A DNA stretch of 64,000 nt from Yersinia mollaretii ATCC 43969 (lineage in GTDB: Bacteria; Pseudomonadota; Gammaproteobacteria; Enterobacterales; Enterobacteriaceae), in assembly GCF_013282725.1 (NCBI RefSeq), contig NZ_CP054043.1, positions 1,798,001 to 1,862,000 of the forward strand, read 5' to 3'. Below, piece after piece: positions 1-64,000 of the stretch (position 1 is its first letter; each line of letters starts with the position of its first letter). The position numbers and the translations under genes were made by a program. The notes beneath the pieces were generated by a model, which was not told the origin of the DNA, searched no databases, and saw only the letters and a list, made by a program, of their open reading frames with translations.

Positions 1-1
1 T

Positions 2-1030
2 CCAGGCCGTTTCGACCGTCAGGTTGTGGTTGGTTTACCGGATGTCCGTGGTCGTGAACAGATTCTGAAAGTCCACATGCGCCGAGTGCCATTAGATACC
101 GATATTGATGCTTCCGTTATCGCTCGTGGTACACCTGGTTTCTCTGGTGCTGATCTGGCGAACTTGGTCAACGAAGCTGCATTGTTTGCCGCTCGAGGGA
201 ACAAGCGCGTTGTTTCAATGGTTGAGTTTGAGAAAGCGAAAGACAAAATTATGATGGGTGCGGAACGTCGCTCCATGGTAATGACAGAAGCACAGAAAGA
301 ATCTACGGCATACCATGAAGCAGGACACGCGATCATTGGTCGTCTGGTTCCTGAACATGACCCAGTGCATAAAGTGACCATTATTCCGCGTGGTCGTGCG
401 CTGGGTGTGACCTTCTTCTTACCAGAAGGTGATGCGATTAGTGCTAGCCGTCAGAAATTGGAAAGCCAGATTTCTACCTTGTATGGTGGCCGACTTGCTG
501 AAGAGATCATTTATGGCCCGGAAAAAGTATCTACCGGTGCATCGAATGATATCAAGGTTGCGACGTCTATCGCGCGTAACATGGTGACACAGTGGGGCTT
601 CTCCGAGAAGCTGGGGCCATTGCTGTATGCTGAAGAAGAGGGCGAAATATTCCTTGGCCGTTCTGTGGCAAAAGCCAAGCATATGTCCGATGAAACAGCG
701 CGTATTATCGATCAGGAAGTTAAATTGCTCATCGAGCGTAACTACCAGCGCGCACGTAAGCTGCTGTTAGAAAACATGGATGTTCTGCATTCCATGAAAG
801 ATGCGCTGATGAAGTATGAAACGATTGATGCACCACAGATTGATGACTTGATGAATCGCAAAGACGTTCGCCCGCCAGCGGGTTGGGACGATGCAGCCAA
901 AACTAAATCATCTGACAACGACACTACGCCAAAGGCACCTACGGCGGTTGAAGAACCTCGTACGCCAACGTCGGGCAATACGACGTCAGGCAATACAAAT
1001 AGTATGCCAGAGCAGTTGGGCGATAAATAA
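2..1030 (+). CDS. ftsH: FtsH, ATP-dependent zinc metalloprotease (5' end missing)
   Basis: This is the C-terminal 342 residues of the membrane-anchored AAA+ protease FtsH, which degrades LpxC, sigma-32, SecY and other substrates at the inner membrane. The reading frame is open at the left edge of the window and enters at PGRFDR, the end of the AAA module with the arginine-finger region. The zinc protease motif HEAGH follows near position 317. The transmembrane segments and Walker A/B motifs lie outside the window. The tail is low-complexity, rich in Thr, Pro, Asn and Gly, with a small repeat of T-S-G-N-T, and ends in EQLGDK as in E. coli. Downstream come a terminator hairpin and folP, the same order as in E. 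coli. Identification is firm; only the start is unknown. Confidence 0.97.
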
Positions 1031-1070
1031 GTCAACAGTTGGCATCTAAAAGCGTTGTGATTAATATAAA

Positions 1071-1093
1071 CCTCGGGCTTGCCCGGGGTTTTT
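1071..1093 (+). terminator. Terminator after ftsH
   Basis: An 8-bp GC-rich stem (1071-1078 with 1081-1088, one G-U pair) with a two-base loop is followed by a T-rich run. It lies 40 bases after the ftsH stop and fits an intrinsic terminator that separates ftsH from folP or partly reads through. Confidence 0.8.
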
Positions 1094-1166
1094 CTTTTTC
1101 TATCGGTTATTCTTTATTTTATCGATATACCACCAAAGTGAATTGCCACTTTTAAGGCGTGAACGC

Positions 1167-2000
1167 ATGCATTTAACTGCCAGAGATCGAGTTTTGGATC
1201 TCTCTCACCCACAAGTTATGGGTATCTTGAATGTCACTCCAGATTCGTTTTCGGATGGCGGATATCACAACAATCTCGATAAAGCATTACAACATGCTCA
1301 ACTGATGTTATCAGCAGGTGCTACGCTGATTGATATTGGTGGTGAGTCCACGCGCCCTGGTGCTGTGGAAGTCAGTGAGCAAGAAGAGCTTGAGCGAGTT
1401 GTGCCTGTAGTCGAAGCACTGGCGAACCGCTTTGATGTTTGGCTATCTGTCGATACATCGAAAGCTGCGGTAATAACAGAATCAGCTCGTGCTGGTGCTC
1501 ACTTGATCAATGATATTCGTTCATTACAAGAACCCGGTGCACTTGAAGCGGCGGCCCAGAGTGGGTTACCGATATGCCTAATGCATATGCAAGGGCAACC
1601 GCAAAGTATGCAACAATCACCCTATTACGACGACTTACTGGCCGATATAAATCAGTTCTTTGAGCACCATATTGAACGTTGTGTTGCGGCCGGTATCGCA
1701 AAAAACAAATTGTTACTCGACCCAGGCTTCGGTTTCGGTAAAAATCTGGCGCATAATTACCAACTCTTGGCACGTTTAGCAGAACTTCATCATTTTGAAT
1801 TGCCATTGTTGGTGGGAATGTCGCGAAAATCGATGGTGGGCCAACTACTCAATGTTCCGCCACAACAGCGGGTTATCGGGAGTGTCGCTTGCGCTGTCAT
1901 TGCAGCAATGCAGGGCGCGCAAATTGTCAGAGTGCATGATGTCAAAGAAACCGTCGAGGCGATGCGTATCGTCGAGGCAACACTTTCAGCGAAGGGATAG
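1167..2000 (+). CDS. folP: Dihydropteroate synthase FolP
   Basis: FolP condenses 6-hydroxymethyl-dihydropterin pyrophosphate with p-aminobenzoate to make dihydropteroate, the sulfonamide-sensitive step of folate synthesis in the cytoplasm. The 277-residue protein shows the family signatures MGILNVTPDSFSDGG (pyrophosphate/pterin loop), GGESTRPGA, DPGFGFGK and GMSRKS. The ATG at 1167 gives the usual length of about 280 residues; an upstream in-frame TTG at 1143 would add eight residues and is less likely. The gene is followed after nine bases by glmM, with which it is probably cotranscribed, as in E. coli. Nothing unusual is seen. Confidence 0.96.
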   Translation: MHLTARDRVLDLSHPQVMGILNVTPDSFSDGGYHNNLDKALQHAQLMLSAGATLIDIGGESTRPGAVEVSEQEELERVVPVVEALANRFDVWLSVDTSKAAVITESARAGAHLINDIRSLQEPGALEAAAQSGLPICLMHMQGQPQSMQQSPYYDDLLADINQFFEHHIERCVAAGIAKNKLLLDPGFGFGKNLAHNYQLLARLAELHHFELPLLVGMSRKSMVGQLLNVPPQQRVIGSVACAVIAAMQGAQIVRVHDVKETVEAMRIVEATLSAKG

Positions 2001-2009
2001 AGATATATT

Positions 2010-3350
2010 ATGAGCGACCGTAAATACTTTGGCACAGATGGCATTCGCGGCAAAGTGGGTGAGAGTCCAATTACGCCTGATTTTGTATTAAAGCTTGGCT
2101 GGGCTGCCGGCAAGGTTCTGGCTCGACATGGTTCTCGTAAGATTATTATCGGTAAAGATACGCGTATTTCAGGCTATATGCTGGAGTCAGCGCTTGAGGC
2201 TGGCTTGGCAGCAGCCGGGTTATCAGCATCATTCACCGGCCCGATGCCAACGCCTGCGGTTGCTTATCTAACCCGAACCTTCCGTGCTGAAGCGGGGATC
2301 GTCATTTCAGCTTCCCATAACCCTTTCTATGACAACGGCATCAAATTCTTTTCAATTGATGGCACTAAGCTGCCTGATGATGTTGAAGAGGCGATTGAAG
2401 CAGAAATGGAGAAACCATTAACCTGCGTAGAATCCGCTGAATTAGGTAAAGCAAACCGTATCGTTGATGCCGCTGGCCGTTACATCGAATTCTGTAAGGG
2501 AACATTCCCAAGCGAACTCAGTTTGAATGAGTTGAAGATCGTGGTCGATTGCGCTAATGGGGCAACTTATCACATCGCACCAAGTGTACTACGTGAACTC
2601 GGTGCGACAGTGATCACTATTGGTTGTGAGCCGGATGGCATGAACATCAATGAAGAGTGTGGTGCCACTGATGTCCGCTTGCTACAACAGCGTGTTCTTG
2701 CCGAAAGCGCGCATGTTGGTCTGGCATTTGACGGTGATGGTGATCGGCTGATGATGGTCGATCACTTAGGTAACAAAGTCGATGGCGACCAAATTCTCTA
2801 TATTATTGCCCGTGAAGGTTTACGCCAAGGGCAGCTTAAAGGTGGTGCAGTTGGCACACTGATGAGCAATATGGGCCTGCAACTGGCGCTGAAAGAGCTA
2901 GGCATTCCATTTGTTCGTGCCAAAGTGGGCGACCGCTATGTACTTGAAGCGATGCAGGAAAAAGGCTGGCGCATTGGCGCTGAAAACTCAGGTCATGTGA
3001 TCCTGTTGGATAAAACGACTACTGGCGACGGTATTGTTGCTGGTTTGCAAGTGCTTACCGCGATGGTACGCAACCATATGAGCCTGCATGATTTGTGCAG
3101 CGGCATGAAGTTATTGCCACAAATCTTGGTGAATGTGCGTTTCTCTGGTGAGCATAACCCACTAAAATCAGATAGCGTTGAAGAAGTTACTCGCCAAGTT
3201 GAAAAAGAACTGGGTGATCGTGGCCGAGTGTTACTGCGCAAATCAGGGACCGAGCCATTAATCCGAGTTATGGTTGAAGGCGATGCCGAAGAGTCACTGA
3301 TTGCCGAAATGGCTAACCGAATTGCTGATGCTGTGAAAGCGGCAGGTTAA
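2010..3350 (+). CDS. glmM: Phosphoglucosamine mutase GlmM
   Basis: GlmM converts glucosamine-6-phosphate to glucosamine-1-phosphate, feeding UDP-GlcNAc synthesis for peptidoglycan and LPS. The 446-residue protein begins [14 protein letters not shown], the family N-terminus. It carries the catalytic phosphoserine loop ISASHNP (Ser near residue 102), the metal-binding loop DGDGDR (around residue 241), the sugar-binding loop GAENSGH and the phosphate-binding loop [12 protein letters not shown] near the C-terminus. All four active-site loops are intact and the length matches the family. It sits directly after folP, and a GC-rich hairpin lacking a U-tract follows its stop (about 3361-3383). Confidence 0.97.
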
Positions 3351-3572
3351 TCAATTTTTTGGGGGAGGGGTTATTCTTCCCCCTGAAAAATAGGTCGAGG
3401 TTGAATAACTTGACGCTTTTTTCTGCAAATAGAACGGTGTAATGAAATTGCCCTTGCGTGTACTAGACGCTTTGGTTAGTATTCACACCCGCTTAAGTGG
3501 GTGAATAAGTCCCCCGCTGATGGGTGAGAAGCATTTAGCATGCGGTGAACCCGCAAGGATACAGGTACAACT

Positions 3573-3908
3573 ATGTACGAAGCTCTTCTGGTATTTTTCT
3601 TGCTGATTTCGATTGGGCTAGTCGCTCTGATCATGTTGCAGCAAGGTAAAGGCGCGGATATGGGAGCCTCATTCGGAGCGGGTGCATCTGCAACTCTGTT
3701 CGGTTCGAATGGTTCCGGTAACTTTATGACCCGTATGACGGCTGTATTGGCGGCGTTATTCTTCGTCATTAGCTTGATTTTGGGCAATATGAGCACCAAC
3801 CAGGGCCAAAAAGGCAGCGAGTGGGAAAACCTGGGTCAGCCAGCAAAAACTGAGCAGACTACAGCTCCGGCAGCACCAATCACGCCGAGTAGCGATATCC
3901 CGAAATAG
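3573..3908 (+). CDS. secG: SecG, protein-export membrane subunit
   Basis: SecG is the small auxiliary subunit of the SecYEG translocon. The 111-residue protein has two hydrophobic segments (about residues 2-22 and 52-72) joined by the conserved glycine-rich loop with GKGADMGASFGAG and FGSNGSGNF. A Pro/Ala/Thr-rich tail follows, as in enterobacterial SecG. It lies between glmM and tRNA-Leu(GAG), exactly as in E. coli. A 222-base gap precedes it, long enough for its own promoter. Confidence 0.96.
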   Translation: MYEALLVFFLLISIGLVALIMLQQGKGADMGASFGAGASATLFGSNGSGNFMTRMTAVLAALFFVISLILGNMSTNQGQKGSEWENLGQPAKTEQTTAPAAPITPSSDIPK

Positions 3909-3999
3909 TTTTTTAAAAGCAGTCAGTAGTAAAAGACAAAAAGAAAGTTTTAAGATGGTTGCAACGACTTAAATTGTAAAAACAACCATTTAAATCAGT

Positions 4000-4086
4000 G
4001 CCGGGGTGGTGGAATTGGTAGACACGCTACCTTGAGGTGGTAGTGCCCGATTGGGCTTACGGGTTCAAGTCCCGTCCTCGGTACCA
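4000..4086 (+). tRNA. leuU: tRNA-Leu, anticodon GAG
   Basis: The 87-base class II tRNA has a 7-bp acceptor stem, a D-arm with GGTGGAATTGGTAGACACG, anticodon loop TTGAGGT reading GAG, a long variable arm, TTCAAGTC in the T-loop and an encoded CCA end. Its place between secG and the initiator tRNA matches E. coli leuU. Confidence 0.96.
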
Positions 4087-4146
4087 AATAAGTCAGATAA
4101 CTTGCTTTTTAGTCTTGATCAACGTAATATTTGCCACGTTTTCGGA

Positions 4147-4221
<75 letters not shown>

Positions 4222-4223
<2 letters not shown>

Positions 4224-4244
4224 CTTTCCTAAAGTGTTTTTTTT
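4222..4244 (+). terminator. Terminator at the end of metY
   Basis: CACTTT (4222-4227) pairs with AAAGTG (4231-4236) and is followed by eight T residues. The stem overlaps the encoded CCA end of the tRNA, so termination and 3' processing are close together. Read-through would feed rimP-nusA. Confidence 0.75.
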
Positions 4245-4355
4245 CAAATGTTGTATTCGGTAGACCTCAGATACTTTCGATTTCAATTTGAAAAAAATAC
4301 TTGTCAGAAAGTTGCACCGAAGCCGCTTTGCGGCAAACAGGGTCCAGTTGCATAA

Positions 4356-4378
4356 AGCCCCGAATTTCGGGGTTTTTT
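4356..4378 (+). terminator. Terminator or attenuator ahead of rimP
   Basis: GCCCCGAA pairs with TTCGGGG(T) and is followed by six T residues. It stands between metY and rimP, where E. coli has partial terminators in the metY-nusA operon leader. An attenuation role is inferred from position only. Confidence 0.8.
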
Positions 4379-4438
4379 GTTATTTGACAGCAAAATCACT
4401 GGGCTATTAGGCCCTTTTTTTATGTCTTGGGGGTGGGC

Positions 4439-4891
4439 TTGTCCACATTAGAACAAAAGTTAACAGAGATAATTTCAGCACCGGTTGAGGCCTTAGGCTA
4501 CGAATTAGTCGGCATCGAGTTCATCCGGGGGCGCCAATCGACGCTACGAATCTATATTGATAGTGACGACGGAATCACTGTTGATGCTTGTGCTGATGTC
4601 AGCCACCAGGTCAGCGCTGTCTTGGACGTAGAAGATCCCATTACAGTAGCTTACAACTTAGAAGTTTCCTCTCCGGGCCTTGATCGCCCCATGTTCACTG
4701 CTGAACACTATACTCGTTACCTCGGTGAAGAAGTCACTCTGGTTTTGCGTATGGCAATGCAGAACCGCCGTAAATGGCAGGGCATTATCAAAGCCGTTGA
4801 TGGTGAAATGATCACGGTTACTGTGGATGGAAAAGATGAAGTGTTCGCGCTGAGCAACATCCAGAAAGCGAATCTGGTACCCCACTTTTAA
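4439..4891 (+). CDS. rimP: Ribosome maturation factor RimP
   Basis: RimP assists late 30S subunit assembly. The 150-residue protein follows the E. coli sequence almost throughout, with motifs [23 protein letters not shown] and [11 protein letters not shown]. The start is a TTG at 4439 preceded by a G-rich ribosome-binding site; it gives exactly the family length and the same L-S-T-L-E-Q start as E. coli. GTG at 4433 and TTG at 4427 are alternatives. The two-domain architecture (alpha/beta plus an SH3-like barrel) is known for the family. It is the first protein gene of the nusA-infB operon. Confidence 0.95.
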
Positions 4892-4912
4892 AGTTTGGAT
4901 GAGGCAACTAGG

Positions 4913-6400
4913 ATGAACAAAGAGATTCTGGCTGTTGTAGAAGCAGTTTCCAATGAGAAATCCCTTCCGCGCGAGAAGATTTTTGAGGCGTTGGAAACCG
5001 CTCTAGCGACAGCGACCAAGAAAAAATACGAACAAGAAATTGAAGTTCGCGTCAGCATTGACCGTAAAACCGGTGATTTCGACACTTTCCGTCGTTGGGT
5101 CGCTGTTAACGAAGTCACGATGCCAACACGTGAAATTACGTTAGAAGCGGCTCAGTACGAAGACCCATCGCTCCAGTTGGGCGATTATGTCGAAGACCAG
5201 ATTGAATCTGTGACTTTTGACCGCATTACCACTCAAACCGCCAAACAAGTTATCGTACAAAAAGTACGTGAAGCTGAACGGGCCATGGTTGTTGAGCAGT
5301 TCCGTCAGTACTTGGGCGAGATTGTCACGGGTATAGTGAAAAAAGTTAACCGTGACAGTATTGCGCTGGATCTGGGTAACAACGCTGAAGCCGTTATTGG
5401 CCGTGAAGACATGCTGCCGCGTGAAAACTTCCGTCCAGGTGACCGTATCCGTGGCGTTCTGTATGATGTACGTCCAGAAGCTCGCGGTGCTCAGTTATTT
5501 GTCAGCCGTTCACGTCCTGAAATGCTGATCGAACTGTTCCGTATTGAAGTGCCGGAAATCGGCGAAGAATTGATCGAAATTAAAGCGGCTGCCCGTGATC
5601 CGGGTTCGCGTGCTAAAATTGCGGTCAAAACCAACGACAAACGTATCGACCCTGTCGGTGCTTGCGTCGGGATGCGTGGTGCCCGTGTTCAGGCTGTTTC
5701 TAGCGAACTTGGCGGCGAGCGCATTGATATTGTATTGTGGGATGATAATCCAGCCCAGTTTGTTATTAACGCCATGGCGCCAGCTGATGTTGCGTCTATT
5801 GTTGTTGATGAAGACAGACACACGATGGATGTTGCCGTTGAAGCCAGTAACCTGGCACAGGCAATTGGCCGTAACGGCCAGAACGTACGTTTAGCAGCAC
5901 AATTGAGTGGCTGGGAACTGAACGTAATGACGGCGGACGATCTTCAGGCGAAACATCAGGCCGAGGCTCATGCCGCTATTGATACCTTCACCAAATATCT
6001 TGATATCGATGAGGACTTTGCCACTGTGTTGGTAGAGGAAGGTTTCTCTTCTCTGGAAGAGTTGGCTTACGTGCCAATGAAAGAACTTCTGGAAATCGAT
6101 GGTCTTGACGAAGATACGGTTGAAGCGCTGCGTGATCGCGCCAAAGCTGCATTGACCACGCTGGCCCTGGCACAAGAAGAAAGTCTTGGCGACCAAAAAC
6201 CCGCTGATGATCTGCTGAACTTGGCGGGTCTGGAACGTAGCATGGCATTCAAATTGGCTGCGCGCGGTGTGTGTACGCTGGAAGATCTTGCCGAGCAGGG
6301 TATCGACGATCTAGCAGATATTGAAGGGCTTAGCGATGAGCAAGCCGGCGAGCTGATTATGGCCGCACGTAATATCTGTTGGTTTGGCGATAACGCGTAA
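4913..6400 (+). CDS. nusA: Transcription termination/antitermination factor NusA
   Basis: NusA binds RNA polymerase and promotes pausing, intrinsic termination, Rho function or antitermination depending on partners. The 495-residue protein has the RNAP-binding N-domain (about 1-125), S1 domain (about 135-200), two KH domains (about 200-345) containing [12 protein letters not shown] and [12 protein letters not shown], and two C-terminal acidic repeats as in gamma-proteobacteria. The ATG at 4913 ([13 protein letters not shown]) matches E. coli; an upstream in-frame start at 4895 is not preferred. It follows rimP by 21 bases and precedes infB by 24. Confidence 0.97.
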
Positions 6401-6424
6401 TAAACTGTAGCAGGAAGGAACAGC

Positions 6425-9103
6425 ATGACAGATGTAACCGTAAAATCACTGGCCGCTGAGATTCAGACACCAGTTGATCGCCTGGTACAGCAATTTGCTG
6501 ATGCAGGGATCAACAAATCTGAAGTAGACTCAGTTACCCAGCAAGAAAAAGAAACATTGCTGGCGCACTTAAACCGTGAACACGGCAGTGCGCCTAATAA
6601 ACTCACGTTGCAACGCAAAACGCGTAGCACCTTGAATATTCCGAGCACCGGCGGAAAAAGTAAATCGGTGCAAATCGAGGTCCGCAAGAAACGCACTTAT
6701 GTAAATACGCCGGAAGCTGAACAAGCGAAAGCGGAAGAGCAGGCACAGCGTGAAGCGGAAGAGCAGGCACAACGTGAAGCGGAAGCAGCAGCGCAGAAAA
6801 TCGCTGAAGAAAAAGCTAAACGTGCGGCCGAAGAACAAGCCAAACGTGAGGCCGCTGAAAAAGCTAAACGCCAAGCAGCGGAAAAAGAAAAAGTGACGAA
6901 TCAACAAACCGACGAAAAAACCAAGCCAGCTCAGACTGATAAAGCACGCCGTGAAGCTGAAGCTGCCGAGCTGAAACGCTCAGTAGAAGAAGAGACACGC
7001 CGTAAGGTCGAGGAAGACGCTAAACGCGTTGCTGAGGAAGCCCGTAAGATGGCAGCCGAAAACGAAGGTAAATGGCCAGAACCTGTGGCAGAACAAACCG
7101 AATCTGCTGACTACCATGTCACCACCTCACAACATGCACGCGCCGCAGAAGATGAAAACGACGCCAAAGTTGAAGGTGATCGCCGTAGCCGTACTCGTGG
7201 TGGAAAGGCAACCAAGCAGAAAAAAGGCAATAAACTCTCAGAGTCTAAAGCAGACCGCGAAGAAGCTCGTGCTGTTGGCCGTAAAGGCAAACGTAAACCA
7301 AGCACATTGCAGCAGAGCTTCAACAAGCCTGTTGTTGCGGTTAACCGCGATGTAGTCATTGGCGAGACTGTAACTGTCGCTGAATTGGCGAATAAAATGG
7401 CTGTAAAAGGCTCTCAGGTCATCAAAGCGATGATGAAACTGGGCGCAATGGCAACCATTAATCAGGTTATCGACCAAGAAACAGCACAGATGGTTGCTGA
7501 AGAAATGGGCCACAAAGTCATCCTGCGTCGTGAAAACGAGCTGGAAGAAGCACTGATGAGTGACCGTGATACTGGCATTGAAGCTACTGCCGAGCACCGC
7601 GCACCCGTCGTAACCATCATGGGCCACGTTGACCACGGTAAAACCTCTCTGCTGGACTACATCCGCTCCACGAAAGTGGCGTCAGGTGAAGCTGGCGGTA
7701 TTACTCAGCACATCGGTGCTTATCACGTTGAAACTGAAAACGGCATGATCACCTTCCTGGATACCCCAGGACACGCCGCGTTTACTTCAATGCGTGCCCG
7801 TGGTGCCCAGGCAACGGACATCGTGGTACTGGTTGTTGCAGCTGACGATGGCGTGATGCCACAAACTATCGAAGCTATTCAGCATGCCAAAGCGGCGAAA
7901 GTGCCGGTTGTGGTTGCAGTGAACAAGATCGATAAACCAGAAGCTGATCCAGACCGCGTTAAAACCGAACTGTCTCAGTACGGTATCCAGCCAGAAGAGT
8001 GGGGCGGTGACTCTCAGTTCATCAACGTATCTGCGAAAGCCGGTATCGGTATTGATGAGTTGCTGAACGCGATCCTGTTGCAAGCTGAAGTTCTGGAGCT
8101 GAAAGCGGTTCGTACTGGCATGGCAAACGGTGTTGTTATCGAATCCTTCTTGGATAAAGGCCGTGGCCCTGTTGCTACCGTGCTGGTTCAACAAGGTACA
8201 TTGAACAAAGGCGATATCGTACTGTGTGGCTTCGAGTATGGCCGTGTACGTGCGATGCGTGATGAGTTAGGCCGTGATATCACGTCTGCGGGTCCATCTA
8301 TCCCCGTTGAGATTCTGGGCCTGTCCAGTGTTCCTGCTGCGGGTGATGAAGTGACTGTTGTTCGTGACGAGAAAAAAGCCCGTGAAGTTGCACTGTATCG
8401 TCAGGGCAAATTCCGTGAAGTTAAGCTGGCTCGTCAACAGAAATCCAAGCTGGAAAACATGTTTGCTAACATGACCGAAGGCGAAGTTTCTGAACTGAAC
8501 ATCGTAATCAAGTCTGACGTTCAGGGCTCTTGTGAGGCTATCTGCGACTCACTGGAAAAACTGTCTACCGATGAAGTGAAAGTCCGCATTGTCGGTTCAG
8601 GCGTGGGTGGTATCACAGAAACTGATGCAACACTGGCTGCTGCTTCTGGCGCGATTATCCTTGGCTTTAACGTTCGTGCTGATGCTTCAGCGCGCCGTGT
8701 GGTAGAAACCGAAGGTCTGGATCTGCGTTACTACTCAGTCATTTATAGCCTGATTGATGAAGTTAAACAGGCGATGAGCGGTATGCTGGCACCTGAGTAC
8801 AAACAGCAAATCATTGGCTTGGCTGAAGTACGTGATGTGTTTAAATCACCGAAATTCGGTGCTATTGCAGGCTGTATGGTTACTGAAGGTGTGATTAAGC
8901 GTAATAATCCAATCCGTGTTCTGCGTGACAACGTAGTTATCTATGAAGGCGAGCTGGAATCTCTGCGCCGCTTCAAAGATGACGTTAACGAAGTGCGTAA
9001 TGGCATGGAATGTGGTATCGGCGTTAAGAACTACAACGACGTCCGTACTGGTGATGTAATCGAAGTCTTCGAAATTATCGAAATCAAACGTACTATCGAT
9101 TAA
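6425..9103 (+). CDS. infB: Translation initiation factor IF-2
   Basis: IF-2 is the GTPase that places fMet-tRNA on the 30S subunit and promotes subunit joining. The 892-residue protein has an N-terminal IF2 domain (about 1-55) and a long charged Ala/Glu/Lys/Arg-rich helix (about 95-215). After a basic linker come a second IF2_N-type domain and the G domain, with GHVDHGKTS (G1), DTPGH (G3) and NKID (G4), then the beta-barrel and C-terminal tRNA-binding domains. Shorter isoforms from internal starts are known in E. coli; they were not assigned here. The charged region contains a 24-bp tandem duplication listed separately. Confidence 0.97.
6731..6778 (+). repeat. 24-bp in-frame tandem repeat in infB
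   Basis: Two adjacent 24-base units (6731-6754 and 6755-6778) differ at one base and encode the octapeptide AEEQAQRE twice. They lie in the IF-2 charged linker helix. The near identity points to recent slippage or duplication, and copy number could vary between strains. Confidence 0.9.
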
Positions 9104-9128
9104 TCGCCTCAGATCTGCTTATATCCAT

Positions 9129-9150
9129 TTGGGGGGCCTTGGCCCCCCAA
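9129..9150 (+). other. Strong hairpin between infB and rbfA
   Basis: TTGGGGGGCC and GGCCCCCCAA form a perfect 10-bp stem around two T residues. No T-tract follows, and the rbfA ribosome-binding site begins about ten bases later. It is better read as an mRNA processing, stability or partial attenuation signal than as a full terminator. Confidence 0.75.
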
Positions 9151-9168
9151 CTTGTCTGGAGAATCCAA

Positions 9169-9579
9169 ATGGCAAAAGAATTCAGCCGTTCTCAGCGTGT
9201 TTCGCAGGAAATGCAAAAAGAGATCGCACTCATCTTACAGCGTGAAATCAAAGACCCGCGTGTTGGCATGGCTACCGTATCAGGTATCGAGCTGTCGCGT
9301 GATTTGGCTTACGCTAAAGTTTTTGTGACCTTTTTGAACGTATTAACCGATAACGCAGATCCGGATACGGTAAAAAATGGCATTAAAGCACTGCAAGATG
9401 CCTCCGGTTATATCCGCACTTTGCTGGGTAAAGCGATGCGTCTGCGTATCGTGCCAGAACTGACCTTCGCTTATGACAACTCTCTGATTGAAGGGATGCG
9501 GATGTCTAACTTGGTGACGAACGTTATCAAAAATGATGTAGAACGTCAGGTTAATCCAGGTAGCGACGAGGAGAAGTAA
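9169..9579 (+). CDS. rbfA: Ribosome-binding factor A
   Basis: RbfA is a cold-shock 30S maturation factor with a KH-like fold that acts on the 16S rRNA 5' helix. The 136-residue protein starts [11 protein letters not shown] at 9169, preceded by CTGGAGA; an upstream in-frame start at 9139 lies inside the preceding hairpin and is rejected. The family motif [12 protein letters not shown] and the R-I-V-P-E-L segment are present. Its TAA stop overlaps the truB ATG by one base, indicating translational coupling. Confidence 0.96.
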
Positions 9580-10523
9580 TGGGTCGTCCACGTCGTCGCG
9601 GCCGTGACATTAACGGCGTTCTGTTATTGGATAAGCCGCTGGGCCTCTCCTCTAATGACGTTTTACAGAAAGTAAAACGCCTCTTTAGCGCGAACCGCGC
9701 AGGGCATACAGGTGCGCTTGATCCACTGGCAACCGGTATGCTGCCTATCTGTCTGGGCGAAGCGACCAAATTTTCCCAATTTTTGCTGGATTCAGATAAA
9801 CGCTACCGCGTAGTCGCTCGTTTAGGGCAACGTACTGATACTTCGGATGCCGAAGGTGCGTTAATCAGCGAGCGAGAGGTCAACGTGACTCAGGCTCAGA
9901 TGGATGCTGCTCTGGAGAGTTTCCGTGGCGATAGTCAGCAAATTCCATCTATGTATTCTGCGCTCAAGCACCAAGGTAAACCGTTGTATGAATATGCCCG
10001 TCAGGGGATTGAAGTAGAGCGTGAAGCCCGCAGTATTACAGTGTACGAATTGCTCTTTATCCGCTGGGAAGGCAACGATCTTGAGCTGGAAATTCACTGT
10101 TCCAAAGGCACTTATATTCGCACCATCATTGATGATTTGGGTGAGTTGTTAGGTTGCGGCGCACATGTCAGTTATCTGCGTCGGTTGCAAGTGGCCACTT
10201 ACCCGAGTGACCGCATGGTGACTTTAGAACAGCTAAAAGCCATGGTTGAAACGGCTCAGGCAGAGGAGCGTTCACCAAATCCAGAACTGGATATTCTGCT
10301 GCTCCCGATGGACAGTGCAGTATTAAACTTCCCTGAAGTCAATCTGTTACCCGCAGTAGCTGCCTATGTTAAACAGGGGCAACCGGTGCATGTATCTGGC
10401 GCTCCTGATGAAGGAATGGTCCGTATCACTGAAGGCGAAGAGCGCAATTTTATTGGTATTGGCACTATCGCAGAAGATGGTCGAGTTGCACCGAAACGTT
10501 TGGTTGTGGAATACACCGAGTAG
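9579..10523 (+). CDS. truB: tRNA pseudouridine-55 synthase TruB
   Basis: TruB isomerises U55 in the T-loop of tRNAs and also acts as a tRNA chaperone. The 314-residue protein carries the catalytic motif [12 protein letters not shown] with the nucleophilic Asp near residue 48. Further family segments are [34 protein letters not shown] and a C-terminal PUA domain. It overlaps rbfA by one base and belongs to the nusA operon; the next gene, rpsO, has its own promoter. Confidence 0.97.
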
Positions 10524-10539
10524 GGTCTAGCGGCCTTTC

Positions 10540-10568
10540 TTGCGATCCCGTGGCTCAAAGAGTAGAAT
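10540..10568 (+). promoter_or_regulatory. Candidate sigma-70 promoter of rpsO
   Basis: TTGCGA (10540-10545) and TAGAAT (10563-10568) are separated by 17 bases. They lie in the truB-rpsO gap, where E. coli rpsO has its main promoter. The roughly 70-base leader before the rpsO ATG is where S15 autoregulates translation in E. coli; its fold was not verified here. Confidence 0.65.
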
Positions 10569-10645
10569 AGTGCGGCTTACATATTGGGTTGCTGAATTAG
10601 AGATCGGCGCCTGTCTTAATTTATCTATATATTTGGAGTTGTATC

Positions 10646-10915
10646 ATGTCTCTAAGTGTTGAAGCGAAAGCTAAAATTGTTGCTGACTTCGGTCGCGGTG
10701 AAAATGACACCGGTTCAAGCGAAGTTCAGGTTGCTCTGTTGACTGCTCAAATTAACCATTTGCAAGGTCACTTCTCCGAGCACAAAAAAGATCACCATAG
10801 CCGTCGTGGTCTGCTGCGTATGGTATCCACGCGTCGTAAGCTGCTGGACTACCTGAAGCGTGAAGATGTAGCACGTTATGCTTCCCTGATCGAGCGTCTG
10901 GGTCTGCGTCGCTAA
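10646..10915 (+). CDS. rpsO: 30S ribosomal protein S15
   Basis: S15 is a primary 16S rRNA-binding protein of the 30S platform. The 89-residue product has the standard length and family signatures, including [24 protein letters not shown] and the C-terminal [13 protein letters not shown]. It sits between truB and pnp as in E. coli, with its own promoter upstream and a strong terminator just after the stop. Confidence 0.98.
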
Positions 10916-10931
10916 GTCTGCGAGTTTCGGG

Positions 10932-10958
10932 AAAAAGGGGCCAATAGGCCCCTTTTTT
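10932..10958 (+). terminator. rpsO terminator
   Basis: A-rich and GGGGCC sequence (10932-10942) pairs with GGCCCC plus a T-run (10947-10958) around the tetraloop AATA. This is a textbook intrinsic terminator 16 bases after the rpsO stop, equivalent to the E. coli rpsO t1 signal. Confidence 0.92.
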
Positions 10959-11041
10959 CTAAGAAGCAATGATAAAATACGTTAGTATATTGTTATTATT
11001 ATATAAGATTTAAAAATAGGATCTTCCGGTGCAGAGGTTCG

Positions 11042-11096
11042 CGCGGCTAATGAGAGACTTTAACTCAATGAGGGTTAAGGATTGTCATTAGTCGCG
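11042..11096 (+). promoter_or_regulatory. pnp leader stem-loop, likely RNase III site
   Basis: CGCGGCTAATGA (11042-11053) pairs with TCATTAGTCGCG (11085-11096), 12 bp with one G-U pair. Further inner pairing between TTAACTC and GAGGGTTAA is possible. E. coli pnp mRNA has a long leader duplex cut by RNase III, after which PNPase autoregulates. The position 80 bases before the pnp start fits that role. Confidence 0.75.
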
Positions 11097-11177
11097 AGGA
11101 TGCAGTGTGAAGGTAATAGTGACAGGTGGATGAGATCGTCAATACGATCCGGCACCGCATAGTATAAGGATACTATT

Positions 11178-13298
11178 TTGCTGACTCCGATTATTCGTAA
11201 ATTCCAGTACGGCCAACATACCGTCACCATCGAAACGGGCATGATGGCTCGTCAGGCAACTGCTGCTGTTATGGTAAGCATGGACGACACCGCAGTATTC
11301 GTGACTGTTGTTGGCCAAAAGAAAGCTAAACCAGGCCAGAGCTTCTTCCCGCTGACGGTTAACTATCAGGAGCGTACTTACGCTGCTGGCCGTATCCCAG
11401 GCAGCTTCTTCCGTCGTGAAGGCCGCCCAAGTGAAGGCGAAACACTGACTTCACGTCTGATTGACCGTCCAATTCGTCCACTGTTCCCAGACAGCTTCCT
11501 GAACGAAGTTCAGGTGATCGCGACTGTTGTTTCTGTTAACCCACAAGTTAACCCAGACATCGTGGCACTGATTGGTGCTTCAGCTGCATTGAGCCTGTCA
11601 GGTATTCCATTCAACGGCCCAATCGGTGCTGCTCGCGTTGGTTTCATCAACGACCAGTATGTGCTGAACCCAACGACCGACGAACTGAAAGAGAGCCGTC
11701 TGGACTTGGTTGTTGCTGGTACTGCGGGCGCAGTATTGATGGTTGAATCTGAAGCAGATATTCTGTCTGAAGATCAAATGTTGGGCGCGGTTGTCTTCGG
11801 CCATGAACAACAACAAGTTGTGATTGAAAATATCAACGCTCTGGTTGCCGAAGCCGGTAAACCTAAGTGGGATTGGCATGCTGAGCCAGTTAACGAAGCG
11901 CTGCACGCGCGTGTTGCTGAGCTGGCTGAAGCTCGTCTGGGTGATGCATACCGCATTACTGAGAAACAAGAGCGCTATACTCAAGTTGATGCGATCAAAG
12001 CTGATGTGACTGAAGCATTGCTGGCACAAGACGAATCTTTGAATGCTTCTGAAATTCAGGACATTCTGGGCGATGTTGAGAAAAATGTCGTTCGTAGCCG
12101 AGTATTGCGTGGCGAACCGCGTATCGATGGCCGCGAAAAAGATATGATCCGTGGTCTGGATGTGCGTACTGGCGTATTACCACGCACTCATGGTTCTGCA
12201 TTGTTCACCCGTGGTGAAACTCAGGCACTGGTTACGGCCACACTGGGTACTGCACGTGATGCGCAAAATATTGATGAGCTGATGGGTGAGCGTACTGACT
12301 CATTCCTGCTACACTATAATTTCCCTCCATATTGTGTTGGTGAAACCGGTATGGTTGGCTCACCTAAGCGTCGTGAGATTGGCCATGGCCGTCTGGCGAA
12401 ACGTGGTGTGTTGGCAGTCATGCCAAGCCCGAGCGAGTTCCCTTATACTGTTCGTGTGGTTTCTGAAATCACCGAGTCTAACGGTTCTTCCTCAATGGCT
12501 TCTGTTTGTGGTGCTTCTCTGGCCCTGATGGATGCAGGCGTGCCAATTAAAGCCGCTGTTGCGGGTATCGCGATGGGTCTGGTTAAAGAAAATGAAAACT
12601 TTGTGGTCCTGTCTGACATTCTGGGTGACGAAGATCACTTGGGCGACATGGACTTTAAAGTAGCCGGTAGCCGTGACGGTATCACCGCACTGCAGATGGA
12701 CATTAAAATTGAAGGTATCACCCGCGAAATCATGCAGGTGGCTCTGAATCAGGCCAAGGGTGCGCGTCTGCACATTCTGGGTGTGATGGAACAGGCTATC
12801 AGCACACCTCGTGGTGATATCTCTGAGTTTGCTCCACGTATCTACACCATGAAAATCAATCCTGAGAAAATCAAGGATGTGATCGGCAAAGGTGGTTCTG
12901 TGATTCGTGCGCTGACTGATGAAACAGGCACCACGATTGAAATCGAAGATGATGGTACCATTAAGATTGCAGCAACCGACGGCGACAAAGCAAAACACGC
13001 TATTCGTCGCATTGAAGAAATTACCGCTGAAATCGAAGTGAACCGTATCTATGCGGGTAAAGTGACGCGTATCGTTGATTTCGGTGCATTTGTGGCAATC
13101 GGCGGCGGTAAAGAAGGTCTGGTTCATATTTCTCAAATCGCTGACAAGCGCGTCGAGAAAGTGACAGATTACCTGCAAATGGGCCAGGAAGTGCCAGTTA
13201 AAGTAATGGAAGTTGATCGCCAGGGTCGTATCCGCCTGAGCATCAAAGAAGCCACTACTCCTGACGCAGAAGCTCCGGCACCAGAAGCAGCAGAGTAA
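11178..13298 (+). CDS. pnp: Polynucleotide phosphorylase PNPase
   Basis: PNPase is a phosphorolytic 3'-5' exoribonuclease of the degradosome. The 706-residue protein has two RNase PH-like domains (about 1-140 and 310-540) linked by a helical domain, a KH domain (about 550-610, with [12 protein letters not shown]) and an S1 domain (about 620-690). A short Ala/Pro/Glu tail follows. The start codon is TTG (11178), as in E. coli pnp, where the rare start and leader structure are part of autoregulation. It lies downstream of rpsO and is followed by nlpI. Confidence 0.97.
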
Positions 13299-13309
13299 TA
13301 AAGTATTCC

Positions 13310-13339
13310 ATAGCCCCTGACTTATGAGTGAGGGGCTAT
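13310..13339 (+). terminator. Hairpin after pnp
   Basis: ATAGCCCCT (13310-13318) and AGGGGCTAT (13331-13339) form a perfect 9-bp stem just after the pnp stop. The following bases are only weakly T-rich, so it may be a Rho-independent terminator of low efficiency or an mRNA 3' protective stem. Confidence 0.6.
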
Positions 13340-13421
13340 GTTATCTCAAGGGCCGGATGCCCTTGTGTTAAACAAATGGATGAAAGGATATTTATCCAAT
13401 GTTTGTCTTCGGGAGTAGGAA

Positions 13422-14306
13422 ATGAAGCCTTTCTTGCGCTGGTGTTACGTTGCGACAGCACTCATGCTGGCAGGATGCAGCAACCATGATTGGCGTAAAG
13501 ACGAGGTGTTGGCTATCCCGTTGCAACCGACGTTGCAGCAGGAAGTGATTCTGGCACGCATGGAACAAATCCTTGCAAGTCGGGCACTTACGGATGATGA
13601 GCGCGCACAGCTTTTATATGAGCGCGGAGTGCTGTATGATAGCCTCGGGCTACGGGCACTAGCGCGAAATGATTTTTCGCAAGCGTTAGCTATTCGTCCT
13701 GATATGCCAGAAGTTTTTAACTATCTGGGCATTTATTTAACGCAGGCAGGCAATTTTGATGCTGCCTATGAAGCGTTTGATTCTGTACTAGAGCTTGATC
13801 CAACTTACAATTACGCGCGTTTAAACCGGGGTATCGCTCTTTATTATGGCGGTCGACTCCCGTTGGCGCAGGATGATCTGCAGGCGTTTTATCAAGACGA
13901 TCCAAATGATCCCTTCCGTTCGTTGTGGCTGTATCTGGTGGAAAGAGAAATCGATCCCAAGACAGCGGCAGTAGCGTTACAACAACGCTATGAAAAATCG
14001 GACAGAGGGCAATGGGGATGGAATATTGTCGAATTCTACTTGGGCACGATCAGCGAAAAAACGCTGATGGAAAGGCTCAAAGCAGATGCAATGGATAACA
14101 CTTCGCTCGCTGAGCATCTCAGTGAAACTGACTTCTATTTAGGTAAACATTACCTAAGTCTGGGGGACAAGGACACCGCTTCGGCGCTGTTCAAACTGAC
14201 GGTAGCTAACAACGTTCATAACTTTGTTGAGCACCGCTATGCATTGTTGGAATTGGCGCTTTTGGGCCAAGAACAAGACGACCTATCGGAATCGGACCAG
14301 CAATAG
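13422..14306 (+). CDS. nlpI: Lipoprotein NlpI
   Basis: NlpI is an outer-membrane TPR lipoprotein that acts as adaptor for peptidoglycan hydrolases and the Prc protease. The 294-residue protein has a type II signal peptide with lipobox LAGC near residue 19. TPR helices follow, e.g. [25 protein letters not shown] and the next units to about residue 150. A strong ribosome-binding site (GGGAGTAGGA) precedes the ATG. It stands between pnp and deaD as in E. coli. Confidence 0.95.
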
Positions 14307-14422
14307 CTGACGAACAACTATCAGCCTGATATACCTTGGTTTTTACCAACGTTAATCACCCTAACAGGTGATGGCCTTTTTGTTCGTTTTATAATCTAAT
14401 TTGAGCCGGTTCACACTTTTCA

Positions 14423-14503
14423 ATGAAAATGACTGAAAATTTTCTCGACGAGTTATGTAGACTGGCTGCCATTATTAATGAGGCACGTGTACATGACTAC
14501 TGA
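14423..14503 (+). CDS. yrbN: YrbN, 26-residue leader peptide overlapping deaD
   Basis: An ATG at 14423 opens a 26-codon reading frame beginning [17 protein letters not shown] and ending with TGA at 14501-14503. This matches the small E. coli protein YrbN, which shares [14 protein letters not shown], at the same place. The last 11 bases overlap the deaD start, so its translation should influence deaD translation by coupling. The conservation of the peptide in a region otherwise divergent from E. coli argues it is real. Its molecular function is unknown; a leader role for deaD is inference. Confidence 0.85.
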
Positions 14504-16478
14504 GCTTGAAACCTCTTTTGCTGATCTGGGGCTGTCCGCTCCTATTCTTTCCGCTCTAACTAGCCTTGGTTATGAAAAACCATCGCCAATCCAGTTAGAA
14601 TGTATCCCACACCTGTTAAACGGCCGTGATGTTCTCGGCATGGCACAAACAGGCAGTGGCAAAACAGCCGCGTTTGGTCTGCCGCTGTTACACAATATTA
14701 AAGCTGAGCTGAAAGCCCCACAGGTTCTGGTATTAGCACCGACCCGTGAGTTGGCTATTCAGGTCGCCGAAGCACTCTCTAGCTTCTCTAAAGACATTAA
14801 TGGCGTCAACGTAGTGGCCCTGTACGGTGGCCAGCGTTATGACGTTCAATTACGCGCTTTGCGCCAAGGTCCACAAATTGTTGTTGGCACCCCAGGTCGT
14901 CTGCTTGACCACCTGAAACGCGGCACCCTTAACTTGTCCAACCTGAGCGGTTTAGTGTTGGATGAAGCAGATGAAATGCTGCGCATGGGCTTTATCGAAG
15001 ACGTTGAAACTATCATGGCGCAGATCCCGGCTGAACATCAGACCGCGCTGTTCTCTGCAACTATGCCAGAAGCGATTCGCCGTATTACCCGTCGCTTCAT
15101 GAAAGATCCACAGGAAGTGCGCATTCAGTCCAGTGTCACTACCCGCCCGGACATCAGCCAGAGTTTCTGGAGAGTGGGTGGCGGTTATAACAAAAAAGAA
15201 GCGTTGGTTCGTTTCTTGGAATCTGAAGATTTCGACGCAGCCATCATCTTCGTGCGTACCAAAAACGCGACGCTGGAAGTTGCAGAAGCCTTGGAACGCA
15301 GCGGTTATAGCAGTGCCGCACTGAACGGCGACATGAACCAGTCTTTACGTGAGCAGACACTGGATCGCCTGAAAGATGGCCGTCTGGATATTCTGATCGC
15401 CACTGACGTTGCGGCTCGTGGTTTGGACGTAGAGCGCATCAGCTTGGTAGTAAACTATGATATCCCTATGGATTCAGAGTCTTATGTTCACCGTATCGGC
15501 CGTACCGGTCGTGCGGGCCGTGCGGGTCGTGCGTTGCTGTTCGTTGAGAACCGCGAACGTCGCCTGTTGCAGAACATTGAACGCACCATGAAACTGACTA
15601 TCCCAGAAGTTCAGTTGCCGAATGCCGAACTGCTGGGCGAACGTCGCTTAGCGCAGTTTGCTGCTAAAGTTGGCCAACAGCTGGAAAGCAGTGATTTGGA
15701 TCTGTACCGTGCATTGCTGGCTAAACTGCAACCAGAAGAAGAGTTTGATCTCGAAACGCTGGCTGCTGCGCTGCTGAAAATGGCACAGGGCGAACGTCCT
15801 CTGATTCTGCCACCAGAAGCACCTCGTCGTCCGCAACGTGAATTCAATTCTCGTGATGACCGTGGGAGCGATCGTGGTAATGATCGTGGCCGTGACCGTG
15901 GTGACAGCCGTCGTGAGCCTCGCGCTGATAGCCGTGATGGTGGCGAGCGTCCAGCACGTCGCGAACGCCGTGATGTTGGTGAGATGGAGCTGTACCGCAT
16001 TGAAGTGGGCCGTGATGATGGTGTTGAAGTTCGTCATATCGTTGGCGCTATCGCTAACGAAGGTGATATCAGCAGCCGTTATATCGGTAACATCAAGCTG
16101 TTTGCTTCTCACTCAACTATCGAGCTGCCAAAAGGTATGCCGGGCGAAATGTTATCTCACTTCACCCGTACCCGTATCCTGAACAAGCCGCTGAACATGC
16201 AGCTGTTGGGTGATGCACAGCCACACGAACGTCGTGAGCGTCCAGCCGGCGGTAACGGTGGTGAGCGTCGTGGCGGTCCTCGTGCTGCAGGTGGTGAACG
16301 TCGTGATGGCGCAGGTGCTCCTCCTCGTCGTTCATTCGGCAGCGACCGTGCTCCAGCTGGTAATGGTGGTGGTGAACGTCGTGGTAGCCGTGATGGTCAG
16401 CGTTCAGCTGCACCACGTCGTGATGATGCTGCTGCACCTGCCGCAGCGCCAGCACGTCGTCGTTTCGGTGATGCATAA
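14493..16478 (+). CDS. deaD: Cold-shock DEAD-box RNA helicase DeaD/CsdA
   Basis: DeaD unwinds RNA during 50S assembly and in the cold-adapted degradosome. The 661-residue protein has the helicase core: Q motif, [10 protein letters not shown] (motif I), [15 protein letters not shown] (II), SAT (III), [11 protein letters not shown] (V) and [11 protein letters not shown] (VI). A dimerisation and RNA-binding DbpA-type domain (about 505-575) follows. It ends in a long Arg/Gly/Asp-rich tail longer than I recall for E. coli (about 629 residues in all). The ATG at 14493 lies inside yrbN and gives M-T-T-E-L-E-T-S-F, aligned with the E. coli start. Confidence 0.96.
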
Positions 16479-16506
16479 CTCTTAGTCATCCCTGATGATT
16501 AAACGT

Positions 16507-16534
16507 AAAAACCAGCCCTCGGGCTGGTTTTTTT
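16507..16534. terminator. Bidirectional terminator between deaD and yhbW
   Basis: AAAAACCAGCCC and GGGCTGGTTTTTTT form a stem around a three-base loop, with A-run and T-run flanks on the two sides. It can terminate deaD on the plus strand and yhbW on the minus strand, which converge here. Confidence 0.9.
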
Positions 16535-16563
16535 ATGTCTGCAATTCCTTGCCAGAGAGTGGG

Positions 16564-17607
16564 TTACAAGCGGTCAACCGGCTGCAAGTCTTGCTGTAAA
16601 CCTGCGACTATCTCGAAGGAGTGTAGCCGTGCTTGATGATCAAAAATTTGACCATTGATCATCAACTCATCGGCTTGAGTCTCCCGCAATAGGGACTGTA
16701 GCCCATGCCGTACTTTGCTTTTATCGCCAATGATGGATAAGCGCAGCGCCTGATCGACACCAAACAGTTCCGCTGGCGAGCAAATTTTCTCCATCTCTTC
16801 CACTGGCGGCGGTAACTGGCCCGGCGTACCACGGCGCAGGCTGACAAACTGCTGCTGCATTGAGGTAAACAGGAAGCGGGCATCACGCTCACTGTCTGCG
16901 GCCACCACGTTGACACACACAATGGCGTAAGGTTTTGAGCATTGTGCTGATGGCTTAAAGTTCTCCCGATAGAGGGAGAGTGCTTGAAATAGCATGTCGG
17001 GCGCGAAGTGGGAGGCGAAGGCAAACGGTAGGCCCATGGCGGCGGCGAGTTGCGCACTGTACAGGCTTGAACCCAGCAGCCACAACGGGACATGTAAACC
17101 TTGGCCCGGTACGGCTTGTACCCCTTGCCCTGGCTGCACTTCAGCAAAGTAATTTTGCAACTCGCGCACATCAGATGGGAAGTTATCCACCTCACCAGAC
17201 AGATGACGGCGCAGTGCCATCATGGTGCGCTGATCACTGCCGGGCGCACGGCCCAGACCGAGGTCGATACGATCAGGGTAGAGGGAGGCGAGGGTGCCAA
17301 ACTGCTCGGCAATCACCAGTGGCGAATGGTTAGGCAGCATAACACCACCAGAACCCACGCGGATGGTGTGAGTGCCACCGGCTATATAGCCAATCAGCAC
17401 CGAGGTCGCCGCACTGGCAATGCCTGTCATATTGTGGTGTTCGGCGAGCCAGTAACGGTGATATCCCCATTTTTCAGCATGTTGTGCTAAATCTAACGAA
17501 GCATGGAAGGCATCCCGCGCAGTTTTACCCAGCGCTATCGGTGATAGGTCGAGCACCGACAGGGGGATTGTATTTTTATCAGTGATAGAAACAGTTTGAT
17601 CAGTCAT
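16564..17607 (-). CDS. yhbW: Luciferase-like flavin monooxygenase family protein YhbW
   Basis: The 347-residue protein belongs to the bacterial-luciferase-like (LLM) flavin-dependent TIM-barrel family. It shows [40 protein letters not shown] and [14 protein letters not shown], all close to E. coli YhbW. Its substrate is unknown. The start at 17607 (MTDQTVS) fits the E. coli N-terminus better than the in-frame ATG four codons upstream. It is convergent with deaD and separated from the HlyD operon by 250 bases holding a short ERIC-like repeat. Confidence 0.88.
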
Positions 17608-17657
17608 AGAATCGTCCATCTTAACCTTATGTCGAGTCGCTTGAAGGGCGAACGCAT

Positions 17658-17728
17658 TATCCTCTTGGTACTTGAAGCCGCAGCGGTGCTAACTAACGAG
17701 CTGCAACTCCAACGACTTTGAGGATCTA
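17658..17728. repeat. Short ERIC-like element (about 70 bp)
   Basis: The ends TATCCTC and GAGGATC are inverted. The inner arms (CTTGAAGCCGCAG and CTGCAACTCCAACGACTTTG) resemble ERIC arms elsewhere in the window, but the central ERIC core is missing. A similar 72-bp form lies at 49179-49250. Confidence 0.55.
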
Positions 17729-17860
17729 TTCAAGTGATAACCGCATTAATTTACCCACAAAAAATGGCAGAAAATGCAAGGCTATTACCCTTAGCAGCAT
17801 AATCTAAATAACAGTTACTGAAGCGGTAATAAATGCGGCGATTAAAGGACTAGTGAACCT

Positions 17861-18832
17861 ATGAAGAAGAAAACCTTATTTACCCTGTTATTAGTGGTGG
17901 TGGTTATTGCCATGGCGGTGCTGTTCCGTGCCCATAACCAAGACCTGTTATTGCAGGGTGAAGTGGATGCGCCGGAAGTGATTGTGTCGTCTAAAGCTAA
18001 AGGTCGGGTGATTGAACGCCATGTGGAACGTGGTGATGATGTCAAAGCCGGACAATTGTTGATGACATTGGAAAGCCCGGAGCTGATGGCTCAATTAGCC
18101 GGGCTGGAAGCGGCTCGCGATCAGGCACAGGCGCAGTTAGATGAATCGCTGCATGGCACGCGGGAAGAGAGTATACGCAATCTAAAAGCCACTCTGGCAC
18201 AGGCTCAAGCAGAATATGAAAATGCGCTCCACACTTATAATCGCAATAATAGTGTGGCGGCTAAAGGGTTTATCTCAGCGTCGGAGTTGGAAAACTCACG
18301 CCGTGCCAAAGATACTGCCTATCAGCAAGTTCAGGCTGCTCAGGCTAATCTGGATCAAGGTTTTCATGGCGACCGTTTGGAGTTGCGTGATAAATATGCC
18401 GCAGCGGTTCGTCAGGCTGAACAAGATTTAGCACAGTTGAAAGCCCAAACGGATGATTTACAAGTGCGCGCCCCCGTTGCGGGTGAAGTGGGGCCGATCC
18501 CGGCAGAAGTCGGAGAATTACTTAATGCTTCCAGCCCCTTGCTGACTCTCATTCGCCTACCACAGGTCTATTTTGTGTTTAATCTGCGTGAAGACATTCT
18601 GGCCAGTGTACGCAAAGGGGACAAAATTACCCTGCGGGTCCCGGCGCTAAAAGAGCAAGAGATCATGGCTGAAGTGCGGTATATCGCCCCATTAGGTGAT
18701 TATGCGACCAAACGAGCAACCCGCGCCACCGGGGATTTTGATCTAAAAACTTTCGAGGTTCGCCTCTATCCGATGCAGCCTGTCGATAACTTACGGCCGG
18801 GGATGAGTGCACTTTGGCAGTGGAAAGAGTAA
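17861..18832 (+). CDS. HlyD-family periplasmic adaptor of an export system
   Basis: The 323-residue protein starts with a signal-anchor (about residues 5-22). It has the membrane-fusion-protein layout: N-terminal lipoyl half (GRVIERHVERGDDVKAGQLL), a long coiled-coil hairpin (about 75-190, Gln/Ala-rich), the second lipoyl half (VRAPVAGEVGPIPAEVGELL) and a beta-barrel. It resembles E. coli YhiI and YbhG adaptors. Its stop touches the ATG of the first ABC-2 permease, so the three genes form one operon. The substrate is unknown; drug, lipid or peptide export are possible. Confidence 0.85.
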   Translation: MKKKTLFTLLLVVVVIAMAVLFRAHNQDLLLQGEVDAPEVIVSSKAKGRVIERHVERGDDVKAGQLLMTLESPELMAQLAGLEAARDQAQAQLDESLHGTREESIRNLKATLAQAQAEYENALHTYNRNNSVAAKGFISASELENSRRAKDTAYQQVQAAQANLDQGFHGDRLELRDKYAAAVRQAEQDLAQLKAQTDDLQVRAPVAGEVGPIPAEVGELLNASSPLLTLIRLPQVYFVFNLREDILASVRKGDKITLRVPALKEQEIMAEVRYIAPLGDYATKRATRATGDFDLKTFEVRLYPMQPVDNLRPGMSALWQWKE

Positions 18833-20005
18833 ATGAAAAAGATCAAAAGCAGGTTTTTTGACAGAACACGCACTGGCTGGCGCTGTTTTAGCCGCTATTT
18901 TGGTCGAGAAACACGCTCGGCGTTTCGCAGCCCAGTGTTCCATTGGCTAAGTTGGTGCTTCCCATTGTTGCTATTCATTTTAATCAGCAGCAACTTTTCT
19001 GAAGGAACCTTGCTGGATTTACCCGTTTCTGTGGTAGATAACGACCACTCGCCATTGTCCAAGTCATTAATTCGTAAGCTGGATGCGGGATCTCATGCGC
19101 ACGTTGTGGCCTATGAAGGGGGAATAGATGAGGCATTGCGCCGTCTACGCAGCTCACAGGATTATGCCTTACTTTATATTCCAACTGACTTTGAAGCCGA
19201 TGCTCTGGCGGGCCGGCAGCCAAGTATTCTTTTGTATTATAACGCATTGTTTTATGGAGCTGGTTTATACGCTACACAAGATTTCAGTGGATTGATAACA
19301 GAAACCAATAGCACTTTCCGCACTATTATTGCCGGTGAGATGGGGGAAACCTTGCCACGATTGGCAAATGTCACACTCTCTTATGGCAGCTTATTCAATG
19401 CCAGCGGCAGTTATATTTATTACCAGCAGTTTGCCGCGACTATCCATTTATTGCAGTTATTCGTTATCACTTGGATGATTTATGTATTAGCTCGTAGCAA
19501 GGCGTTGTTGACGGCGAAACCTTTCAGCCTGGCCCTATTGGGTAAACTCGCCCCCTATACCTTGTTTTTCACCACACTGCTGGTGGTAGAGATGGCGATG
19601 TTAGCGGGGTTCTTTGGCGCACGAGTTAGTGGCAATCCGCTATTTATACCGCTGATTGGTTTCTTTTACGTGATGGCGGCTCAAAGTATTGGTGTGTTGT
19701 TATTTACTTTTACCAGTAGTGCCATCACCGCTTACAGCCTGATTGGGATCATCGTGAGTATCGCATTAACCTTTTCCGGTATGGCAGTACCTGAGCTGTC
19801 GATGCCATTACCAGCGCGCATTATTTCCAATCTTGAACCCCTAACTCATGCCCTCTACGCCATGTTTGATGTCTTCCTGCGTCAAGTGCCCGTCAGTGCG
19901 ATCTTCAGTGTCTGCGCCATTTTGCTGATCTATCCGCTGGTCACCTCTTTGCTGGTCCGCAATCGCCTGCTGATTCGGCTACACAAGCAGGAGACTATTT
20001 TATGA
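18833..20005 (+). CDS. ABC-2 type permease (YhhJ-like)
   Basis: The 390-residue membrane protein has one transmembrane helix near residue 45 (WLSWCFPLLLFILISS). A large extracytoplasmic domain (about 60-200) opens with LPVSVVDNDHSPLSKSL, a segment typical of ABC-2 export permeases such as YhhJ and YbhR. Five more helices occupy about 205-380. It starts directly at the HlyD stop and overlaps the next permease by four bases. An ABC-2 permease normally needs a nucleotide-binding subunit, and none is encoded next to it. Confidence 0.85.
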   Translation: MKKIKSRFFDRTRTGWRCFSRYFGRETRSAFRSPVFHWLSWCFPLLLFILISSNFSEGTLLDLPVSVVDNDHSPLSKSLIRKLDAGSHAHVVAYEGGIDEALRRLRSSQDYALLYIPTDFEADALAGRQPSILLYYNALFYGAGLYATQDFSGLITETNSTFRTIIAGEMGETLPRLANVTLSYGSLFNASGSYIYYQQFAATIHLLQLFVITWMIYVLARSKALLTAKPFSLALLGKLAPYTLFFTTLLVVEMAMLAGFFGARVSGNPLFIPLIGFFYVMAAQSIGVLLFTFTSSAITAYSLIGIIVSIALTFSGMAVPELSMPLPARIISNLEPLTHALYAMFDVFLRQVPVSAIFSVCAILLIYPLVTSLLVRNRLLIRLHKQETIL

Positions 20006-21159
20006 ACAGTAGCTTAAAGAGTTATTGGCAGACATTCAGTCGGGTATTGATGGGGATGCTGGAAAAACCCATGTGGATGCTGCTGTTGGTCTCATTGTGT
20101 GTGATGAGTATGGTCTATGCCAATCACACGGTGTGGGATCTGCCCGTCGCGGTGGTGGACCAAGACCACAGCACCGCCAGCCGTCAGTTGATCCGTCAGT
20201 TAGATGCCACCTCAAAAATTGCCATTAAAACGTATGACAATTTACCCGATGCTCAGCGGGATCTGGCATGGCGAAAGCTGTTTGCCGTCATCATTATGCC
20301 GACGGATCTGGAAAAGAAGGTTCTCAATGGCGAGAACATTGTGATTCCGGTTTATGGCGATGCGACTAACCGCCTTGCCAACGGGCAGATACAGCAGGAT
20401 GTGGTTGCCGCCTATCAACAACTGTTGGAGGAATATAACCGTGGTTTGTTATTGAGCAGCGGTTTTACCCCCCGTCAGGCCGAAGTGTTGTTGACCCCCA
20501 TTCGTGGGCAGATACAGGATGTATTTAACCCCGGCATCAGTTTTGCCGCCATTATTTTTCCCGGCATGCTGGTGATGCTATTACAGCACTCACTATTGAT
20601 TGCCTGTGTGCGAGTCAGTATTGCGATGAAGAGTGCCCCGTCAGGGAAACCCTCTATCCCGGTTTATCTGGGGGGGCTTTCTGCCCTGTTGCCGATCTGG
20701 CTGTTTTTATCCATCGTACTGTTCGTATTGTGGCCGTGGGTATTGGGCTATCGCCAAACGGCCTCGATCCCTGAAGTATTGCTACTGACTTTCCCATTCT
20801 TGCTGGCGGTGCTGGGGCTGGGCAAGCTGGTAACAGAGTGCTTACGCAGTGTGGAGATGATCTATCTGACACTCTCTTTTGTCACCATGCCGATTTTCTA
20901 CATTTCTGGCACCATTTGGCCGCTACAAGCCATGCCAAGATGGGTGCGGGCCATCTCTTCAATGCTGCCATCAACTTGGGCCACTAAAGCTATCGCCGGG
21001 GTTAATCAGATGGGATTATCACTGCGAGATGTCGGAGGAGATGTACTGATGTTACTGCTGTTAGGGGCGCTTTATACCCTGATAGGCATCAGTGTTGGTG
21101 CATTGCGCAACCGTGTCGGGTTACGAGCACTATTCAAACGTATACGACACTCCATTTGA
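20002..21159 (+). CDS. ABC-2 type permease, second subunit
   Basis: The 385-residue protein repeats the plan of its neighbour. It has a helix near residue 30, the extracytoplasmic domain starting LPVAVVDQDHSTASRQL, and a C-terminal bundle of about five helices (residues 180-375). The two permeases are clearly paralogous in the opening of the external domain, suggesting a heterodimeric channel. An ATG overlapping the previous stop by four bases indicates coupling. No ATPase gene follows; a 12-bp inverted-repeat hairpin ends the operon. Confidence 0.85.
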   Translation: MNSSLKSYWQTFSRVLMGMLEKPMWMLLLVSLCVMSMVYANHTVWDLPVAVVDQDHSTASRQLIRQLDATSKIAIKTYDNLPDAQRDLAWRKLFAVIIMPTDLEKKVLNGENIVIPVYGDATNRLANGQIQQDVVAAYQQLLEEYNRGLLLSSGFTPRQAEVLLTPIRGQIQDVFNPGISFAAIIFPGMLVMLLQHSLLIACVRVSIAMKSAPSGKPSIPVYLGGLSALLPIWLFLSIVLFVLWPWVLGYRQTASIPEVLLLTFPFLLAVLGLGKLVTECLRSVEMIYLTLSFVTMPIFYISGTIWPLQAMPRWVRAISSMLPSTWATKAIAGVNQMGLSLRDVGGDVLMLLLLGALYTLIGISVGALRNRVGLRALFKRIRHSI

Positions 21160-21224
21160 TTTATCGCTATTTTGTTCAAGTTCTACCGGAAAAATGCCGC
21201 TGTAATTAAGAATTAATAAGCATG

Positions 21225-21260
21225 AATAACAGGGAGTGCTGCCATGCCCTCCCTGTTATT
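21225..21260. terminator. Bidirectional hairpin between the export operon and ubiV
   Basis: AATAACAGGGAG (21225-21236) and CTCCCTGTTATT (21249-21260) form a perfect 12-bp stem with a 12-base loop between convergent genes. T-runs are weak on both sides, so termination efficiency is uncertain. Confidence 0.7.
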
Positions 21261-21280
21261 GTCTGACAAAGTAGAGCCGT

Positions 21281-22159
21281 TTACGACACCAACTCCAGCC
21301 CAGCCAGTCGCCGCCAATAGCCGTTGCAATCCGCTTTATCTGTCAGCGCCAGCGGCATCAACCCCTGTTCGTTCGCGCGGAATTGATCGATAACATCCAG
21401 TGTTTCGATGCTTTGCGGTGAAAGACGGATGATATCCACTAACCCCTGCATGGAGATCAGGTCATTCCCGAGGTTATAGCAGTAACCGCTTTGCGTCTGA
21501 ATGCCGTTTAAGATGAAGACTTGTTGGCCCTCTTGCGATAACACTTTGCGCCCTTGTGGATACTTAATGCAGCAGGTTTCACACTCATCTTTGGCACGGT
21601 CCTCTGAGCGAGCAGTAAAGCAGCGGGCGGAGTAAGCCAGCGGCAGATGGCCATAACTCAGCACTTCCACCTCAAACTGATGACGAAAACCCAGCTCTTC
21701 GCACTGCTGCAAAACATTGCTCAGCCAGTCGCGGGAAAGCTCCACCGGCATACACCAACGCATCATGCCCTGACGGTGCAAAATCCGCAGTGTATAGGCG
21801 TTGTAACAGTTCAGCGCATGGCCCGCGACAAAAGGCAGACCGCGTTCAGCCGCCATATTCACCGCACCCAGATCATTGGCTTCCAGCAAAAACTCGCCGT
21901 TCTCCACATAGCGCTTCAATTCATTCAGTTCAGACGGTGCCTGCAACAGCGCCAGTGTGGAGATCACCACCTGCTTGCCGCTGGCGGCGACGGCTTTGGC
22001 TAAGGCCAGCCAGTCGCCGACTCTCATTTCACGGCGCTTGGTACACACATTCTCGCCGAGATAGATAATGTCGGCGCTGCTGTTGGCCGCTGCGTGATAG
22101 AAGGATTCAATATCCGTTTTTGGCCAGTAATAGAGCACTGCGCCTAAGGCGTATTTCAT
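21281..22159 (-). CDS. ubiV: UbiV, O2-independent ubiquinone hydroxylation protein
   Basis: UbiV is a U32-peptidase-family protein with a 4Fe-4S cluster that acts with UbiU in anaerobic ubiquinone ring hydroxylation. The 292-residue protein starts MKYALGAVLYYWPK, as in E. coli. It has Cys39 in GENVCTKRREM and a cysteine set in the ECETCC region, as expected for the cluster ligands. An in-frame upstream start 29 codons earlier would run through ubiU's stop and is rejected. It follows ubiU by 11 bases in one operon. Confidence 0.95.
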   Translation of the reverse strand: MKYALGAVLYYWPKTDIESFYHAAANSSADIIYLGENVCTKRREMRVGDWLALAKAVAASGKQVVISTLALLQAPSELNELKRYVENGEFLLEANDLGAVNMAAERGLPFVAGHALNCYNAYTLRILHRQGMMRWCMPVELSRDWLSNVLQQCEELGFRHQFEVEVLSYGHLPLAYSARCFTARSEDRAKDECETCCIKYPQGRKVLSQEGQQVFILNGIQTQSGYCYNLGNDLISMQGLVDIIRLSPQSIETLDVIDQFRANEQGLMPLALTDKADCNGYWRRLAGLELVS

Positions 22160-22170
22160 ATTTCCTCCGG

Positions 22171-23166
22171 CTACTGCCACTTGCGATGATAAGCGCCCAG
22201 TGTCGTCTGGGTCCCTTCGGACATTGCGCCCAGTTGTTCCATCCACTCCGCTTTGGCGGCGAATTGCGCCGGATTGGCCTGATAGCGGTCAATCGCCTGT
22301 CGCCACACTTTGGCAACCTGACTGACATAAGCGGGGCTGCGCTGGCGGCCTTCAATTTTTACCGAGGCAATATTCGCGGCAAATAATTCCGGCAACAGCT
22401 CAAGGGTATTCAAGCTGGTCGGCTCCTCCAGCGCATGGTAGCGCTGACCCTCCACCAGATAGCGCCCTTTGCACAGTGTGGGATAACCGGCATTTTCATT
22501 GTCGTCATAACGGTCGATCAGCACCTCATTGAGGCGTGACTCCATCCCTTGCGGGGTCTGCTGCCAGCGGACAAAGCGCGCGGGTGAACAGGCTCCCACG
22601 GTATTGGGTGATTCACCCGTCAAATAGGAGGACAGGTAACAGCGGCCTTCCGCCATGATGCACAAGCTACCAAAGGCGAAAACTTCCAGCGGCACTGGGC
22701 TGGTCCGCGATAGCTGTTTCACCTGATGCATTGAGAGCACGCGCGGGAGAACCACCCGTGCCACATCGAAATGGCGCTGGTAAAAGCGGATGGCCTCATC
22801 GTTCGTCGCCGAGGCTTGCACCGAGACATGGCGCTCCACTTCAGGATAGCGTTCGGCGGCATACTCCAGCATAGCGAGATCCGCTAAAATCAGGGCGTCG
22901 GCCCCCAGTTGTGCCGCCATATCCACGGCCCGCTGCCAACGAGAATAGCCGTCGGGGTGGGCGAAGGTGTTGATGGCGATATGCAATTTGCGCTTACGGC
23001 TATGAACGTAATTAACGGCTTCCTGTAGCTTTTTATCGGTGAAATTAAGGCCAGCAAAATGGCGGGCGTTAGTATCATCTTTCAAGCCGATATACACCGC
23101 GTCGGCACCATTGTCGATTGCGGCTTTTAATGCGGGTAAATTGCCGGCAGGACAAAGCAGCTCCAT
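22171..23166 (-). CDS. ubiU: UbiU, O2-independent ubiquinone hydroxylation protein
   Basis: UbiU is the partner of UbiV. The 331-residue protein begins MELLCPAGNLPALKAAIDNG and includes the U32 signature region FGSLCIMAEGRCYLSSYLTG. Cysteines in that stretch, in VGACSP and in TLCKGRY fit the four known Fe-S ligands. The gene is divergent from ubiT across a 480-base gap. In E. coli this pair is induced without oxygen through FNR; no convincing full FNR site was found in the gap here. Confidence 0.95.
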   Translation of the reverse strand: MELLCPAGNLPALKAAIDNGADAVYIGLKDDTNARHFAGLNFTDKKLQEAVNYVHSRKRKLHIAINTFAHPDGYSRWQRAVDMAAQLGADALILADLAMLEYAAERYPEVERHVSVQASATNDEAIRFYQRHFDVARVVLPRVLSMHQVKQLSRTSPVPLEVFAFGSLCIMAEGRCYLSSYLTGESPNTVGACSPARFVRWQQTPQGMESRLNEVLIDRYDDNENAGYPTLCKGRYLVEGQRYHALEEPTSLNTLELLPELFAANIASVKIEGRQRSPAYVSQVAKVWRQAIDRYQANPAQFAAKAEWMEQLGAMSEGTQTTLGAYHRKWQ

Positions 23167-23201
23167 AGAGTTTTCCCCATCCGAAGATGATGTTCATATT
23201 T

Positions 23202-23328
23202 TATACTCGTCATACTTCAAGCTGCATGTACGTTGGCTACGTTCAATCACCCGAATCACTTACTGATGTAAGCTCATCGGGATTCTTTCTCTTGCCGCCT
23301 TCCTGCAACTCGAATTATTTAGGGTATA
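23202..23328 (+). repeat. ERIC element (127 bp) upstream of ubiU
   Basis: Inverted ends (TATACTCG and GGGTATA region) flank the characteristic core ACTGATGTAAGCTCATCGGGATTC, which resembles the ERIC1R primer sequence. The length from TATA to TATA is 127 bases, the standard full ERIC size. It lies 36 bases upstream of the ubiU start codon, within its 5' region. Confidence 0.88.
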
Positions 23329-23497
23329 TCGAGTGGGGATTTTAGTTAACCTACTTTGAGCTGACCTTGATATAAGGCAGTTTCTTTCGCATTGGTGGTC
23401 CTCTTCTGCTATTTAGCCAAGTTCTGATGCAAATTTTATTGATTTAGTACGCTTTCATGTTTTACCAATGTGGCACTATATAGCTAATTATCGAGAT

Positions 23498-23624
23498 CTA
23501 AACCCAAAGTCATTGGAGTTGCAGGTAGGCAGCCAGCAAATGCATCCCGATGAGCTTACATCAGTAAGTGATTCGGGTGCATGCGCGCAGCTAACACCCC
23601 TGCAGCTTCAAGGACGAGGGTATA
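23498..23624 (-). repeat. ERIC element upstream of ubiT, opposite orientation
   Basis: The sequence CATCCCGATGAGCTTACATCAGTAAGTG is the reverse-complement ERIC core. The arms CCCAAAGTCATTGGAGTTGCAGG and CCTGCAGCTTCAAGGACGAGGG match the family. Total length is about 127 bases. It ends 22 bases before the ubiT start, so it would be in the ubiT mRNA leader if the promoter lies upstream. Together the two ERICs fill over half of the 23167-23646 gap; the rest is AT-rich with no clear signal. Confidence 0.88.
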
Positions 23625-23646
23625 TCACCAAAAAGGAGTCTAGCCT

Positions 23647-24168
23647 GTGTTGGGAGAACTACGAGCACGCCTAGTGCGTCAAGGGCCAGCGCTGCTGCGA
23701 GGGCCGTTAAAGTTGGCACCCTTTGCCTTACAGCGTCAGGTATTAGAGCAAGTGCTGGGGTGGCAATTCCGTCAGGCATTGTTGGATGGCGATCTGGCAT
23801 TTCTGGAGTCCCGCTGGTTAAAAATTGAAGTGCGCGATCTCGCGTTGCAATGGTTTATGACGGTGGAAAACGGTAGGCTGGTGGTGAGCCAACAGGCTGA
23901 AGCGGATGTTAGCTTTAGTGGTGATGCCAACGATCTGATTTTGATCGCTGCCCGTAAAGAAGATCCGGATACGCTGTTTTTCCAGCGCCGGTTACGAATT
24001 GAAGGGGATACCGAATTGGGTCTGTATGTGAAAAACCTGATGGATGCCATTGAGTTGGAGTCTATGCCAACCCTGCTGCGAGTGGGTCTGCAACAACTGG
24101 CAGAATTTATTGAGGCGGGTCAGCAAGAGGGTGCGGCCACTGCTTCCCGCACATTAGCATCATGCTGA
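23647..24168 (+). CDS. ubiT: UbiT, SCP2-domain lipid-binding ubiquinone factor
   Basis: UbiT is an SCP2-domain protein that binds isoprenoid quinone intermediates in O2-independent ubiquinone synthesis. The 173-residue protein is close to E. coli YhbT, with LAPFALQRQVLEQVLGWQFRQAL and DPDTLFFQRRLRIEGDTELGLYVKNL in that order. Start is GTG at 23647; the TTG next to it (23650) is possible. It overlaps yhbS by seven bases, and stands divergent to ubiUV. Confidence 0.93.
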   Translation: MLGELRARLVRQGPALLRGPLKLAPFALQRQVLEQVLGWQFRQALLDGDLAFLESRWLKIEVRDLALQWFMTVENGRLVVSQQAEADVSFSGDANDLILIAARKEDPDTLFFQRRLRIEGDTELGLYVKNLMDAIELESMPTLLRVGLQQLAEFIEAGQQEGAATASRTLASC

Positions 24169-24665
24169 TCAGGGTAGAAATTCCGGTGGATGCACCGGGG
24201 ATCGACGCACTATTACGCCAGTCATTCGAGAGCAATGACGAAGCTGATCTGGTGCAGCAACTGCGCGAAGATGGCTTACTGACACTGGGTATCGTGGCAA
24301 CTGATGACGAAGGCGGTGTTGTCGGTTATGCGGCATTCAGCCCCGTAGAAGTCGGCGGTGAAGACCGTCAATGGGTCGCACTGGCACCACTGGCGGTGGA
24401 GGAGAGTCTGCGTCGGCAAGGTTTGGCGGAAAAATTGGTGTATGAGGGACTCGATTCGCTCAATGAGTTTGGCTATGCCGCTGTCGTAGTACTGGGAGAT
24501 CCGGCCTATTATCAGCGCTTCGGTTTTGTTCCGGCAGCCCGCCACCAACTGAGTTGCCGCTGGCCTGGCACCGAAGAAGCTTTTCAGGTCTATGCCTTGG
24601 CGGAAGATGCCCTGAATGATGCTGATGGCGAAGTGGTGTTTTCTGCCCCGTTCAATCGGTTTTAA
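24162..24665 (+). CDS. yhbS: GNAT-family N-acetyltransferase YhbS
   Basis: The 167-residue protein is a GNAT acetyltransferase with the acetyl-CoA loop region [19 protein letters not shown] and the following [21 protein letters not shown]. It is similar to E. coli YhbS, for which an acetyl-CoA-dependent role in gene regulation has been discussed. The substrate is not apparent here. Its start overlaps ubiT, and its 3' end overlaps the convergent yhbQ by 14 bases. Confidence 0.9.
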
Positions 24666-24978
24666 CCGCTAGCGCCTTATCGGCCGCGTGCTGATCACCC
24701 AGCATGGCTACCAGTGAAGAAGGCTGGCTAATCACCAGCTTCTCTTTTTGCAGCTTACTGAGCTGCTTTACCCGATATTCCAGCTTCAATGCCGTCGAAC
24801 GACTGCCTGCTTCACAATGAAAGACCAGTGTTAACTCGCCTTTTCCTCGCAGTGCTTTTGCCCCTTTACCGCCCTGATGCTGTGCCAACCGCCGGACAAC
24901 ATCAGTGGTAATACCGGTATAGAGCATACCGGAGGCGGTGCGCAGCAGATAGAGATACCAAAGGCCATCCGTCATCAT
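24652..24978 (-). CDS. yhbQ: GIY-YIG domain protein YhbQ
   Basis: The 108-residue protein consists of one GIY-YIG nuclease-like domain: [16 protein letters not shown] at the N-terminus, the conserved Arg in VVRRLAQH and a Glu in [11 protein letters not shown]. coli YhbQ is a small stand-alone member with reported DNA endonuclease activity. The start may be either of two consecutive ATGs (24978 or 24975). Its stop lies within the 3' end of yhbS, so the transcripts overlap tail to tail. Confidence 0.9.
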
Positions 24979-25091
24979 CTTATTCCAGTCCGGGGGTAGC
25001 GGTTTGGAACATTATTACCGGAATTGCGGGCCGTATCCTGACTTTTTTATCTGCTGGCACCTGATCTTGCTAAATCAACGCGTCTGACTGA

Positions 25092-26408
25092 TTACTTTGT
25101 CTTTGCTGCAAATTCAAAGCGCGGCGAAACCAAACCGTACAGAGTCCAGCCGAGGAAGGTCACAATCGCCCCCCACGTCATGGCTTCTTGGCCTGAGCTA
25201 TAGAGTGCATAGAAGCTGTACATCGCGCCGATAAAGGCAATGATGTTCGCTTTACGGGCCTTAGCCGGGGCGACATTAGCGGTTTTCTGAATAATCACCA
25301 GTGCCGCCATCGACAGAATATAAGGGATGATATTGGTCACCACGGCCAGATTCACCAGCACATTGAACTGCTTGTTCAGTGATGGGCTAATGGTCATCAG
25401 CGACAGCACACTCTGGATGACAACAATAGTCAGCATCCCTTTAATGGGCGCATCGGCTTTACTGACTTTAGAGAAGATTTTCGGGAAGAAGCCCTCATCG
25501 GCAGAGGATTTGAACACCTGAGCGATGGTGAACTGCCAGCCGAGCAGAGAGCCGACACAAGACATAATCATCAATGCCATGATGATTTTGCCTACTGCTG
25601 GGGTGAACATATAAGCGAACGCCAGACCGAATGGCGCGGTAGAGTTCGCCAAATCCATATTGGGTACAATACCGGCAATCACGTTGGTTGAGATGATATA
25701 GATAACCGCTGCACCTAAAGTCCCACCCAATACGGCGATCGGAACATTACGTTCAGGGTTTTCTACGGCATCGGTATTCGCGCAGGCAGATTCCAAACCC
25801 AAGAAAGCCCACAGTGTCATCGAGATAGAAGAACCGATAGCTTCGAAGGTCGGCACGCCATGTGGGTTCCACGCCGCCATATAGGCTGAGCCGCTAAACC
25901 AGAACCAGCCAACAATAGAGATGCCGACTACCGGGATAATTACCCCCCAGATGGTGACACTACTGATTTGGCCGGTAATCCGTGCGCCACCAAAGTTAGC
26001 CACTGTGGCCAGCCACAGAACACCGATGGTCGCGATACAGATACCCAGTGGTGTCAGGGTCGCACCCAGTAATTCGGTGCCGTAACCCACGGCTGAAATA
26101 GCAATGGCGATATTGGCAATCAGCAGCGAAGCACCATAGGTATAGTTAGCCATGAAGTTACCGGACTTACCGAAAGCATACTCGGCATAACCGCCCATCC
26201 CGCCAGATTTACGGCTGAACATGCCGCATTGGGCGAAGGCATAGGCCAGTGCCATAGAACCGACAGCGGTCACTAACCATGAGACAATAGATATCGTCCC
26301 CACTTCGGCGAGTTTGGTTGGCAGCATAATTATGCCAGACCCCATCATATTGACGGCGGTCAGAATAGTCAGCTGTACGACTCCCATCTTATTATTTGTT
26401 TTACTCAT
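25092..26408 (-). CDS. potE: Putrescine-ornithine antiporter PotE
   Basis: PotE exchanges external ornithine for internal putrescine across the inner membrane, giving acid resistance with SpeF. The 438-residue APC-superfamily protein has about twelve hydrophobic segments. It matches E. coli PotE throughout, e.g. GVVQLTILTAVNMMGSGI and SACANTDAVENPERNVPIA. It lies 96 bases downstream of speF on the same strand and is presumably cotranscribed, so it is under the same speFL leader control. Confidence 0.96.
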   Translation of the reverse strand: MSKTNNKMGVVQLTILTAVNMMGSGIIMLPTKLAEVGTISIVSWLVTAVGSMALAYAFAQCGMFSRKSGGMGGYAEYAFGKSGNFMANYTYGASLLIANIAIAISAVGYGTELLGATLTPLGICIATIGVLWLATVANFGGARITGQISSVTIWGVIIPVVGISIVGWFWFSGSAYMAAWNPHGVPTFEAIGSSISMTLWAFLGLESACANTDAVENPERNVPIAVLGGTLGAAVIYIISTNVIAGIVPNMDLANSTAPFGLAFAYMFTPAVGKIIMALMIMSCVGSLLGWQFTIAQVFKSSADEGFFPKIFSKVSKADAPIKGMLTIVVIQSVLSLMTISPSLNKQFNVLVNLAVVTNIIPYILSMAALVIIQKTANVAPAKARKANIIAFIGAMYSFYALYSSGQEAMTWGAIVTFLGWTLYGLVSPRFEFAAKTK

Positions 26409-26504
26409 TTTTTATTATCTCTTTTTTAATTTCAGAGACTGCGGGAATAGTTAACCCCCGCAGATTGAGCGAATATTGGTGTTGTGAAAGTAAAAAGTGC
26501 TATT

Positions 26505-28676
26505 TTATTTTATTGATTGCTTCATCATGTAGCCGTAGGCACGGTTCCATCCATCTTCATCGACTTGCAAATAGACGCCTTGTAATTCAGGGGCGAAGCC
26601 TGGCAGTAAATTAATACTCTCTTCTAATGCCAGGAAATAACGTTGAGCTGCGCCGCCCCAAACTTCACCAGGGACCACACACAATACTCCCGGTGGGTAA
26701 GGCAGGGCACCTTCAGCGGCAATTCGACCTTCGGCTTTACACAATGGTACTAATTCAGCATGACCCCGGACGAATTCAATATTGGCATCTTGCGGATTCA
26801 TCATCACTTTAGGGAAATACTGTTTACGGAACATCTCTTTTTGCAGTTGCTTAACATCGTAGCTGACATAAAGATCATGCATTTCCTGGCATAATTTACC
26901 GATGGTATAACCTTTGTAACGAGTTTCATTATTGCGATAAACGGTCGGCAATACATCGCTTAACATGGCATCTTCTTCAATGAAACGCTCAAAACGGGCA
27001 ATTTGTGCGACCAAATGCTGCATTTTCGCCAAGTCTTCTGCTGGCGTTAATAAAAACAGAATTGAATTCAAATCGCATTTTTCTGGCACGATCCCATTTT
27101 CGCGCAAGAAGTTAGCCAAAATAGTGGCAGGAATCCCAGATGCGGTATATTCGCCCGTATTGGTATCAATCCCCGGTGTGGTTAATAGCAGTTTACATGG
27201 GTCAACAAAGTATTGTGACGCTTCATAGCCTTCAAATGCATGCCACTTTTCGCCGGGAATAAAATTAAAGAAACGCAAATCTTGAGCCATGGCATCGGTG
27301 TCATATTGCTGCCAAGGTTTACCGTCAACTTCTACCGGAACAAAAGGCTTAATCATGCTACAGGTATTTAAAATCATTTTACGCGCTTCAATACCGGTCT
27401 TAACGCAATCCAGCCACATACGTTGACCACTCTTTCCTTCATGCATTTTTGCGTTGACATCTAATGCCGCAAATAATGGATAGAATGGGCTGGTGGATGC
27501 ATGCAACATAAAGGCATTATTAAAACGCTTATGGTTGCAGTAGCGATCTTGGCCTTTAATATGTTTGTCTTTCTTATGAATTTGCGAGGTTTGTGAGAAG
27601 CCCGCTTGTTGTTTATGGACTGATTGGGTAACGATAATACCGGGATCGTTTTCATTCAGGTCAAGTAATAATGGTGAGCAATCCTTCATCATTGGAATAA
27701 ATTGCTCGTAGCCCACCCACGCGGAGTCAAACAGAATATAGTCGCAAAGATGACCAATTTTATCCACCACCTGACGGGCGTTATAAATGGTACCGTCATA
27801 GGTACCCAGTTGGATAATCGCCAGACGGAATGGACGTGCTTCGTTAGCGCGCTCAGGTGCGACGCTACGTATCTGTTCACGCAGGTATTTTTCTTCAAAA
27901 CAGTGGGCGTCAATACCGCCGATAAAGCCAAACGGGTTGCGGGCAGTTTCTAGGTAGACCGGAGTTGCCCCTGCTTGAATCAGTGCGCCATGGTGGTTGG
28001 ATTTATGGTTATTACGGTCAAACAGCACCAGATCACCCCGGGCCAGCAGCGCATTGGTTGCCACTTTATTCGAGGCTGAAGTCCCGTTTAGAACGAAATA
28101 GGTTTTGTCGGCATTAAAGACTTTGGCTGCATGTTTTTGTGCATCACAAGGTGCGCCTTCATGAATAAGCAAGTCACCTAATTTGACGTCAGCATTACAC
28201 ATATCAGAGCGGAAAATAGTTTCGCCGTAGAAGTCGAAGAATTGGCGACCCGCAGGATGTTTACGGAAGAATTGTCCCCCCTGATGCCCTGGGCAGGCAA
28301 AGGTAGAATTCCCCATTTCGACATATTTTTTTAATGTGCTGAAGAACGGCGGCAGCAGATCTTTTTCATATTTTTCTGCCGCTGATTCCAGTTGTTTTCC
28401 ATAAAAATCAGTGTTGTCACCGCAGAGTTCAAATACCCCATTTAATGAGGGTAATACGTCAGTATTAAGCTCTTCTTCACAGCAAACCGCCGCAAAAATT
28501 GGGATCTCTAGTCCCAATGCATGAATGCTATCAATGACACCATTATTAATGTCCTGAACCGAAAGTACGACAGCGGCAATATCGGTAAAGTCGGTATGTA
28601 AAACATCCACGATTTCGCGCTGTGATTCAAAGCAGGGGATCGCTGAAACGCTGGAAGCAATATTTAACTTCTTCAT
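26505..28676 (-). CDS. speF: Inducible ornithine decarboxylase SpeF
   Basis: SpeF is the PLP-dependent decarboxylase that converts ornithine to putrescine and consumes a proton at low pH. The 723-residue protein has the wing domain (about 1-105), the PLP core with the Schiff-base lysine in TQSVHKQ (around residue 350), and the C-terminal domain. The length is close to the E. coli enzyme (about 730). It is preceded by a 469-base leader and the speFL peptide gene, and followed by potE. It could be confused with biosynthetic SpeC, but the potE linkage and speFL settle it as SpeF. Confidence 0.96.
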   Translation of the reverse strand: MKKLNIASSVSAIPCFESQREIVDVLHTDFTDIAAVVLSVQDINNGVIDSIHALGLEIPIFAAVCCEEELNTDVLPSLNGVFELCGDNTDFYGKQLESAAEKYEKDLLPPFFSTLKKYVEMGNSTFACPGHQGGQFFRKHPAGRQFFDFYGETIFRSDMCNADVKLGDLLIHEGAPCDAQKHAAKVFNADKTYFVLNGTSASNKVATNALLARGDLVLFDRNNHKSNHHGALIQAGATPVYLETARNPFGFIGGIDAHCFEEKYLREQIRSVAPERANEARPFRLAIIQLGTYDGTIYNARQVVDKIGHLCDYILFDSAWVGYEQFIPMMKDCSPLLLDLNENDPGIIVTQSVHKQQAGFSQTSQIHKKDKHIKGQDRYCNHKRFNNAFMLHASTSPFYPLFAALDVNAKMHEGKSGQRMWLDCVKTGIEARKMILNTCSMIKPFVPVEVDGKPWQQYDTDAMAQDLRFFNFIPGEKWHAFEGYEASQYFVDPCKLLLTTPGIDTNTGEYTASGIPATILANFLRENGIVPEKCDLNSILFLLTPAEDLAKMQHLVAQIARFERFIEEDAMLSDVLPTVYRNNETRYKGYTIGKLCQEMHDLYVSYDVKQLQKEMFRKQYFPKVMMNPQDANIEFVRGHAELVPLCKAEGRIAAEGALPYPPGVLCVVPGEVWGGAAQRYFLALEESINLLPGFAPELQGVYLQVDEDGWNRAYGYMMKQSIK

Positions 28677-29145
28677 TTATTTTTCTCTCTTATTTTATTT
28701 AGGGTATATAAACCCGTCCAACATTTTTGCAAGTTGGATTTAGTTTCTTAATAAATTCTGTGTATAGCAGCCCGTATCAATGAATTAATATTCATTAATA
28801 AATCGTCTGCTTTTCTGCGCAACACTTTGCCATTATGTAAAACAATAACTAAATTTCAGGCGCAGTGATCCTCATGTCATTTAGCATTTATGACAGAGGT
28901 GACATTAATTTTTTACGGGATAGCTATGTTTCTGCTGAAAGACTTAAAACACCAGCCAATAGAGATTGAGTCATAATTAGCAACAATCTGTTAGGCGTAG
29001 AAATATTACTGAGTGTTAGTCTTTTCGGAGAACGCAGACAATAGTTAACATCACGCAAAGTTCAAAAATCACTTTTCGTTTTTGTCACCTATTGCGCATA
29101 GACAATGACTATCCAATAAAAACGGATGCCATCGCAAGAGGGGTA
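28677..29145 (-). promoter_or_regulatory. speFL-speF leader region
   Basis: This 469-base untranslated stretch separates the speFL stop from the speF start. In E. coli, Rho-dependent termination in the equivalent leader is blocked when SpeFL stalls the ribosome on ornithine. The region is AT-rich and contains several very short ATG frames (none over 16 codons). No intrinsic terminator was seen, which is compatible with a Rho mechanism, but its Rho site was not located. Confidence 0.6.
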
Positions 29146-29250
29146 TTATCTAAAATGAAAATAGGAAAAGCTAAAATAACTACGGTGTGCTGGCATCATT
29201 AAATGCGTTGTCCGCCTTATATGCGCCATTTTCTTGTTGTTATTTTCCAT
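29146..29250 (-). CDS. speFL: SpeFL, ornithine-sensing leader peptide (34 aa)
   Basis: Reading the minus strand from ATG at 29250 gives a 34-codon frame, MENNNKKMAHIRRTTHLMMP then AHRSYFSFSYFHFR, ending TAA. E. coli SpeFL is also 34 residues (MENNSRTMPHIRRTTHIMKF at its start). The HIRRTTH core and the His/Phe/Arg-rich tail are conserved. In E. coli the nascent peptide captures L-ornithine, stalls the ribosome and relieves Rho termination upstream of speF-potE. Position, strand and length agree fully. The predicted response to ornithine here is inference from that work. Confidence 0.93.
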   Translation of the reverse strand: MENNNKKMAHIRRTTHLMMPAHRSYFSFSYFHFR

Positions 29251-29900
29251 TTGCGTAAGATCTCTGTTTTTTTAAACAAATTTTGGTTTTAAACAAGGTT
29301 TTCGTTTTAAGCAAGATTGCCAAAAAACGAGCTGATGGCGGCTATTCTAGTCATAACACTTATTCATTCTGTGACTCAGGTCATGTTTTTATTCTATTTT
29401 AAAATACACTTTGACTAAAAAATGAATAAATAATCGATTTTATTCGTTTTAAACGGTTTTTATTCAAAACTGTACTGTAAGTTATGCAAAACAGTCGGGT
29501 TATATTTAACACCAAGGATACATTGGCCGGCTTATTATTATCCAACATGAGCAATGAGAGCGGGTTCTTAATATATTTTGTATTTTATTTGTTAATCCAT
29601 AATTATTTGTTACATCCTCAGTTATACGTAAAATTTGCATATAAATTCATAATTATCTTATGCAGTAAATGTTAGCTAAATCACGTTATTAGGCACTTTA
29701 TCGCCATAGACCCTATTATCAGGGAGGATATGCTGAGAAAGATCCCCTGATCAGCGATAAGTGCGGGAAAAACGCGGCAAGGGCTGCCCCGACATGAATA
29801 AGGTTAACTGAATAGTGGTGGGCATCGCCGCAGACCTGCGCGTGGAGGCGAAGTTGGGGTACACTCAAGGCAGTTTTTATGCTGGAAGGTGTTGTGAATA
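29251..29900. other. 650-base gap between speFL and yhbP
   Basis: The region holds the divergent 5' ends of the speFL-speF-potE transcript and yhbP. It is strongly AT-rich between 29260 and 29690 and becomes GC-richer from 29700. An imperfect inverted repeat lies around 29717-29752 (ATCAGGG..GAT with ATCCCCTGAT). A 63-codon hydrophobic frame at 29484-29675 has no recognisable start signal or homology and is not called. No confident promoter was assigned. Confidence 0.5.
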
Positions 29901-30359
29901 ATGCGTGCCGTGAATTCGCCTGATGATTTATCAATAATTATCCGTTTCTTACGCCAGCAGCATGTGCTGACGCTGTGCGCTGGCAGCGGTATAGATATGT
30001 GGTGCGCCAACTGCTTTTACGTCTTCGATGATGTGCAGATGGCGCTTTATCTCATGACCGAAAAGCACACCCGCCACGGCGAACTGATGCAGATTAATCC
30101 GCAGGTGGTCGGCACTATTGCTACTCAGCCGCGCACTGTTGCCCTCATCAAAGGCATCCAATATCGCGGTGAAATCGCCGTGTTAAGTGGCGATGCTGAG
30201 CAAGCTGCCCGTCAGCGCTACTGCCGCCGTTTCCCGGTGGCAAAAGTCGCCTCCGCCCCTCTCTGGCAGCTCAATCTGCTGGAGGTCAAAATGACCAATA
30301 ATACGCTGGGTTTTGGCAAGAAGCTCTTTTGGAACGCATCTCCTTCGTCCTTGAAATAA
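29901..30359 (+). CDS. yhbP: YhbP family protein (UPF0306)
   Basis: The 152-residue protein resembles E. coli YhbP, of the flavin-reductase-like split-barrel superfamily, with [29 protein letters not shown] and the C-terminal [11 protein letters not shown]. No function is established. The last few codons and the stop appear to lie within an ERIC element that begins about 30336, so the C-terminal tail (after F-G-K-K-L-F-W) differs from E. coli. Start at the ATG 29901; an in-frame TGA sits just upstream. Confidence 0.88.
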
Positions 30360-30462
30360 GAGGGGTGTTAGCTTCGTTCACTCACCCGAATCACTTAGCT
30401 ATCTAAGCTCATCGGGATGAATTCACTTGCTGCCTACCTATCACTTCAATGACTTCGGGCAG
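30336..30462 (+). repeat. ERIC element overlapping the yhbP 3' end
   Basis: The ERIC core is seen as TCACCCGAATCACTTAGCTA followed by TCTAAGCTCATCGGGATGA. The left arm CTTCGTCCTTGAAATAAG runs into the yhbP coding end and the right arm ends near TTCAATGACTTCGGGCAGGG. It supplies the yhbP stop codon and fills most of the gap to yraR. Confidence 0.78.
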
Positions 30463-30581
30463 GGTGACTGTTTTTCTTTCGGTGCTATGTCATAGTGTTT
30501 CTGGTATGTATTATTAATAACAATTTATTGGGTGATTGCTTCCGCGAGTTGGGAGGCGTTAGCGTTCTATTGGGAGGTCAG

Positions 30582-31208
30582 ATGGCGAAGGTACTATTAC
30601 TGGGCGCAAGTGGCCTGGTGGGCGGCGAATTACTGCGCCTGTTACGTTTGGATGCCCGAGTGACATCCATCATTGCACCTACCCGCAAGCCATTGCCCGC
30701 CATGAATAAACTGACCAATCCGCAGGGTGAGAATATCGGCGAAGTGCTGAAAACACTGCATGATCCGGTGGATTTGGTGTTCTGTTGTCTGGGCACCACC
30801 CGTAAACAAGCGGGCAGTCAGGCGGCATTTCGTCAGGTGGATTATCGGCTGGTGCTGGCGACGGGCGAAACGGGTCTGCGCTTGGGTGCACGGCATTTTC
30901 TGCTGGTGAGCGCGATGGGGGCTAACCCACACTCTTGGCTGTTTTATAACCGCACCAAAGGCGAAGCCGAGCGGGATTTACAGGCTCAGGGCTGGCCGCA
31001 ACTCACCATTGCTCGCCCCTCGATGCTGGCAGGTCAGCGGGCCAAGCCCCGATTAATGGAGAGTCTCAGCGCGCCGCTGTTTGCGCTACTGCCCGATAAG
31101 TGGCGGTTGATTAAAGCCAAACATGTGGCGCAAGCCCTATTGGATCAGGCTTTTGCACCACCGAAGGCCGGGGTGACGATTTTGTCGTCAGCCGAGATGC
31201 AGCGCTAA
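30582..31208 (+). CDS. yraR: NAD(P)-binding oxidoreductase-like protein YraR
   Basis: The 208-residue protein has a Rossmann dinucleotide motif at its start (LLLGASGLVGGELLRLL). It follows E. coli YraR, including VDLVFCCLGTTRKQAGS, SAMGANPHSWLFYNRTKGEAE and TIARPSMLAGQR. It is an atypical short-chain dehydrogenase/NmrA-like member of unknown substrate. The start MAKVLLLG at 30582 has a good GGGAGG site; a longer frame from 30495 lacks one. Its stop is directly adjacent to the phnP stop on the other strand, with no gap. Confidence 0.88.
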   Translation: MAKVLLLGASGLVGGELLRLLRLDARVTSIIAPTRKPLPAMNKLTNPQGENIGEVLKTLHDPVDLVFCCLGTTRKQAGSQAAFRQVDYRLVLATGETGLRLGARHFLLVSAMGANPHSWLFYNRTKGEAERDLQAQGWPQLTIARPSMLAGQRAKPRLMESLSAPLFALLPDKWRLIKAKHVAQALLDQAFAPPKAGVTILSSAEMQR

Positions 31209-31961
31209 TTAGGGCAAGGCGATGGTCTGATTATCGTGGGCGATGGTTACTCCTGCGGGGAGTGAGTTGTCGAGTAGCCACCTATCAAGTTGGTGACTGA
31301 TGTGGGTCAACAGCAGGGCGGTTGGCATCAATAGATCACCAATAGCCAGTGCCATTGTAATGTCATTGTGATTGCGGGGCGGCGGAATTTGAGGTGGATG
31401 GCTGCAATCCATCACCAGTAAATCAATGTTTTTGCTGGCAAGAAACAGGGCGCTGTCGGCGGGTAGCCCGATAGTGTCGGTCAGGTAGGCAAGAGTCCGG
31501 TTGTGGCTTTGTAGCAAGTAGCCGAAGGTGATTTTGGAGTGATTTAGCGGCACCGGAGTCACCTGTAGCTGACCAAATCGAACCGAATGAAATGCCCGCA
31601 ATGGCGGCTGAAATGCCAGTATTCCGGGGTGTTTATAGAGATCATCGCAGCCGTCGGGATCGGGCGGCCCGTAGACCGGGATCGAATTTCCGCACCCCCA
31701 ACGCAACGGAAATAGCCCCTGAACGTGATCCATGTGGTAATGTGTAAGCAAAAAACGCTGAATTTCCCCCGCAGCAAACTGCTGATCCAGTGTCGGCAAT
31801 CCGGCATCAATTAAGGTCGTTTCCTCCCGATAGCGCAACATGGCACTGCACGGTTTTCGCCTCAATGCGGGCTGCGCTCTGGCGTTGACACAAATCACAC
31901 AGTCGCAACCAAATACCGGTATCTGTTGGGCGCATCCCGTACCTAACAATGTTAGCTCCAT
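31209..31961 (-). CDS. phnP: Phosphoribosyl cyclic phosphodiesterase PhnP
   Basis: PhnP opens 5-phosphoribosyl-1,2-cyclic phosphate to ribose-1,5-bisphosphate in the C-P lyase pathway. The 250-residue metallo-beta-lactamase-fold protein has the metal motif THYHMDHVQG and later His/Asp ligands (LTDTIG, HISH). The N-terminal cysteine cluster FGCDCVIC fits the structural zinc site of PhnP. It overlaps phnN by ten bases and is the last gene of the operon; phnO, present between phnN and phnP in E. coli, is absent. Confidence 0.94.
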   Translation of the reverse strand: MELTLLGTGCAQQIPVFGCDCVICVNARAQPALRRKPCSAMLRYREETTLIDAGLPTLDQQFAAGEIQRFLLTHYHMDHVQGLFPLRWGCGNSIPVYGPPDPDGCDDLYKHPGILAFQPPLRAFHSVRFGQLQVTPVPLNHSKITFGYLLQSHNRTLAYLTDTIGLPADSALFLASKNIDLLVMDCSHPPQIPPPRNHNDITMALAIGDLLMPTALLLTHISHQLDRWLLDNSLPAGVTIAHDNQTIALP

Positions 31962-32533
31962 TTTTGCCCCCCAATGCCATCGCCTGAGGCGGGATGAGTG
32001 GCCAGTAAATGCTGCAACTGCTCCAGCGTCTGCTGTAACTCACCATCATTGCAGAGTTGCAAACAGTTCACCGGCAATTGCTGCTGGTAGTGCTGTGCCC
32101 GTTGTAAGCGCTCACTGATTTGCTCACTGTTTTCCCGTCCGCGCTGCTGCAATCGCAGTGCCAGAATGGGGGGGGAGACGGTCAGGCACAGGGGCAGTAA
32201 TTGGCCGGGATAGCGCCGCTCGACCTCCGGTAAGTAGGCTCTGGAGCCATTCACCATCACATCCAGCCCGTGCTGTAACCAGAAATCGATCTCAATACCC
32301 ACCCCATAGTGGTGCTGATGCGCCTGCCAATACAGGGCGAACAATCCTTGTTCTACTCGCAGGAGAAACTCTTGCTCACTCAGCGCGATATGATTTTCCG
32401 CTCCGGCATGGGCCTCGCGGGTGATATAGCGGTGAGCCACGATGATATTCGTCGGTTTTCCCGCCCGCAACGCTGACAATAGGCAATCCTTGCCTGCGCC
32501 AGAGGCTCCCATCAGATAGATTAATCGCGCCAT
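31952..32533 (-). CDS. phnN: Ribose 1,5-bisphosphokinase PhnN
   Basis: PhnN phosphorylates ribose-1,5-bisphosphate to PRPP, completing recycling of the ribose moiety from C-P lyase. The 193-residue P-loop kinase begins [19 protein letters not shown], with the Walker A motif GASGAGKD, and has the guanylate-kinase-like segment HRYITREAHAGAENHIALSEQEF. It overlaps phnM by one base and phnP by ten, typical of a tightly coupled operon. Confidence 0.95.
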   Translation of the reverse strand: MARLIYLMGASGAGKDCLLSALRAGKPTNIIVAHRYITREAHAGAENHIALSEQEFLLRVEQGLFALYWQAHQHHYGVGIEIDFWLQHGLDVMVNGSRAYLPEVERRYPGQLLPLCLTVSPPILALRLQQRGRENSEQISERLQRAQHYQQQLPVNCLQLCNDGELQQTLEQLQHLLATHPASGDGIGGQKWS

Positions 32534-33681
32534 CAGAACACCTGTACTCCCTGACGCCAGACGTTTTGCACGTAAATATGCTTGCTCTGTACACCCTGAT
32601 GCTCACGCGCCAGAATCACATCTGCCCGTTTACCTTCCGCAATAACCCCGCGATCTCCCAGCCCTAGGGCATTCGCGGGATTACGCGTCACCAGACTGAT
32701 GGCTTGCGGCAAGGTGAAGTGGTTTGTTTCGTCATCCGCGATACGGAATGCGGCATCCAGCAAGCTGGCGGGGTAATAATCAGACGATAAGATATCCAAT
32801 ACGCCCAGTGATGCCAGTTGGTGCGCGGCGACATTGCCTGAATGGGAGCCGCCGCGGACAATGTTCGGCGCACCCATCAAGACGTGCAACCCCTGTTGGT
32901 GGGAGGCGCTGGCCGCTGCCTCGGTGGTCGGAAACTCGGCGATCACACTGCCCAGCGCTTGGGACTCCGCCACATGCTCGGCGGTTGCATCATCATGGCT
33001 GGCGAGCGGGATGCCCAACTGACGACATTGCGCGGCAATGGCGGCTCGATTCGGTGCTGACCAACGGGCTGACAGAGTGACTTGCTCCTCCTCAAATTCC
33101 GCCATTTTCTGGTCGTTAAGGTGATATTTACCCTGATAATACTCTCGATATTTGGCCCGAGAGGCGAACTGGCGCTGGCCCGGCGAGTGATCCATCAGCG
33201 ACACCAGTGACAGCTCCGGCTGCATCATCAACTCTTCAAACAGTGGCAGAGTGCTTTCATGAGGTAATTCACAGCGCAAATGAATCCGGTGTTCAGCGCG
33301 GTTAAGCCCCGCCCGCTGGCTCTCCACCACCGCATTAATCATTTTTTGCAGGTTATCCAGCCGATGGCCTCCATCGCGTACATCACCGACCGCAACTGCA
33401 TCCAGCACGGTAGTGATTCCGCAGGAGATCATCAGTGCATCGTGACTGCTCATCGCCGAATGGGCGGGCCAATCGACATTGGGACGTGGGGTGAAGAATT
33501 TGTCCAAATTATCGGTATGCAGCTCGATCAACCCCGGCAACAGCCAGCCATTTTGTCCATCTATCGCCGCTGAAAGTTGGGTTGGGCGATCACTATAGCT
33601 GCGGATCACACCACTCTTGATTTCCAGTGATCCATTGACCACCTGATCTTCCAGAATAAGATTGACGTTGTTGAGGATCAT
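32533..33681 (-). CDS. phnM: RPnTP hydrolase PhnM
   Basis: PhnM removes pyrophosphate from ribose-1-phosphonate-5-triphosphate. The 382-residue amidohydrolase-fold protein has the metal-binding [16 protein letters not shown]. Further family segments are [15 protein letters not shown] and the C-terminal [10 protein letters not shown], and the length is close to E. coli PhnM (378). It is joined to phnL and phnN by overlaps of four bases and one base. Confidence 0.95.
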
Positions 33682-34397
33682 GCTGAGATCTCCGTGCTGA
33701 CATAAGAGGGCGGCGGTGTCATCACTAGCAAGCGGTCACTGACATGGTTGCGCACGCCTTCATCGTGGAATATCCCAACAATGGCGGCACCGCGCTGCTT
33801 GGCTTCATCAATCAGGCTCATAACCGCCGCGCTGTTGCTGCTATCCAGTGATGCGGTGGGTTCATCCAGCAGCAAAATGGGGTAATCCACAATAAAACCA
33901 CGGGCAATATTGACCCGTTGCTGCTCGCCGCCGGAGAAGGTGGAGGGGGCCAGATCCCACAACCGTGGCGGGACATTCAGGCGCGTCAACAGATCCTGCG
34001 CCCGTTGCTGGCAAACTTGGCGATCGACACCTAACTCCAGCAGCGGTTGCATCACCACATTCAAGGCGCTGATCCGTGGGATCACCCGCAAGAACTGACT
34101 GACCCAACCCACAGTATGACGGCGCACGGCCATGATTTGCCGCGCTTCAGCGGCCACCATATCCAGCCACTCTCCCTGATGTTTGACCCAGATATGGCCG
34201 CTGTCAGGCAGATAGTTGGCATATAAAGAGCGTAGCAGAGTGGACTTACCGCTGCCGGAATGGCCGTGCAACACCACACATTCGCCGCCGCTCACCTCAA
34301 GGGAGGTTTGGTGCAGGACTGGCAGGCGAATGCCGTGCTGGTGGTGCAGCACGAAGGTTTTACTGAGATTTTCAACTCTAAGTTGTAGGGGGGTCAT
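33678..34397 (-). CDS. phnL: C-P lyase subunit PhnL (ABC ATPase family)
   Basis: The 239-residue protein is an ABC-type ATPase of the C-P lyase system, required together with PhnGHI for attachment of triphosphoribose to the phosphonate. It has Walker [10 protein letters not shown], the signature [13 protein letters not shown] and Walker [11 protein letters not shown]. It is not linked to membrane subunits, as expected for PhnL/PhnK, which associate with the PhnGHIJ core. It overlaps phnM by four bases and follows phnK by 13. Confidence 0.95.
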
Positions 34398-34410
34398 AGT
34401 AAGCTCTCAC

Positions 34411-35214
34411 TCAGTTTTGTAAGACCGATGAAACCAGTAGCTGGGTATAGGGGTGGTGAGGATCGTCCAGCACGCGGTCGGTGAGGCCGCTTTCGATCAC
34501 TTGGCCCTCTTTCATCACCAGCAGACGGTGGGCCAGTAGGCGAGCGACGCCGAGGTCGTGGGTGACAATCACCACGGCGAGCTGCATCTCCACCACCAGA
34601 CTGCGCAGTAAATCCAGCAGCCGTGCTTGTACCGAGACATCCAGCCCGCCAGTGGGTTCGTCCATAAACACCAGCTTCGGGTGGGTTACCAAATTGCGGG
34701 CAATTTGCAGCCGCTGTTGCATGCCGCCGGAGAAGGTGGTGGGGAGGTCATCCAGACGGGAGAGCGGGATCTCGACATCTTCCAGCCAGCGGCCGGCTTG
34801 TTGGCGAATCTCGCCGTAATGGCGCTGGCCGACAGCCATTAAGCGCTCGCCGATATTACCGCCCGCCGAGACGTGCGGCCGCAAGCCGTCCAAGGGATGT
34901 TGATGCACCACACCCCATTCGGTGCGCAGTAAACGGCGACGCTGACTCTCGGTCATCTGATATAAATCAAGGGATTGCTGCGGGTCAGGGCAGTAAATAA
35001 TCTGCCCCTGTTGCGGGGCGAGCCGCGCCGAAATGGACTTCAGCAGGGTGGTTTTCCCCGAGCCAGACTCACCGACAATCCCCAAAACTTCGCCAGGATA
35101 GAGCTGGAACGAGACATCACTGAACCCCTTGCCTGGTGCATACAGATGGGTGAGATTCTCCACCGACAACAGCGGATGGGCGGCGGGGGCTGAAACAGCA
35201 CGTGCTGAGATCAT
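34411..35214 (-). CDS. phnK: C-P lyase subunit PhnK (ABC ATPase family)
   Basis: The 267-residue protein is the second ABC ATPase of C-P lyase; PhnK docks on PhnJ in the core complex. It shows Walker A GESGSGKTT, signature FSGGMQQRLQIAR and Walker B KLVFMDEPTGG, plus the H-loop VTHDLG. A 12-residue N-terminal extension precedes HPLLSVENL. It overlaps phnJ by four bases. It resembles peptide-transport ATPases (DppF type), but the operon assigns it to C-P lyase. Confidence 0.95.
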   Translation of the reverse strand: MISARAVSAPAAHPLLSVENLTHLYAPGKGFSDVSFQLYPGEVLGIVGESGSGKTTLLKSISARLAPQQGQIIYCPDPQQSLDLYQMTESQRRRLLRTEWGVVHQHPLDGLRPHVSAGGNIGERLMAVGQRHYGEIRQQAGRWLEDVEIPLSRLDDLPTTFSGGMQQRLQIARNLVTHPKLVFMDEPTGGLDVSVQARLLDLLRSLVVEMQLAVVIVTHDLGVARLLAHRLLVMKEGQVIESGLTDRVLDDPHHPYTQLLVSSVLQN

Positions 35215-36092
35215 CGGATATTTACCTCATGTGGCGGGCTATCTTGGGCGGCTATCTGCGCCAGTTGTTGCTGGCAGAAATCGGTATCTGAGCAAACAAA
35301 CATCCGGCTGCCCTGATCATCCATCACCACCTCATCAAGATAGCTGTGACGCGATCCACACAGGGCGCAGGGGTGATCCCACTGCTGCACGGTGAAGGGG
35401 TGATCGTCGAAATCCAGACTCTCCACTTTGGTAAAGGGCGGCAGGGCATACAGGCGCTTCTCGCGACCCGCCCCAAACAGTTGCAGGGCGGGCATCATGT
35501 GCATTTTGGGATTATCAAATTTCGGGATGGGTGAGGGGTCCATGACGTAGCGATCATTCACTTTGACCGGATAGGCATAGGTGGTGGCGATATGGCCATA
35601 GCGGGCGATATCTTCGTACAGCTTCACCTGCATCACGCCGTACTCCTCGAGCGCGTGCATTTTCCGTGTTTCGGTTTCCCGTGGCTCGATAAAGCGCAGC
35701 GGTTCAGGGATCGGCACTTGGTAGATCAGAATCTGATCTTCGGCCAGCGGCGTTTCAGGAATGCGGTGTCGGGTTTGGATCAGGGTGGCATCGGTGGTTT
35801 TTTCCGTGGTGGCCACGCCGCTAACCCGCTGGAAGAAGCGGCGGATCGACACCGTATTGGTGGTGTCATCAGCCCCTTGATCAATCACTTTCAGCACGTC
35901 CGAACGGCCAATCAAGCAGGCGGTGAGCTGAATGCCGCCAGTGCCCCAACCATAAGGCATCGGCATCTCACGCCCCGCAAATGGCACCTGATAACCGGGG
36001 ATTGCCACCGCTTTCAGCAGGGCGCGGCGCAAGGTGCGCTTGGTCTGCTCATCCAGATAGCCCAGATTGTAACCGGCGAGAACCTCAGTCAT
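35211..36092 (-). CDS. phnJ: Carbon-phosphorus lyase PhnJ (radical SAM)
   Basis: PhnJ is the radical-SAM enzyme that cleaves the C-P bond. The 293-residue protein keeps the family sequence, with REMPMPYGWGTGGIQLTA, DDTTNTVSIRRFF, DPSPIPKFDNPKM and FDDHPFTVQQWDHPCALCGS. The C-terminal cysteines in CALC and FVCSDTDFC match the atypical Fe-S cluster ligands and the catalytic cysteine. The ATG at 36092 (MTEVLAGYNLGYLDEQ) overlaps the phnI stop by eight bases as in E. coli; a longer frame from 36146 would intrude into phnI and is rejected. Confidence 0.96.
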   Translation of the reverse strand: MTEVLAGYNLGYLDEQTKRTLRRALLKAVAIPGYQVPFAGREMPMPYGWGTGGIQLTACLIGRSDVLKVIDQGADDTTNTVSIRRFFQRVSGVATTEKTTDATLIQTRHRIPETPLAEDQILIYQVPIPEPLRFIEPRETETRKMHALEEYGVMQVKLYEDIARYGHIATTYAYPVKVNDRYVMDPSPIPKFDNPKMHMMPALQLFGAGREKRLYALPPFTKVESLDFDDHPFTVQQWDHPCALCGSRHSYLDEVVMDDQGSRMFVCSDTDFCQQQLAQIAAQDSPPHEVNIR

Positions 36093-37209
36093 GGTGCGGC
36101 TCCTCTGCTTGGGCGGAAGATGGCTCTGCGCAGGAGAAGTGCTCACGGCGCAGGCGTTTCAGCAGCTCCAACTCCGCCTGAAAATCGACGTAATGGGGCA
36201 GTTTGAGGTGCGAGACAAATCCGGCGGCTTCGACATTATCCGCGTGGGCCAGCACAAACTCCTCATCTTGCGCCGGACTGGTGACGCTCTCGTCATATTC
36301 GCGGCTTTGCAGGGCGCGGTCCATCAGTGCCATCGACATGGCTTTGCGCTCGCCACGACCAAACACCAAACCGTAACCTCGGGTAAAGTGCGGCGGTTCG
36401 GCGGCGGGATCGACAAAACCATTCACCATTTCGCATTCGGTCAGCAGGATCTCGCCAATGTCGATAGCAAATCCCAGCTCTTCCGGCTGGATGGAGATGG
36501 TCAGGTCACCGCTACGAATTTCGGCGGCAAAGGGGTGGGTGCGGCCATAACCGCGCTGGGTGGAGTAACCCAGCGCCAGCAGAAAACCTTCGTCACCGCG
36601 CACCAGTTGTTGCAGCCGCGCCGAGCGGTTGCAGGGGTAAACGGGCGGATGGCGGGTGATATCTTCCGGCGGCGCGCCGTCATCTTGCTCAGCGTGCGCG
36701 AGCTGCTCTTGCGCCAGTAAATCAAATACATGGGCGCAATTATTGCGCAATAAATCATCCGACTGTGCTGCGCCAGCGCGCGGGGCCAGCGGTGCATCAC
36801 CGGAGGCCAGCAGGGTGAAATCCAGCAGCCGATGGGTGTAATCGTAGGTCGGGCCGAGCACCTGACCACCGGGCAAATCTTTGTAAATCGCCGAGATACG
36901 CCGCTCCAGCCGCATGTTTTCTGTCGCCAGCGGCAGGCTGACCGCGAGGCGCGGCAAGGTGGTGCGGTAGGCACGCAGTAAGAAAATGGCTTCGACCAGA
37001 TCACCGCTGGCCTGCTTAATGGCTAATGCGGCCAGTTCACGATCGTAGATGCCCCCTTCGGTCATCACCCGATCCACTGCCAGCCCTAACTGTTGCTCGA
37101 TTTGCTCGCAATCGATCGCCGGGATCTGGCTATCACCGCGCCGCTGGTGTTCCAGCAATTGATGGGCGGCCGCAATGGCTTTTTCGCCCCCTTTGACTGC
37201 AACGTACAT
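36085..37209 (-). CDS. phnI: C-P lyase core subunit PhnI
   Basis: PhnI is the nucleosidase-like subunit that, with PhnG, PhnH and PhnL, forms alpha-D-ribose-1-methylphosphonate-5-triphosphate from ATP and phosphonate. The 374-residue protein starts MYVAVKGGEKAI. It carries conserved stretches such as LAVDRVMTEGGI, RLERRISAIYKDLPGGQVLGP and EEFVLAHADNVEAAGFVSHLK. The ATG at 37209 overlaps the phnH TGA by one base, which favours it over the GTG two codons upstream. Confidence 0.95.
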   Translation of the reverse strand: MYVAVKGGEKAIAAAHQLLEHQRRGDSQIPAIDCEQIEQQLGLAVDRVMTEGGIYDRELAALAIKQASGDLVEAIFLLRAYRTTLPRLAVSLPLATENMRLERRISAIYKDLPGGQVLGPTYDYTHRLLDFTLLASGDAPLAPRAGAAQSDDLLRNNCAHVFDLLAQEQLAHAEQDDGAPPEDITRHPPVYPCNRSARLQQLVRGDEGFLLALGYSTQRGYGRTHPFAAEIRSGDLTISIQPEELGFAIDIGEILLTECEMVNGFVDPAAEPPHFTRGYGLVFGRGERKAMSMALMDRALQSREYDESVTSPAQDEEFVLAHADNVEAAGFVSHLKLPHYVDFQAELELLKRLRREHFSCAEPSSAQAEEPHHD

Positions 37210-37790
37210 CAGCACACCTCCACATGGGTGGTTCGTGGGATCGCCATCAGGGTCTCACCACAGGTCAACAGAAAATCGAGGCCCGCAGGGAATATGGCGG
37301 GGCGGTTAAGCAGGTACTCCAGCACGACGGCAGGCAGTTGCGGCGCAATCGAGCGGCTGTGTTCAATGCCCGGCCCGCGCAGCCGTAAAGGCGTACCGTG
37401 ATGCAGACTGTCAGTTTGAATCAACACCGTGGTGGCGTGTTCTGGTGAGAATTCGTCACCGACTGGGCAGGCGGCCAGTTGCGCTGCGGTGACCGCCTCA
37501 CTAAATAGTGCAAAGCTGACTGTGGCACTGCTAGCCGCCAGTGGTGCTCCGGTATGAAAGCGCAGATTGTGTTGCACTGCGTCACTGCTCAGTGCGCCAT
37601 CCAGATAGAGTGGCGTCTCTTGATCCGCCAGTGTCAGCAGAATCGCGGTGGTGGCGGGATTCAGCGGCTGCCAGCCAGTGACAGAGGGCAGCGCGACCAG
37701 CACACCGGGTTCGCTCAGCGCCTTGAGAATGCGGCGAAAAGTGTGCTGGGCATCGTCAACGGGGTGGGCAAAATGGGGAAATAAGTTCAT
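37209..37790 (-). CDS. phnH: C-P lyase subunit PhnH
   Basis: PhnH is a core subunit of the PhnGHIJ complex with a PLP-transferase-like fold but no cofactor. The 193-residue protein has family features: AHPVDDAQHTFRRIL at the N-terminus, ILLTLADQETPLYLD in the middle and LRGPGIEHS. It overlaps phnG and phnI by one base each, consistent with stoichiometric coupling of core subunits. Confidence 0.93.
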   Translation of the reverse strand: MNLFPHFAHPVDDAQHTFRRILKALSEPGVLVALPSVTGWQPLNPATTAILLTLADQETPLYLDGALSSDAVQHNLRFHTGAPLAASSATVSFALFSEAVTAAQLAACPVGDEFSPEHATTVLIQTDSLHHGTPLRLRGPGIEHSRSIAPQLPAVVLEYLLNRPAIFPAGLDFLLTCGETLMAIPRTTHVEVC

Positions 37791-38266
37791 CAGTCTTCAC
37801 CTCGCACCAAGGTGAAAAAATCGACTTTGCTAGAGGCGATAGCGCGAGCGCGGAGCTGTCGCCGCTCCTGCTGGACCGCCGCCAGTGGATAAACCACCGT
37901 TTTTAGCAGCAGTTCGCTTAGGCCCGCCGGTTTATTATTCAGGGTGGACATTTGCAGTAAAGCATCCAGCAGTGCGCAGAGTTCCGCGTGGGGCTTATTG
38001 CGCCCGGCAATGTAACTGTAGCCATAAATATCGGCGCTGTTATTCAGCTTGATGACTGCGCGGGTAATGGTCATATCGCCGAGAATAAATCGGCGGCCAG
38101 TGGCCCCCATTCTGGCCTGTAATTGATTCAAGCCAATCTCCGGGGCGCGAATGACTTGATACGCCGGGGATAGGTTTAGTTGCTGCCAGTGGGCGAGAAG
38201 TTCAGCCGGTTGGCTGTGCGCCAACACTGACATCCAGCCCTGCCGAGTGGTTGAGGTGCTTTCCAT
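37790..38266 (-). CDS. phnG: C-P lyase subunit PhnG
   Basis: PhnG is the small core subunit of C-P lyase. The 158-residue protein shows the conserved segments RQGWMSVLAHSQ, MGATGRRFILGDMTITRAVI and YSYIAGRNKPHAELCALLDALLQ. Its start directly abuts the phnF stop (38267), and its TGA overlaps the phnH ATG by one base. Confidence 0.94.
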   Translation of the reverse strand: MESTSTTRQGWMSVLAHSQPAELLAHWQQLNLSPAYQVIRAPEIGLNQLQARMGATGRRFILGDMTITRAVIKLNNSADIYGYSYIAGRNKPHAELCALLDALLQMSTLNNKPAGLSELLLKTVVYPLAAVQQERRQLRARAIASSKVDFFTLVRGED

Positions 38267-38992
38267 TCAGTGCTCCATGGTCAGTTCAATCATGTCAGCA
38301 CGGGTCAGGCTGACGGAGTATTCCGCCACCTGTTGGCTATCGACACCGATATTTAAGGTGCGCACACACAGCAGCGGCGCATGGGTGGCAATTTCCAGCA
38401 AGCGGCTCTCTTTGGCCTGCGCACGGCGTGCACTGATGCGGGTCTGGCTGCGGCTTAGCGGGTGTTGCAGATGCTGCGTGATGAATTGATGTAGCGAGCC
38501 AGAGTTGAACTGCTGTAGCGCGGGCCACCAACTCAAGTCTGGCAGATAGTGATCGATCACGCAGACTGGCACGCCATTCACTCGTCGTAGGGTGCGTAAA
38601 TGGATAACCGGGGTGCCCTCTTCCAGCGAGAGTGCTTTAGCGACATGCTCGACACAAGGGCGCAAGACGGCTAGTAAGCGCTCACTGGTGGGGTCGCTGC
38701 CCTGATCAAGTAAGTTTTGGCTAAAGCGCGCATTGGCATGAAGTGGATAGTCATAGGGGCGCATCAACACCAAAATGCCGATGCCCTGACGGCGTTGCAG
38801 CCAACCGCGCTCAACTAACTCATCAACGGCACGACGCAAAGTATGGCGGTTAACCTGATAACGATCAGCCAGTTGCTGCTCAGGAGGTAGGTAATCACCA
38901 CAGCGGTAGGTGCCACGCAGCTCTTGCTCTAGCTGGGCCGCAATTTGTTGATAGCGGGTGGGGAAACTGGTCGGTGGTCTAGATAAGTTCAT
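38267..38992 (-). CDS. phnF: PhnF, GntR-family regulator of phosphonate metabolism
   Basis: PhnF is a GntR/HutC-family transcription regulator. The 241-residue protein has an N-terminal winged helix (FPTRYQQIAAQLEQEL, then VNRHTLRRAVDELVERGWL) and a C-terminal UTRA effector domain (from about 95; ISARRAQAKESRLLEI). The start MNLSRPPTSFPTRY at 38992 matches E. coli; an in-frame ATG ten codons upstream is not preferred. It heads the operon here, whereas E. coli has phnCDE ahead of it. Effector and operator are unknown. Confidence 0.94.
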   Translation of the reverse strand: MNLSRPPTSFPTRYQQIAAQLEQELRGTYRCGDYLPPEQQLADRYQVNRHTLRRAVDELVERGWLQRRQGIGILVLMRPYDYPLHANARFSQNLLDQGSDPTSERLLAVLRPCVEHVAKALSLEEGTPVIHLRTLRRVNGVPVCVIDHYLPDLSWWPALQQFNSGSLHQFITQHLQHPLSRSQTRISARRAQAKESRLLEIATHAPLLCVRTLNIGVDSQQVAEYSVSLTRADMIELTMEH

Positions 38993-39275
38993 GGCAGATA
39001 TATCCTCTCTCAGCACCATCACCCCTGACGACCCGATGAGATGAAGCAGTAGAGAGCGTCCAACGGGCGAGCAGTGAGGTGATTGTCATGGCGATAACCA
39101 GTAAGTGATCTCACCGTTATGCTGGCTTTGCTTCATGACAGTAGGGTTAAGCGGAGATGGCGCTACGATGAATTTTTAGGGCGACACAGCAGTTTTCGTG
39201 GGCGCAAAAGTGAGCTGATTGCAAGAAAAATATTTATCACATTATCAATCTGATAGATGTCCATTCGGCAATTAA
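38993..39275. other. Divergent control region of the phn operon and the lipoprotein gene
   Basis: The gap between phnF and the 39379 gene totals 386 bases. It has a single Pho-box-like half site on the minus strand (CTGTCAT, complement of 39135-39141) without a good second half. The imperfect repeat GTGAGGTGATT and AAGTGATCTCAC lies around 39078-39118. Neither is strong enough to call an operator. From about 39220 the sequence is AT-rich. Confidence 0.35.
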
Positions 39276-39307
39276 TTGCATTAAACATAAAATAAACATT
39301 AATGCAA
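39276..39307. promoter_or_regulatory. Inverted repeat upstream of the glycine-rich lipoprotein gene
   Basis: TTGCATTAA (39276-39284) and TTAATGCAA (39299-39307) are perfect 9-bp inverted arms, 14 bases apart, 72 bases before the gene start. The layout suits a dimeric regulator site or an overlapping promoter element. The regulator is unknown. Confidence 0.5.
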
Positions 39308-39343
39308 CTTGAGGGAAACATAAGTATCTCTTACAATTAAGTG

Positions 39344-39358
39344 ACGCCACCGTGGCGT
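39344..39358 (+). other. Small hairpin just before the lipoprotein ribosome-binding site
   Basis: ACGCCAC and GTGGCGT pair around one base, ending about six bases before the TGAGGG ribosome-binding site of the gene at 39379. It could affect translation or mRNA 5' stability. Confidence 0.45.
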
Positions 39359-39378
39359 TCTCTCTGAGGGTTTATACT

Positions 39379-40431
39379 ATGCGCCCTAATAATATTAGCC
39401 ATCTGAGCAAGATAAGTCTGGCCATATTGCTTGCTTGCTCTCTTGCAGCTTGTAGCGGAAGTGGCGGCGGCTCCCACAATGCGGCGAAGACGAATTCAGG
39501 CCAGACAACGGGTGACTCAGGGACGGGCGGCGGAACTGGCGGAGGTACTGGTGGAGGCACGGGAGGCGGCACTGGAGGCGGTTCTGGCGGAGGTACGACA
39601 ACCAGTAACTCTCCGGTCGGCAATGTTGTCAGTGGCGTCGGTAATGCGGTGGATGGTGTCGGTAATACCGTCAGCGGTGTGGTCACTCAAACACCAGTGG
39701 GCAGCTTGCCTGTGGTCGGCACGGGTCTGGTCACCGTGGTTGATAGCGCGGGTAATGCCGTCAGTGATGTCGGGACCGGATTACAGACCGGTGTCGGTCA
39801 ATTGGGAAATAATCCTAATGCATTAGGGACGACCGCAGCCGGAGTACCGAAAGCGGTGGCTGATGTCGGCACCGGGGTTTCAGGATTAGGCGGCACAGTT
39901 TCAGGTATCGGCACCAATACGCCATTGGCGGGTGTGACCGGAACTGCGGGCGGCTTGGTGGATAAGACCGGAGGCGCAGTCAACGCCATTGGCAATGGAC
40001 TGGCGCAAGATCTGCAAACTGGGACCACCAGCAAGTTGACCACGGCAGCAACCGGGATCGTGACGCCAGTAGTGGGTCAGGTACAGGGCATTACACAATC
40101 TGTCGGTGCCACCACCGGGGTGGGTACACCTGTGAATAACTTGCTGACCACTGTGGGCGGGAGTGTGACCGCCACTGGGACTCAAGTGGGTAGCAGCTCA
40201 CCGGCTTTAGCGGGGGTAGGCCAAGTGTTGCAAGGCACGGGTCAGGCGGTGTCGAGTACTGGCGGTCTGGTCTCTTCACCCACCTCAACAGGTGGCTCTA
40301 ATGGCCTGTTGTCTGGGGTTAATAACACGGTTGGCGGTGTCACTGGCGGATTAACCGCAGGGGCTTCAGCTTCGGCCAGCGCGAGTGCCAGTGGTGGATT
40401 GGGCGGGTTATTGAAACCGAAAACCTACTAA
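39379..40431 (+). CDS. Glycine-rich lipoprotein paired with a TpsB transporter
   Basis: The 350-residue protein has a lipoprotein signal ending L-A-A-C with Cys25 as the acylated residue. Ser follows, so the +2 rule predicts outer-membrane sorting. Next is a spacer built of six Gly-Thr-Gly-Gly-type units (39520-39597). The body (about 80-320) is degenerate repeats rich in Val, Gly, Thr, Asn, such as VGNVVSGVGNAVDGVGNTVSG. A run of Ala-Ser pairs and GGLGGLLKPKTY close it. There is no TPS haemagglutinin domain and almost no charge or aromatic content. RefSeq names such as collagen-like repeat protein are used for similar sequences, as I recall. The neighbouring FhaC-like gene suggests a secreted or surface partner. 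Function unknown. Confidence 0.7.
   Translation: MRPNNISHLSKISLAILLACSLAACSGSGGGSHNAAKTNSGQTTGDSGTGGGTGGGTGGGTGGGTGGGSGGGTTTSNSPVGNVVSGVGNAVDGVGNTVSGVVTQTPVGSLPVVGTGLVTVVDSAGNAVSDVGTGLQTGVGQLGNNPNALGTTAAGVPKAVADVGTGVSGLGGTVSGIGTNTPLAGVTGTAGGLVDKTGGAVNAIGNGLAQDLQTGTTSKLTTAATGIVTPVVGQVQGITQSVGATTGVGTPVNNLLTTVGGSVTATGTQVGSSSPALAGVGQVLQGTGQAVSSTGGLVSSPTSTGGSNGLLSGVNNTVGGVTGGLTAGASASASASASGGLGGLLKPKTY
39520..39597 (+). repeat. Coding repeat of Gly-Thr-Gly-Gly units
   Basis: About six 12-base units encode G-T-G-G (one G-S-G-G). Third codon positions differ freely between units, so the repeat is conserved at the protein level and is not a fresh slippage product. Confidence 0.85.
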
Positions 40432-40446
40432 GCCATCGCGAGATTA

Positions 40447-40472
40447 GCTCCCCTGCTTATTCTCAGGGGAGC
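40447..40472 (+). terminator. Hairpin between the lipoprotein and TpsB genes
   Basis: GCTCCCCTG and CAGGGGAGC form a perfect 9-bp stem with an 8-base loop, 15 bases after the lipoprotein stop, followed by a weak T-rich stretch. It may partially terminate, giving more lipoprotein than transporter transcript. Confidence 0.7.
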
Positions 40473-40541
40473 GTCTCATTTAAAGATAATAAAAATAGAC
40501 TATTAAAATTATAATATTGTGTGCGCCTAAGGAAATATTCT

Positions 40542-42269
40542 ATGAATAATAGAGCGTGGCTATTATTGTTCTTGGGGTGGCAATACAGTGCATGGGCGAA
40601 TACCGTGCCGATGTTAATCGATCCCAATAACCCCTCAAAAATATCTCGTGATATCACGAAACCACAACTCACCCGACCCGCTCGACCCGCACCACCGGTT
40701 ATTTCCCCCCCGGCACCCGGCCCTAAATTAACACTCGATACACTGATTGATGTGAAAAATATTGAGTTTATCGGTGGCACCCAATATGACATTCAACAGC
40801 TTCGTGAGCCATTTAATGCTTATATTGGCAAAAAAGTGCCATTAAAGAGTTTGCTGGTGGCAACGCAGTCTATTACTCAGCGCTATCAGAAAGACGGTTT
40901 TGTGCTCTCCTATGCTTATTTGCCCTCCGACAATTTCGCCAATGGCACATTAAAAGTCGGATTGGTTGAAGGTTATATCGCGAACACCCGTATTCAAAGT
41001 GATAATACGATGATAGGCCGCTGGCTGACCAAGCTGTCCCAGCGCATTATGGCAGAGAAGCCGCTGACGCTGGATACCTTCGAGCGCTACAATATTTTGA
41101 TGACTCGTACACCGGATACTAAAGTGATCGCCACAGCGAAAAATCCAGATAATATTTATGGTGCGACATTATTGGATATTAAAGCTGACCATCCGCGTTA
41201 TTGGAATGTGACTACCGCACTGGATAGCCGCAAAGGGGTATACAGTGGGGTGCTTAATGCGACCTTAAGTGGTTTTACCCCCTATGCTGAGCAATTGGGT
41301 ATCGCCACACTATTACCGCTTAATAATAAAAATAGAGATCAATATCTAGGGATAAACTACCAACAATATTTAGGCAGTGATGGCTTATTGCTGCAAACCC
41401 GTGGCAGTTATTATAAGCAGGCCCCGAAAGATTATACGGATTTACTGACTATCTACCCCGAGAATATCACCTTAGCCGCTCGCACTGAGCAGGTGCAATA
41501 TACCGGCGGCGTAGTATTAAGTTATCCATTGGTATTAACCCGTAAACGGCAATGGACAGTAAGTGGTGGGCTGGATTATCTGGAAAAAAGTTTTACCCTG
41601 AAGCAACGCGCCAGACTGAATAGCCAAAATAATTTATTGGTCGATTTGGAAGACAATAATCAGCGAATGCATTATCCAGCCGCCGAATTGGCATTGACTG
41701 GGTATCGTGAATATACGAAAGCCTATTGGAGCACCCGCGCCAGTGTGCGCCAAGGGGTCAATGGTGCGCTGGCGGGCAGCTCTGTTCCTTGGGGGGACTT
41801 AGGTTTTACCCGCTGGAAACTCACTGGCGATGGGGCTTATCTGATGGATGAAAAATGGCGCTTAAGTGCGGCGGTGGAAGGCGATTGGTCGGATAATGAT
41901 TTGCCGGAACCTGAGCAGGTGACGTTCGGCGGGATCAGGTTTGGCCGGGGTTATCCAGACAGCGAAGCGATGGGCGATTACGGCTATGGTGGGCAGGTAG
42001 AAATGCGCTATATACACAATCGTGAAAAGGGAAATTGGTTGAAAACCGTCCAGCCTTACGTGGTCGTGGATACCGCCCACACGGGGTACAACTCGGCTAT
42101 CTTCCCGTCTAAGAAGCTGGCTTCCTATGCCGTGGGGGTGACGTTTAGTGATAACAAACACTATTCGCTATCACTGGAAGGGGCAAGGCCGATTGGCGAC
42201 CTGCCCAGTGACAGTAGCCGCCGAGATTGGCGGTTTAATGCCACATTAACCTATAACTTTGCCAATTGA
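40542..42269 (+). CDS. ShlB/FhaC/HecB-family outer-membrane transporter (TpsB)
   Basis: The 575-residue protein has a signal peptide (cleavage after about residue 20, SAWA) and a proline-rich linker (PARPAPPVISPPAPGP). Two POTRA domains follow (about 55-205), then a C-terminal beta-barrel. The barrel contains the conserved L6 tip motif F-G-R-G-Y-P with Arg469. This is the architecture of TpsB transporters, members of the Omp85 superfamily that export large TpsA exoproteins. Here no TpsA gene is adjacent; the only neighbour is the glycine-rich lipoprotein 110 bases upstream. The C-terminus ends T-Y-N-F-A-N, not in an aromatic residue. Start at 40542 follows AAGGAAA. Confidence 0.85.
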   Translation: MNNRAWLLLFLGWQYSAWANTVPMLIDPNNPSKISRDITKPQLTRPARPAPPVISPPAPGPKLTLDTLIDVKNIEFIGGTQYDIQQLREPFNAYIGKKVPLKSLLVATQSITQRYQKDGFVLSYAYLPSDNFANGTLKVGLVEGYIANTRIQSDNTMIGRWLTKLSQRIMAEKPLTLDTFERYNILMTRTPDTKVIATAKNPDNIYGATLLDIKADHPRYWNVTTALDSRKGVYSGVLNATLSGFTPYAEQLGIATLLPLNNKNRDQYLGINYQQYLGSDGLLLQTRGSYYKQAPKDYTDLLTIYPENITLAARTEQVQYTGGVVLSYPLVLTRKRQWTVSGGLDYLEKSFTLKQRARLNSQNNLLVDLEDNNQRMHYPAAELALTGYREYTKAYWSTRASVRQGVNGALAGSSVPWGDLGFTRWKLTGDGAYLMDEKWRLSAAVEGDWSDNDLPEPEQVTFGGIRFGRGYPDSEAMGDYGYGGQVEMRYIHNREKGNWLKTVQPYVVVDTAHTGYNSAIFPSKKLASYAVGVTFSDNKHYSLSLEGARPIGDLPSDSSRRDWRFNATLTYNFAN

Positions 42270-42304
42270 TTTAAGGCTATCTGACTTGCTAGCGAAATGA
42301 CTTG

Positions 42305-42769
42305 TTAACGCAAATAGTGAATCATCTGATTGCCGCTGCCGCGCCAGATAAGGGAGGGATCTTTTAGATCCTGCACGAATTTGCCATCGACAAGCACGTT
42401 AATGAGATCAACTATTTGTTGTTGCTCGTCAGTCAGTTCATCGAGTGTATAGCCCGTCCAGACCCAGATATCTTTGCCATCACACTCATCACGCACGCGT
42501 TTGACCAGTTGCAAGATAGCGGACACATTTTGCGGGTGTAGTGGATCGCCGCCGGAGAGGGATAGCCCCTGACGCGGGATACGGGAGTCATTCAGATCAG
42601 CGATGATCCGATCCTCCACTTCTGGGGTAAACGGCTTACCGGAATTCAATCGCCAAGTACTTTTGTTATAACAGCCCACACACTCGTGCACACAGCCGGA
42701 GACGAACAGGGTGCAGCGAGTGCCGGGGCCGTTGATGACGTCGACCGGGTAGTATTGATGAAAATTCAT
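42305..42769 (-). CDS. nrdG: Anaerobic ribonucleotide reductase activase NrdG
   Basis: NrdG is the radical-SAM activase that generates the glycyl radical on NrdD. The 154-residue protein starts MNFHQYYPVDVINGPG, has the CxxxCxxC cluster motif CVHECVGC, and includes LSLSGGDPLHP and WTGYTLDEL. The ATG at 42769 matches the E. coli start and length; the in-frame ATG 13 codons earlier is not favoured. It lies 47 bases after nrdD on the same strand. Confidence 0.96.
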   Translation of the reverse strand: MNFHQYYPVDVINGPGTRCTLFVSGCVHECVGCYNKSTWRLNSGKPFTPEVEDRIIADLNDSRIPRQGLSLSGGDPLHPQNVSAILQLVKRVRDECDGKDIWVWTGYTLDELTDEQQQIVDLINVLVDGKFVQDLKDPSLIWRGSGNQMIHYLR

Positions 42770-42816
42770 ATAATTTGGGTAATTCCGTGTTACAGGGAGC
42801 AATTTCACACCGAGAA

Positions 42817-44955
42817 TCAGCCCAGTTGCCCGCTTGCCAAATGTTTCACTCGGCGTTTGACCTCTTCTTGCTTACCAGCATTGAATGGTCGTGCATCGGG
42901 GCTGCCCAGATAACCACACACCCGGCGGGTGACTGACACTTTCGACGGCTCGTGGTTACCGCATTTCGGGCAGGTGAAGCCTTTGCTGGTGCAGGAGAAC
43001 TCGCCAGTAAAGCCGCATTCGTAGCACTCATCAATCGGCGTGTTGGTGCCGTAATAGGGGACTCGGCTGTAGCTGTAGTCCCAGACATCTTCCAGCGCCC
43101 GCAAGTTATGCTGCAAGTTAGGGTACTCGCCGTAACAGATGAAACCGCCGTTAGCCAATGGCGGATAGGGCGCTTCGAAATCCAGTTTGTCGTAGGGATT
43201 CACTTTCTTCTCGACATCCAGATGGAAGCTATTGGTGTAGTAACCTTTGTCTGTCACGCCCTCGACCACGCCAAACTCAGCGGTATCAAGGCGGCAGAAG
43301 CGATCACACAGATTTTCACTTGGCGTGCTGTACAGGCTGAAGGCGTAGCCGGTTTCCTCTTTCCAGCTATCGGTGGCTTGTCTCATACGCTCAACGATCG
43401 CCACGGCTTTTTCACGTAACTTTTCATCATCAAAGACATGGGCCTGATGACCAAACAGCGCATTAACGGTTTCATGAATACCGATAAAGCCCAGTGAGAT
43501 GGATGCGCGGCCGTTTTTAAAGATTTCAGAAATATTGTCGTCCGCCTGTAAGCGCACACCGCAAGCCCCCTCCATATACAAAATAGGTGCGACCCGCGCT
43601 TTGATCCCTTCCAGACGGGCAATGCGGGTCATCAGGGCTTTTTTGGCTAACAGCAGGCGCTCATCCAGCATATGCCAGAATTTATCTTCATCGCCTTTGG
43701 CTTCCAGCGCGATACGCGGCAGGTTAAGGCTGATTACCCCCAGATTGTTACGGCCATCATGGATCTGTTTACCCTCCTCTTCGTAAACCCCGAGGAAGCT
43801 GCGGCAGCCCATCGGCGTTTTAAAGGAGCCAGTGACTTTCACTACTTGGTCATAATTCAGAATGTCGGGATACATGCGCTTGGTGGCGCACTCCAGCGCT
43901 AACTGTTTGATATCGTAGTTAGGATCGCCAAATTTGTGATTGAGGCCATCGCGGATAGCAAACACCAGTTTCGGGAAGACGGCCGTTTTACGGTTTTTGC
44001 CTAGACCCGCAATGCGGTTACGCAAAATAGCCTGCTGGATCATGCGCGACTGCCAACTGGTGCCCAGCCCGAAACCGAAGGTGACAAAGGGCGTCTGGCC
44101 ATTAGCGGTGTGCAGGGTATTGACTTCATACTCCAGTGACTGGAAGGCGTCGTAACACTCTTTCTCGGTGCGCGACATGGCATAACCGGCGGCATCCGGG
44201 ATCTGCCACTCTTGCGCCACAGATTTATGCTTATTGAAACTTTCTGTGACGAACGGAGCCAGAATTTCATCGATACGGTTGATGGTTGTGCCGCCATAGA
44301 TATGGCTGGCAACCTGCGCGATAATTTGTGCCGTGACAGCGGTGGCCGTCGAGATGGATTTCGGTGGCTCGATCTCCGCGTTGCCCATTTTAAAGCCCTG
44401 CGTCAACATGCCATCGAGGTCAATCAACATGCAGTTGAACATCGGGAAGAAGGGCGCGTAATCCAGATCGTGATAGTGGATCTCACCGCGTTCATGGGCC
44501 AGTACTACATCGCGCGGCAAGATATGCTGTTTGGCGTAGTGTTTGGCGACAATACCGGCCAGCAGGTCGCGCTGTGTCGGGATCACTTTACTGTCTTTAT
44601 TCGCATTTTCGTTCAGCAGCGCTTTGTTGCTTTGCTCCACTAAACCCCGGATTTCCTGATTCAGGCGACCCCGCAGTTCCCGCGAGATATCTCGGTCATG
44701 GCGATACTCGATATAGGCTCGGGCTAGCTGCTTGTATTGACCGGCCATCAATTGGTTTTCGACCGCATTTTGGATATCGCGGATATCAACCTTCGGCTGG
44801 TTCTCCATCGTCTGAGCGACCACCCGGGCAACAGTTGCACAATAATCTGCGTCCACAACGCCAACAGCTAAAGCTGCGCGCTCGACGGCTTCCTTGATCC
44901 GCACCTCATCAAAAGGCACCTGACAACCGTCCCGTTTAATCACTACTGTTTTCAC
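42817..44955 (-). CDS. nrdD: Anaerobic ribonucleoside-triphosphate reductase NrdD
   Basis: NrdD is the class III ribonucleotide reductase used without oxygen. The 712-residue protein, the same length as in E. coli, has an N-terminal ATP-cone (MKTVVIKRDGCQVPFDEVRI). Its catalytic barrel is followed by a zinc cysteine cluster (CYECGFTGEFSC and CPKCGNHEP) and the glycyl-radical motif RVCGYLGSPDARPFN near the C-terminus. It forms an operon with nrdG. Candidate NrdR boxes lie 108-154 bases upstream. Confidence 0.97.
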   Translation of the reverse strand: MKTVVIKRDGCQVPFDEVRIKEAVERAALAVGVVDADYCATVARVVAQTMENQPKVDIRDIQNAVENQLMAGQYKQLARAYIEYRHDRDISRELRGRLNQEIRGLVEQSNKALLNENANKDSKVIPTQRDLLAGIVAKHYAKQHILPRDVVLAHERGEIHYHDLDYAPFFPMFNCMLIDLDGMLTQGFKMGNAEIEPPKSISTATAVTAQIIAQVASHIYGGTTINRIDEILAPFVTESFNKHKSVAQEWQIPDAAGYAMSRTEKECYDAFQSLEYEVNTLHTANGQTPFVTFGFGLGTSWQSRMIQQAILRNRIAGLGKNRKTAVFPKLVFAIRDGLNHKFGDPNYDIKQLALECATKRMYPDILNYDQVVKVTGSFKTPMGCRSFLGVYEEEGKQIHDGRNNLGVISLNLPRIALEAKGDEDKFWHMLDERLLLAKKALMTRIARLEGIKARVAPILYMEGACGVRLQADDNISEIFKNGRASISLGFIGIHETVNALFGHQAHVFDDEKLREKAVAIVERMRQATDSWKEETGYAFSLYSTPSENLCDRFCRLDTAEFGVVEGVTDKGYYTNSFHLDVEKKVNPYDKLDFEAPYPPLANGGFICYGEYPNLQHNLRALEDVWDYSYSRVPYYGTNTPIDECYECGFTGEFSCTSKGFTCPKCGNHEPSKVSVTRRVCGYLGSPDARPFNAGKQEEVKRRVKHLASGQLG

Positions 44956-45062
44956 GATATCGCTCCTGTATCCTGCCGCGTAGGGTTATCCACAAGGCCA
45001 TCTCACAAGCCGACCCGCAGTACATAAGGGTTGCGAGGGGGTGTGGATGGTTTTGTGGATAA

Positions 45063-45109
45063 CTACTACATATAGGTATCTTTTCTCTCACAAGCACTAT
45101 ATATGGGTG
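45063..45109 (-). promoter_or_regulatory. Two candidate NrdR boxes upstream of nrdD
   Basis: CTACTACATATAGGTA (45063-45078) and GCACTATATATGGGTG (45094-45109) both approximate the 16-base NrdR consensus with a central ATAT flanked by C and G. They start 31 bases apart, three helical turns, the usual arrangement of paired NrdR sites. NrdR represses ribonucleotide reductase operons. Confidence 0.7.
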
Positions 45110-45187
45110 GTGATAAACAAAATTGACGTAGAGCAAGGAAAATGGCGTTAGGGTTATTTGCTGTTCAGTTGAGGAGATTTGCATTTT

Positions 45188-45560
45188 TTATAGGGGCGGG
45201 TGAAAGGTTGATTGTGTCTGAGGTTGATGGCGTCTGATTTCGGTTGATAAATCTTTGTCGGCAATATCTCTATTGCGCTCAAGGTCAAAAAAGAAGATCA
45301 AAATCCGATCTGGGGTTTTGACTTTGATGTTAAAAGCACATTTGAGCTGCCGAGAGAAGAGTGAAGGCAAGGAAAACGGGCAGGACGCCCGTTTTAGGCG
45401 TCATGAGCAGGGATGCGAATAAAGCCGTCCGTCAGCCGAAACGATGAGTGGAGGGCACCCACGAAGTGGGCAAGCGATACGTGCGCAAGCGCGGGGATTC
45501 CACAAGGGGTCACGCGCTTGTGACCTCTTTGGCGGTTGAGGCATTGAAGGTCAAGTGAGC
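45188..45560. repeat. Intergenic repeat-like block between nrdD and the ABC transporter
   Basis: Most of the 690-base gap 44956-45645 is occupied by non-coding sequence with several local hairpins. AAAACGGGC pairs with GCCCGTTTT (45373-45395). Other stems are GTGGGC-type arms near 45450 and a GGTCACGCGC..TTGTGACC stem near 45507. A 60-codon minus-strand frame (45188-45370) lacks a clear start signal. The style, with an A-run/hairpin/T-run in the middle, resembles dispersed enterobacterial intergenic repeats I have seen in Yersinia and Serratia. Membership in a named family is not established. Confidence 0.45.
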
Positions 45561-45645
45561 ACCAATCTCATGTCAACCGAACCGAACACTGAACCGAAAC
45601 AATGATCCGATCTTCCCTCTCCTAACACCGAAGCCTAATCCCCCT

Positions 45646-46362
45646 TTACCCCATAAAATGTTCCGCCAACTCCAAATCCCGCCGCGAGAACTCCCTCACT
45701 ATCTTGCCACTCTCCATCATGGCTGCGCGCTCAGACATATGGGCCACCACGTCACTGTCGTGGCTCACCAGCAAATAGGTCATGCCGTGTTCGCGTTTCA
45801 AATGGTTGAGCAGATTGAGGATCTCAGCCTGAACCGACATATCTAGCGCCGAGGTGGGTTCATCGAGCAGCAGCAGTTTTGGCCGCAATAGCAGGGCGCG
45901 GGCGATGGCAATGCGCTGGCGCTGACCGCCGGAGAACTGATGGGGATAACGCAGCGCCGCAGAGGCGGGCAGGCCCACTTGCGCCAAGGCTTGATCAATC
46001 CGCTGCTGAATATGTTTCTCGCCGTGAATTTTTAACGGCTCACCCAGTGTGCGCTGAATATTATGCTGGGGGTGGAGTGAGGCATAGGGGTCTTGAAACA
46101 CCATCTGCACCTCTTTGCGCAGTAGTCCGGTGAAGCGCTGCCCCGGCTGCAACGGCTTACCCAGCAAGGTAATCTCGCCTTGCCACTCCCGCTGCAACCC
46201 CGCCAGTGTGCGTAGCACGGTGGATTTGCCACAGCCGGATGCGCCGATCAGGCTGAAAGTCTCGCCCTCTTCAACCGCAAAGCTGACCGATTCAACGGCA
46301 GTTTTCACCTGATTCTTCTGGGCAAAACTGACCCGTAGGTTATTGACTTCAATCAGTGCCAC
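45646..46362 (-). CDS. Oligopeptide-type ABC transporter ATPase (DppF-like)
   Basis: The 238-residue protein has Walker A GASGCGKST, signature FSGGQRQRIAIAR, Walker B KLLLLDEPTS and the H-loop SHDSD, in the DppF/OppF subfamily. I chose GTG at 46362 (V-A-L-I-E-V-N-N-L) because GGAGG lies just upstream and the domain starts there; an ATG 22 codons earlier is possible but deep inside the neighbour. It overlaps the preceding ATPase gene by 14 bases. It is the last gene of a five-gene import operon. Confidence 0.88.
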   Translation of the reverse strand: MALIEVNNLRVSFAQKNQVKTAVESVSFAVEEGETFSLIGASGCGKSTVLRTLAGLQREWQGEITLLGKPLQPGQRFTGLLRKEVQMVFQDPYASLHPQHNIQRTLGEPLKIHGEKHIQQRIDQALAQVGLPASAALRYPHQFSGGQRQRIAIARALLLRPKLLLLDEPTSALDMSVQAEILNLLNHLKREHGMTYLLVSHDSDVVAHMSERAAMMESGKIVREFSRRDLELAEHFMG

Positions 46363-47227
46363 GGGAGCCTCCAGAAAAATCCGCGCTGCGATCCAATACC
46401 GGCAGGTCAGTGCCATAGGTGCTGGCATTCGGGCGGCAAGCCCACAGGGTATGGGTATAGGGGTGGGCCGAGTGCGGCAGCTCGGCGGCCAGCCCTTGAT
46501 CCACCAATTTCCCCTGATACATCACTAACACGCGGTGGCAATGCTCTGAGACCAATGGCAGGTCATGGCTGATCAGCAGCAAACTCATATTGCGCTGCTC
46601 GGTCTGCTCGACGATCAACTCAAGGATTTGGTTACGGAGCTTGGCATCCAAGGCCGATGTTGGCTCGTCAGCAATCAATACGCGGGGGTTATTCACCAAC
46701 GCAATGGCTAACATCGCCCGCTGCCCCATGCCACCAGAGAGTTGGCCGGGGTATTGGTCGTAGGCGCTCTCATTTAATCCGACGGAGGCCAGCGCATTTA
46801 AGACCCGCTCACGGGTGTCAGCACCGGAAAGTGAATTGTGCAGCAGCAGGGACTCTTCGATCTGTTTGCCCACCGTGCGTACCGGATTCAAGGCATAGCG
46901 GGGATCTTGCAGCACCATCGCGATCTCTTTACCGCGCAGTGCGCCCCACTGTTTCGGCTTCAACTGTAATAAATCGTGCTCGATAACCTGACCGGGTTCT
47001 CCCTGATCATCGGTATTATCGGCGAAATAGCTCAGTTTTTTGGCGCTGACTCTCCCCGGAGAGCGGACTAACCCCATTAGCGCTCTGGCGGTAATGGATT
47101 TGCCGGAGCCTGATTCGCCCACTAACGCCACCCGCTCGTGGCCGAGGTGGAAGGAGATATTATCCACCACCCGCTGTTGCTGAAAATCGACACACAAATT
47201 CTCTACGGCAAAAATTTTATCAGTCAT
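46349..47227 (-). CDS. Oligopeptide-type ABC transporter ATPase (DppD-like)
   Basis: The 292-residue protein has Walker A GESGSGKSI, signature LSGGMGQRAMLAIAL and Walker B RVLIADEPTSA. It ends with the C-terminal extension of the DppD/OppD subfamily (H-P-Y-T-H-T-L-W region), but that extension seems short and lacks an obvious cysteine cluster. The ATG at 47227 overlaps the DppC-like stop by eight bases. The second and third residues of the usual GKST are GKSI here, a common variant. Confidence 0.88.
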   Translation of the reverse strand: MTDKIFAVENLCVDFQQQRVVDNISFHLGHERVALVGESGSGKSITARALMGLVRSPGRVSAKKLSYFADNTDDQGEPGQVIEHDLLQLKPKQWGALRGKEIAMVLQDPRYALNPVRTVGKQIEESLLLHNSLSGADTRERVLNALASVGLNESAYDQYPGQLSGGMGQRAMLAIALVNNPRVLIADEPTSALDAKLRNQILELIVEQTEQRNMSLLLISHDLPLVSEHCHRVLVMYQGKLVDQGLAAELPHSAHPYTHTLWACRPNASTYGTDLPVLDRSADFSGGSRGTD

Positions 47228-48074
47228 GGTGAGGGTCCAAAATATCGCGCAGGCCATCGCCTAACAGATTAAATGCCATGCTGCTGAGCAAGATAGCACA
47301 GCCCGGAATGGCGGCGATCCACCATTGGTCGAAGATAACCTGCATACCGTCAGCAACCATCGAACCCCATTCGGACATGGGCGGCCGAGCACCCAAACCG
47401 AGGAAACCTAACCCCGCCGCAGCCAAGATAATCCCGGCCAGATCCAATGCTAGCCGTACCACTGCTGAGGGGAGGCACAGGGGTAAAATATGGCCCCACA
47501 GCAGGCGTAACCCCTTGATACCCATCATCTCTGCCGCCGCCAGATAGTCACTTTGGCGCAATAGTTGAATCTCGGCGCGCGCTTGACGGGCATAGGCTGG
47601 CCATGTGGTCAGTGCCAATGCCAATGCGCCATTAATTAAACCGGGGCCGAGCATCGCCACAAAAGCAAAGGCCAGAATCAGCCGTGGCATCGACATCACT
47701 ACATCCGTGACGCGCATCAGAATACGTTCGAGCCAGCCGCCGTAATAGCCGGAAAGCACCCCAACCAGCAGCCCGAGCGGCAGTGTGATCACTGTGACCA
47801 ACAGCACCAAACCCAGTGTTGGCCGGGTGCCATAAATCAGGCGCGACAGCATATCGCGGCCATAGCTGTCAGTCCCCAGCCAGTGCCCAGCGGCACCGGG
47901 CGGCAACAATCGGTCAGCGGCGTTTTGCCAGTTAGGATCTTGGGGGGCAAGCCACGGCGCGAAAATCGCAATAATCACCAGCAAGGAGAGAATAAATAGC
48001 CCAATGCTGGTGGAGGGGGAGCGCTTTAGCGCGTGGCGGATTTTTGTTAGAGGCATAATAAGTGTTATCGACAT
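47220..48074 (-). CDS. Oligopeptide-type ABC transporter permease (DppC-like)
   Basis: The 284-residue inner-membrane protein has an N-terminal helix (STSIGLFILSLLVIIAIFAPWLAPQDP), the DppC-type segment GTDSYGRDMLSRLIYGTRPTL, and further helices. The EAA loop reads YLAAAEMMGIKGLRLLWGHILPL. It follows the DppB-like permease by one base. The start may be M1 (48074) or M7; both keep the fold. Confidence 0.88.
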   Translation of the reverse strand: MSITLIMPLTKIRHALKRSPSTSIGLFILSLLVIIAIFAPWLAPQDPNWQNAADRLLPPGAAGHWLGTDSYGRDMLSRLIYGTRPTLGLVLLVTVITLPLGLLVGVLSGYYGGWLERILMRVTDVVMSMPRLILAFAFVAMLGPGLINGALALALTTWPAYARQARAEIQLLRQSDYLAAAEMMGIKGLRLLWGHILPLCLPSAVVRLALDLAGIILAAAGLGFLGLGARPPMSEWGSMVADGMQVIFDQWWIAAIPGCAILLSSMAFNLLGDGLRDILDPHHD

Positions 48075-48075
48075 A

Positions 48076-49125
48076 TCAGCGCGTTCTCGGGTCCAGCAAG
48101 CGGACCAGCAGATCCGTTACATTGTTAATCAAAATAAAGCACATGCCGAGCAGCAAGGTTCCCCCCATAATGGCGGTAGTGTCTCCGGCAAACAGGGCGC
48201 TGGTCAGGTAGCGGCCAATCCCCGGCCAGGCAAAGACTGTTTCGGTTAACACCGCGCCCTCTAACATGCTGGTGTAGGCCAGCGCAATCACAGTGAGCAG
48301 GGTGCCACGGATATTCGGCAGCACATGCATCAGTAGAATGCGCATCTCACCCGCACCTTTGGCTCTCGCCAGTGTGATGTACTCTTTATTCAGTTCACTC
48401 AAGCAGGCCGAACGGGTCAGGCGGGTGATGCTGGCTAGCGCATAGTAAGAGAGTAGGGCAACTGGCAAAATCAAGTGGGCGAGGGCATTGCCAAAAGCTC
48501 CGCTATCGCCAGAACGCCAAGTGTCGATCAGGGCAAAACCGGTTTTCGCTTCCACGGTATATTGATAAATATCATCGAGGCGACCGGGGCCGGGGCTCCA
48601 TTGCAGCCGGGCATAAAACAGCAATAGCATCAGCAAGCCAAGCCAGAAGATAGGCACCGAGTTACCCAGCAAGGTGATAAAGCGAATCGTGGCATCCAGC
48701 TTGCTGCCTGCCCAGCGGGCGCACAATAAGCCGAGGATAACCCCGAGGGTGGCACCAATAATTAGCGATAGTGTCGCCAGTTCCAGTGTCGCGGGGAAAA
48801 CGGTGAGCAAATCTTGCAGTACCGGCTGACCGCTGGCGCTGGCAAGCCCCAAATCGCCATGGGCTAACTGCACCAAATAGTGCCAGAACTGCACCGCTAA
48901 TGGTTGATCCAGCCCGAGCTGGTGCTTTACCTGCTGATAAGTGGCTTCACTGGCGTGGTCGCCGACGATTTGCAGCACCCGATCCACGGGCGACATGGCC
49001 GACAGGAAGAAGGTGATCACCAGTAGACCGAATAGGGTTAGGGCCAGAGTCAATAATCCCTGTAAAAACCCCCAAAGACGACGCCGGGATAGGGTTCCCG
49101 GCGTTTGATTTAGTGCGACAGACAT
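48076..49125 (-). CDS. Oligopeptide-type ABC transporter permease (DppB-like)
   Basis: The 349-residue inner-membrane protein has about six helices. The periplasmic linker after helix 1 (DHASEATYQQVKHQLGLDQPLAVQF) and the EAA loop (NKEYITLARAKGAGEMRILLMHVLPN) identify the DppB/OppB family. It is separated from the binding-protein gene by 126 bases that hold a short ERIC-like repeat, unusual inside this type of operon. Confidence 0.88.
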   Translation of the reverse strand: MSVALNQTPGTLSRRRLWGFLQGLLTLALTLFGLLVITFFLSAMSPVDRVLQIVGDHASEATYQQVKHQLGLDQPLAVQFWHYLVQLAHGDLGLASASGQPVLQDLLTVFPATLELATLSLIIGATLGVILGLLCARWAGSKLDATIRFITLLGNSVPIFWLGLLMLLLFYARLQWSPGPGRLDDIYQYTVEAKTGFALIDTWRSGDSGAFGNALAHLILPVALLSYYALASITRLTRSACLSELNKEYITLARAKGAGEMRILLMHVLPNIRGTLLTVIALAYTSMLEGAVLTETVFAWPGIGRYLTSALFAGDTTAIMGGTLLLGMCFILINNVTDLLVRLLDPRTR

Positions 49126-49178
49126 CGACTACCAACCTACTTATATTTCATAAAACTTTATTGATAAGTCAGCGAGGC

Positions 49179-49250
49179 TATATCCAAAGTTATTGGTGTT
49201 GCAGGTGCGCGTAACTCACACCCCTGCAACTTCAAGCACGCAGGGAATAC
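49179..49250. repeat. Short ERIC-like element inside the ABC transporter operon
   Basis: The arms TATATCCAAAGTTATTGGTG and CACCCCTGCAACTTCAAGCA form a hairpin-like inverted repeat of 72 bases. This corresponds to an ERIC without its central core, comparable to 17658-17728. It lies between the substrate-binding protein and first permease genes. Confidence 0.65.
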
Positions 49251-49251
49251 C

Positions 49252-50820
49252 TTATTTACTGACACGGTCATAGTAGACCATATCTGCATTCAGCCCCTGT
49301 TGATAGCCCTTAACATTATCTCGCAGCACAACTTGTGCTTTGGCTTGATCAATAAAGATGTAAGGCGAGTTCTGTTGCAGCTCTTGTTGCAACTGGGTGT
49401 AGAGCGCGGTGCGCTTCGCCGGGTCCGCTTCCGCCACGGCGGCCAATGTCTGCTTATTCAGCTCAGGAATGACCCAGCCATTTAAGCCCGCCACGGTGCT
49501 GCTCTTACCATCATTATAGGCAAAGGCGCTGGCATTGGAGTGCGCATCAAAGTAATCCGGAATCCATAAGCGGATAGCGGACTGATGTTGTTTGGCACGG
49601 ACTCGGCCATAGACCTGACTGCCCGCGGCAGGCAGTAACACCAGTTTCACGCCACCTTGGGCAAAGCTGGCCTGTAGTGATTGGGCGATGGTGATAAACG
49701 GCGGTTTGTTCTCAACATCCAGCGTCAAAGTCGCATCTTTAATGCCCGCTTTGGTCAGAATCTCTTTGGCTTTAGCGGGATCAAAGGTAAACGGATTGCT
49801 CTCTAGCGCGCCCGGTAAACCGACTGGCAGGAAGCTTTGATGCACGAAATATTGGCCTTTCAGCAGATCTTTGGTAATGCCCTGATAATCAACCAAATAG
49901 CGTGCAGCCTGCCAGAATTCGGGTTTGCTCAGCAGCGGGTTGGCTGGGTTTGCGGTGTTAAAGACCAAGTAGTTTTGCTCCGCAGAGGGGATCTCAACCA
50001 CTTTGACGCCCGCTTCTGTTTTCAGCGCGGCAGTCTGGTCTGGCCCTAACTCACGGGCGATATCGGCATCACCTTGCTGGATCAGTAGGCGGCGAGCGCT
50101 TGGATCCGGCACGTTTTTGATAATGATATTTTTAATCAGCGGCTTATCACCCGGCGATGTTGGGTTGGCATCCAACACGATGGCCTGATGCGGCTGATAA
50201 ACACGCATTTTAAATGGGCCGCTGCCCGCTGAATGCATTTTCAGCCAAGCATTGCCGTAATCGTTCTCTTTCACATTCGCGGTCACCGCTTTTTTATCCA
50301 CAATGGAGGCGATTGGCGTTGATAAGATATTCAGGGCAACGGCGGGGCTGACATCGGCGCTCCAGCTCAGTTGCACGGTATTTTTGTCGATCTTTTTCAG
50401 GTGTTGATCGATATTGCTCGCATCCCAACCCAGCACGTTAAGAATAAAGGCCGGTGAGCGGTTCATTTTGATGGCGCGAGTGAAGGAGAAAATTACGTCA
50501 TCGGCTTGTACCGGATTGCCGGATGAAAACACAGCGTCTGGGCGCAATTTCACGGTGAGGGTTTTGGCAGCGGCGTCGCCTTGCCAGCTCTCAGCCAGAA
50601 TCGGCACAATTTTTTCCGGGTTATCACGATCGGCTTGTATCAGGCGTTGATAGAGACTTGGCACGGTCTGAATGCTAGACAGCTCATTACTTTCTGCTGG
50701 GTCCAGACTGACGATATCATCCAGGGATTGCACGACAACCAGCGTATCCGGCGGCGTTGCTGCTAGTGCGCTGCCAGATAGTGCTGTCAAAACCAATAAT
50801 GACAGAATTTTAGCTTTCAT
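49252..50820 (-). CDS. Periplasmic substrate-binding protein, SBP_bac_5 family
   Basis: The 522-residue protein begins with a Sec signal peptide MKAKILSLLVLTALSGSALA, cleaved after A-L-A. The mature part follows the peptide/nickel/opine binding-protein fold: DIVSLDPAESNELSS, LAESWQGDAAAKTLTVKLRPD and the C-terminal DYFDAHSNASAFAYNDG. The start at 50820 has a good GGGAGT site. The ligand cannot be read from sequence; dipeptides, modified peptides or opine-like compounds are candidates. The gene leads the operon ending at 45646. Confidence 0.88.
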   Translation of the reverse strand: MKAKILSLLVLTALSGSALAATPPDTLVVVQSLDDIVSLDPAESNELSSIQTVPSLYQRLIQADRDNPEKIVPILAESWQGDAAAKTLTVKLRPDAVFSSGNPVQADDVIFSFTRAIKMNRSPAFILNVLGWDASNIDQHLKKIDKNTVQLSWSADVSPAVALNILSTPIASIVDKKAVTANVKENDYGNAWLKMHSAGSGPFKMRVYQPHQAIVLDANPTSPGDKPLIKNIIIKNVPDPSARRLLIQQGDADIARELGPDQTAALKTEAGVKVVEIPSAEQNYLVFNTANPANPLLSKPEFWQAARYLVDYQGITKDLLKGQYFVHQSFLPVGLPGALESNPFTFDPAKAKEILTKAGIKDATLTLDVENKPPFITIAQSLQASFAQGGVKLVLLPAAGSQVYGRVRAKQHQSAIRLWIPDYFDAHSNASAFAYNDGKSSTVAGLNGWVIPELNKQTLAAVAEADPAKRTALYTQLQQELQQNSPYIFIDQAKAQVVLRDNVKGYQQGLNADMVYYDRVSK

Positions 50821-50978
50821 TGAGACTCCCTGAAATGGATTCGGCCACCCATGCTTTTCGCATTGATGGCAAGTAGATACCGTTAACATTGCTAGGAAAT
50901 TATTGTTTTTTCGACTATTTCATCGCAGTTTCTCACGATAGTGGCTTTGCTGTCTGTGGTCAAAGTCTCAACAGTTAT

Positions 50979-50990
50979 TTGTTATAACAA
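50979..50990. promoter_or_regulatory. Perfect 12-bp palindrome in a divergent promoter region
   Basis: TTGTTATAACAA is a perfect palindrome between the divergent substrate-binding protein gene and the YhcH-family gene. It looks like a repressor operator, but no local regulator gene is present. The 330-base gap 50821-51150 shows no other clear signal. Confidence 0.4.
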
Positions 50991-51099
50991 TAAGTGATAA
51001 AGAAGTATTACAGAAACGTAATAATTATGAGGGCATTTTGGATTGGGAGTCGAAACCGGCTATTTTTTTGGCGAAATCTTTCCACGCCTTGAACAGTGA

Positions 51100-51609
<510 letters not shown>

Positions 51610-51629
51610 GCTATTTTACTTGCTATTTT

Positions 51630-51699
51630 GGACGCAAGCAGTGCTCGAAATACTCACGTACTACGTGTACGCTCCGTTTTCTCCGCGCTGGTTGCGTCC
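51630..51699. repeat. 70-bp palindromic element after the YhcH-family gene
   Basis: The ends GGACGCAAGCAGTGC and GCGCTGGTTGCGTCC are inverted repeats (13 of 15 matches). The middle contains CACGTACTACGTG, a second perfect palindrome around one base. The element lies between convergent genes and looks like a small mobile or REP-type repeat of unknown family. Confidence 0.65.
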
Positions 51700-51795
51700 A
51701 AACTATCTGCGCCAATAACGCCTATCGATTGGGTGGGAAAGGATTAAGGGCCAATAATGAATCGGCCCTTGGGTCATGCAAAAAATCGCGTATTT

Positions 51796-52812
51796 TTATG
51801 CTTGGCTGAGGGTGGCAACCATTACCGCTTTGATGGTGTGTAGGCGGTTTTCGGCCTGATCAAACACGATGCTGTGAGCGGATTCAAACACTTCGTTGGT
51901 GACTTCCATCCCGTCCGGTAAGTTGTACTGCTCTGCCATCTGTTTACCCAGCAGAGTTTGGTCATCGTGGAATGCGGGCAGGCAGTGCAGGAACTTGACC
52001 TGCGGGTTGCCCGTTAGCTTCACCACATTCATATTGACCTGATAAGGTTTTAGCAGTGCCACGCGTTCGTGCCAGACGGTTTTTGGCTCCCCCATCGAGA
52101 CCCAAACGTCGGTGTAGAGGAAATCAGCGCCTTTCACGCCTTCGGCAATATCTTCTGTCAGGGTGATTTTTCCGCCCGTTTTTTTCGCCTGCGCCTGACA
52201 ATCTGCCACCAGTTGGGCCTCCGGCCAGCACGCTTTTGGTGCGACCAGACGTAAATCCATCCCCACCAGTGCGGCGGCTTCTAACATACTGTTACCCATG
52301 TTGTTGCGTGCATCGCCGAGATAGGCAAATTTCATTTCACTCAACGGCTTACTCGGCAGGTGCTCCTGCATGGTTAATAAATCCGCCAGTAGCTGAGTCG
52401 GGTGGAATTCATTGGTCAGTCCATTCCACACTGGCACCCCCGCATATTCAGCCAATGTTTCAACCACTTGCTGGCCGTGACCCCGATACTGGATACCGTC
52501 ATACATGCGACCTAATACACGGGCGGTATCCTTAATTGACTCTTTATGCCCAATTTGGCTCCCTCCTGGGCCGAGGTAAGTCACGCGCGCACCTTGATCA
52601 TATGCGGCAACTTCGAAAGAGCATCGAGTACGGGTCGAGTCTTTTTCGAAGATGAGCGCGATATTCTTACCTACCAGTTTTTGCTGCTCACAGCCGGATT
52701 TCTTGGCTTGCTTTAGCTCAGCCGCCAAATCCAGCAGGGCCGTAATCTCGGTGGGGGTAAAATCTAGTAACCTTAGAAAGTGACGTTTGTAGAACTGACT
52801 CATAGTGCTCAT
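51796..52812 (-). CDS. argI: Ornithine carbamoyltransferase
   Basis: The enzyme forms citrulline from ornithine and carbamoyl phosphate in arginine synthesis. The protein (338 residues from the ATG at 52812) has the carbamoyl-phosphate motif [26 protein letters not shown] and the ornithine-site motif HCLPAFHD. A second ATG at 52803 (M-S-Q-F-Y-K) aligns with the E. coli start, but the AGGA site fits 52812 better. Two ARG boxes overlap its promoter region. The name argF is also used in Yersinia for this gene. Confidence 0.96.
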
Positions 52813-52834
52813 AGCTTGCATCCTGAATAGTCTA

Positions 52835-52873
52835 ATTGAATTTAAATTCAATTTATACGTATAAATATGCAAA
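52835..52873. promoter_or_regulatory. Tandem ARG boxes (ArgR operator)
   Basis: Box 1 centres on TGAATTTAAATTCA, a perfect palindrome within AATTGAATTTAAATTCAATT (52834-52853). Box 2 (52856-52873, TACGTATAAATATGCAAA) matches the consensus imperfectly. The 18-bp boxes are three bases apart, the standard spacing for an ArgR hexamer. They lie 23-61 bases upstream of argI and 100 bases upstream of the divergent rraB. Confidence 0.88.
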
Positions 52874-52973
52874 CACAACCCCCATCAATAAATCTTTCTC
52901 GTTTATAGTGGAGGCAACCGCGTGGGTGTGGGAAAATAGCGCCATACTAAGCCCATTGACTGAGGATAAAGGC

Positions 52974-53405
52974 ATGGCAAACCGCGAAATGCTAGACGAA
53001 CAACGTGACGAGACCCGCCTAATCATCGAAGAACTGCTGGACGATGGTAGCGATCCCGATGCGCTGTACACGATTGAACACCACCTTTCTGCTGAAAAGT
53101 TCGAAGTGTTGGAAAAGGCCGCTGTTGAAGCCTTCAAGCTAGGTTACGAAGTGACCGATGCAGAAGAGCTGGAAGTGGAAGATGGCTCTCTGGTGATGTG
53201 CTGTGATGTGATCAGTGAAGTGGCTCTGAATGCTGAAATCATTGATGCGCAGGTTGAGCAGCTTATTGCACTGGCTGAAACCTGTGGCGTAAATTACGAC
53301 GGCTGGGGTACTTACTACGAAGATCCTAACGCAGAAGATGATGAAGACGGCGAGTTCGACGACGAAGAGTTGGTTGATGAAGACGACGACGGTAAGCGCC
53401 ACTAA
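52974..53405 (+). CDS. rraB: RraB, regulator of RNase E activity
   Basis: RraB binds RNase E and modulates degradosome activity. The 143-residue protein begins [20 protein letters not shown], contains [22 protein letters not shown] and has a highly acidic tail ([15 protein letters not shown]), as expected. The ATG at 52974 matches E. coli; a long upstream extension overlapping the ARG boxes is rejected. An ERIC element begins right at the stop codon. Confidence 0.94.
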
Positions 53406-53531
53406 TATCCCCGTCGTCCTTGACGCTACAGCTGTGTTAGCGGCACTCGCTTACCCGAATCACTGACTTGAGTCAGCTCATCGGGATTTACTCGTTTGCT
53501 GCCTTGCTGTAACACCAATGACTTTGGGGAA
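53405..53531 (+). repeat. ERIC element directly after rraB
   Basis: The left arm TATCCCCGTCGTCCTTGACG begins at the last base of the rraB stop. The core TTACCCGAATCACTGACTTG then AGTCAGCTCATCGGGATT follows, and the right arm ends near ACACCAATGACTTTGGGG. It would be transcribed as the rraB 3' UTR. Confidence 0.8.
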
Positions 53532-53554
53532 TTTATTAGGGAGTAATGCAGCTC

Positions 53555-53697
53555 AGACTGCTGACAAAACCCGAGAACTCGATCTGGAGTGAAGAGGATA
53601 GGCAGAAGAGTAAAGCGTCCGCGCCAAGGATGGCGCGGCTCGAGCCATCAGGGACGATTTTACGGCGTCTTTACGATCTGGCTGTTCTCTCCGCTAT
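53555..53697. repeat. Imperfect long palindrome after rraB
   Basis: The left arm (about 53580-53618, GAGTGAAGAGG..AGTAAAGCGTC) is an imperfect inverted copy of the right arm (about 53660-53697, ACGGCGTCTTTACGATCT..). Inside, CGCGCCA pairs with TGGCGCG (53620-53637). This resembles the long palindromic repeats described in Yersinia (YPAL), though I could not confirm identity. With the ERIC it fills the 325-base gap to yjgM. Confidence 0.5.
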
Positions 53698-53730
53698 GGG
53701 CACATTGTCATTAACTTCAGGGTGCAGAGA

Positions 53731-54234
53731 CTAAAGCGCTTTCAGCATCGTGACTTCACAATCCACATGACCGGTGTTGCCCATCGGCCCGTCGATATGC
53801 TCAAAACCCAATCTTTCATATAAGCCCACAGCGCTGGTTAGGCTGGCGGTGGTTTCCAGATAGCAGCGGCCAAAGCCCTGCTGGCGAGCAAACTCTAGCG
53901 CCTGTAATGCCAATTGCTTCGCTAAACCTTTACCGCGCAAGATTGGCAAGAAGTACATCTTTTGCAACTCACACAGATCGGTTTCACCACCCGATAAGGG
54001 GGCAACACCACCACCACCGGCAATATTACCGTCGATTTCAATCACCCAGTAAGCGCTACGCGGCTGGCTATACAGCTCATATAAGTGATCCAGATTCGGG
54101 TCAGACACGGTATAGCCCTTATCTGCGCTCAGGCCAAACTCAGCCGAGACGTCGCGGATAACATTGGCGATAGCGAGATTGTCTGCTGCGGTGATAGGGC
54201 GCACCAGCAGACGGATAGGTGTGGCTATAGTCAT
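53731..54234 (-). CDS. yjgM: GNAT-family acetyltransferase YjgM
   Basis: The 167-residue GNAT protein contains the acetyl-CoA binding stretch [26 protein letters not shown] and the following [25 protein letters not shown]. It is the positional equivalent of E. coli yjgM between rraB and valS; yjgN is missing here. The substrate is unknown. Confidence 0.88.
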
Positions 54235-54283
54235 GCTCTATAAACCCAAAGGTAATATCTTAGTAATAATCTGTAATACCATC

Positions 54284-54338
54284 TATACCCGTCATACTTC
54301 AAGCTGTATGTGCGATGGTTGCACTCACTCGCCAGAAT
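54284..54338 (+). repeat. Truncated ERIC element (left half)
   Basis: TATACCCGTCATACTTCAAG and the following bases match the left arm of the 23202 ERIC. The similarity fades near CACTCACTCGCC and no right arm is found before the valS terminator. Confidence 0.65.
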
Positions 54339-54358
54339 ATGACACTGAATTAAGGCCA

Positions 54359-54393
54359 TAAAAAACTGGGGGCCAGATTGTCATGGCCCCCAG
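54359..54393 (-). terminator. valS terminator
   Basis: On the minus strand CTGGGGGCCA and TGGCCCCCAG form a perfect 10-bp stem with an 8-base loop, followed by a run of six T residues. It starts 28 bases after the valS stop. Confidence 0.9.
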
Positions 54394-54420
54394 TGAGTGC
54401 TTACTTCATGTCAGATTGAA

Positions 54421-57318
54421 TTACAGTGCGGCGATAGTCGCTTGCTGCTCAATTAACTTCTGTTTGGCTTCAGCACAGGCGGCCATTCTCTCGCGCTCTT
54501 TGGCAACCACGGCTTCTGGCGCGCGCGCCACAAAACCTTCGTTACTCAATTTGCTTTCGATGCGCTCAATTTCCGCTTCCAGCTTCGCCACTTCTTTTGC
54601 CAGACGATCCAACTCGGTGGCTTTATCAATTAAGCCAGCCATTGGGATCAGCACCTCTGCACCTTCAACCAGCTTGGTCACTGAGACTGGGCCTTTATCA
54701 CCTTCAGCTAACAGGCTGAGAGAGGACAAACGAGCCAGCGACTGAATGAAGCTCTGGTTTTCCAGCACACGGCGTTGAGCTTCAGCACTCGCGCCACGCA
54801 GCATCACATCCAGCGGTTTACCCGGCGCGATGTTCATTTCTGCGCGGATATTACGCACGGCAATAATCGTCTGCTTGATCCACTCCAGATCACTCAGGGC
54901 TTTTTCATCAACCTGACTGGCATCGTATTCAGGGAAAGGCTGCAACATAATGGTGTCTGCAGTAATGCCTTTCAGGGTCTTAACCCGCTGCCAGATAGTT
55001 TCAGTGATGTAAGGCATGATAGGGTGCGCCAGACGTAGCAGCGCTTCCAGTACCTCAATCAGCGTATGGCGAGTGCCGCGCAGTTCAGCTTCTGAACCAC
55101 TGTTCATGACCGGTTTGGTCAGCTCCAGATACCAGTCACAGAACTGGTTCCAAGTGAACTCATACAGAATACCGGCCGCCAGATCGAAGCGGTAAGTGTC
55201 CATCGCTTCGCGGTAGGCTTTGATGGTCTGATTGAATTCAGCCAGAATCCAGCGATCAGCCAGTGACAGCACCATTTCGCCGCCATTCTGCCCACAATCT
55301 TGCCCTTCGGTGTTCATCAGCACGAAACGGCTGGCGTTCCACAGCTTGTTACAGAAGTTGCGATATCCTTCCAGACGCTTCATGTCCCAGTTGATATCGC
55401 GGCCGGTGGAGGCCAGCGCTGCCAGCGTGAAGCGCAGGGCATCAGTACCGTGTGGCTCAATGCCGTTCGGGAACTGCTTCTCGGTGCGCTTACGGATTTT
55501 CTCCGCCAACTGCGGCTGCATCATGTTACCAGTACGTTTCTCCAGCAACGCCTCCAGTGAGATACCGTCAACCATATCCAGTGGGTCGATGACGTTACCT
55601 TTAGACTTAGACATTTTCTGCCCTTCGTCATCGCGGATCAGGCCCGTCATGTACACGGTTTTGAATGGCACCTGCGGCTTACCATTTTCATCTTTCATAA
55701 AGTGCATGGTCATCATGATCATGCGGGCAATCCAGAAGAAAATAATGTCAAAACCACTGACCACGACACTGGTCGGATGGAAAGTTTTCAGCGCTTCGGT
55801 CTGCTCAGGCCAGCCCAAAGTGGAGAAGGTCCACAGGCCAGATGAGAACCAAGTATCCAGCACATCTTCGTCTTGGCGTAAGGCGACTTCAGGGCCGAGG
55901 TTGTTTTCACGGCGAACTTCAGCTTCATCGCGGCCAACGTACACTTTACCCTGCTCGTCATACCAAGCGGGGATACGGTGGCCCCACCACAACTGACGGG
56001 AGATACACCAGTCCTGAATGTCGCGCATCCATGAGTAATACATGTTTTCGTACTGCTTGGGCACGAATTGGATCTCGCCATTTTCCACTGCTTCAATCGC
56101 CACTTTCGCTAGCGGGGCAGTGCGGACATACCATTGGTCGGTCAGCATCGGCTCAATCACCACGCCACCACGGTCGCCATAAGGCACCGTCAGGTCGTGT
56201 GGTTTAACCTCTTCCAGTAGGCCGAGCTTATCGAATTCTGCCACCACCGCTTTACGGGCAGCAAAGCGCTCAAGGCCTTGGAACTGCTCTGGAATAGCAC
56301 CACTGCATGCATCGGTTGCTTCGCCATTTGTATCAAACACTTCTGCTTCTGCGCGGATATCACCGTCGAAAGTCAGAATGTTAATCATCGGCAGGGCGTG
56401 GCGCTTACCAACTTCATAGTCATTAAAGTCGTGGGCTGGCGTAATTTTCACGCAGCCAGTGCCTTTTTCCATATCGGCGTGTTCGTCACCGAGGATCGGA
56501 ATGCGGCGGCCAACCAGTGGCAGGATCACTTCTTTACCGATCAGATCCTTATAACGCGGATCTTCTGGATTCACGGCAACACCGGTGTCGCCCAGCACGG
56601 TCTCCGGACGGGTGGTAGCCACGACCAGATAATCTTTGCCTTCAGCGGTTTTGGCTCCATCGGCCAGCGGGTAACGCAGATGCCACATCGAGCCTTTGGA
56701 TTCGCGGTTTTCTACTTCCAGATCAGAGATCGCCGTGCGCAGTTTCGGGTCCCAGTTCACCAGACGTTTGCCACGGTAAATCAGGTCCTCTTTATGTAGA
56801 CGGACAAACACTTCTTTCACTGCATTGGACAGGCCATCATCCATGGTGAAACGTTCGCGTTCCCAATCCACGGAGTTGCCTAAACGGCGCATCTGACGAG
56901 TGATAGTGCCGCCCGATTCGCCTTTCCACTGCCAGATTTTATCGATAAAAGCTTCACGGCCATAATCGTGGCGAGTCTTGCCTTCTTCGGCAGCAATTTT
57001 GCGCTCAACGACCATTTGGGTTGCGATACCGGCGTGGTCAGTCCCCGCTTGCCATAGGGTATTTTTCCCCTGCATCCGCTGGTAGCGAATCAAGGTATCC
57101 ATGATGGTCTGCTGGAAAGCATGGCCCATATGCAGGCTACCGGTCACATTCGGCGGCGGGATCATGATGCAGTAGCTTTCTTTGCTGGTATCGCCGTTCG
57201 GCTTGAAATAACCCTGTTTTTCCCAGTGTTCATACAGCGGCTGTTCAATCTCTTGCGGGCTGTATGTCTTATCGAGGGACGGCTCAGTTTTGTCGATGCT
57301 AGAAGGTGTGTTTTCCAT
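54421..57318 (-). CDS. valS: Valyl-tRNA synthetase
   Basis: ValS charges tRNA-Val. The 965-residue class I synthetase has the HIGH-type motif HMGHA (in [14 protein letters not shown]), the editing domain, the KMSKS motif in [14 protein letters not shown] and a C-terminal coiled-coil arm ([20 protein letters not shown]). The N-terminus is about 14 residues longer than I recall for E. coli (about 951). It follows holC by 12 bases and is presumably cotranscribed with it. Confidence 0.97.
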
Positions 57319-57330
57319 TTTCTTTTTATT

Positions 57331-57780
57331 TCAATGAGTTGGCGGCGTTGCCGTGGTCAAGTGGAAGCCGACGCTGCGATAAGACTTATATCGGTCGCGC
57401 GCCAACTGTTTCAAATTTTCTTCGTAAGGCACGAAGTCTACCACTTCATGGAAAGCGGTGGCAAAACCTGCGAACTCTGGCAGCAGGCTGATAAGCAGGT
57501 CGCGAGGGGAATTCCCACGCCGTTCTGGCCAAGCCAATTCAACGGGTGCGCCATATTTTGGCCCTTCACCGGCCAGATTGTGCGGCACAAATTGGTCAGG
57601 TGTGCGCTGCCACAGGGCTTCATCAAGCCGCTGGGCCTGCTCCTCACTCTCACAGGCGATCAGCACCCGTTTTCCCGCCCGCCAACGTTCAGCCGCAACT
57701 TCGCAGGCCAAGGCTTCATGAGCGCGCAGCTCACCGGCAGGCGTGTCGTGTTCGAGCAAATAAAAAGTGGCGTTTTTCAT
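57331..57780 (-). CDS. holC: DNA polymerase III chi subunit HolC
   Basis: HolC (chi) links the clamp loader to single-stranded DNA-binding protein. The 149-residue protein begins MKNATFYLLEHDTPAGELRAHEALAC and ends with GFHLTTATPPTH. It contains the conserved RVLIACESEEQAQRLDEALWQ and FVPHNLAGEGP. Order pepA-holC-valS is as in E. coli. A hairpin separates it from pepA. Confidence 0.95.
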   Translation of the reverse strand: MKNATFYLLEHDTPAGELRAHEALACEVAAERWRAGKRVLIACESEEQAQRLDEALWQRTPDQFVPHNLAGEGPKYGAPVELAWPERRGNSPRDLLISLLPEFAGFATAFHEVVDFVPYEENLKQLARDRYKSYRSVGFHLTTATPPTH

Positions 57781-57796
57781 AGGTTCTCTACGACGT

Positions 57797-57821
57797 AAAA
57801 GGGCACAAAAGTGTGCCCTTA
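57797..57821 (-). terminator. Terminator between pepA and holC
   Basis: On the minus strand GGGCACA and TGTGCCC form a perfect 7-bp stem with flanking A-T pairs, followed by TTTT. It follows the pepA stop by about 26 bases and precedes holC by 17, so it may attenuate holC-valS expression from upstream. Confidence 0.75.
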
Positions 57822-57846
57822 GAATAGCATGATGTATATCAAACGA

Positions 57847-59373
<1,527 letters not shown>

Positions 59374-59638
59374 TTAAAGACAAAGGCGGGTGCACTCGCT
59401 AGAATGTAGCGCTCCGCAACGATCTCTACTCCGTTGTGTTAACGACGTGTGTTAACCTTAACGGTATAAGTTGTTTTGTTTTGGCGACTATAAGCATGTT
59501 CCTATAGGACACCTAAACGCTAGATGCTGTAATACTATTTTAGCCGTGAAGGTTGCCATATGATGAGAATAAATGGCGGATTAACGATGAAACTATCGAT
59601 TTTCCTGCAAAAAGACAAGTTTTCACAGGCGTATTAGC

Positions 59639-60733
59639 GTGATCATCATTAGATATCTGGTACGGGAAACACTTAAGAGCCAAATTGCGATTCTGTTCAT
59701 CCTGCTATTAATCTTCTTTAGCCAGAAGTTAGTACGGATATTAGGCGCTGCGGTTGACGGTGAAATCCCAACAAATCTGGTTTTATCCCTTTTGGGGCTC
59801 GGTGTGCCGGAAATGGCACAACTTATCTTGCCATTAAGCCTATTCCTTGGCTTGTTGATGACTTTGGGCAAATTGTATACGGAGAGTGAAATCACCGTGA
59901 TGCACGCCTGCGGCATGGGCAAAAAATCCCTGATTATGGCGGCCTTGATTCTGGCACTAGGGACCTCGGCACTGGCGGCGGTCAATACCATCTGGCTTGG
60001 TCCTTGGTCGTCCAAACATCAAGACGAAGTGCTGAATGACGCCAGAGCTAACCCTAGCCTCGCCGCATTGGCAGGCGGGCAGTTTAAATCCTCAACCGAT
60101 GGCAATTCAGCCTTATTTATCGGTAATGTGACGGGCAAAGAGTTCAACCGCGTGTTTTTAGCACAATTGCGGCCAAACGGTAATCAACGCCCTTCCGTGG
60201 TCGTGGCCGACAGCGGCCACATGACCGAGCGGCCTGACGGTTCGCAAGTGGTTATCCTAAACAAAGGCACTCGCTATGAGGGTACCGCGCTGCTGCGCGA
60301 TTTCCGCATCACCGATTTTGTCGACTATCAGGCCATTATTGGGCATCAGGAAGTGCAGCAAAACAGCAATGTGGCTGAGCAGATGACCATGAAACAACTG
60401 TGGCGCTCGAATGAAGCAGACGCCCGCGCAGAGTTTCACTGGCGTCTGACACTGATTGTGTCGGTGGTTATCATGGCGCTGCTGGTCGTGCCGCTAAGTG
60501 CGGTCAACCCGCGCCAAGGCCGCGTCCTGAGTATGCTGCCCGCGATGTTGCTCTATTTAATTTTCTTCCTATTGCAAAGCTCCCTGCGCTCAAATGCAGG
60601 TAACGGCAAGCTAGACCCGCTACTCTGGATGTGGACCGTGAACGGTACTTATTTGGCGATTGCGGTGATATTGAACCTGTGGGATGGCCTGCCGGCTCGT
60701 AAGTTACGTGCTCGATTGAGAGGTGCTGCCTGA
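59639..60733 (+). CDS. lptF: LPS export permease LptF
   Basis: LptF and LptG are the transmembrane subunits of the LptB2FG ABC transporter, which extracts lipopolysaccharide from the inner membrane. The 364-residue protein has six helices (three N-terminal to about residue 120, three C-terminal from about 270) around a periplasmic beta-jellyroll domain. It starts with GTG at 59639 (V-I-I-I-R-Y-L-V-R-E). The TGA/ATG overlap with lptG is one base. The ATPase gene lptB lies elsewhere, as usual. Confidence 0.96.
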   Translation: MIIIRYLVRETLKSQIAILFILLLIFFSQKLVRILGAAVDGEIPTNLVLSLLGLGVPEMAQLILPLSLFLGLLMTLGKLYTESEITVMHACGMGKKSLIMAALILALGTSALAAVNTIWLGPWSSKHQDEVLNDARANPSLAALAGGQFKSSTDGNSALFIGNVTGKEFNRVFLAQLRPNGNQRPSVVVADSGHMTERPDGSQVVILNKGTRYEGTALLRDFRITDFVDYQAIIGHQEVQQNSNVAEQMTMKQLWRSNEADARAEFHWRLTLIVSVVIMALLVVPLSAVNPRQGRVLSMLPAMLLYLIFFLLQSSLRSNAGNGKLDPLLWMWTVNGTYLAIAVILNLWDGLPARKLRARLRGAA

Positions 60734-61809
60734 TGTTTGGTGTATTAGACCGTTATATCGGACGGACTATCCTCAATACCATCCTGATGACACTATTCAT
60801 GCTGGTATCGTTGTCCGGCATCATCAAGTTTGTCGATCAGTTACGTAAAGTCGGGCAGGGCGATTACTCAGCGGCATCCGCTGGCATGTACACCTTGCTC
60901 AGTGTCCCTAAGGATATCGAGATATTCTTCCCGATGGCGGCGCTGTTAGGCGCATTGCTGGGTCTTGGTTCACTAGCGACGCGCAGTGAGCTGGTGGTCA
61001 TGCAGGCATCAGGATTCACTCGTATGCAAATCGCTGCTTCAGTGATGAAAACCGCCATTCCATTGGTGTTGCTGACCATGGCAATTGGTGAGTGGGTAGC
61101 ACCGCAAGGCGAGCAGATGGCACGTAACTTCCGCGCACAACAGATGTACGGGGGTTCATTGCTCTCGACGCAATCTGGCTTGTGGGCAAAAGATGGCTCT
61201 GATTTTATCTATATTCAGCGGGTGTCGGGTGACAACGAGCTGACGGGCGTCAATATCTATCACTTTGATAAACAAGATCGTCTGCTTTCGGTGCGGTATG
61301 CGGCGACGGCGACCTATGAAAAAGACAATAAAATCTGGCGCTTATCGCAGGTTGATGAATCTGATTTAAGCAACCCCATTCAGGTGACGGGTTCGCAGAC
61401 GTTAACGGGTGAGTGGAAGACCAATCTGACGCCAGAGAAGCTGGGTGTGGTTGCCATGAATCCAGATTCACTCTCCATCAGCGGGCTGCATGATTACAGC
61501 AAATACCTGCGGCAAAGTGGTCAGGAGTCAAGCCGCTACGAACTGAACATGTGGGGTAAGATATTTGCACCATTCTCGGTGGCGGTGATGATGCTGATGG
61601 CGCTGTCATTTATTTTTGGCCCACTACGAAGTGTGGCGATGGGTGTCCGAGTCGTCACCGGCATCTTCTTTGGCTTCGTATTCTACGTTTTGGATCAAAT
61701 TTTTGGCCCATTGAGCTTGGTCTACAACATCCCGCCCGTCATTGGTGCACTGTTGCCGAGTATACTTTTCCTCCTAATCAGTGTTTATTTGCTACTAAAA
61801 CGGCGTTGA
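60733..61809 (+). CDS. lptG: LPS export permease LptG
   Basis: LptG pairs with LptF. The 358-residue protein begins MFGVLDRYIGRTILNTI, with six helices and a periplasmic jellyroll between helices 3 and 4. The coupling-helix region LGLGSLATRSELVVMQASGFTRMQI is conserved. It overlaps lptF by one base and is followed after about 100 bases by leuX. Confidence 0.96.
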   Translation: MFGVLDRYIGRTILNTILMTLFMLVSLSGIIKFVDQLRKVGQGDYSAASAGMYTLLSVPKDIEIFFPMAALLGALLGLGSLATRSELVVMQASGFTRMQIAASVMKTAIPLVLLTMAIGEWVAPQGEQMARNFRAQQMYGGSLLSTQSGLWAKDGSDFIYIQRVSGDNELTGVNIYHFDKQDRLLSVRYAATATYEKDNKIWRLSQVDESDLSNPIQVTGSQTLTGEWKTNLTPEKLGVVAMNPDSLSISGLHDYSKYLRQSGQESSRYELNMWGKIFAPFSVAVMMLMALSFIFGPLRSVAMGVRVVTGIFFGFVFYVLDQIFGPLSLVYNIPPVIGALLPSILFLLISVYLLLKRR

Positions 61810-61853
61810 TGGCGGTTTTTTCAACACTTAGACTAAACTTGATTGGATAACAG

Positions 61854-61881
61854 TTGCATGCGGATCATTGGTAGGTATAAT
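61854..61881 (+). promoter_or_regulatory. Candidate leuX promoter
   Basis: TTGCAT (61854-61859) and TATAAT (61876-61881) are separated by 16 bases and stand 30 bases before the leuX mature 5' end. Confidence 0.7.
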
Positions 61882-61910
61882 TCACCTCGTTCTCCGCATA
61901 CTACTTCAGT

Positions 61911-61995
61911 GCCGAAGTGGCGAAATCGGTAGACGCAGTTGATTCAAAATCAACCGCCGCGAGGCATGCCGGTTCGATTCCGGCCTTCGGCACCA
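61911..61995 (+). tRNA. leuX: tRNA-Leu, anticodon CAA
   Basis: The 85-base class II tRNA has acceptor GCCGAAG pairing with CTTCGGC, anticodon loop TTCAAAA reading CAA, a long variable arm, TTCGATTC in the T-loop and encoded CCA. leuX is a classical integration site of P4-type islands in enterobacteria, and an integrase gene lies 484 bases downstream. The tRNA is intact. Confidence 0.96.
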
Positions 61996-62010
61996 TTAGT
62001 ATGAAAATTA

Positions 62011-62036
62011 AGTCACCGCAAGGTGGCTTTTTTTTT
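62011..62036 (+). terminator. leuX terminator
   Basis: AGTCACC and GGTGGCT (one G-U pair) form a stem around GCAA, followed by at least eight T residues, 15 bases after the tRNA. Confidence 0.88.
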
Positions 62037-62161
62037 GCCTGTCGTTCAGTCAAGTCCATTATCTTCCGTAAAAATCCATATAAAACAGTATCTAACCTTC
62101 TGGTGATTTTTGCCACTTCTCCATTCTGGTATTTTTACGTCCACTGACAGCCAATACTCCT

Positions 62162-62478
62162 GGGGGTCAAATTGGGGGTCAGCTCGGTGTGGAAAAGTCG
62201 TGACCCCCAAATATGCGCTAAATGCAGGTGATATCTGCTTTCGCGAAGTTATTAGCAGAGTTAGGTTGTAGTATCGGGGGTTATCGCTGCACAAAGGACA
62301 TTTTGGGGTGTCCTTTGTGCAGCGATAATTTGGCATTGGTGTTTACTGTAAAGTTACTGATTAACATCATAATATTGTGGGTGTTTTTGTTTAATCTCTC
62401 TCCTTATCATCCGTTGACAGCTATAACGCTCCAATAGCATAGTGAGCGCCTTCTGGGATCTATATGGATGTGACCCCC
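62162..62478. repeat. Four GGGGGTCA sites flanking the integrase gene start
   Basis: GGGGGTCA occurs at 62162-62169 and 62174-62181 (12-base period). Its complement TGACCCCC is at 62201-62208 and 62471-62478. Four exact copies in about 320 bases next to an integrase gene suggest arm-type integrase or excisionase binding sites. The last copy abuts the integrase ATG. Together with the inverted repeat at 62281 this accounts for most signals in the 61996-62479 gap. Confidence 0.55.
62281..62328. repeat. Perfect 20-bp inverted repeat ahead of the integrase gene
   Basis: TTATCGCTGCACAAAGGACA (62281-62300) is exactly inverted at 62309-62328 around an 8-base spacer TTTTGGGG. It could form a very stable hairpin or bind a dimeric recombination or regulatory protein. 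No T-run follows directly. Confidence 0.9.
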
Positions 62479-62479
62479 T

Positions 62480-63721
62480 ATGGCGCTGACCGATATGGCA
62501 ATTCGAAATGCCAAACCCCGTACCAAAGCTTATAAACTCACCGATGCTCAAGGACTCTATCTACAGATACAGCCCGGAGGTGGCAAGCTCTGGTATCTTA
62601 AATTTCGTGTTGATGGAAAAGAAAGTCGCATTGCTTTTGGTGGCTATCCTGCGGTTAGTTTAGGGCAGGCTCGTGCTGAGCGAGATAAAGCGAAAGCGCT
62701 TATTGCACAAGGGATCAGCCCAACAAATAGGCGCGAACAAGAAAAAGAAATTATACAAAACACGCATACCTTTGAGTTGGTTGCCCGCGACTGGCATGCC
62801 AGTAACAAAAAATGGTCTGTGCAACACTCTGAGCGTGTGCTGCGTTACTTCGAAATGTATTTGTTTCCGGCTATTGGTAAGCGAAATATCGATGAGCTGA
62901 AAATCCGCGACCTGCTTACTCCCTTAAGAGTGGTTGAGCAAACGGGAAAATTGGATGTGGCCGCACGGCTGCAACAACGAATTACCTGTGTGATGCGTTA
63001 CGCGGTACAGAACGGTTTAATCGAATATAACCCCGCACAAGACCTTGCTGGCGCTTTAGTCACCCGCAAGGCAACTCATCGTGCGGCTCTCCCTCTAGAA
63101 CGCCTCCCAGAGCTTTTACTGCGCATGGATGACTACTGTGGCAGACCATTGACTCGCATGGCGGTAAGGCTTTGTCTGCTGGTATTTATTCGCTCAAGTG
63201 AACTACGGTTTGCCAGATGGGATGAAATTGATTTGGATAGAGCCTTATGGACACTGCCGGCAGAGAGGGAAGTGATTGATAAGGTCAGGTATTCGCACCG
63301 AGGCTCGAAAATGAAAACCCCTCATCTGGTGCCATTATCCGGGCAAGCGATTACTGTGCTTGAGCAGATTAAAGCATTAACCCAAGATGATAATCTGGTT
63401 TTTCCAGGTGATCATCATCCCAACCGCCCGATGAGTGAAAATACGATTAATAATGCGTTACGCCGCATGGGATACGATACCAAAACAGAAATCTGTGGTC
63501 ATGGTTTCAGAACAATGGCCTGTAGTGCTTTGGTTGAATCAGGTATGTGGTCGCGTGATGCAGTAGAACGGCAGATGAGCCATCAGGAACGCAACAATGT
63601 TCGTGCGGCCTATATTCATAAAGCCGAACATATGGATGAAAGAAGGCTCATGGTGCAATGGTGGGCTGATTATTTAGATAAGTGTCGGGATGGGTATGTG
63701 GTGCCTTATGGGTTTAAATAA
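62480..63721 (+). CDS. P4-type tyrosine recombinase (integrase)
   Basis: The 413-residue protein has the DUF4102-type N-terminal DNA-binding domain (MALTDMAIRNAKPRTKAYKL), a core-binding domain, and a catalytic domain. The catalytic residues are Arg238 (RSSELR), His341-x-x-Arg344 (HGFR) and Tyr378 (AAYIHKAEHMDER). The end QWWADYLD is typical of P4-family integrases. It is intact and read away from leuX, as expected for an island inserted at the tRNA 3' end. No normal ribosome-binding site is visible; TGACCCCC sits where it should be. Confidence 0.93.
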   Translation: MALTDMAIRNAKPRTKAYKLTDAQGLYLQIQPGGGKLWYLKFRVDGKESRIAFGGYPAVSLGQARAERDKAKALIAQGISPTNRREQEKEIIQNTHTFELVARDWHASNKKWSVQHSERVLRYFEMYLFPAIGKRNIDELKIRDLLTPLRVVEQTGKLDVAARLQQRITCVMRYAVQNGLIEYNPAQDLAGALVTRKATHRAALPLERLPELLLRMDDYCGRPLTRMAVRLCLLVFIRSSELRFARWDEIDLDRALWTLPAEREVIDKVRYSHRGSKMKTPHLVPLSGQAITVLEQIKALTQDDNLVFPGDHHPNRPMSENTINNALRRMGYDTKTEICGHGFRTMACSALVESGMWSRDAVERQMSHQERNNVRAAYIHKAEHMDERRLMVQWWADYLDKCRDGYVVPYGFK

Positions 63722-63802
63722 TAACATTACTTAATCTTATGACATTAATTGGTTGTGGCAGTACCATTTTAATTAATTATTATGATTAATACGGAGACTA
63801 AT

Positions 63803-64000
63803 ATGGGAAAAGTAAATGAGTTTGGGTCTATTGCAAATAACTTAAAAAAATATTTTTATTATGTATTAAAATTATCACCTTTGTGTGTTGTTTTTTCTGT
63901 TCTAGTTGTTTGGGGGTATTTAGGGCATTTTTCACGTCTAGACTTGTTAATGGGTTCTGTAGGTAATAATACGACTCTTCTTTCAATATTTTTTTCGTTT
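63803..64000 (+). CDS. Island-borne membrane protein, 3' end outside the window
   Basis: An ATG at 63803, preceded by GGAG at about 63793-63796, opens 66 codons that remain open to the window end. The visible part starts MGKVNEFGSIANNLKKYFYY and continues with a hydrophobic segment (L-C-V-V-F-S-V-L-V-V-W-G-Y-L-G), suggesting a membrane anchor. The DNA is markedly AT-rich compared with the core genes, as expected of island cargo. No family is recognised. Confidence 0.6.
   Translation, partial: MGKVNEFGSIANNLKKYFYYVLKLSPLCVVFSVLVVWGYLGHFSRLDLLMGSVGNNTTLLSIFFSF

Follow-up and report, generated by a model that had tools for sequence, protein, structure and literature searches.

The proteins exported by TpsB transporters are described as carrying a conserved N-terminal TPS domain, and the locus analyzed here, in a 64,000-nucleotide stretch of Yersinia mollaretii DNA (the window), raises the question of what such a transporter exports when the gene beside it encodes a predicted lipoprotein instead. 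Judged from sequence and structural models, the best explanation is probably a two-partner, type Vb-like system with the lipoprotein as its cargo.

The transporter gene (40542..42269, + strand) encodes 575 residues and follows the lipoprotein gene on the same strand after a spacer of 110 bp. Only POTRA_2 (E 7.7e-15) and ShlB (E 1.2e-11; 45.1 bits with a cut-off of 22.7) were above cut-off in Pfam, the DUF560/Slam family being absent, which bears out the preliminary description of a complete FhaC/ShlB-type transporter downstream of a lipoprotein. POTRA 1 (residues 70-144, 40749..40973) corresponds to the PF08479 match. The Pfam search found no second POTRA match, and POTRA 2 (residues 145-216, 40974..41189) was read from the secondary structure of the model. 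Pfam and the model together predict that these two domains precede a 16-stranded beta-barrel (residues 222-573, 41205..42260), with strands counted by eye and the short strands 299-304 and 365-368 omitted. The model is close to FhaC and CdiB. Residues G463, G470, Y471 and D473, invariant in 21 homologues, fall in the region 463-473 (FGGIRFGRGYPD; 41928..41960), which we take to be the L6-type motif. An N-terminal plug helix H1 is a feature of FhaC-type transporters; in the model, residues 1-59 have a pLDDT below 50 and the sole helix among them, residues 6-11, lies inside the signal peptide.

The upstream gene runs on the + strand from an ATG at 39379 to a stop codon ending at 40431 and encodes 350 residues. 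Position 39276, where the preliminary description began, is about 100 bp 5' of it. A signal peptide of 24 residues is followed by Cys25 in the lipobox LAAC (39379..39453) and by Ser at +2 (codon at 39454), as had been read before. This serine is present in all 45 readable orthologues among 50 Enterobacterales loci. A lipobox cysteine with a non-Asp +2 residue constitutes an outer-membrane lipoprotein motif, and lipidation is predicted. The protein had been called small and Gly/Val/Thr-rich; the composition of its mature part agrees (Gly 26.7%, Thr 15.6%, Val 13.2%), its length of 350 residues does not. Its sole Pfam match is PF15984, Collagen_mid (125.2 bits, cut-off 31.1, E 3.8e-36), over residues 115-299, and all 39 members of A2 match PF15984 as well. 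An NCBIfam search found no family for it. A protein search returned at least five relatives among 8000 candidates; since only these 8000, sharing most words with the query, were scored, the number is not evidence of rarity. A true collagen-like protein was considered and rejected: Gly recurs at every third position at most 4 times in a row, residues 79-297 are predicted to be alpha-helical, and no Pfam collagen-repeat family matched.

In the single-chain AlphaFold model, residues 26-78 (39454..39612) lack secondary structure, with pLDDT of 44-49 in the ten-residue blocks from 21 to 80, and would form a Gly-rich flexible tether. They are followed by a predicted all-helical region, residues 79-297 (39613..40269), with block values of 75-88 in 121-220, 79-88 in 251-290 and 41-66 in 81-120 and 221-250. 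Because the pTM is 0.42, no fold beyond helical is claimed. Foldseek returned no PDB match at E 0.001 or better, and sequence-profile matches to the PDB fell mainly on profile positions 34-125, the Gly-rich linker part.

The 4.6-Mb genome contains five ShlB-family and five TPS-domain (PF05860) matches. All five TPS domains lie outside the window, so that the absence of a nearby TpsA gene, noted previously, holds. The other four ShlB genes are each located beside a TPS domain, whereas the window TpsB is not; against the ShlB profile three of them score 265.6-360.5 bits and the fourth 66.1, compared with 46 for the window protein. The fifth TPS domain belongs to a TpsA-like gene of 1541 aa at C1:2092870, which has no ShlB gene in its vicinity. 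The open frames of the TPS proteins span 491-2973 aa. A canonical cargo carries an N-terminal TPS domain. None was found in the window, in the lipoprotein, which matches PF15984 only, or in any of the 50 related loci, for which a profile built from the five proteins of this genome was run on the locus DNA examined. By its predicted transporter the system is thus a variant of type Vb, and by its proposed cargo it fails the canonical definition.

Conservation of the pair was followed from both sides. For the transporter side, an alignment of 21 transporters served as the query of a non-exhaustive pattern scan in which each GTDB species was represented by one genome; the scan yielded 50 loci, all in Enterobacterales. 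Pfam Collagen_mid was over its cut-off in all 50 genomes, with one gene each, that of G984 (locus L060) being split over two frames. This search is the independent test, because the lipoprotein profile was built partly from 33 of the same loci; that profile matched in the locus of the TpsB in 48 of 50, and the other two, L054 and L056, end at a contig end inside tpsB. From the cargo side, Collagen_mid was over cut-off in 2 of 274 class-draw, 4 of 295 order-draw and 11 of 329 phylum-draw genomes. The overlapping draws amount to 15 distinct genomes, without counting seven that had below-cut-off matches only, and in all 15 a Collagen_mid gene lies directly upstream of a TpsB of the clade described below. 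The phylum draw held 23 above-cut-off Collagen_mid proteins (two rows of G943 counted as one frame), of which 13, single or in tandem pairs, are encoded directly upstream of a TpsB. Two divergent ones lie beside a pair and eight elsewhere, all ten in genomes that have the pair. In 13 of 13 genomes there was a single clade TpsB, yet G972 and G974 each had five divergent Collagen_mid proteins, numbers that would suit a transporter and its cargoes. Extra copies occurring where a transporter exists are as expected of dispersed cargoes. Co-occurrence, proposed earlier as a check, was thus found in both directions. Homologues of the lipoprotein occurring mostly without the transporter, which would have spoken against the pairing, were not seen by genome; by protein the result is mixed, in view of the 13 of 23. 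What had been proposed from adjacency and shared orientation now has strong support as a conserved unit; the lipoprotein and the TpsB are a conserved two-partner pair.

The Cupriavidus transporter found 22 of 369 class genomes at E 1e-20 or better. Among 15 loci from this search, the best three (the window, G160 and G696) adjoin a Collagen_mid match and the other 12 do not. Whole TpsBs beside a collagen-profile match scored at least 269.6 bits against the A1 profile and those without one at most 158.1, except for G356 (396 bits), where a Gly-rich lipoprotein matched by no profile stands beside the TpsB. In plasmids, tblastn yielded 42 records when the window TpsB was the query and 29 for the Cupriavidus TpsB. 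At three of eight places examined, the gene immediately ahead of the TpsB encodes a lipoprotein (Caballeronia, Cupriavidus and Sphingobium L107), and the other five have no lipoprotein-profile match. The Caballeronia and Cupriavidus lipoproteins match the Collagen_mid profile; the Gly-rich Sphingobium lipoprotein fails both collagen profiles, and its TpsB lies outside the clade. Complete E. coli genomes gave no match at blastn sensitivity.

A quick tree was built from 54 transporters, of which 13 came from Enterobacterales pairs. In it, 18 lipoprotein-paired TpsBs (Enterobacterales, Caballeronia, Cupriavidus, G160, G356 and G696) formed one clade with an SH-aLRT of 100, inside which none of 15 TpsA-paired and none of 20 other TpsBs fell. 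The tree has 17 open forks in all, some of them within this clade. The lipoprotein matches the collagen profile for 17 of the 18, that of L109 being the exception. The 45 Enterobacterales pairs whose lipoprotein is readable form seven groups, and at 50% identity no flanking gene in the DNA examined is shared between groups; adjacency is therefore not a by-product of shared surroundings. Relatives of the window genes that we take to be phnF, nrdG and nrdD flank the pair only in the five Yersinia loci of the 50. This gene order and the nearest named homologues agree with the assignment of the DNA to Yersinia. The pair presumably adjoins flp-pilus genes in G356 and pnp in G160. The same pair thus recurs across distantly related proteobacteria. 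A mirror-tree comparison of pairwise distances (r 0.95 over 46 loci, without a control gene) was discarded as pairing evidence, since both proteins probably follow species descent and the result does not discriminate.

A TpsA partner encoded elsewhere was sought in 48 handles (42 of the 50 loci, five further genomes and one plasmid record), 46 of which are distinct (G499 equals G572, and G529 equals G599). TPS domains (PF05860) were absent from 12 handles, that is from 11 distinct genomes with the pair, one of them (G595) a 2.8-Mb partial assembly and another that of Rahnella woolbedingensis (L020). The TpsB of the pair was the only ShlB-family match in nine of these 11, G595 included. In the 11 genomes, within the sensitivity of PF05860, there is no room for a canonical TpsA partner, which contradicts the earlier alternative of a TpsA as the consistent partner of this transporter; in the other 36 handles and in 11 of 11 further genomes TPS-domain proteins are present, a TpsA partner would also fit and the test is non-discriminating. 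The same genomes weigh on the reading of the lipoprotein as an accessory subunit of a TpsB that exports a distant TpsA. Such accessories are known from Omp85-superfamily systems, BcpO (accessible text of PMC5422565) and BamB (accessible text of PMC4104836) among them, and the window genome does contain a TpsA-like gene without a neighbouring TpsB. An accessory is unlikely, however, in view of the 11 TPS-less genomes, the presence in G972 and in G974 of five divergent Collagen_mid lipoproteins alongside one clade TpsB, a length that varies from 338 to 434 aa among 46 Enterobacterales orthologues, and the separate clade formed by the paired TpsBs.

Alternatively, the lipoprotein could reach the surface by another route (BAM/RcsF-like or spontaneous) or stay periplasmic, with the TpsB exporting an unrecognized non-TPS substrate and the two genes being merely co-expressed envelope factors. 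Export of lipoproteins by BAM, T2SS and NalP-type routes is known (accessible text of PMC7857515), extra unpaired lipoproteins exist, and some distant TpsBs adjoin other non-TpsA genes, for example for a cyclase or a hydrolase. Yet the presence of the clade TpsB in 15 of 15 Collagen_mid genomes and of Collagen_mid in 50 of 50 TpsB genomes, together with the retention of the pair between differing flanking genes, makes this quite unlikely. A decayed TPS locus, in which the TpsB lost its TpsA and an unrelated lipoprotein happens to lie beside it, would fit the weak ShlB score (46 bits against 66.1-360.5 for the other four) but is highly improbable and contradicted by the conservation data, namely full-length homologues to 45% identity in several families, strict co-conservation and a long tpsB frame missing only from L060 of the 50 loci.

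Returning to the lipoprotein as cargo, we infer that it is secreted by the TpsB. It would be made with a Sec/lipobox signal and then lipidated, and Ser +2 would direct it to the outer membrane by Lol, as its motif suggests. The Gly-rich tether and the helical region could next cross the TpsB barrel and so reach the surface. The acylated N-terminus would keep the protein attached, either with the tether in or beside the membrane or after flipping of the lipid, and the displayed protein may act as an adhesin or autoaggregation factor. With a cargo that lacks a TPS domain, the POTRA domains would have to recognize a different feature in its helical or C-terminal part. A basic C-terminal signal was rejected as such and kept only as a lead, given a similar bias in ordinary genes. 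Of the Enterobacterales lipoproteins, 45 of 46 have K, R or H among their last five residues, as do 14 of 17 further ones encoded next to a TpsB (leaving out the spurious 121-aa frame of L109, the eighteenth) and 10 of 10 others, where about 4.5 would be expected in all from composition. A basic residue is likewise present there in 34 of 50 ordinary genes of the window and in 9 of 11 low-basic frames of the flanks.

With the type Vb systems FhaB/FhaC and CdiA/CdiB the pair shares the transporter family, the two predicted POTRA domains, the 16-stranded barrel, the presumed L6-type motif and an adjacent proposed cargo gene. It differs in its 350-aa cargo, which has a lipobox, no TPS domain and a predicted helical or disordered structure, in the position of the cargo gene ahead of tpsB with a hairpin between them, and in the separate clade of its transporters. 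Slam, or type XI (DUF560), likewise devotes an outer-membrane protein to a surface lipoprotein, and its authors liken Slam transport to two-partner secretion (accessible text of PMC9090332); the window transporter, in contrast, is a POTRA-bearing ShlB/FhaC protein without a DUF560/Slam Pfam match. BcpO of Burkholderia CDI is also a lipoprotein encoded with a TpsB, but it is accessory to a TpsA system (accessible text of PMC5422565), whereas no TpsA adjoins the window pair.

The Bcc-CLPs of Burkholderia (BCAL1523/1524) belong to the same Pfam family, Collagen_mid. In the accessible text of PMC10224339, the Burkholderia cepacia complex is credited with Collagen_mid lipoproteins that are putative adhesins, and bcal1522, given as an outer-membrane/exported protein related to heme utilization, forms a possible operon together with bcal1523 and bcal1524; that text contains neither "ShlB" nor "POTRA", and its section 3.2 proposes no export partner. 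In G974, two tandem Collagen_mid genes are followed by the clade TpsB and a DUF2147 gene, for which possible starts give 1686 and 462 bp, the lengths printed there for bcal1522 and bcal1520. From this agreement in gene order and lengths, bcal1522 is very probably the TpsB of this clade. BCAL1524 was found in OMVs, a location compatible with either orientation; its deletion mutant showed reduced autoaggregation, and larvae infected with this mutant had higher health scores (PMC10303873, in the accessible text of which BCAL1522 and a neighbouring transporter go unmentioned). The accessible text of PMC4565658, on other Burkholderia collagen-like proteins, has no ShlB, hemolysin or two-partner terms, and titles and abstract beginnings, covering few subscription papers, yielded no study describing a collagen-like or lipidated cargo for a TpsB.

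We lean towards a distinct type V subtype in several proteobacterial families, in which FhaC-type transporters would export lipidated, helical, TPS-less adhesins, one transporter being able to serve several dispersed lipoproteins of a genome. The data suggest an overlooked way of surface lipoprotein display. If true, a conserved TpsB clade with a lipoprotein partner would break the TPS-domain rule, provide an export route for Collagen_mid lipoproteins, which are proposed Burkholderia surface adhesion factors, and extend the few known routes of lipoprotein display by one that depends on POTRA domains. Genomes that encode a single TpsB but lack TPS proteins offer direct test cases.

The spacer between the two genes contains a terminator-like hairpin (40447..40472, + strand) of nine pairs, seven of them G-C. 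An Rfam search of 38900-42900 returned no family, and the number of terminator-like sites in 39000-42900 (3) does not exceed that in shuffled sequence (3.3). At the level of single spacers, the hairpin score was reached by at most 5 of 100 shuffles in 38 of 45, the test failing in the other seven. As a partial attenuator after the lipoprotein gene, the hairpin would plausibly result in more cargo than transporter.

A terminator-like hairpin lies between the lipoprotein gene and tpsB (window positions 40447-40472) and is found again across genera with a differing sequence. In the G160 locus (L108), the pair is followed on its 3' side by a third gene (2442-3419), which may be a member of the same operon. 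Its 325-aa product is of secreted type, rich in Gly, Val, Thr and Ala, and gave no Pfam match. In Kluyvera genomosp. 3 (L060), two frames share a split Collagen_mid gene and a long tpsB frame was not found; the pair therefore looks broken as a unit.

A Gly-rich lipoprotein is also encoded immediately upstream of a TpsB in Sphingobium (L107, 3459-6416). This lipoprotein was matched by neither collagen profile, the transporter was placed outside the clade of paired TpsBs, and the locus may represent an independent lipoprotein-TpsB pairing. The genes upstream of the ShlB-type transporters of Azospirillum (L130) and Mesorhizobium (L133) encode a cyclase-domain protein and a serine hydrolase, not TpsA, and these arrangements are possibly further non-TPS pairings.

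Outside the window, a region of the Y. mollaretii genome (7772-16684 of L113, which is G000:C1:2085000-2104000) encodes a CdiA-like TPS-domain protein of 1541 aa without an adjoining TpsB. Downstream of its gene, several frames resemble orphan C-terminal and immunity cassettes.
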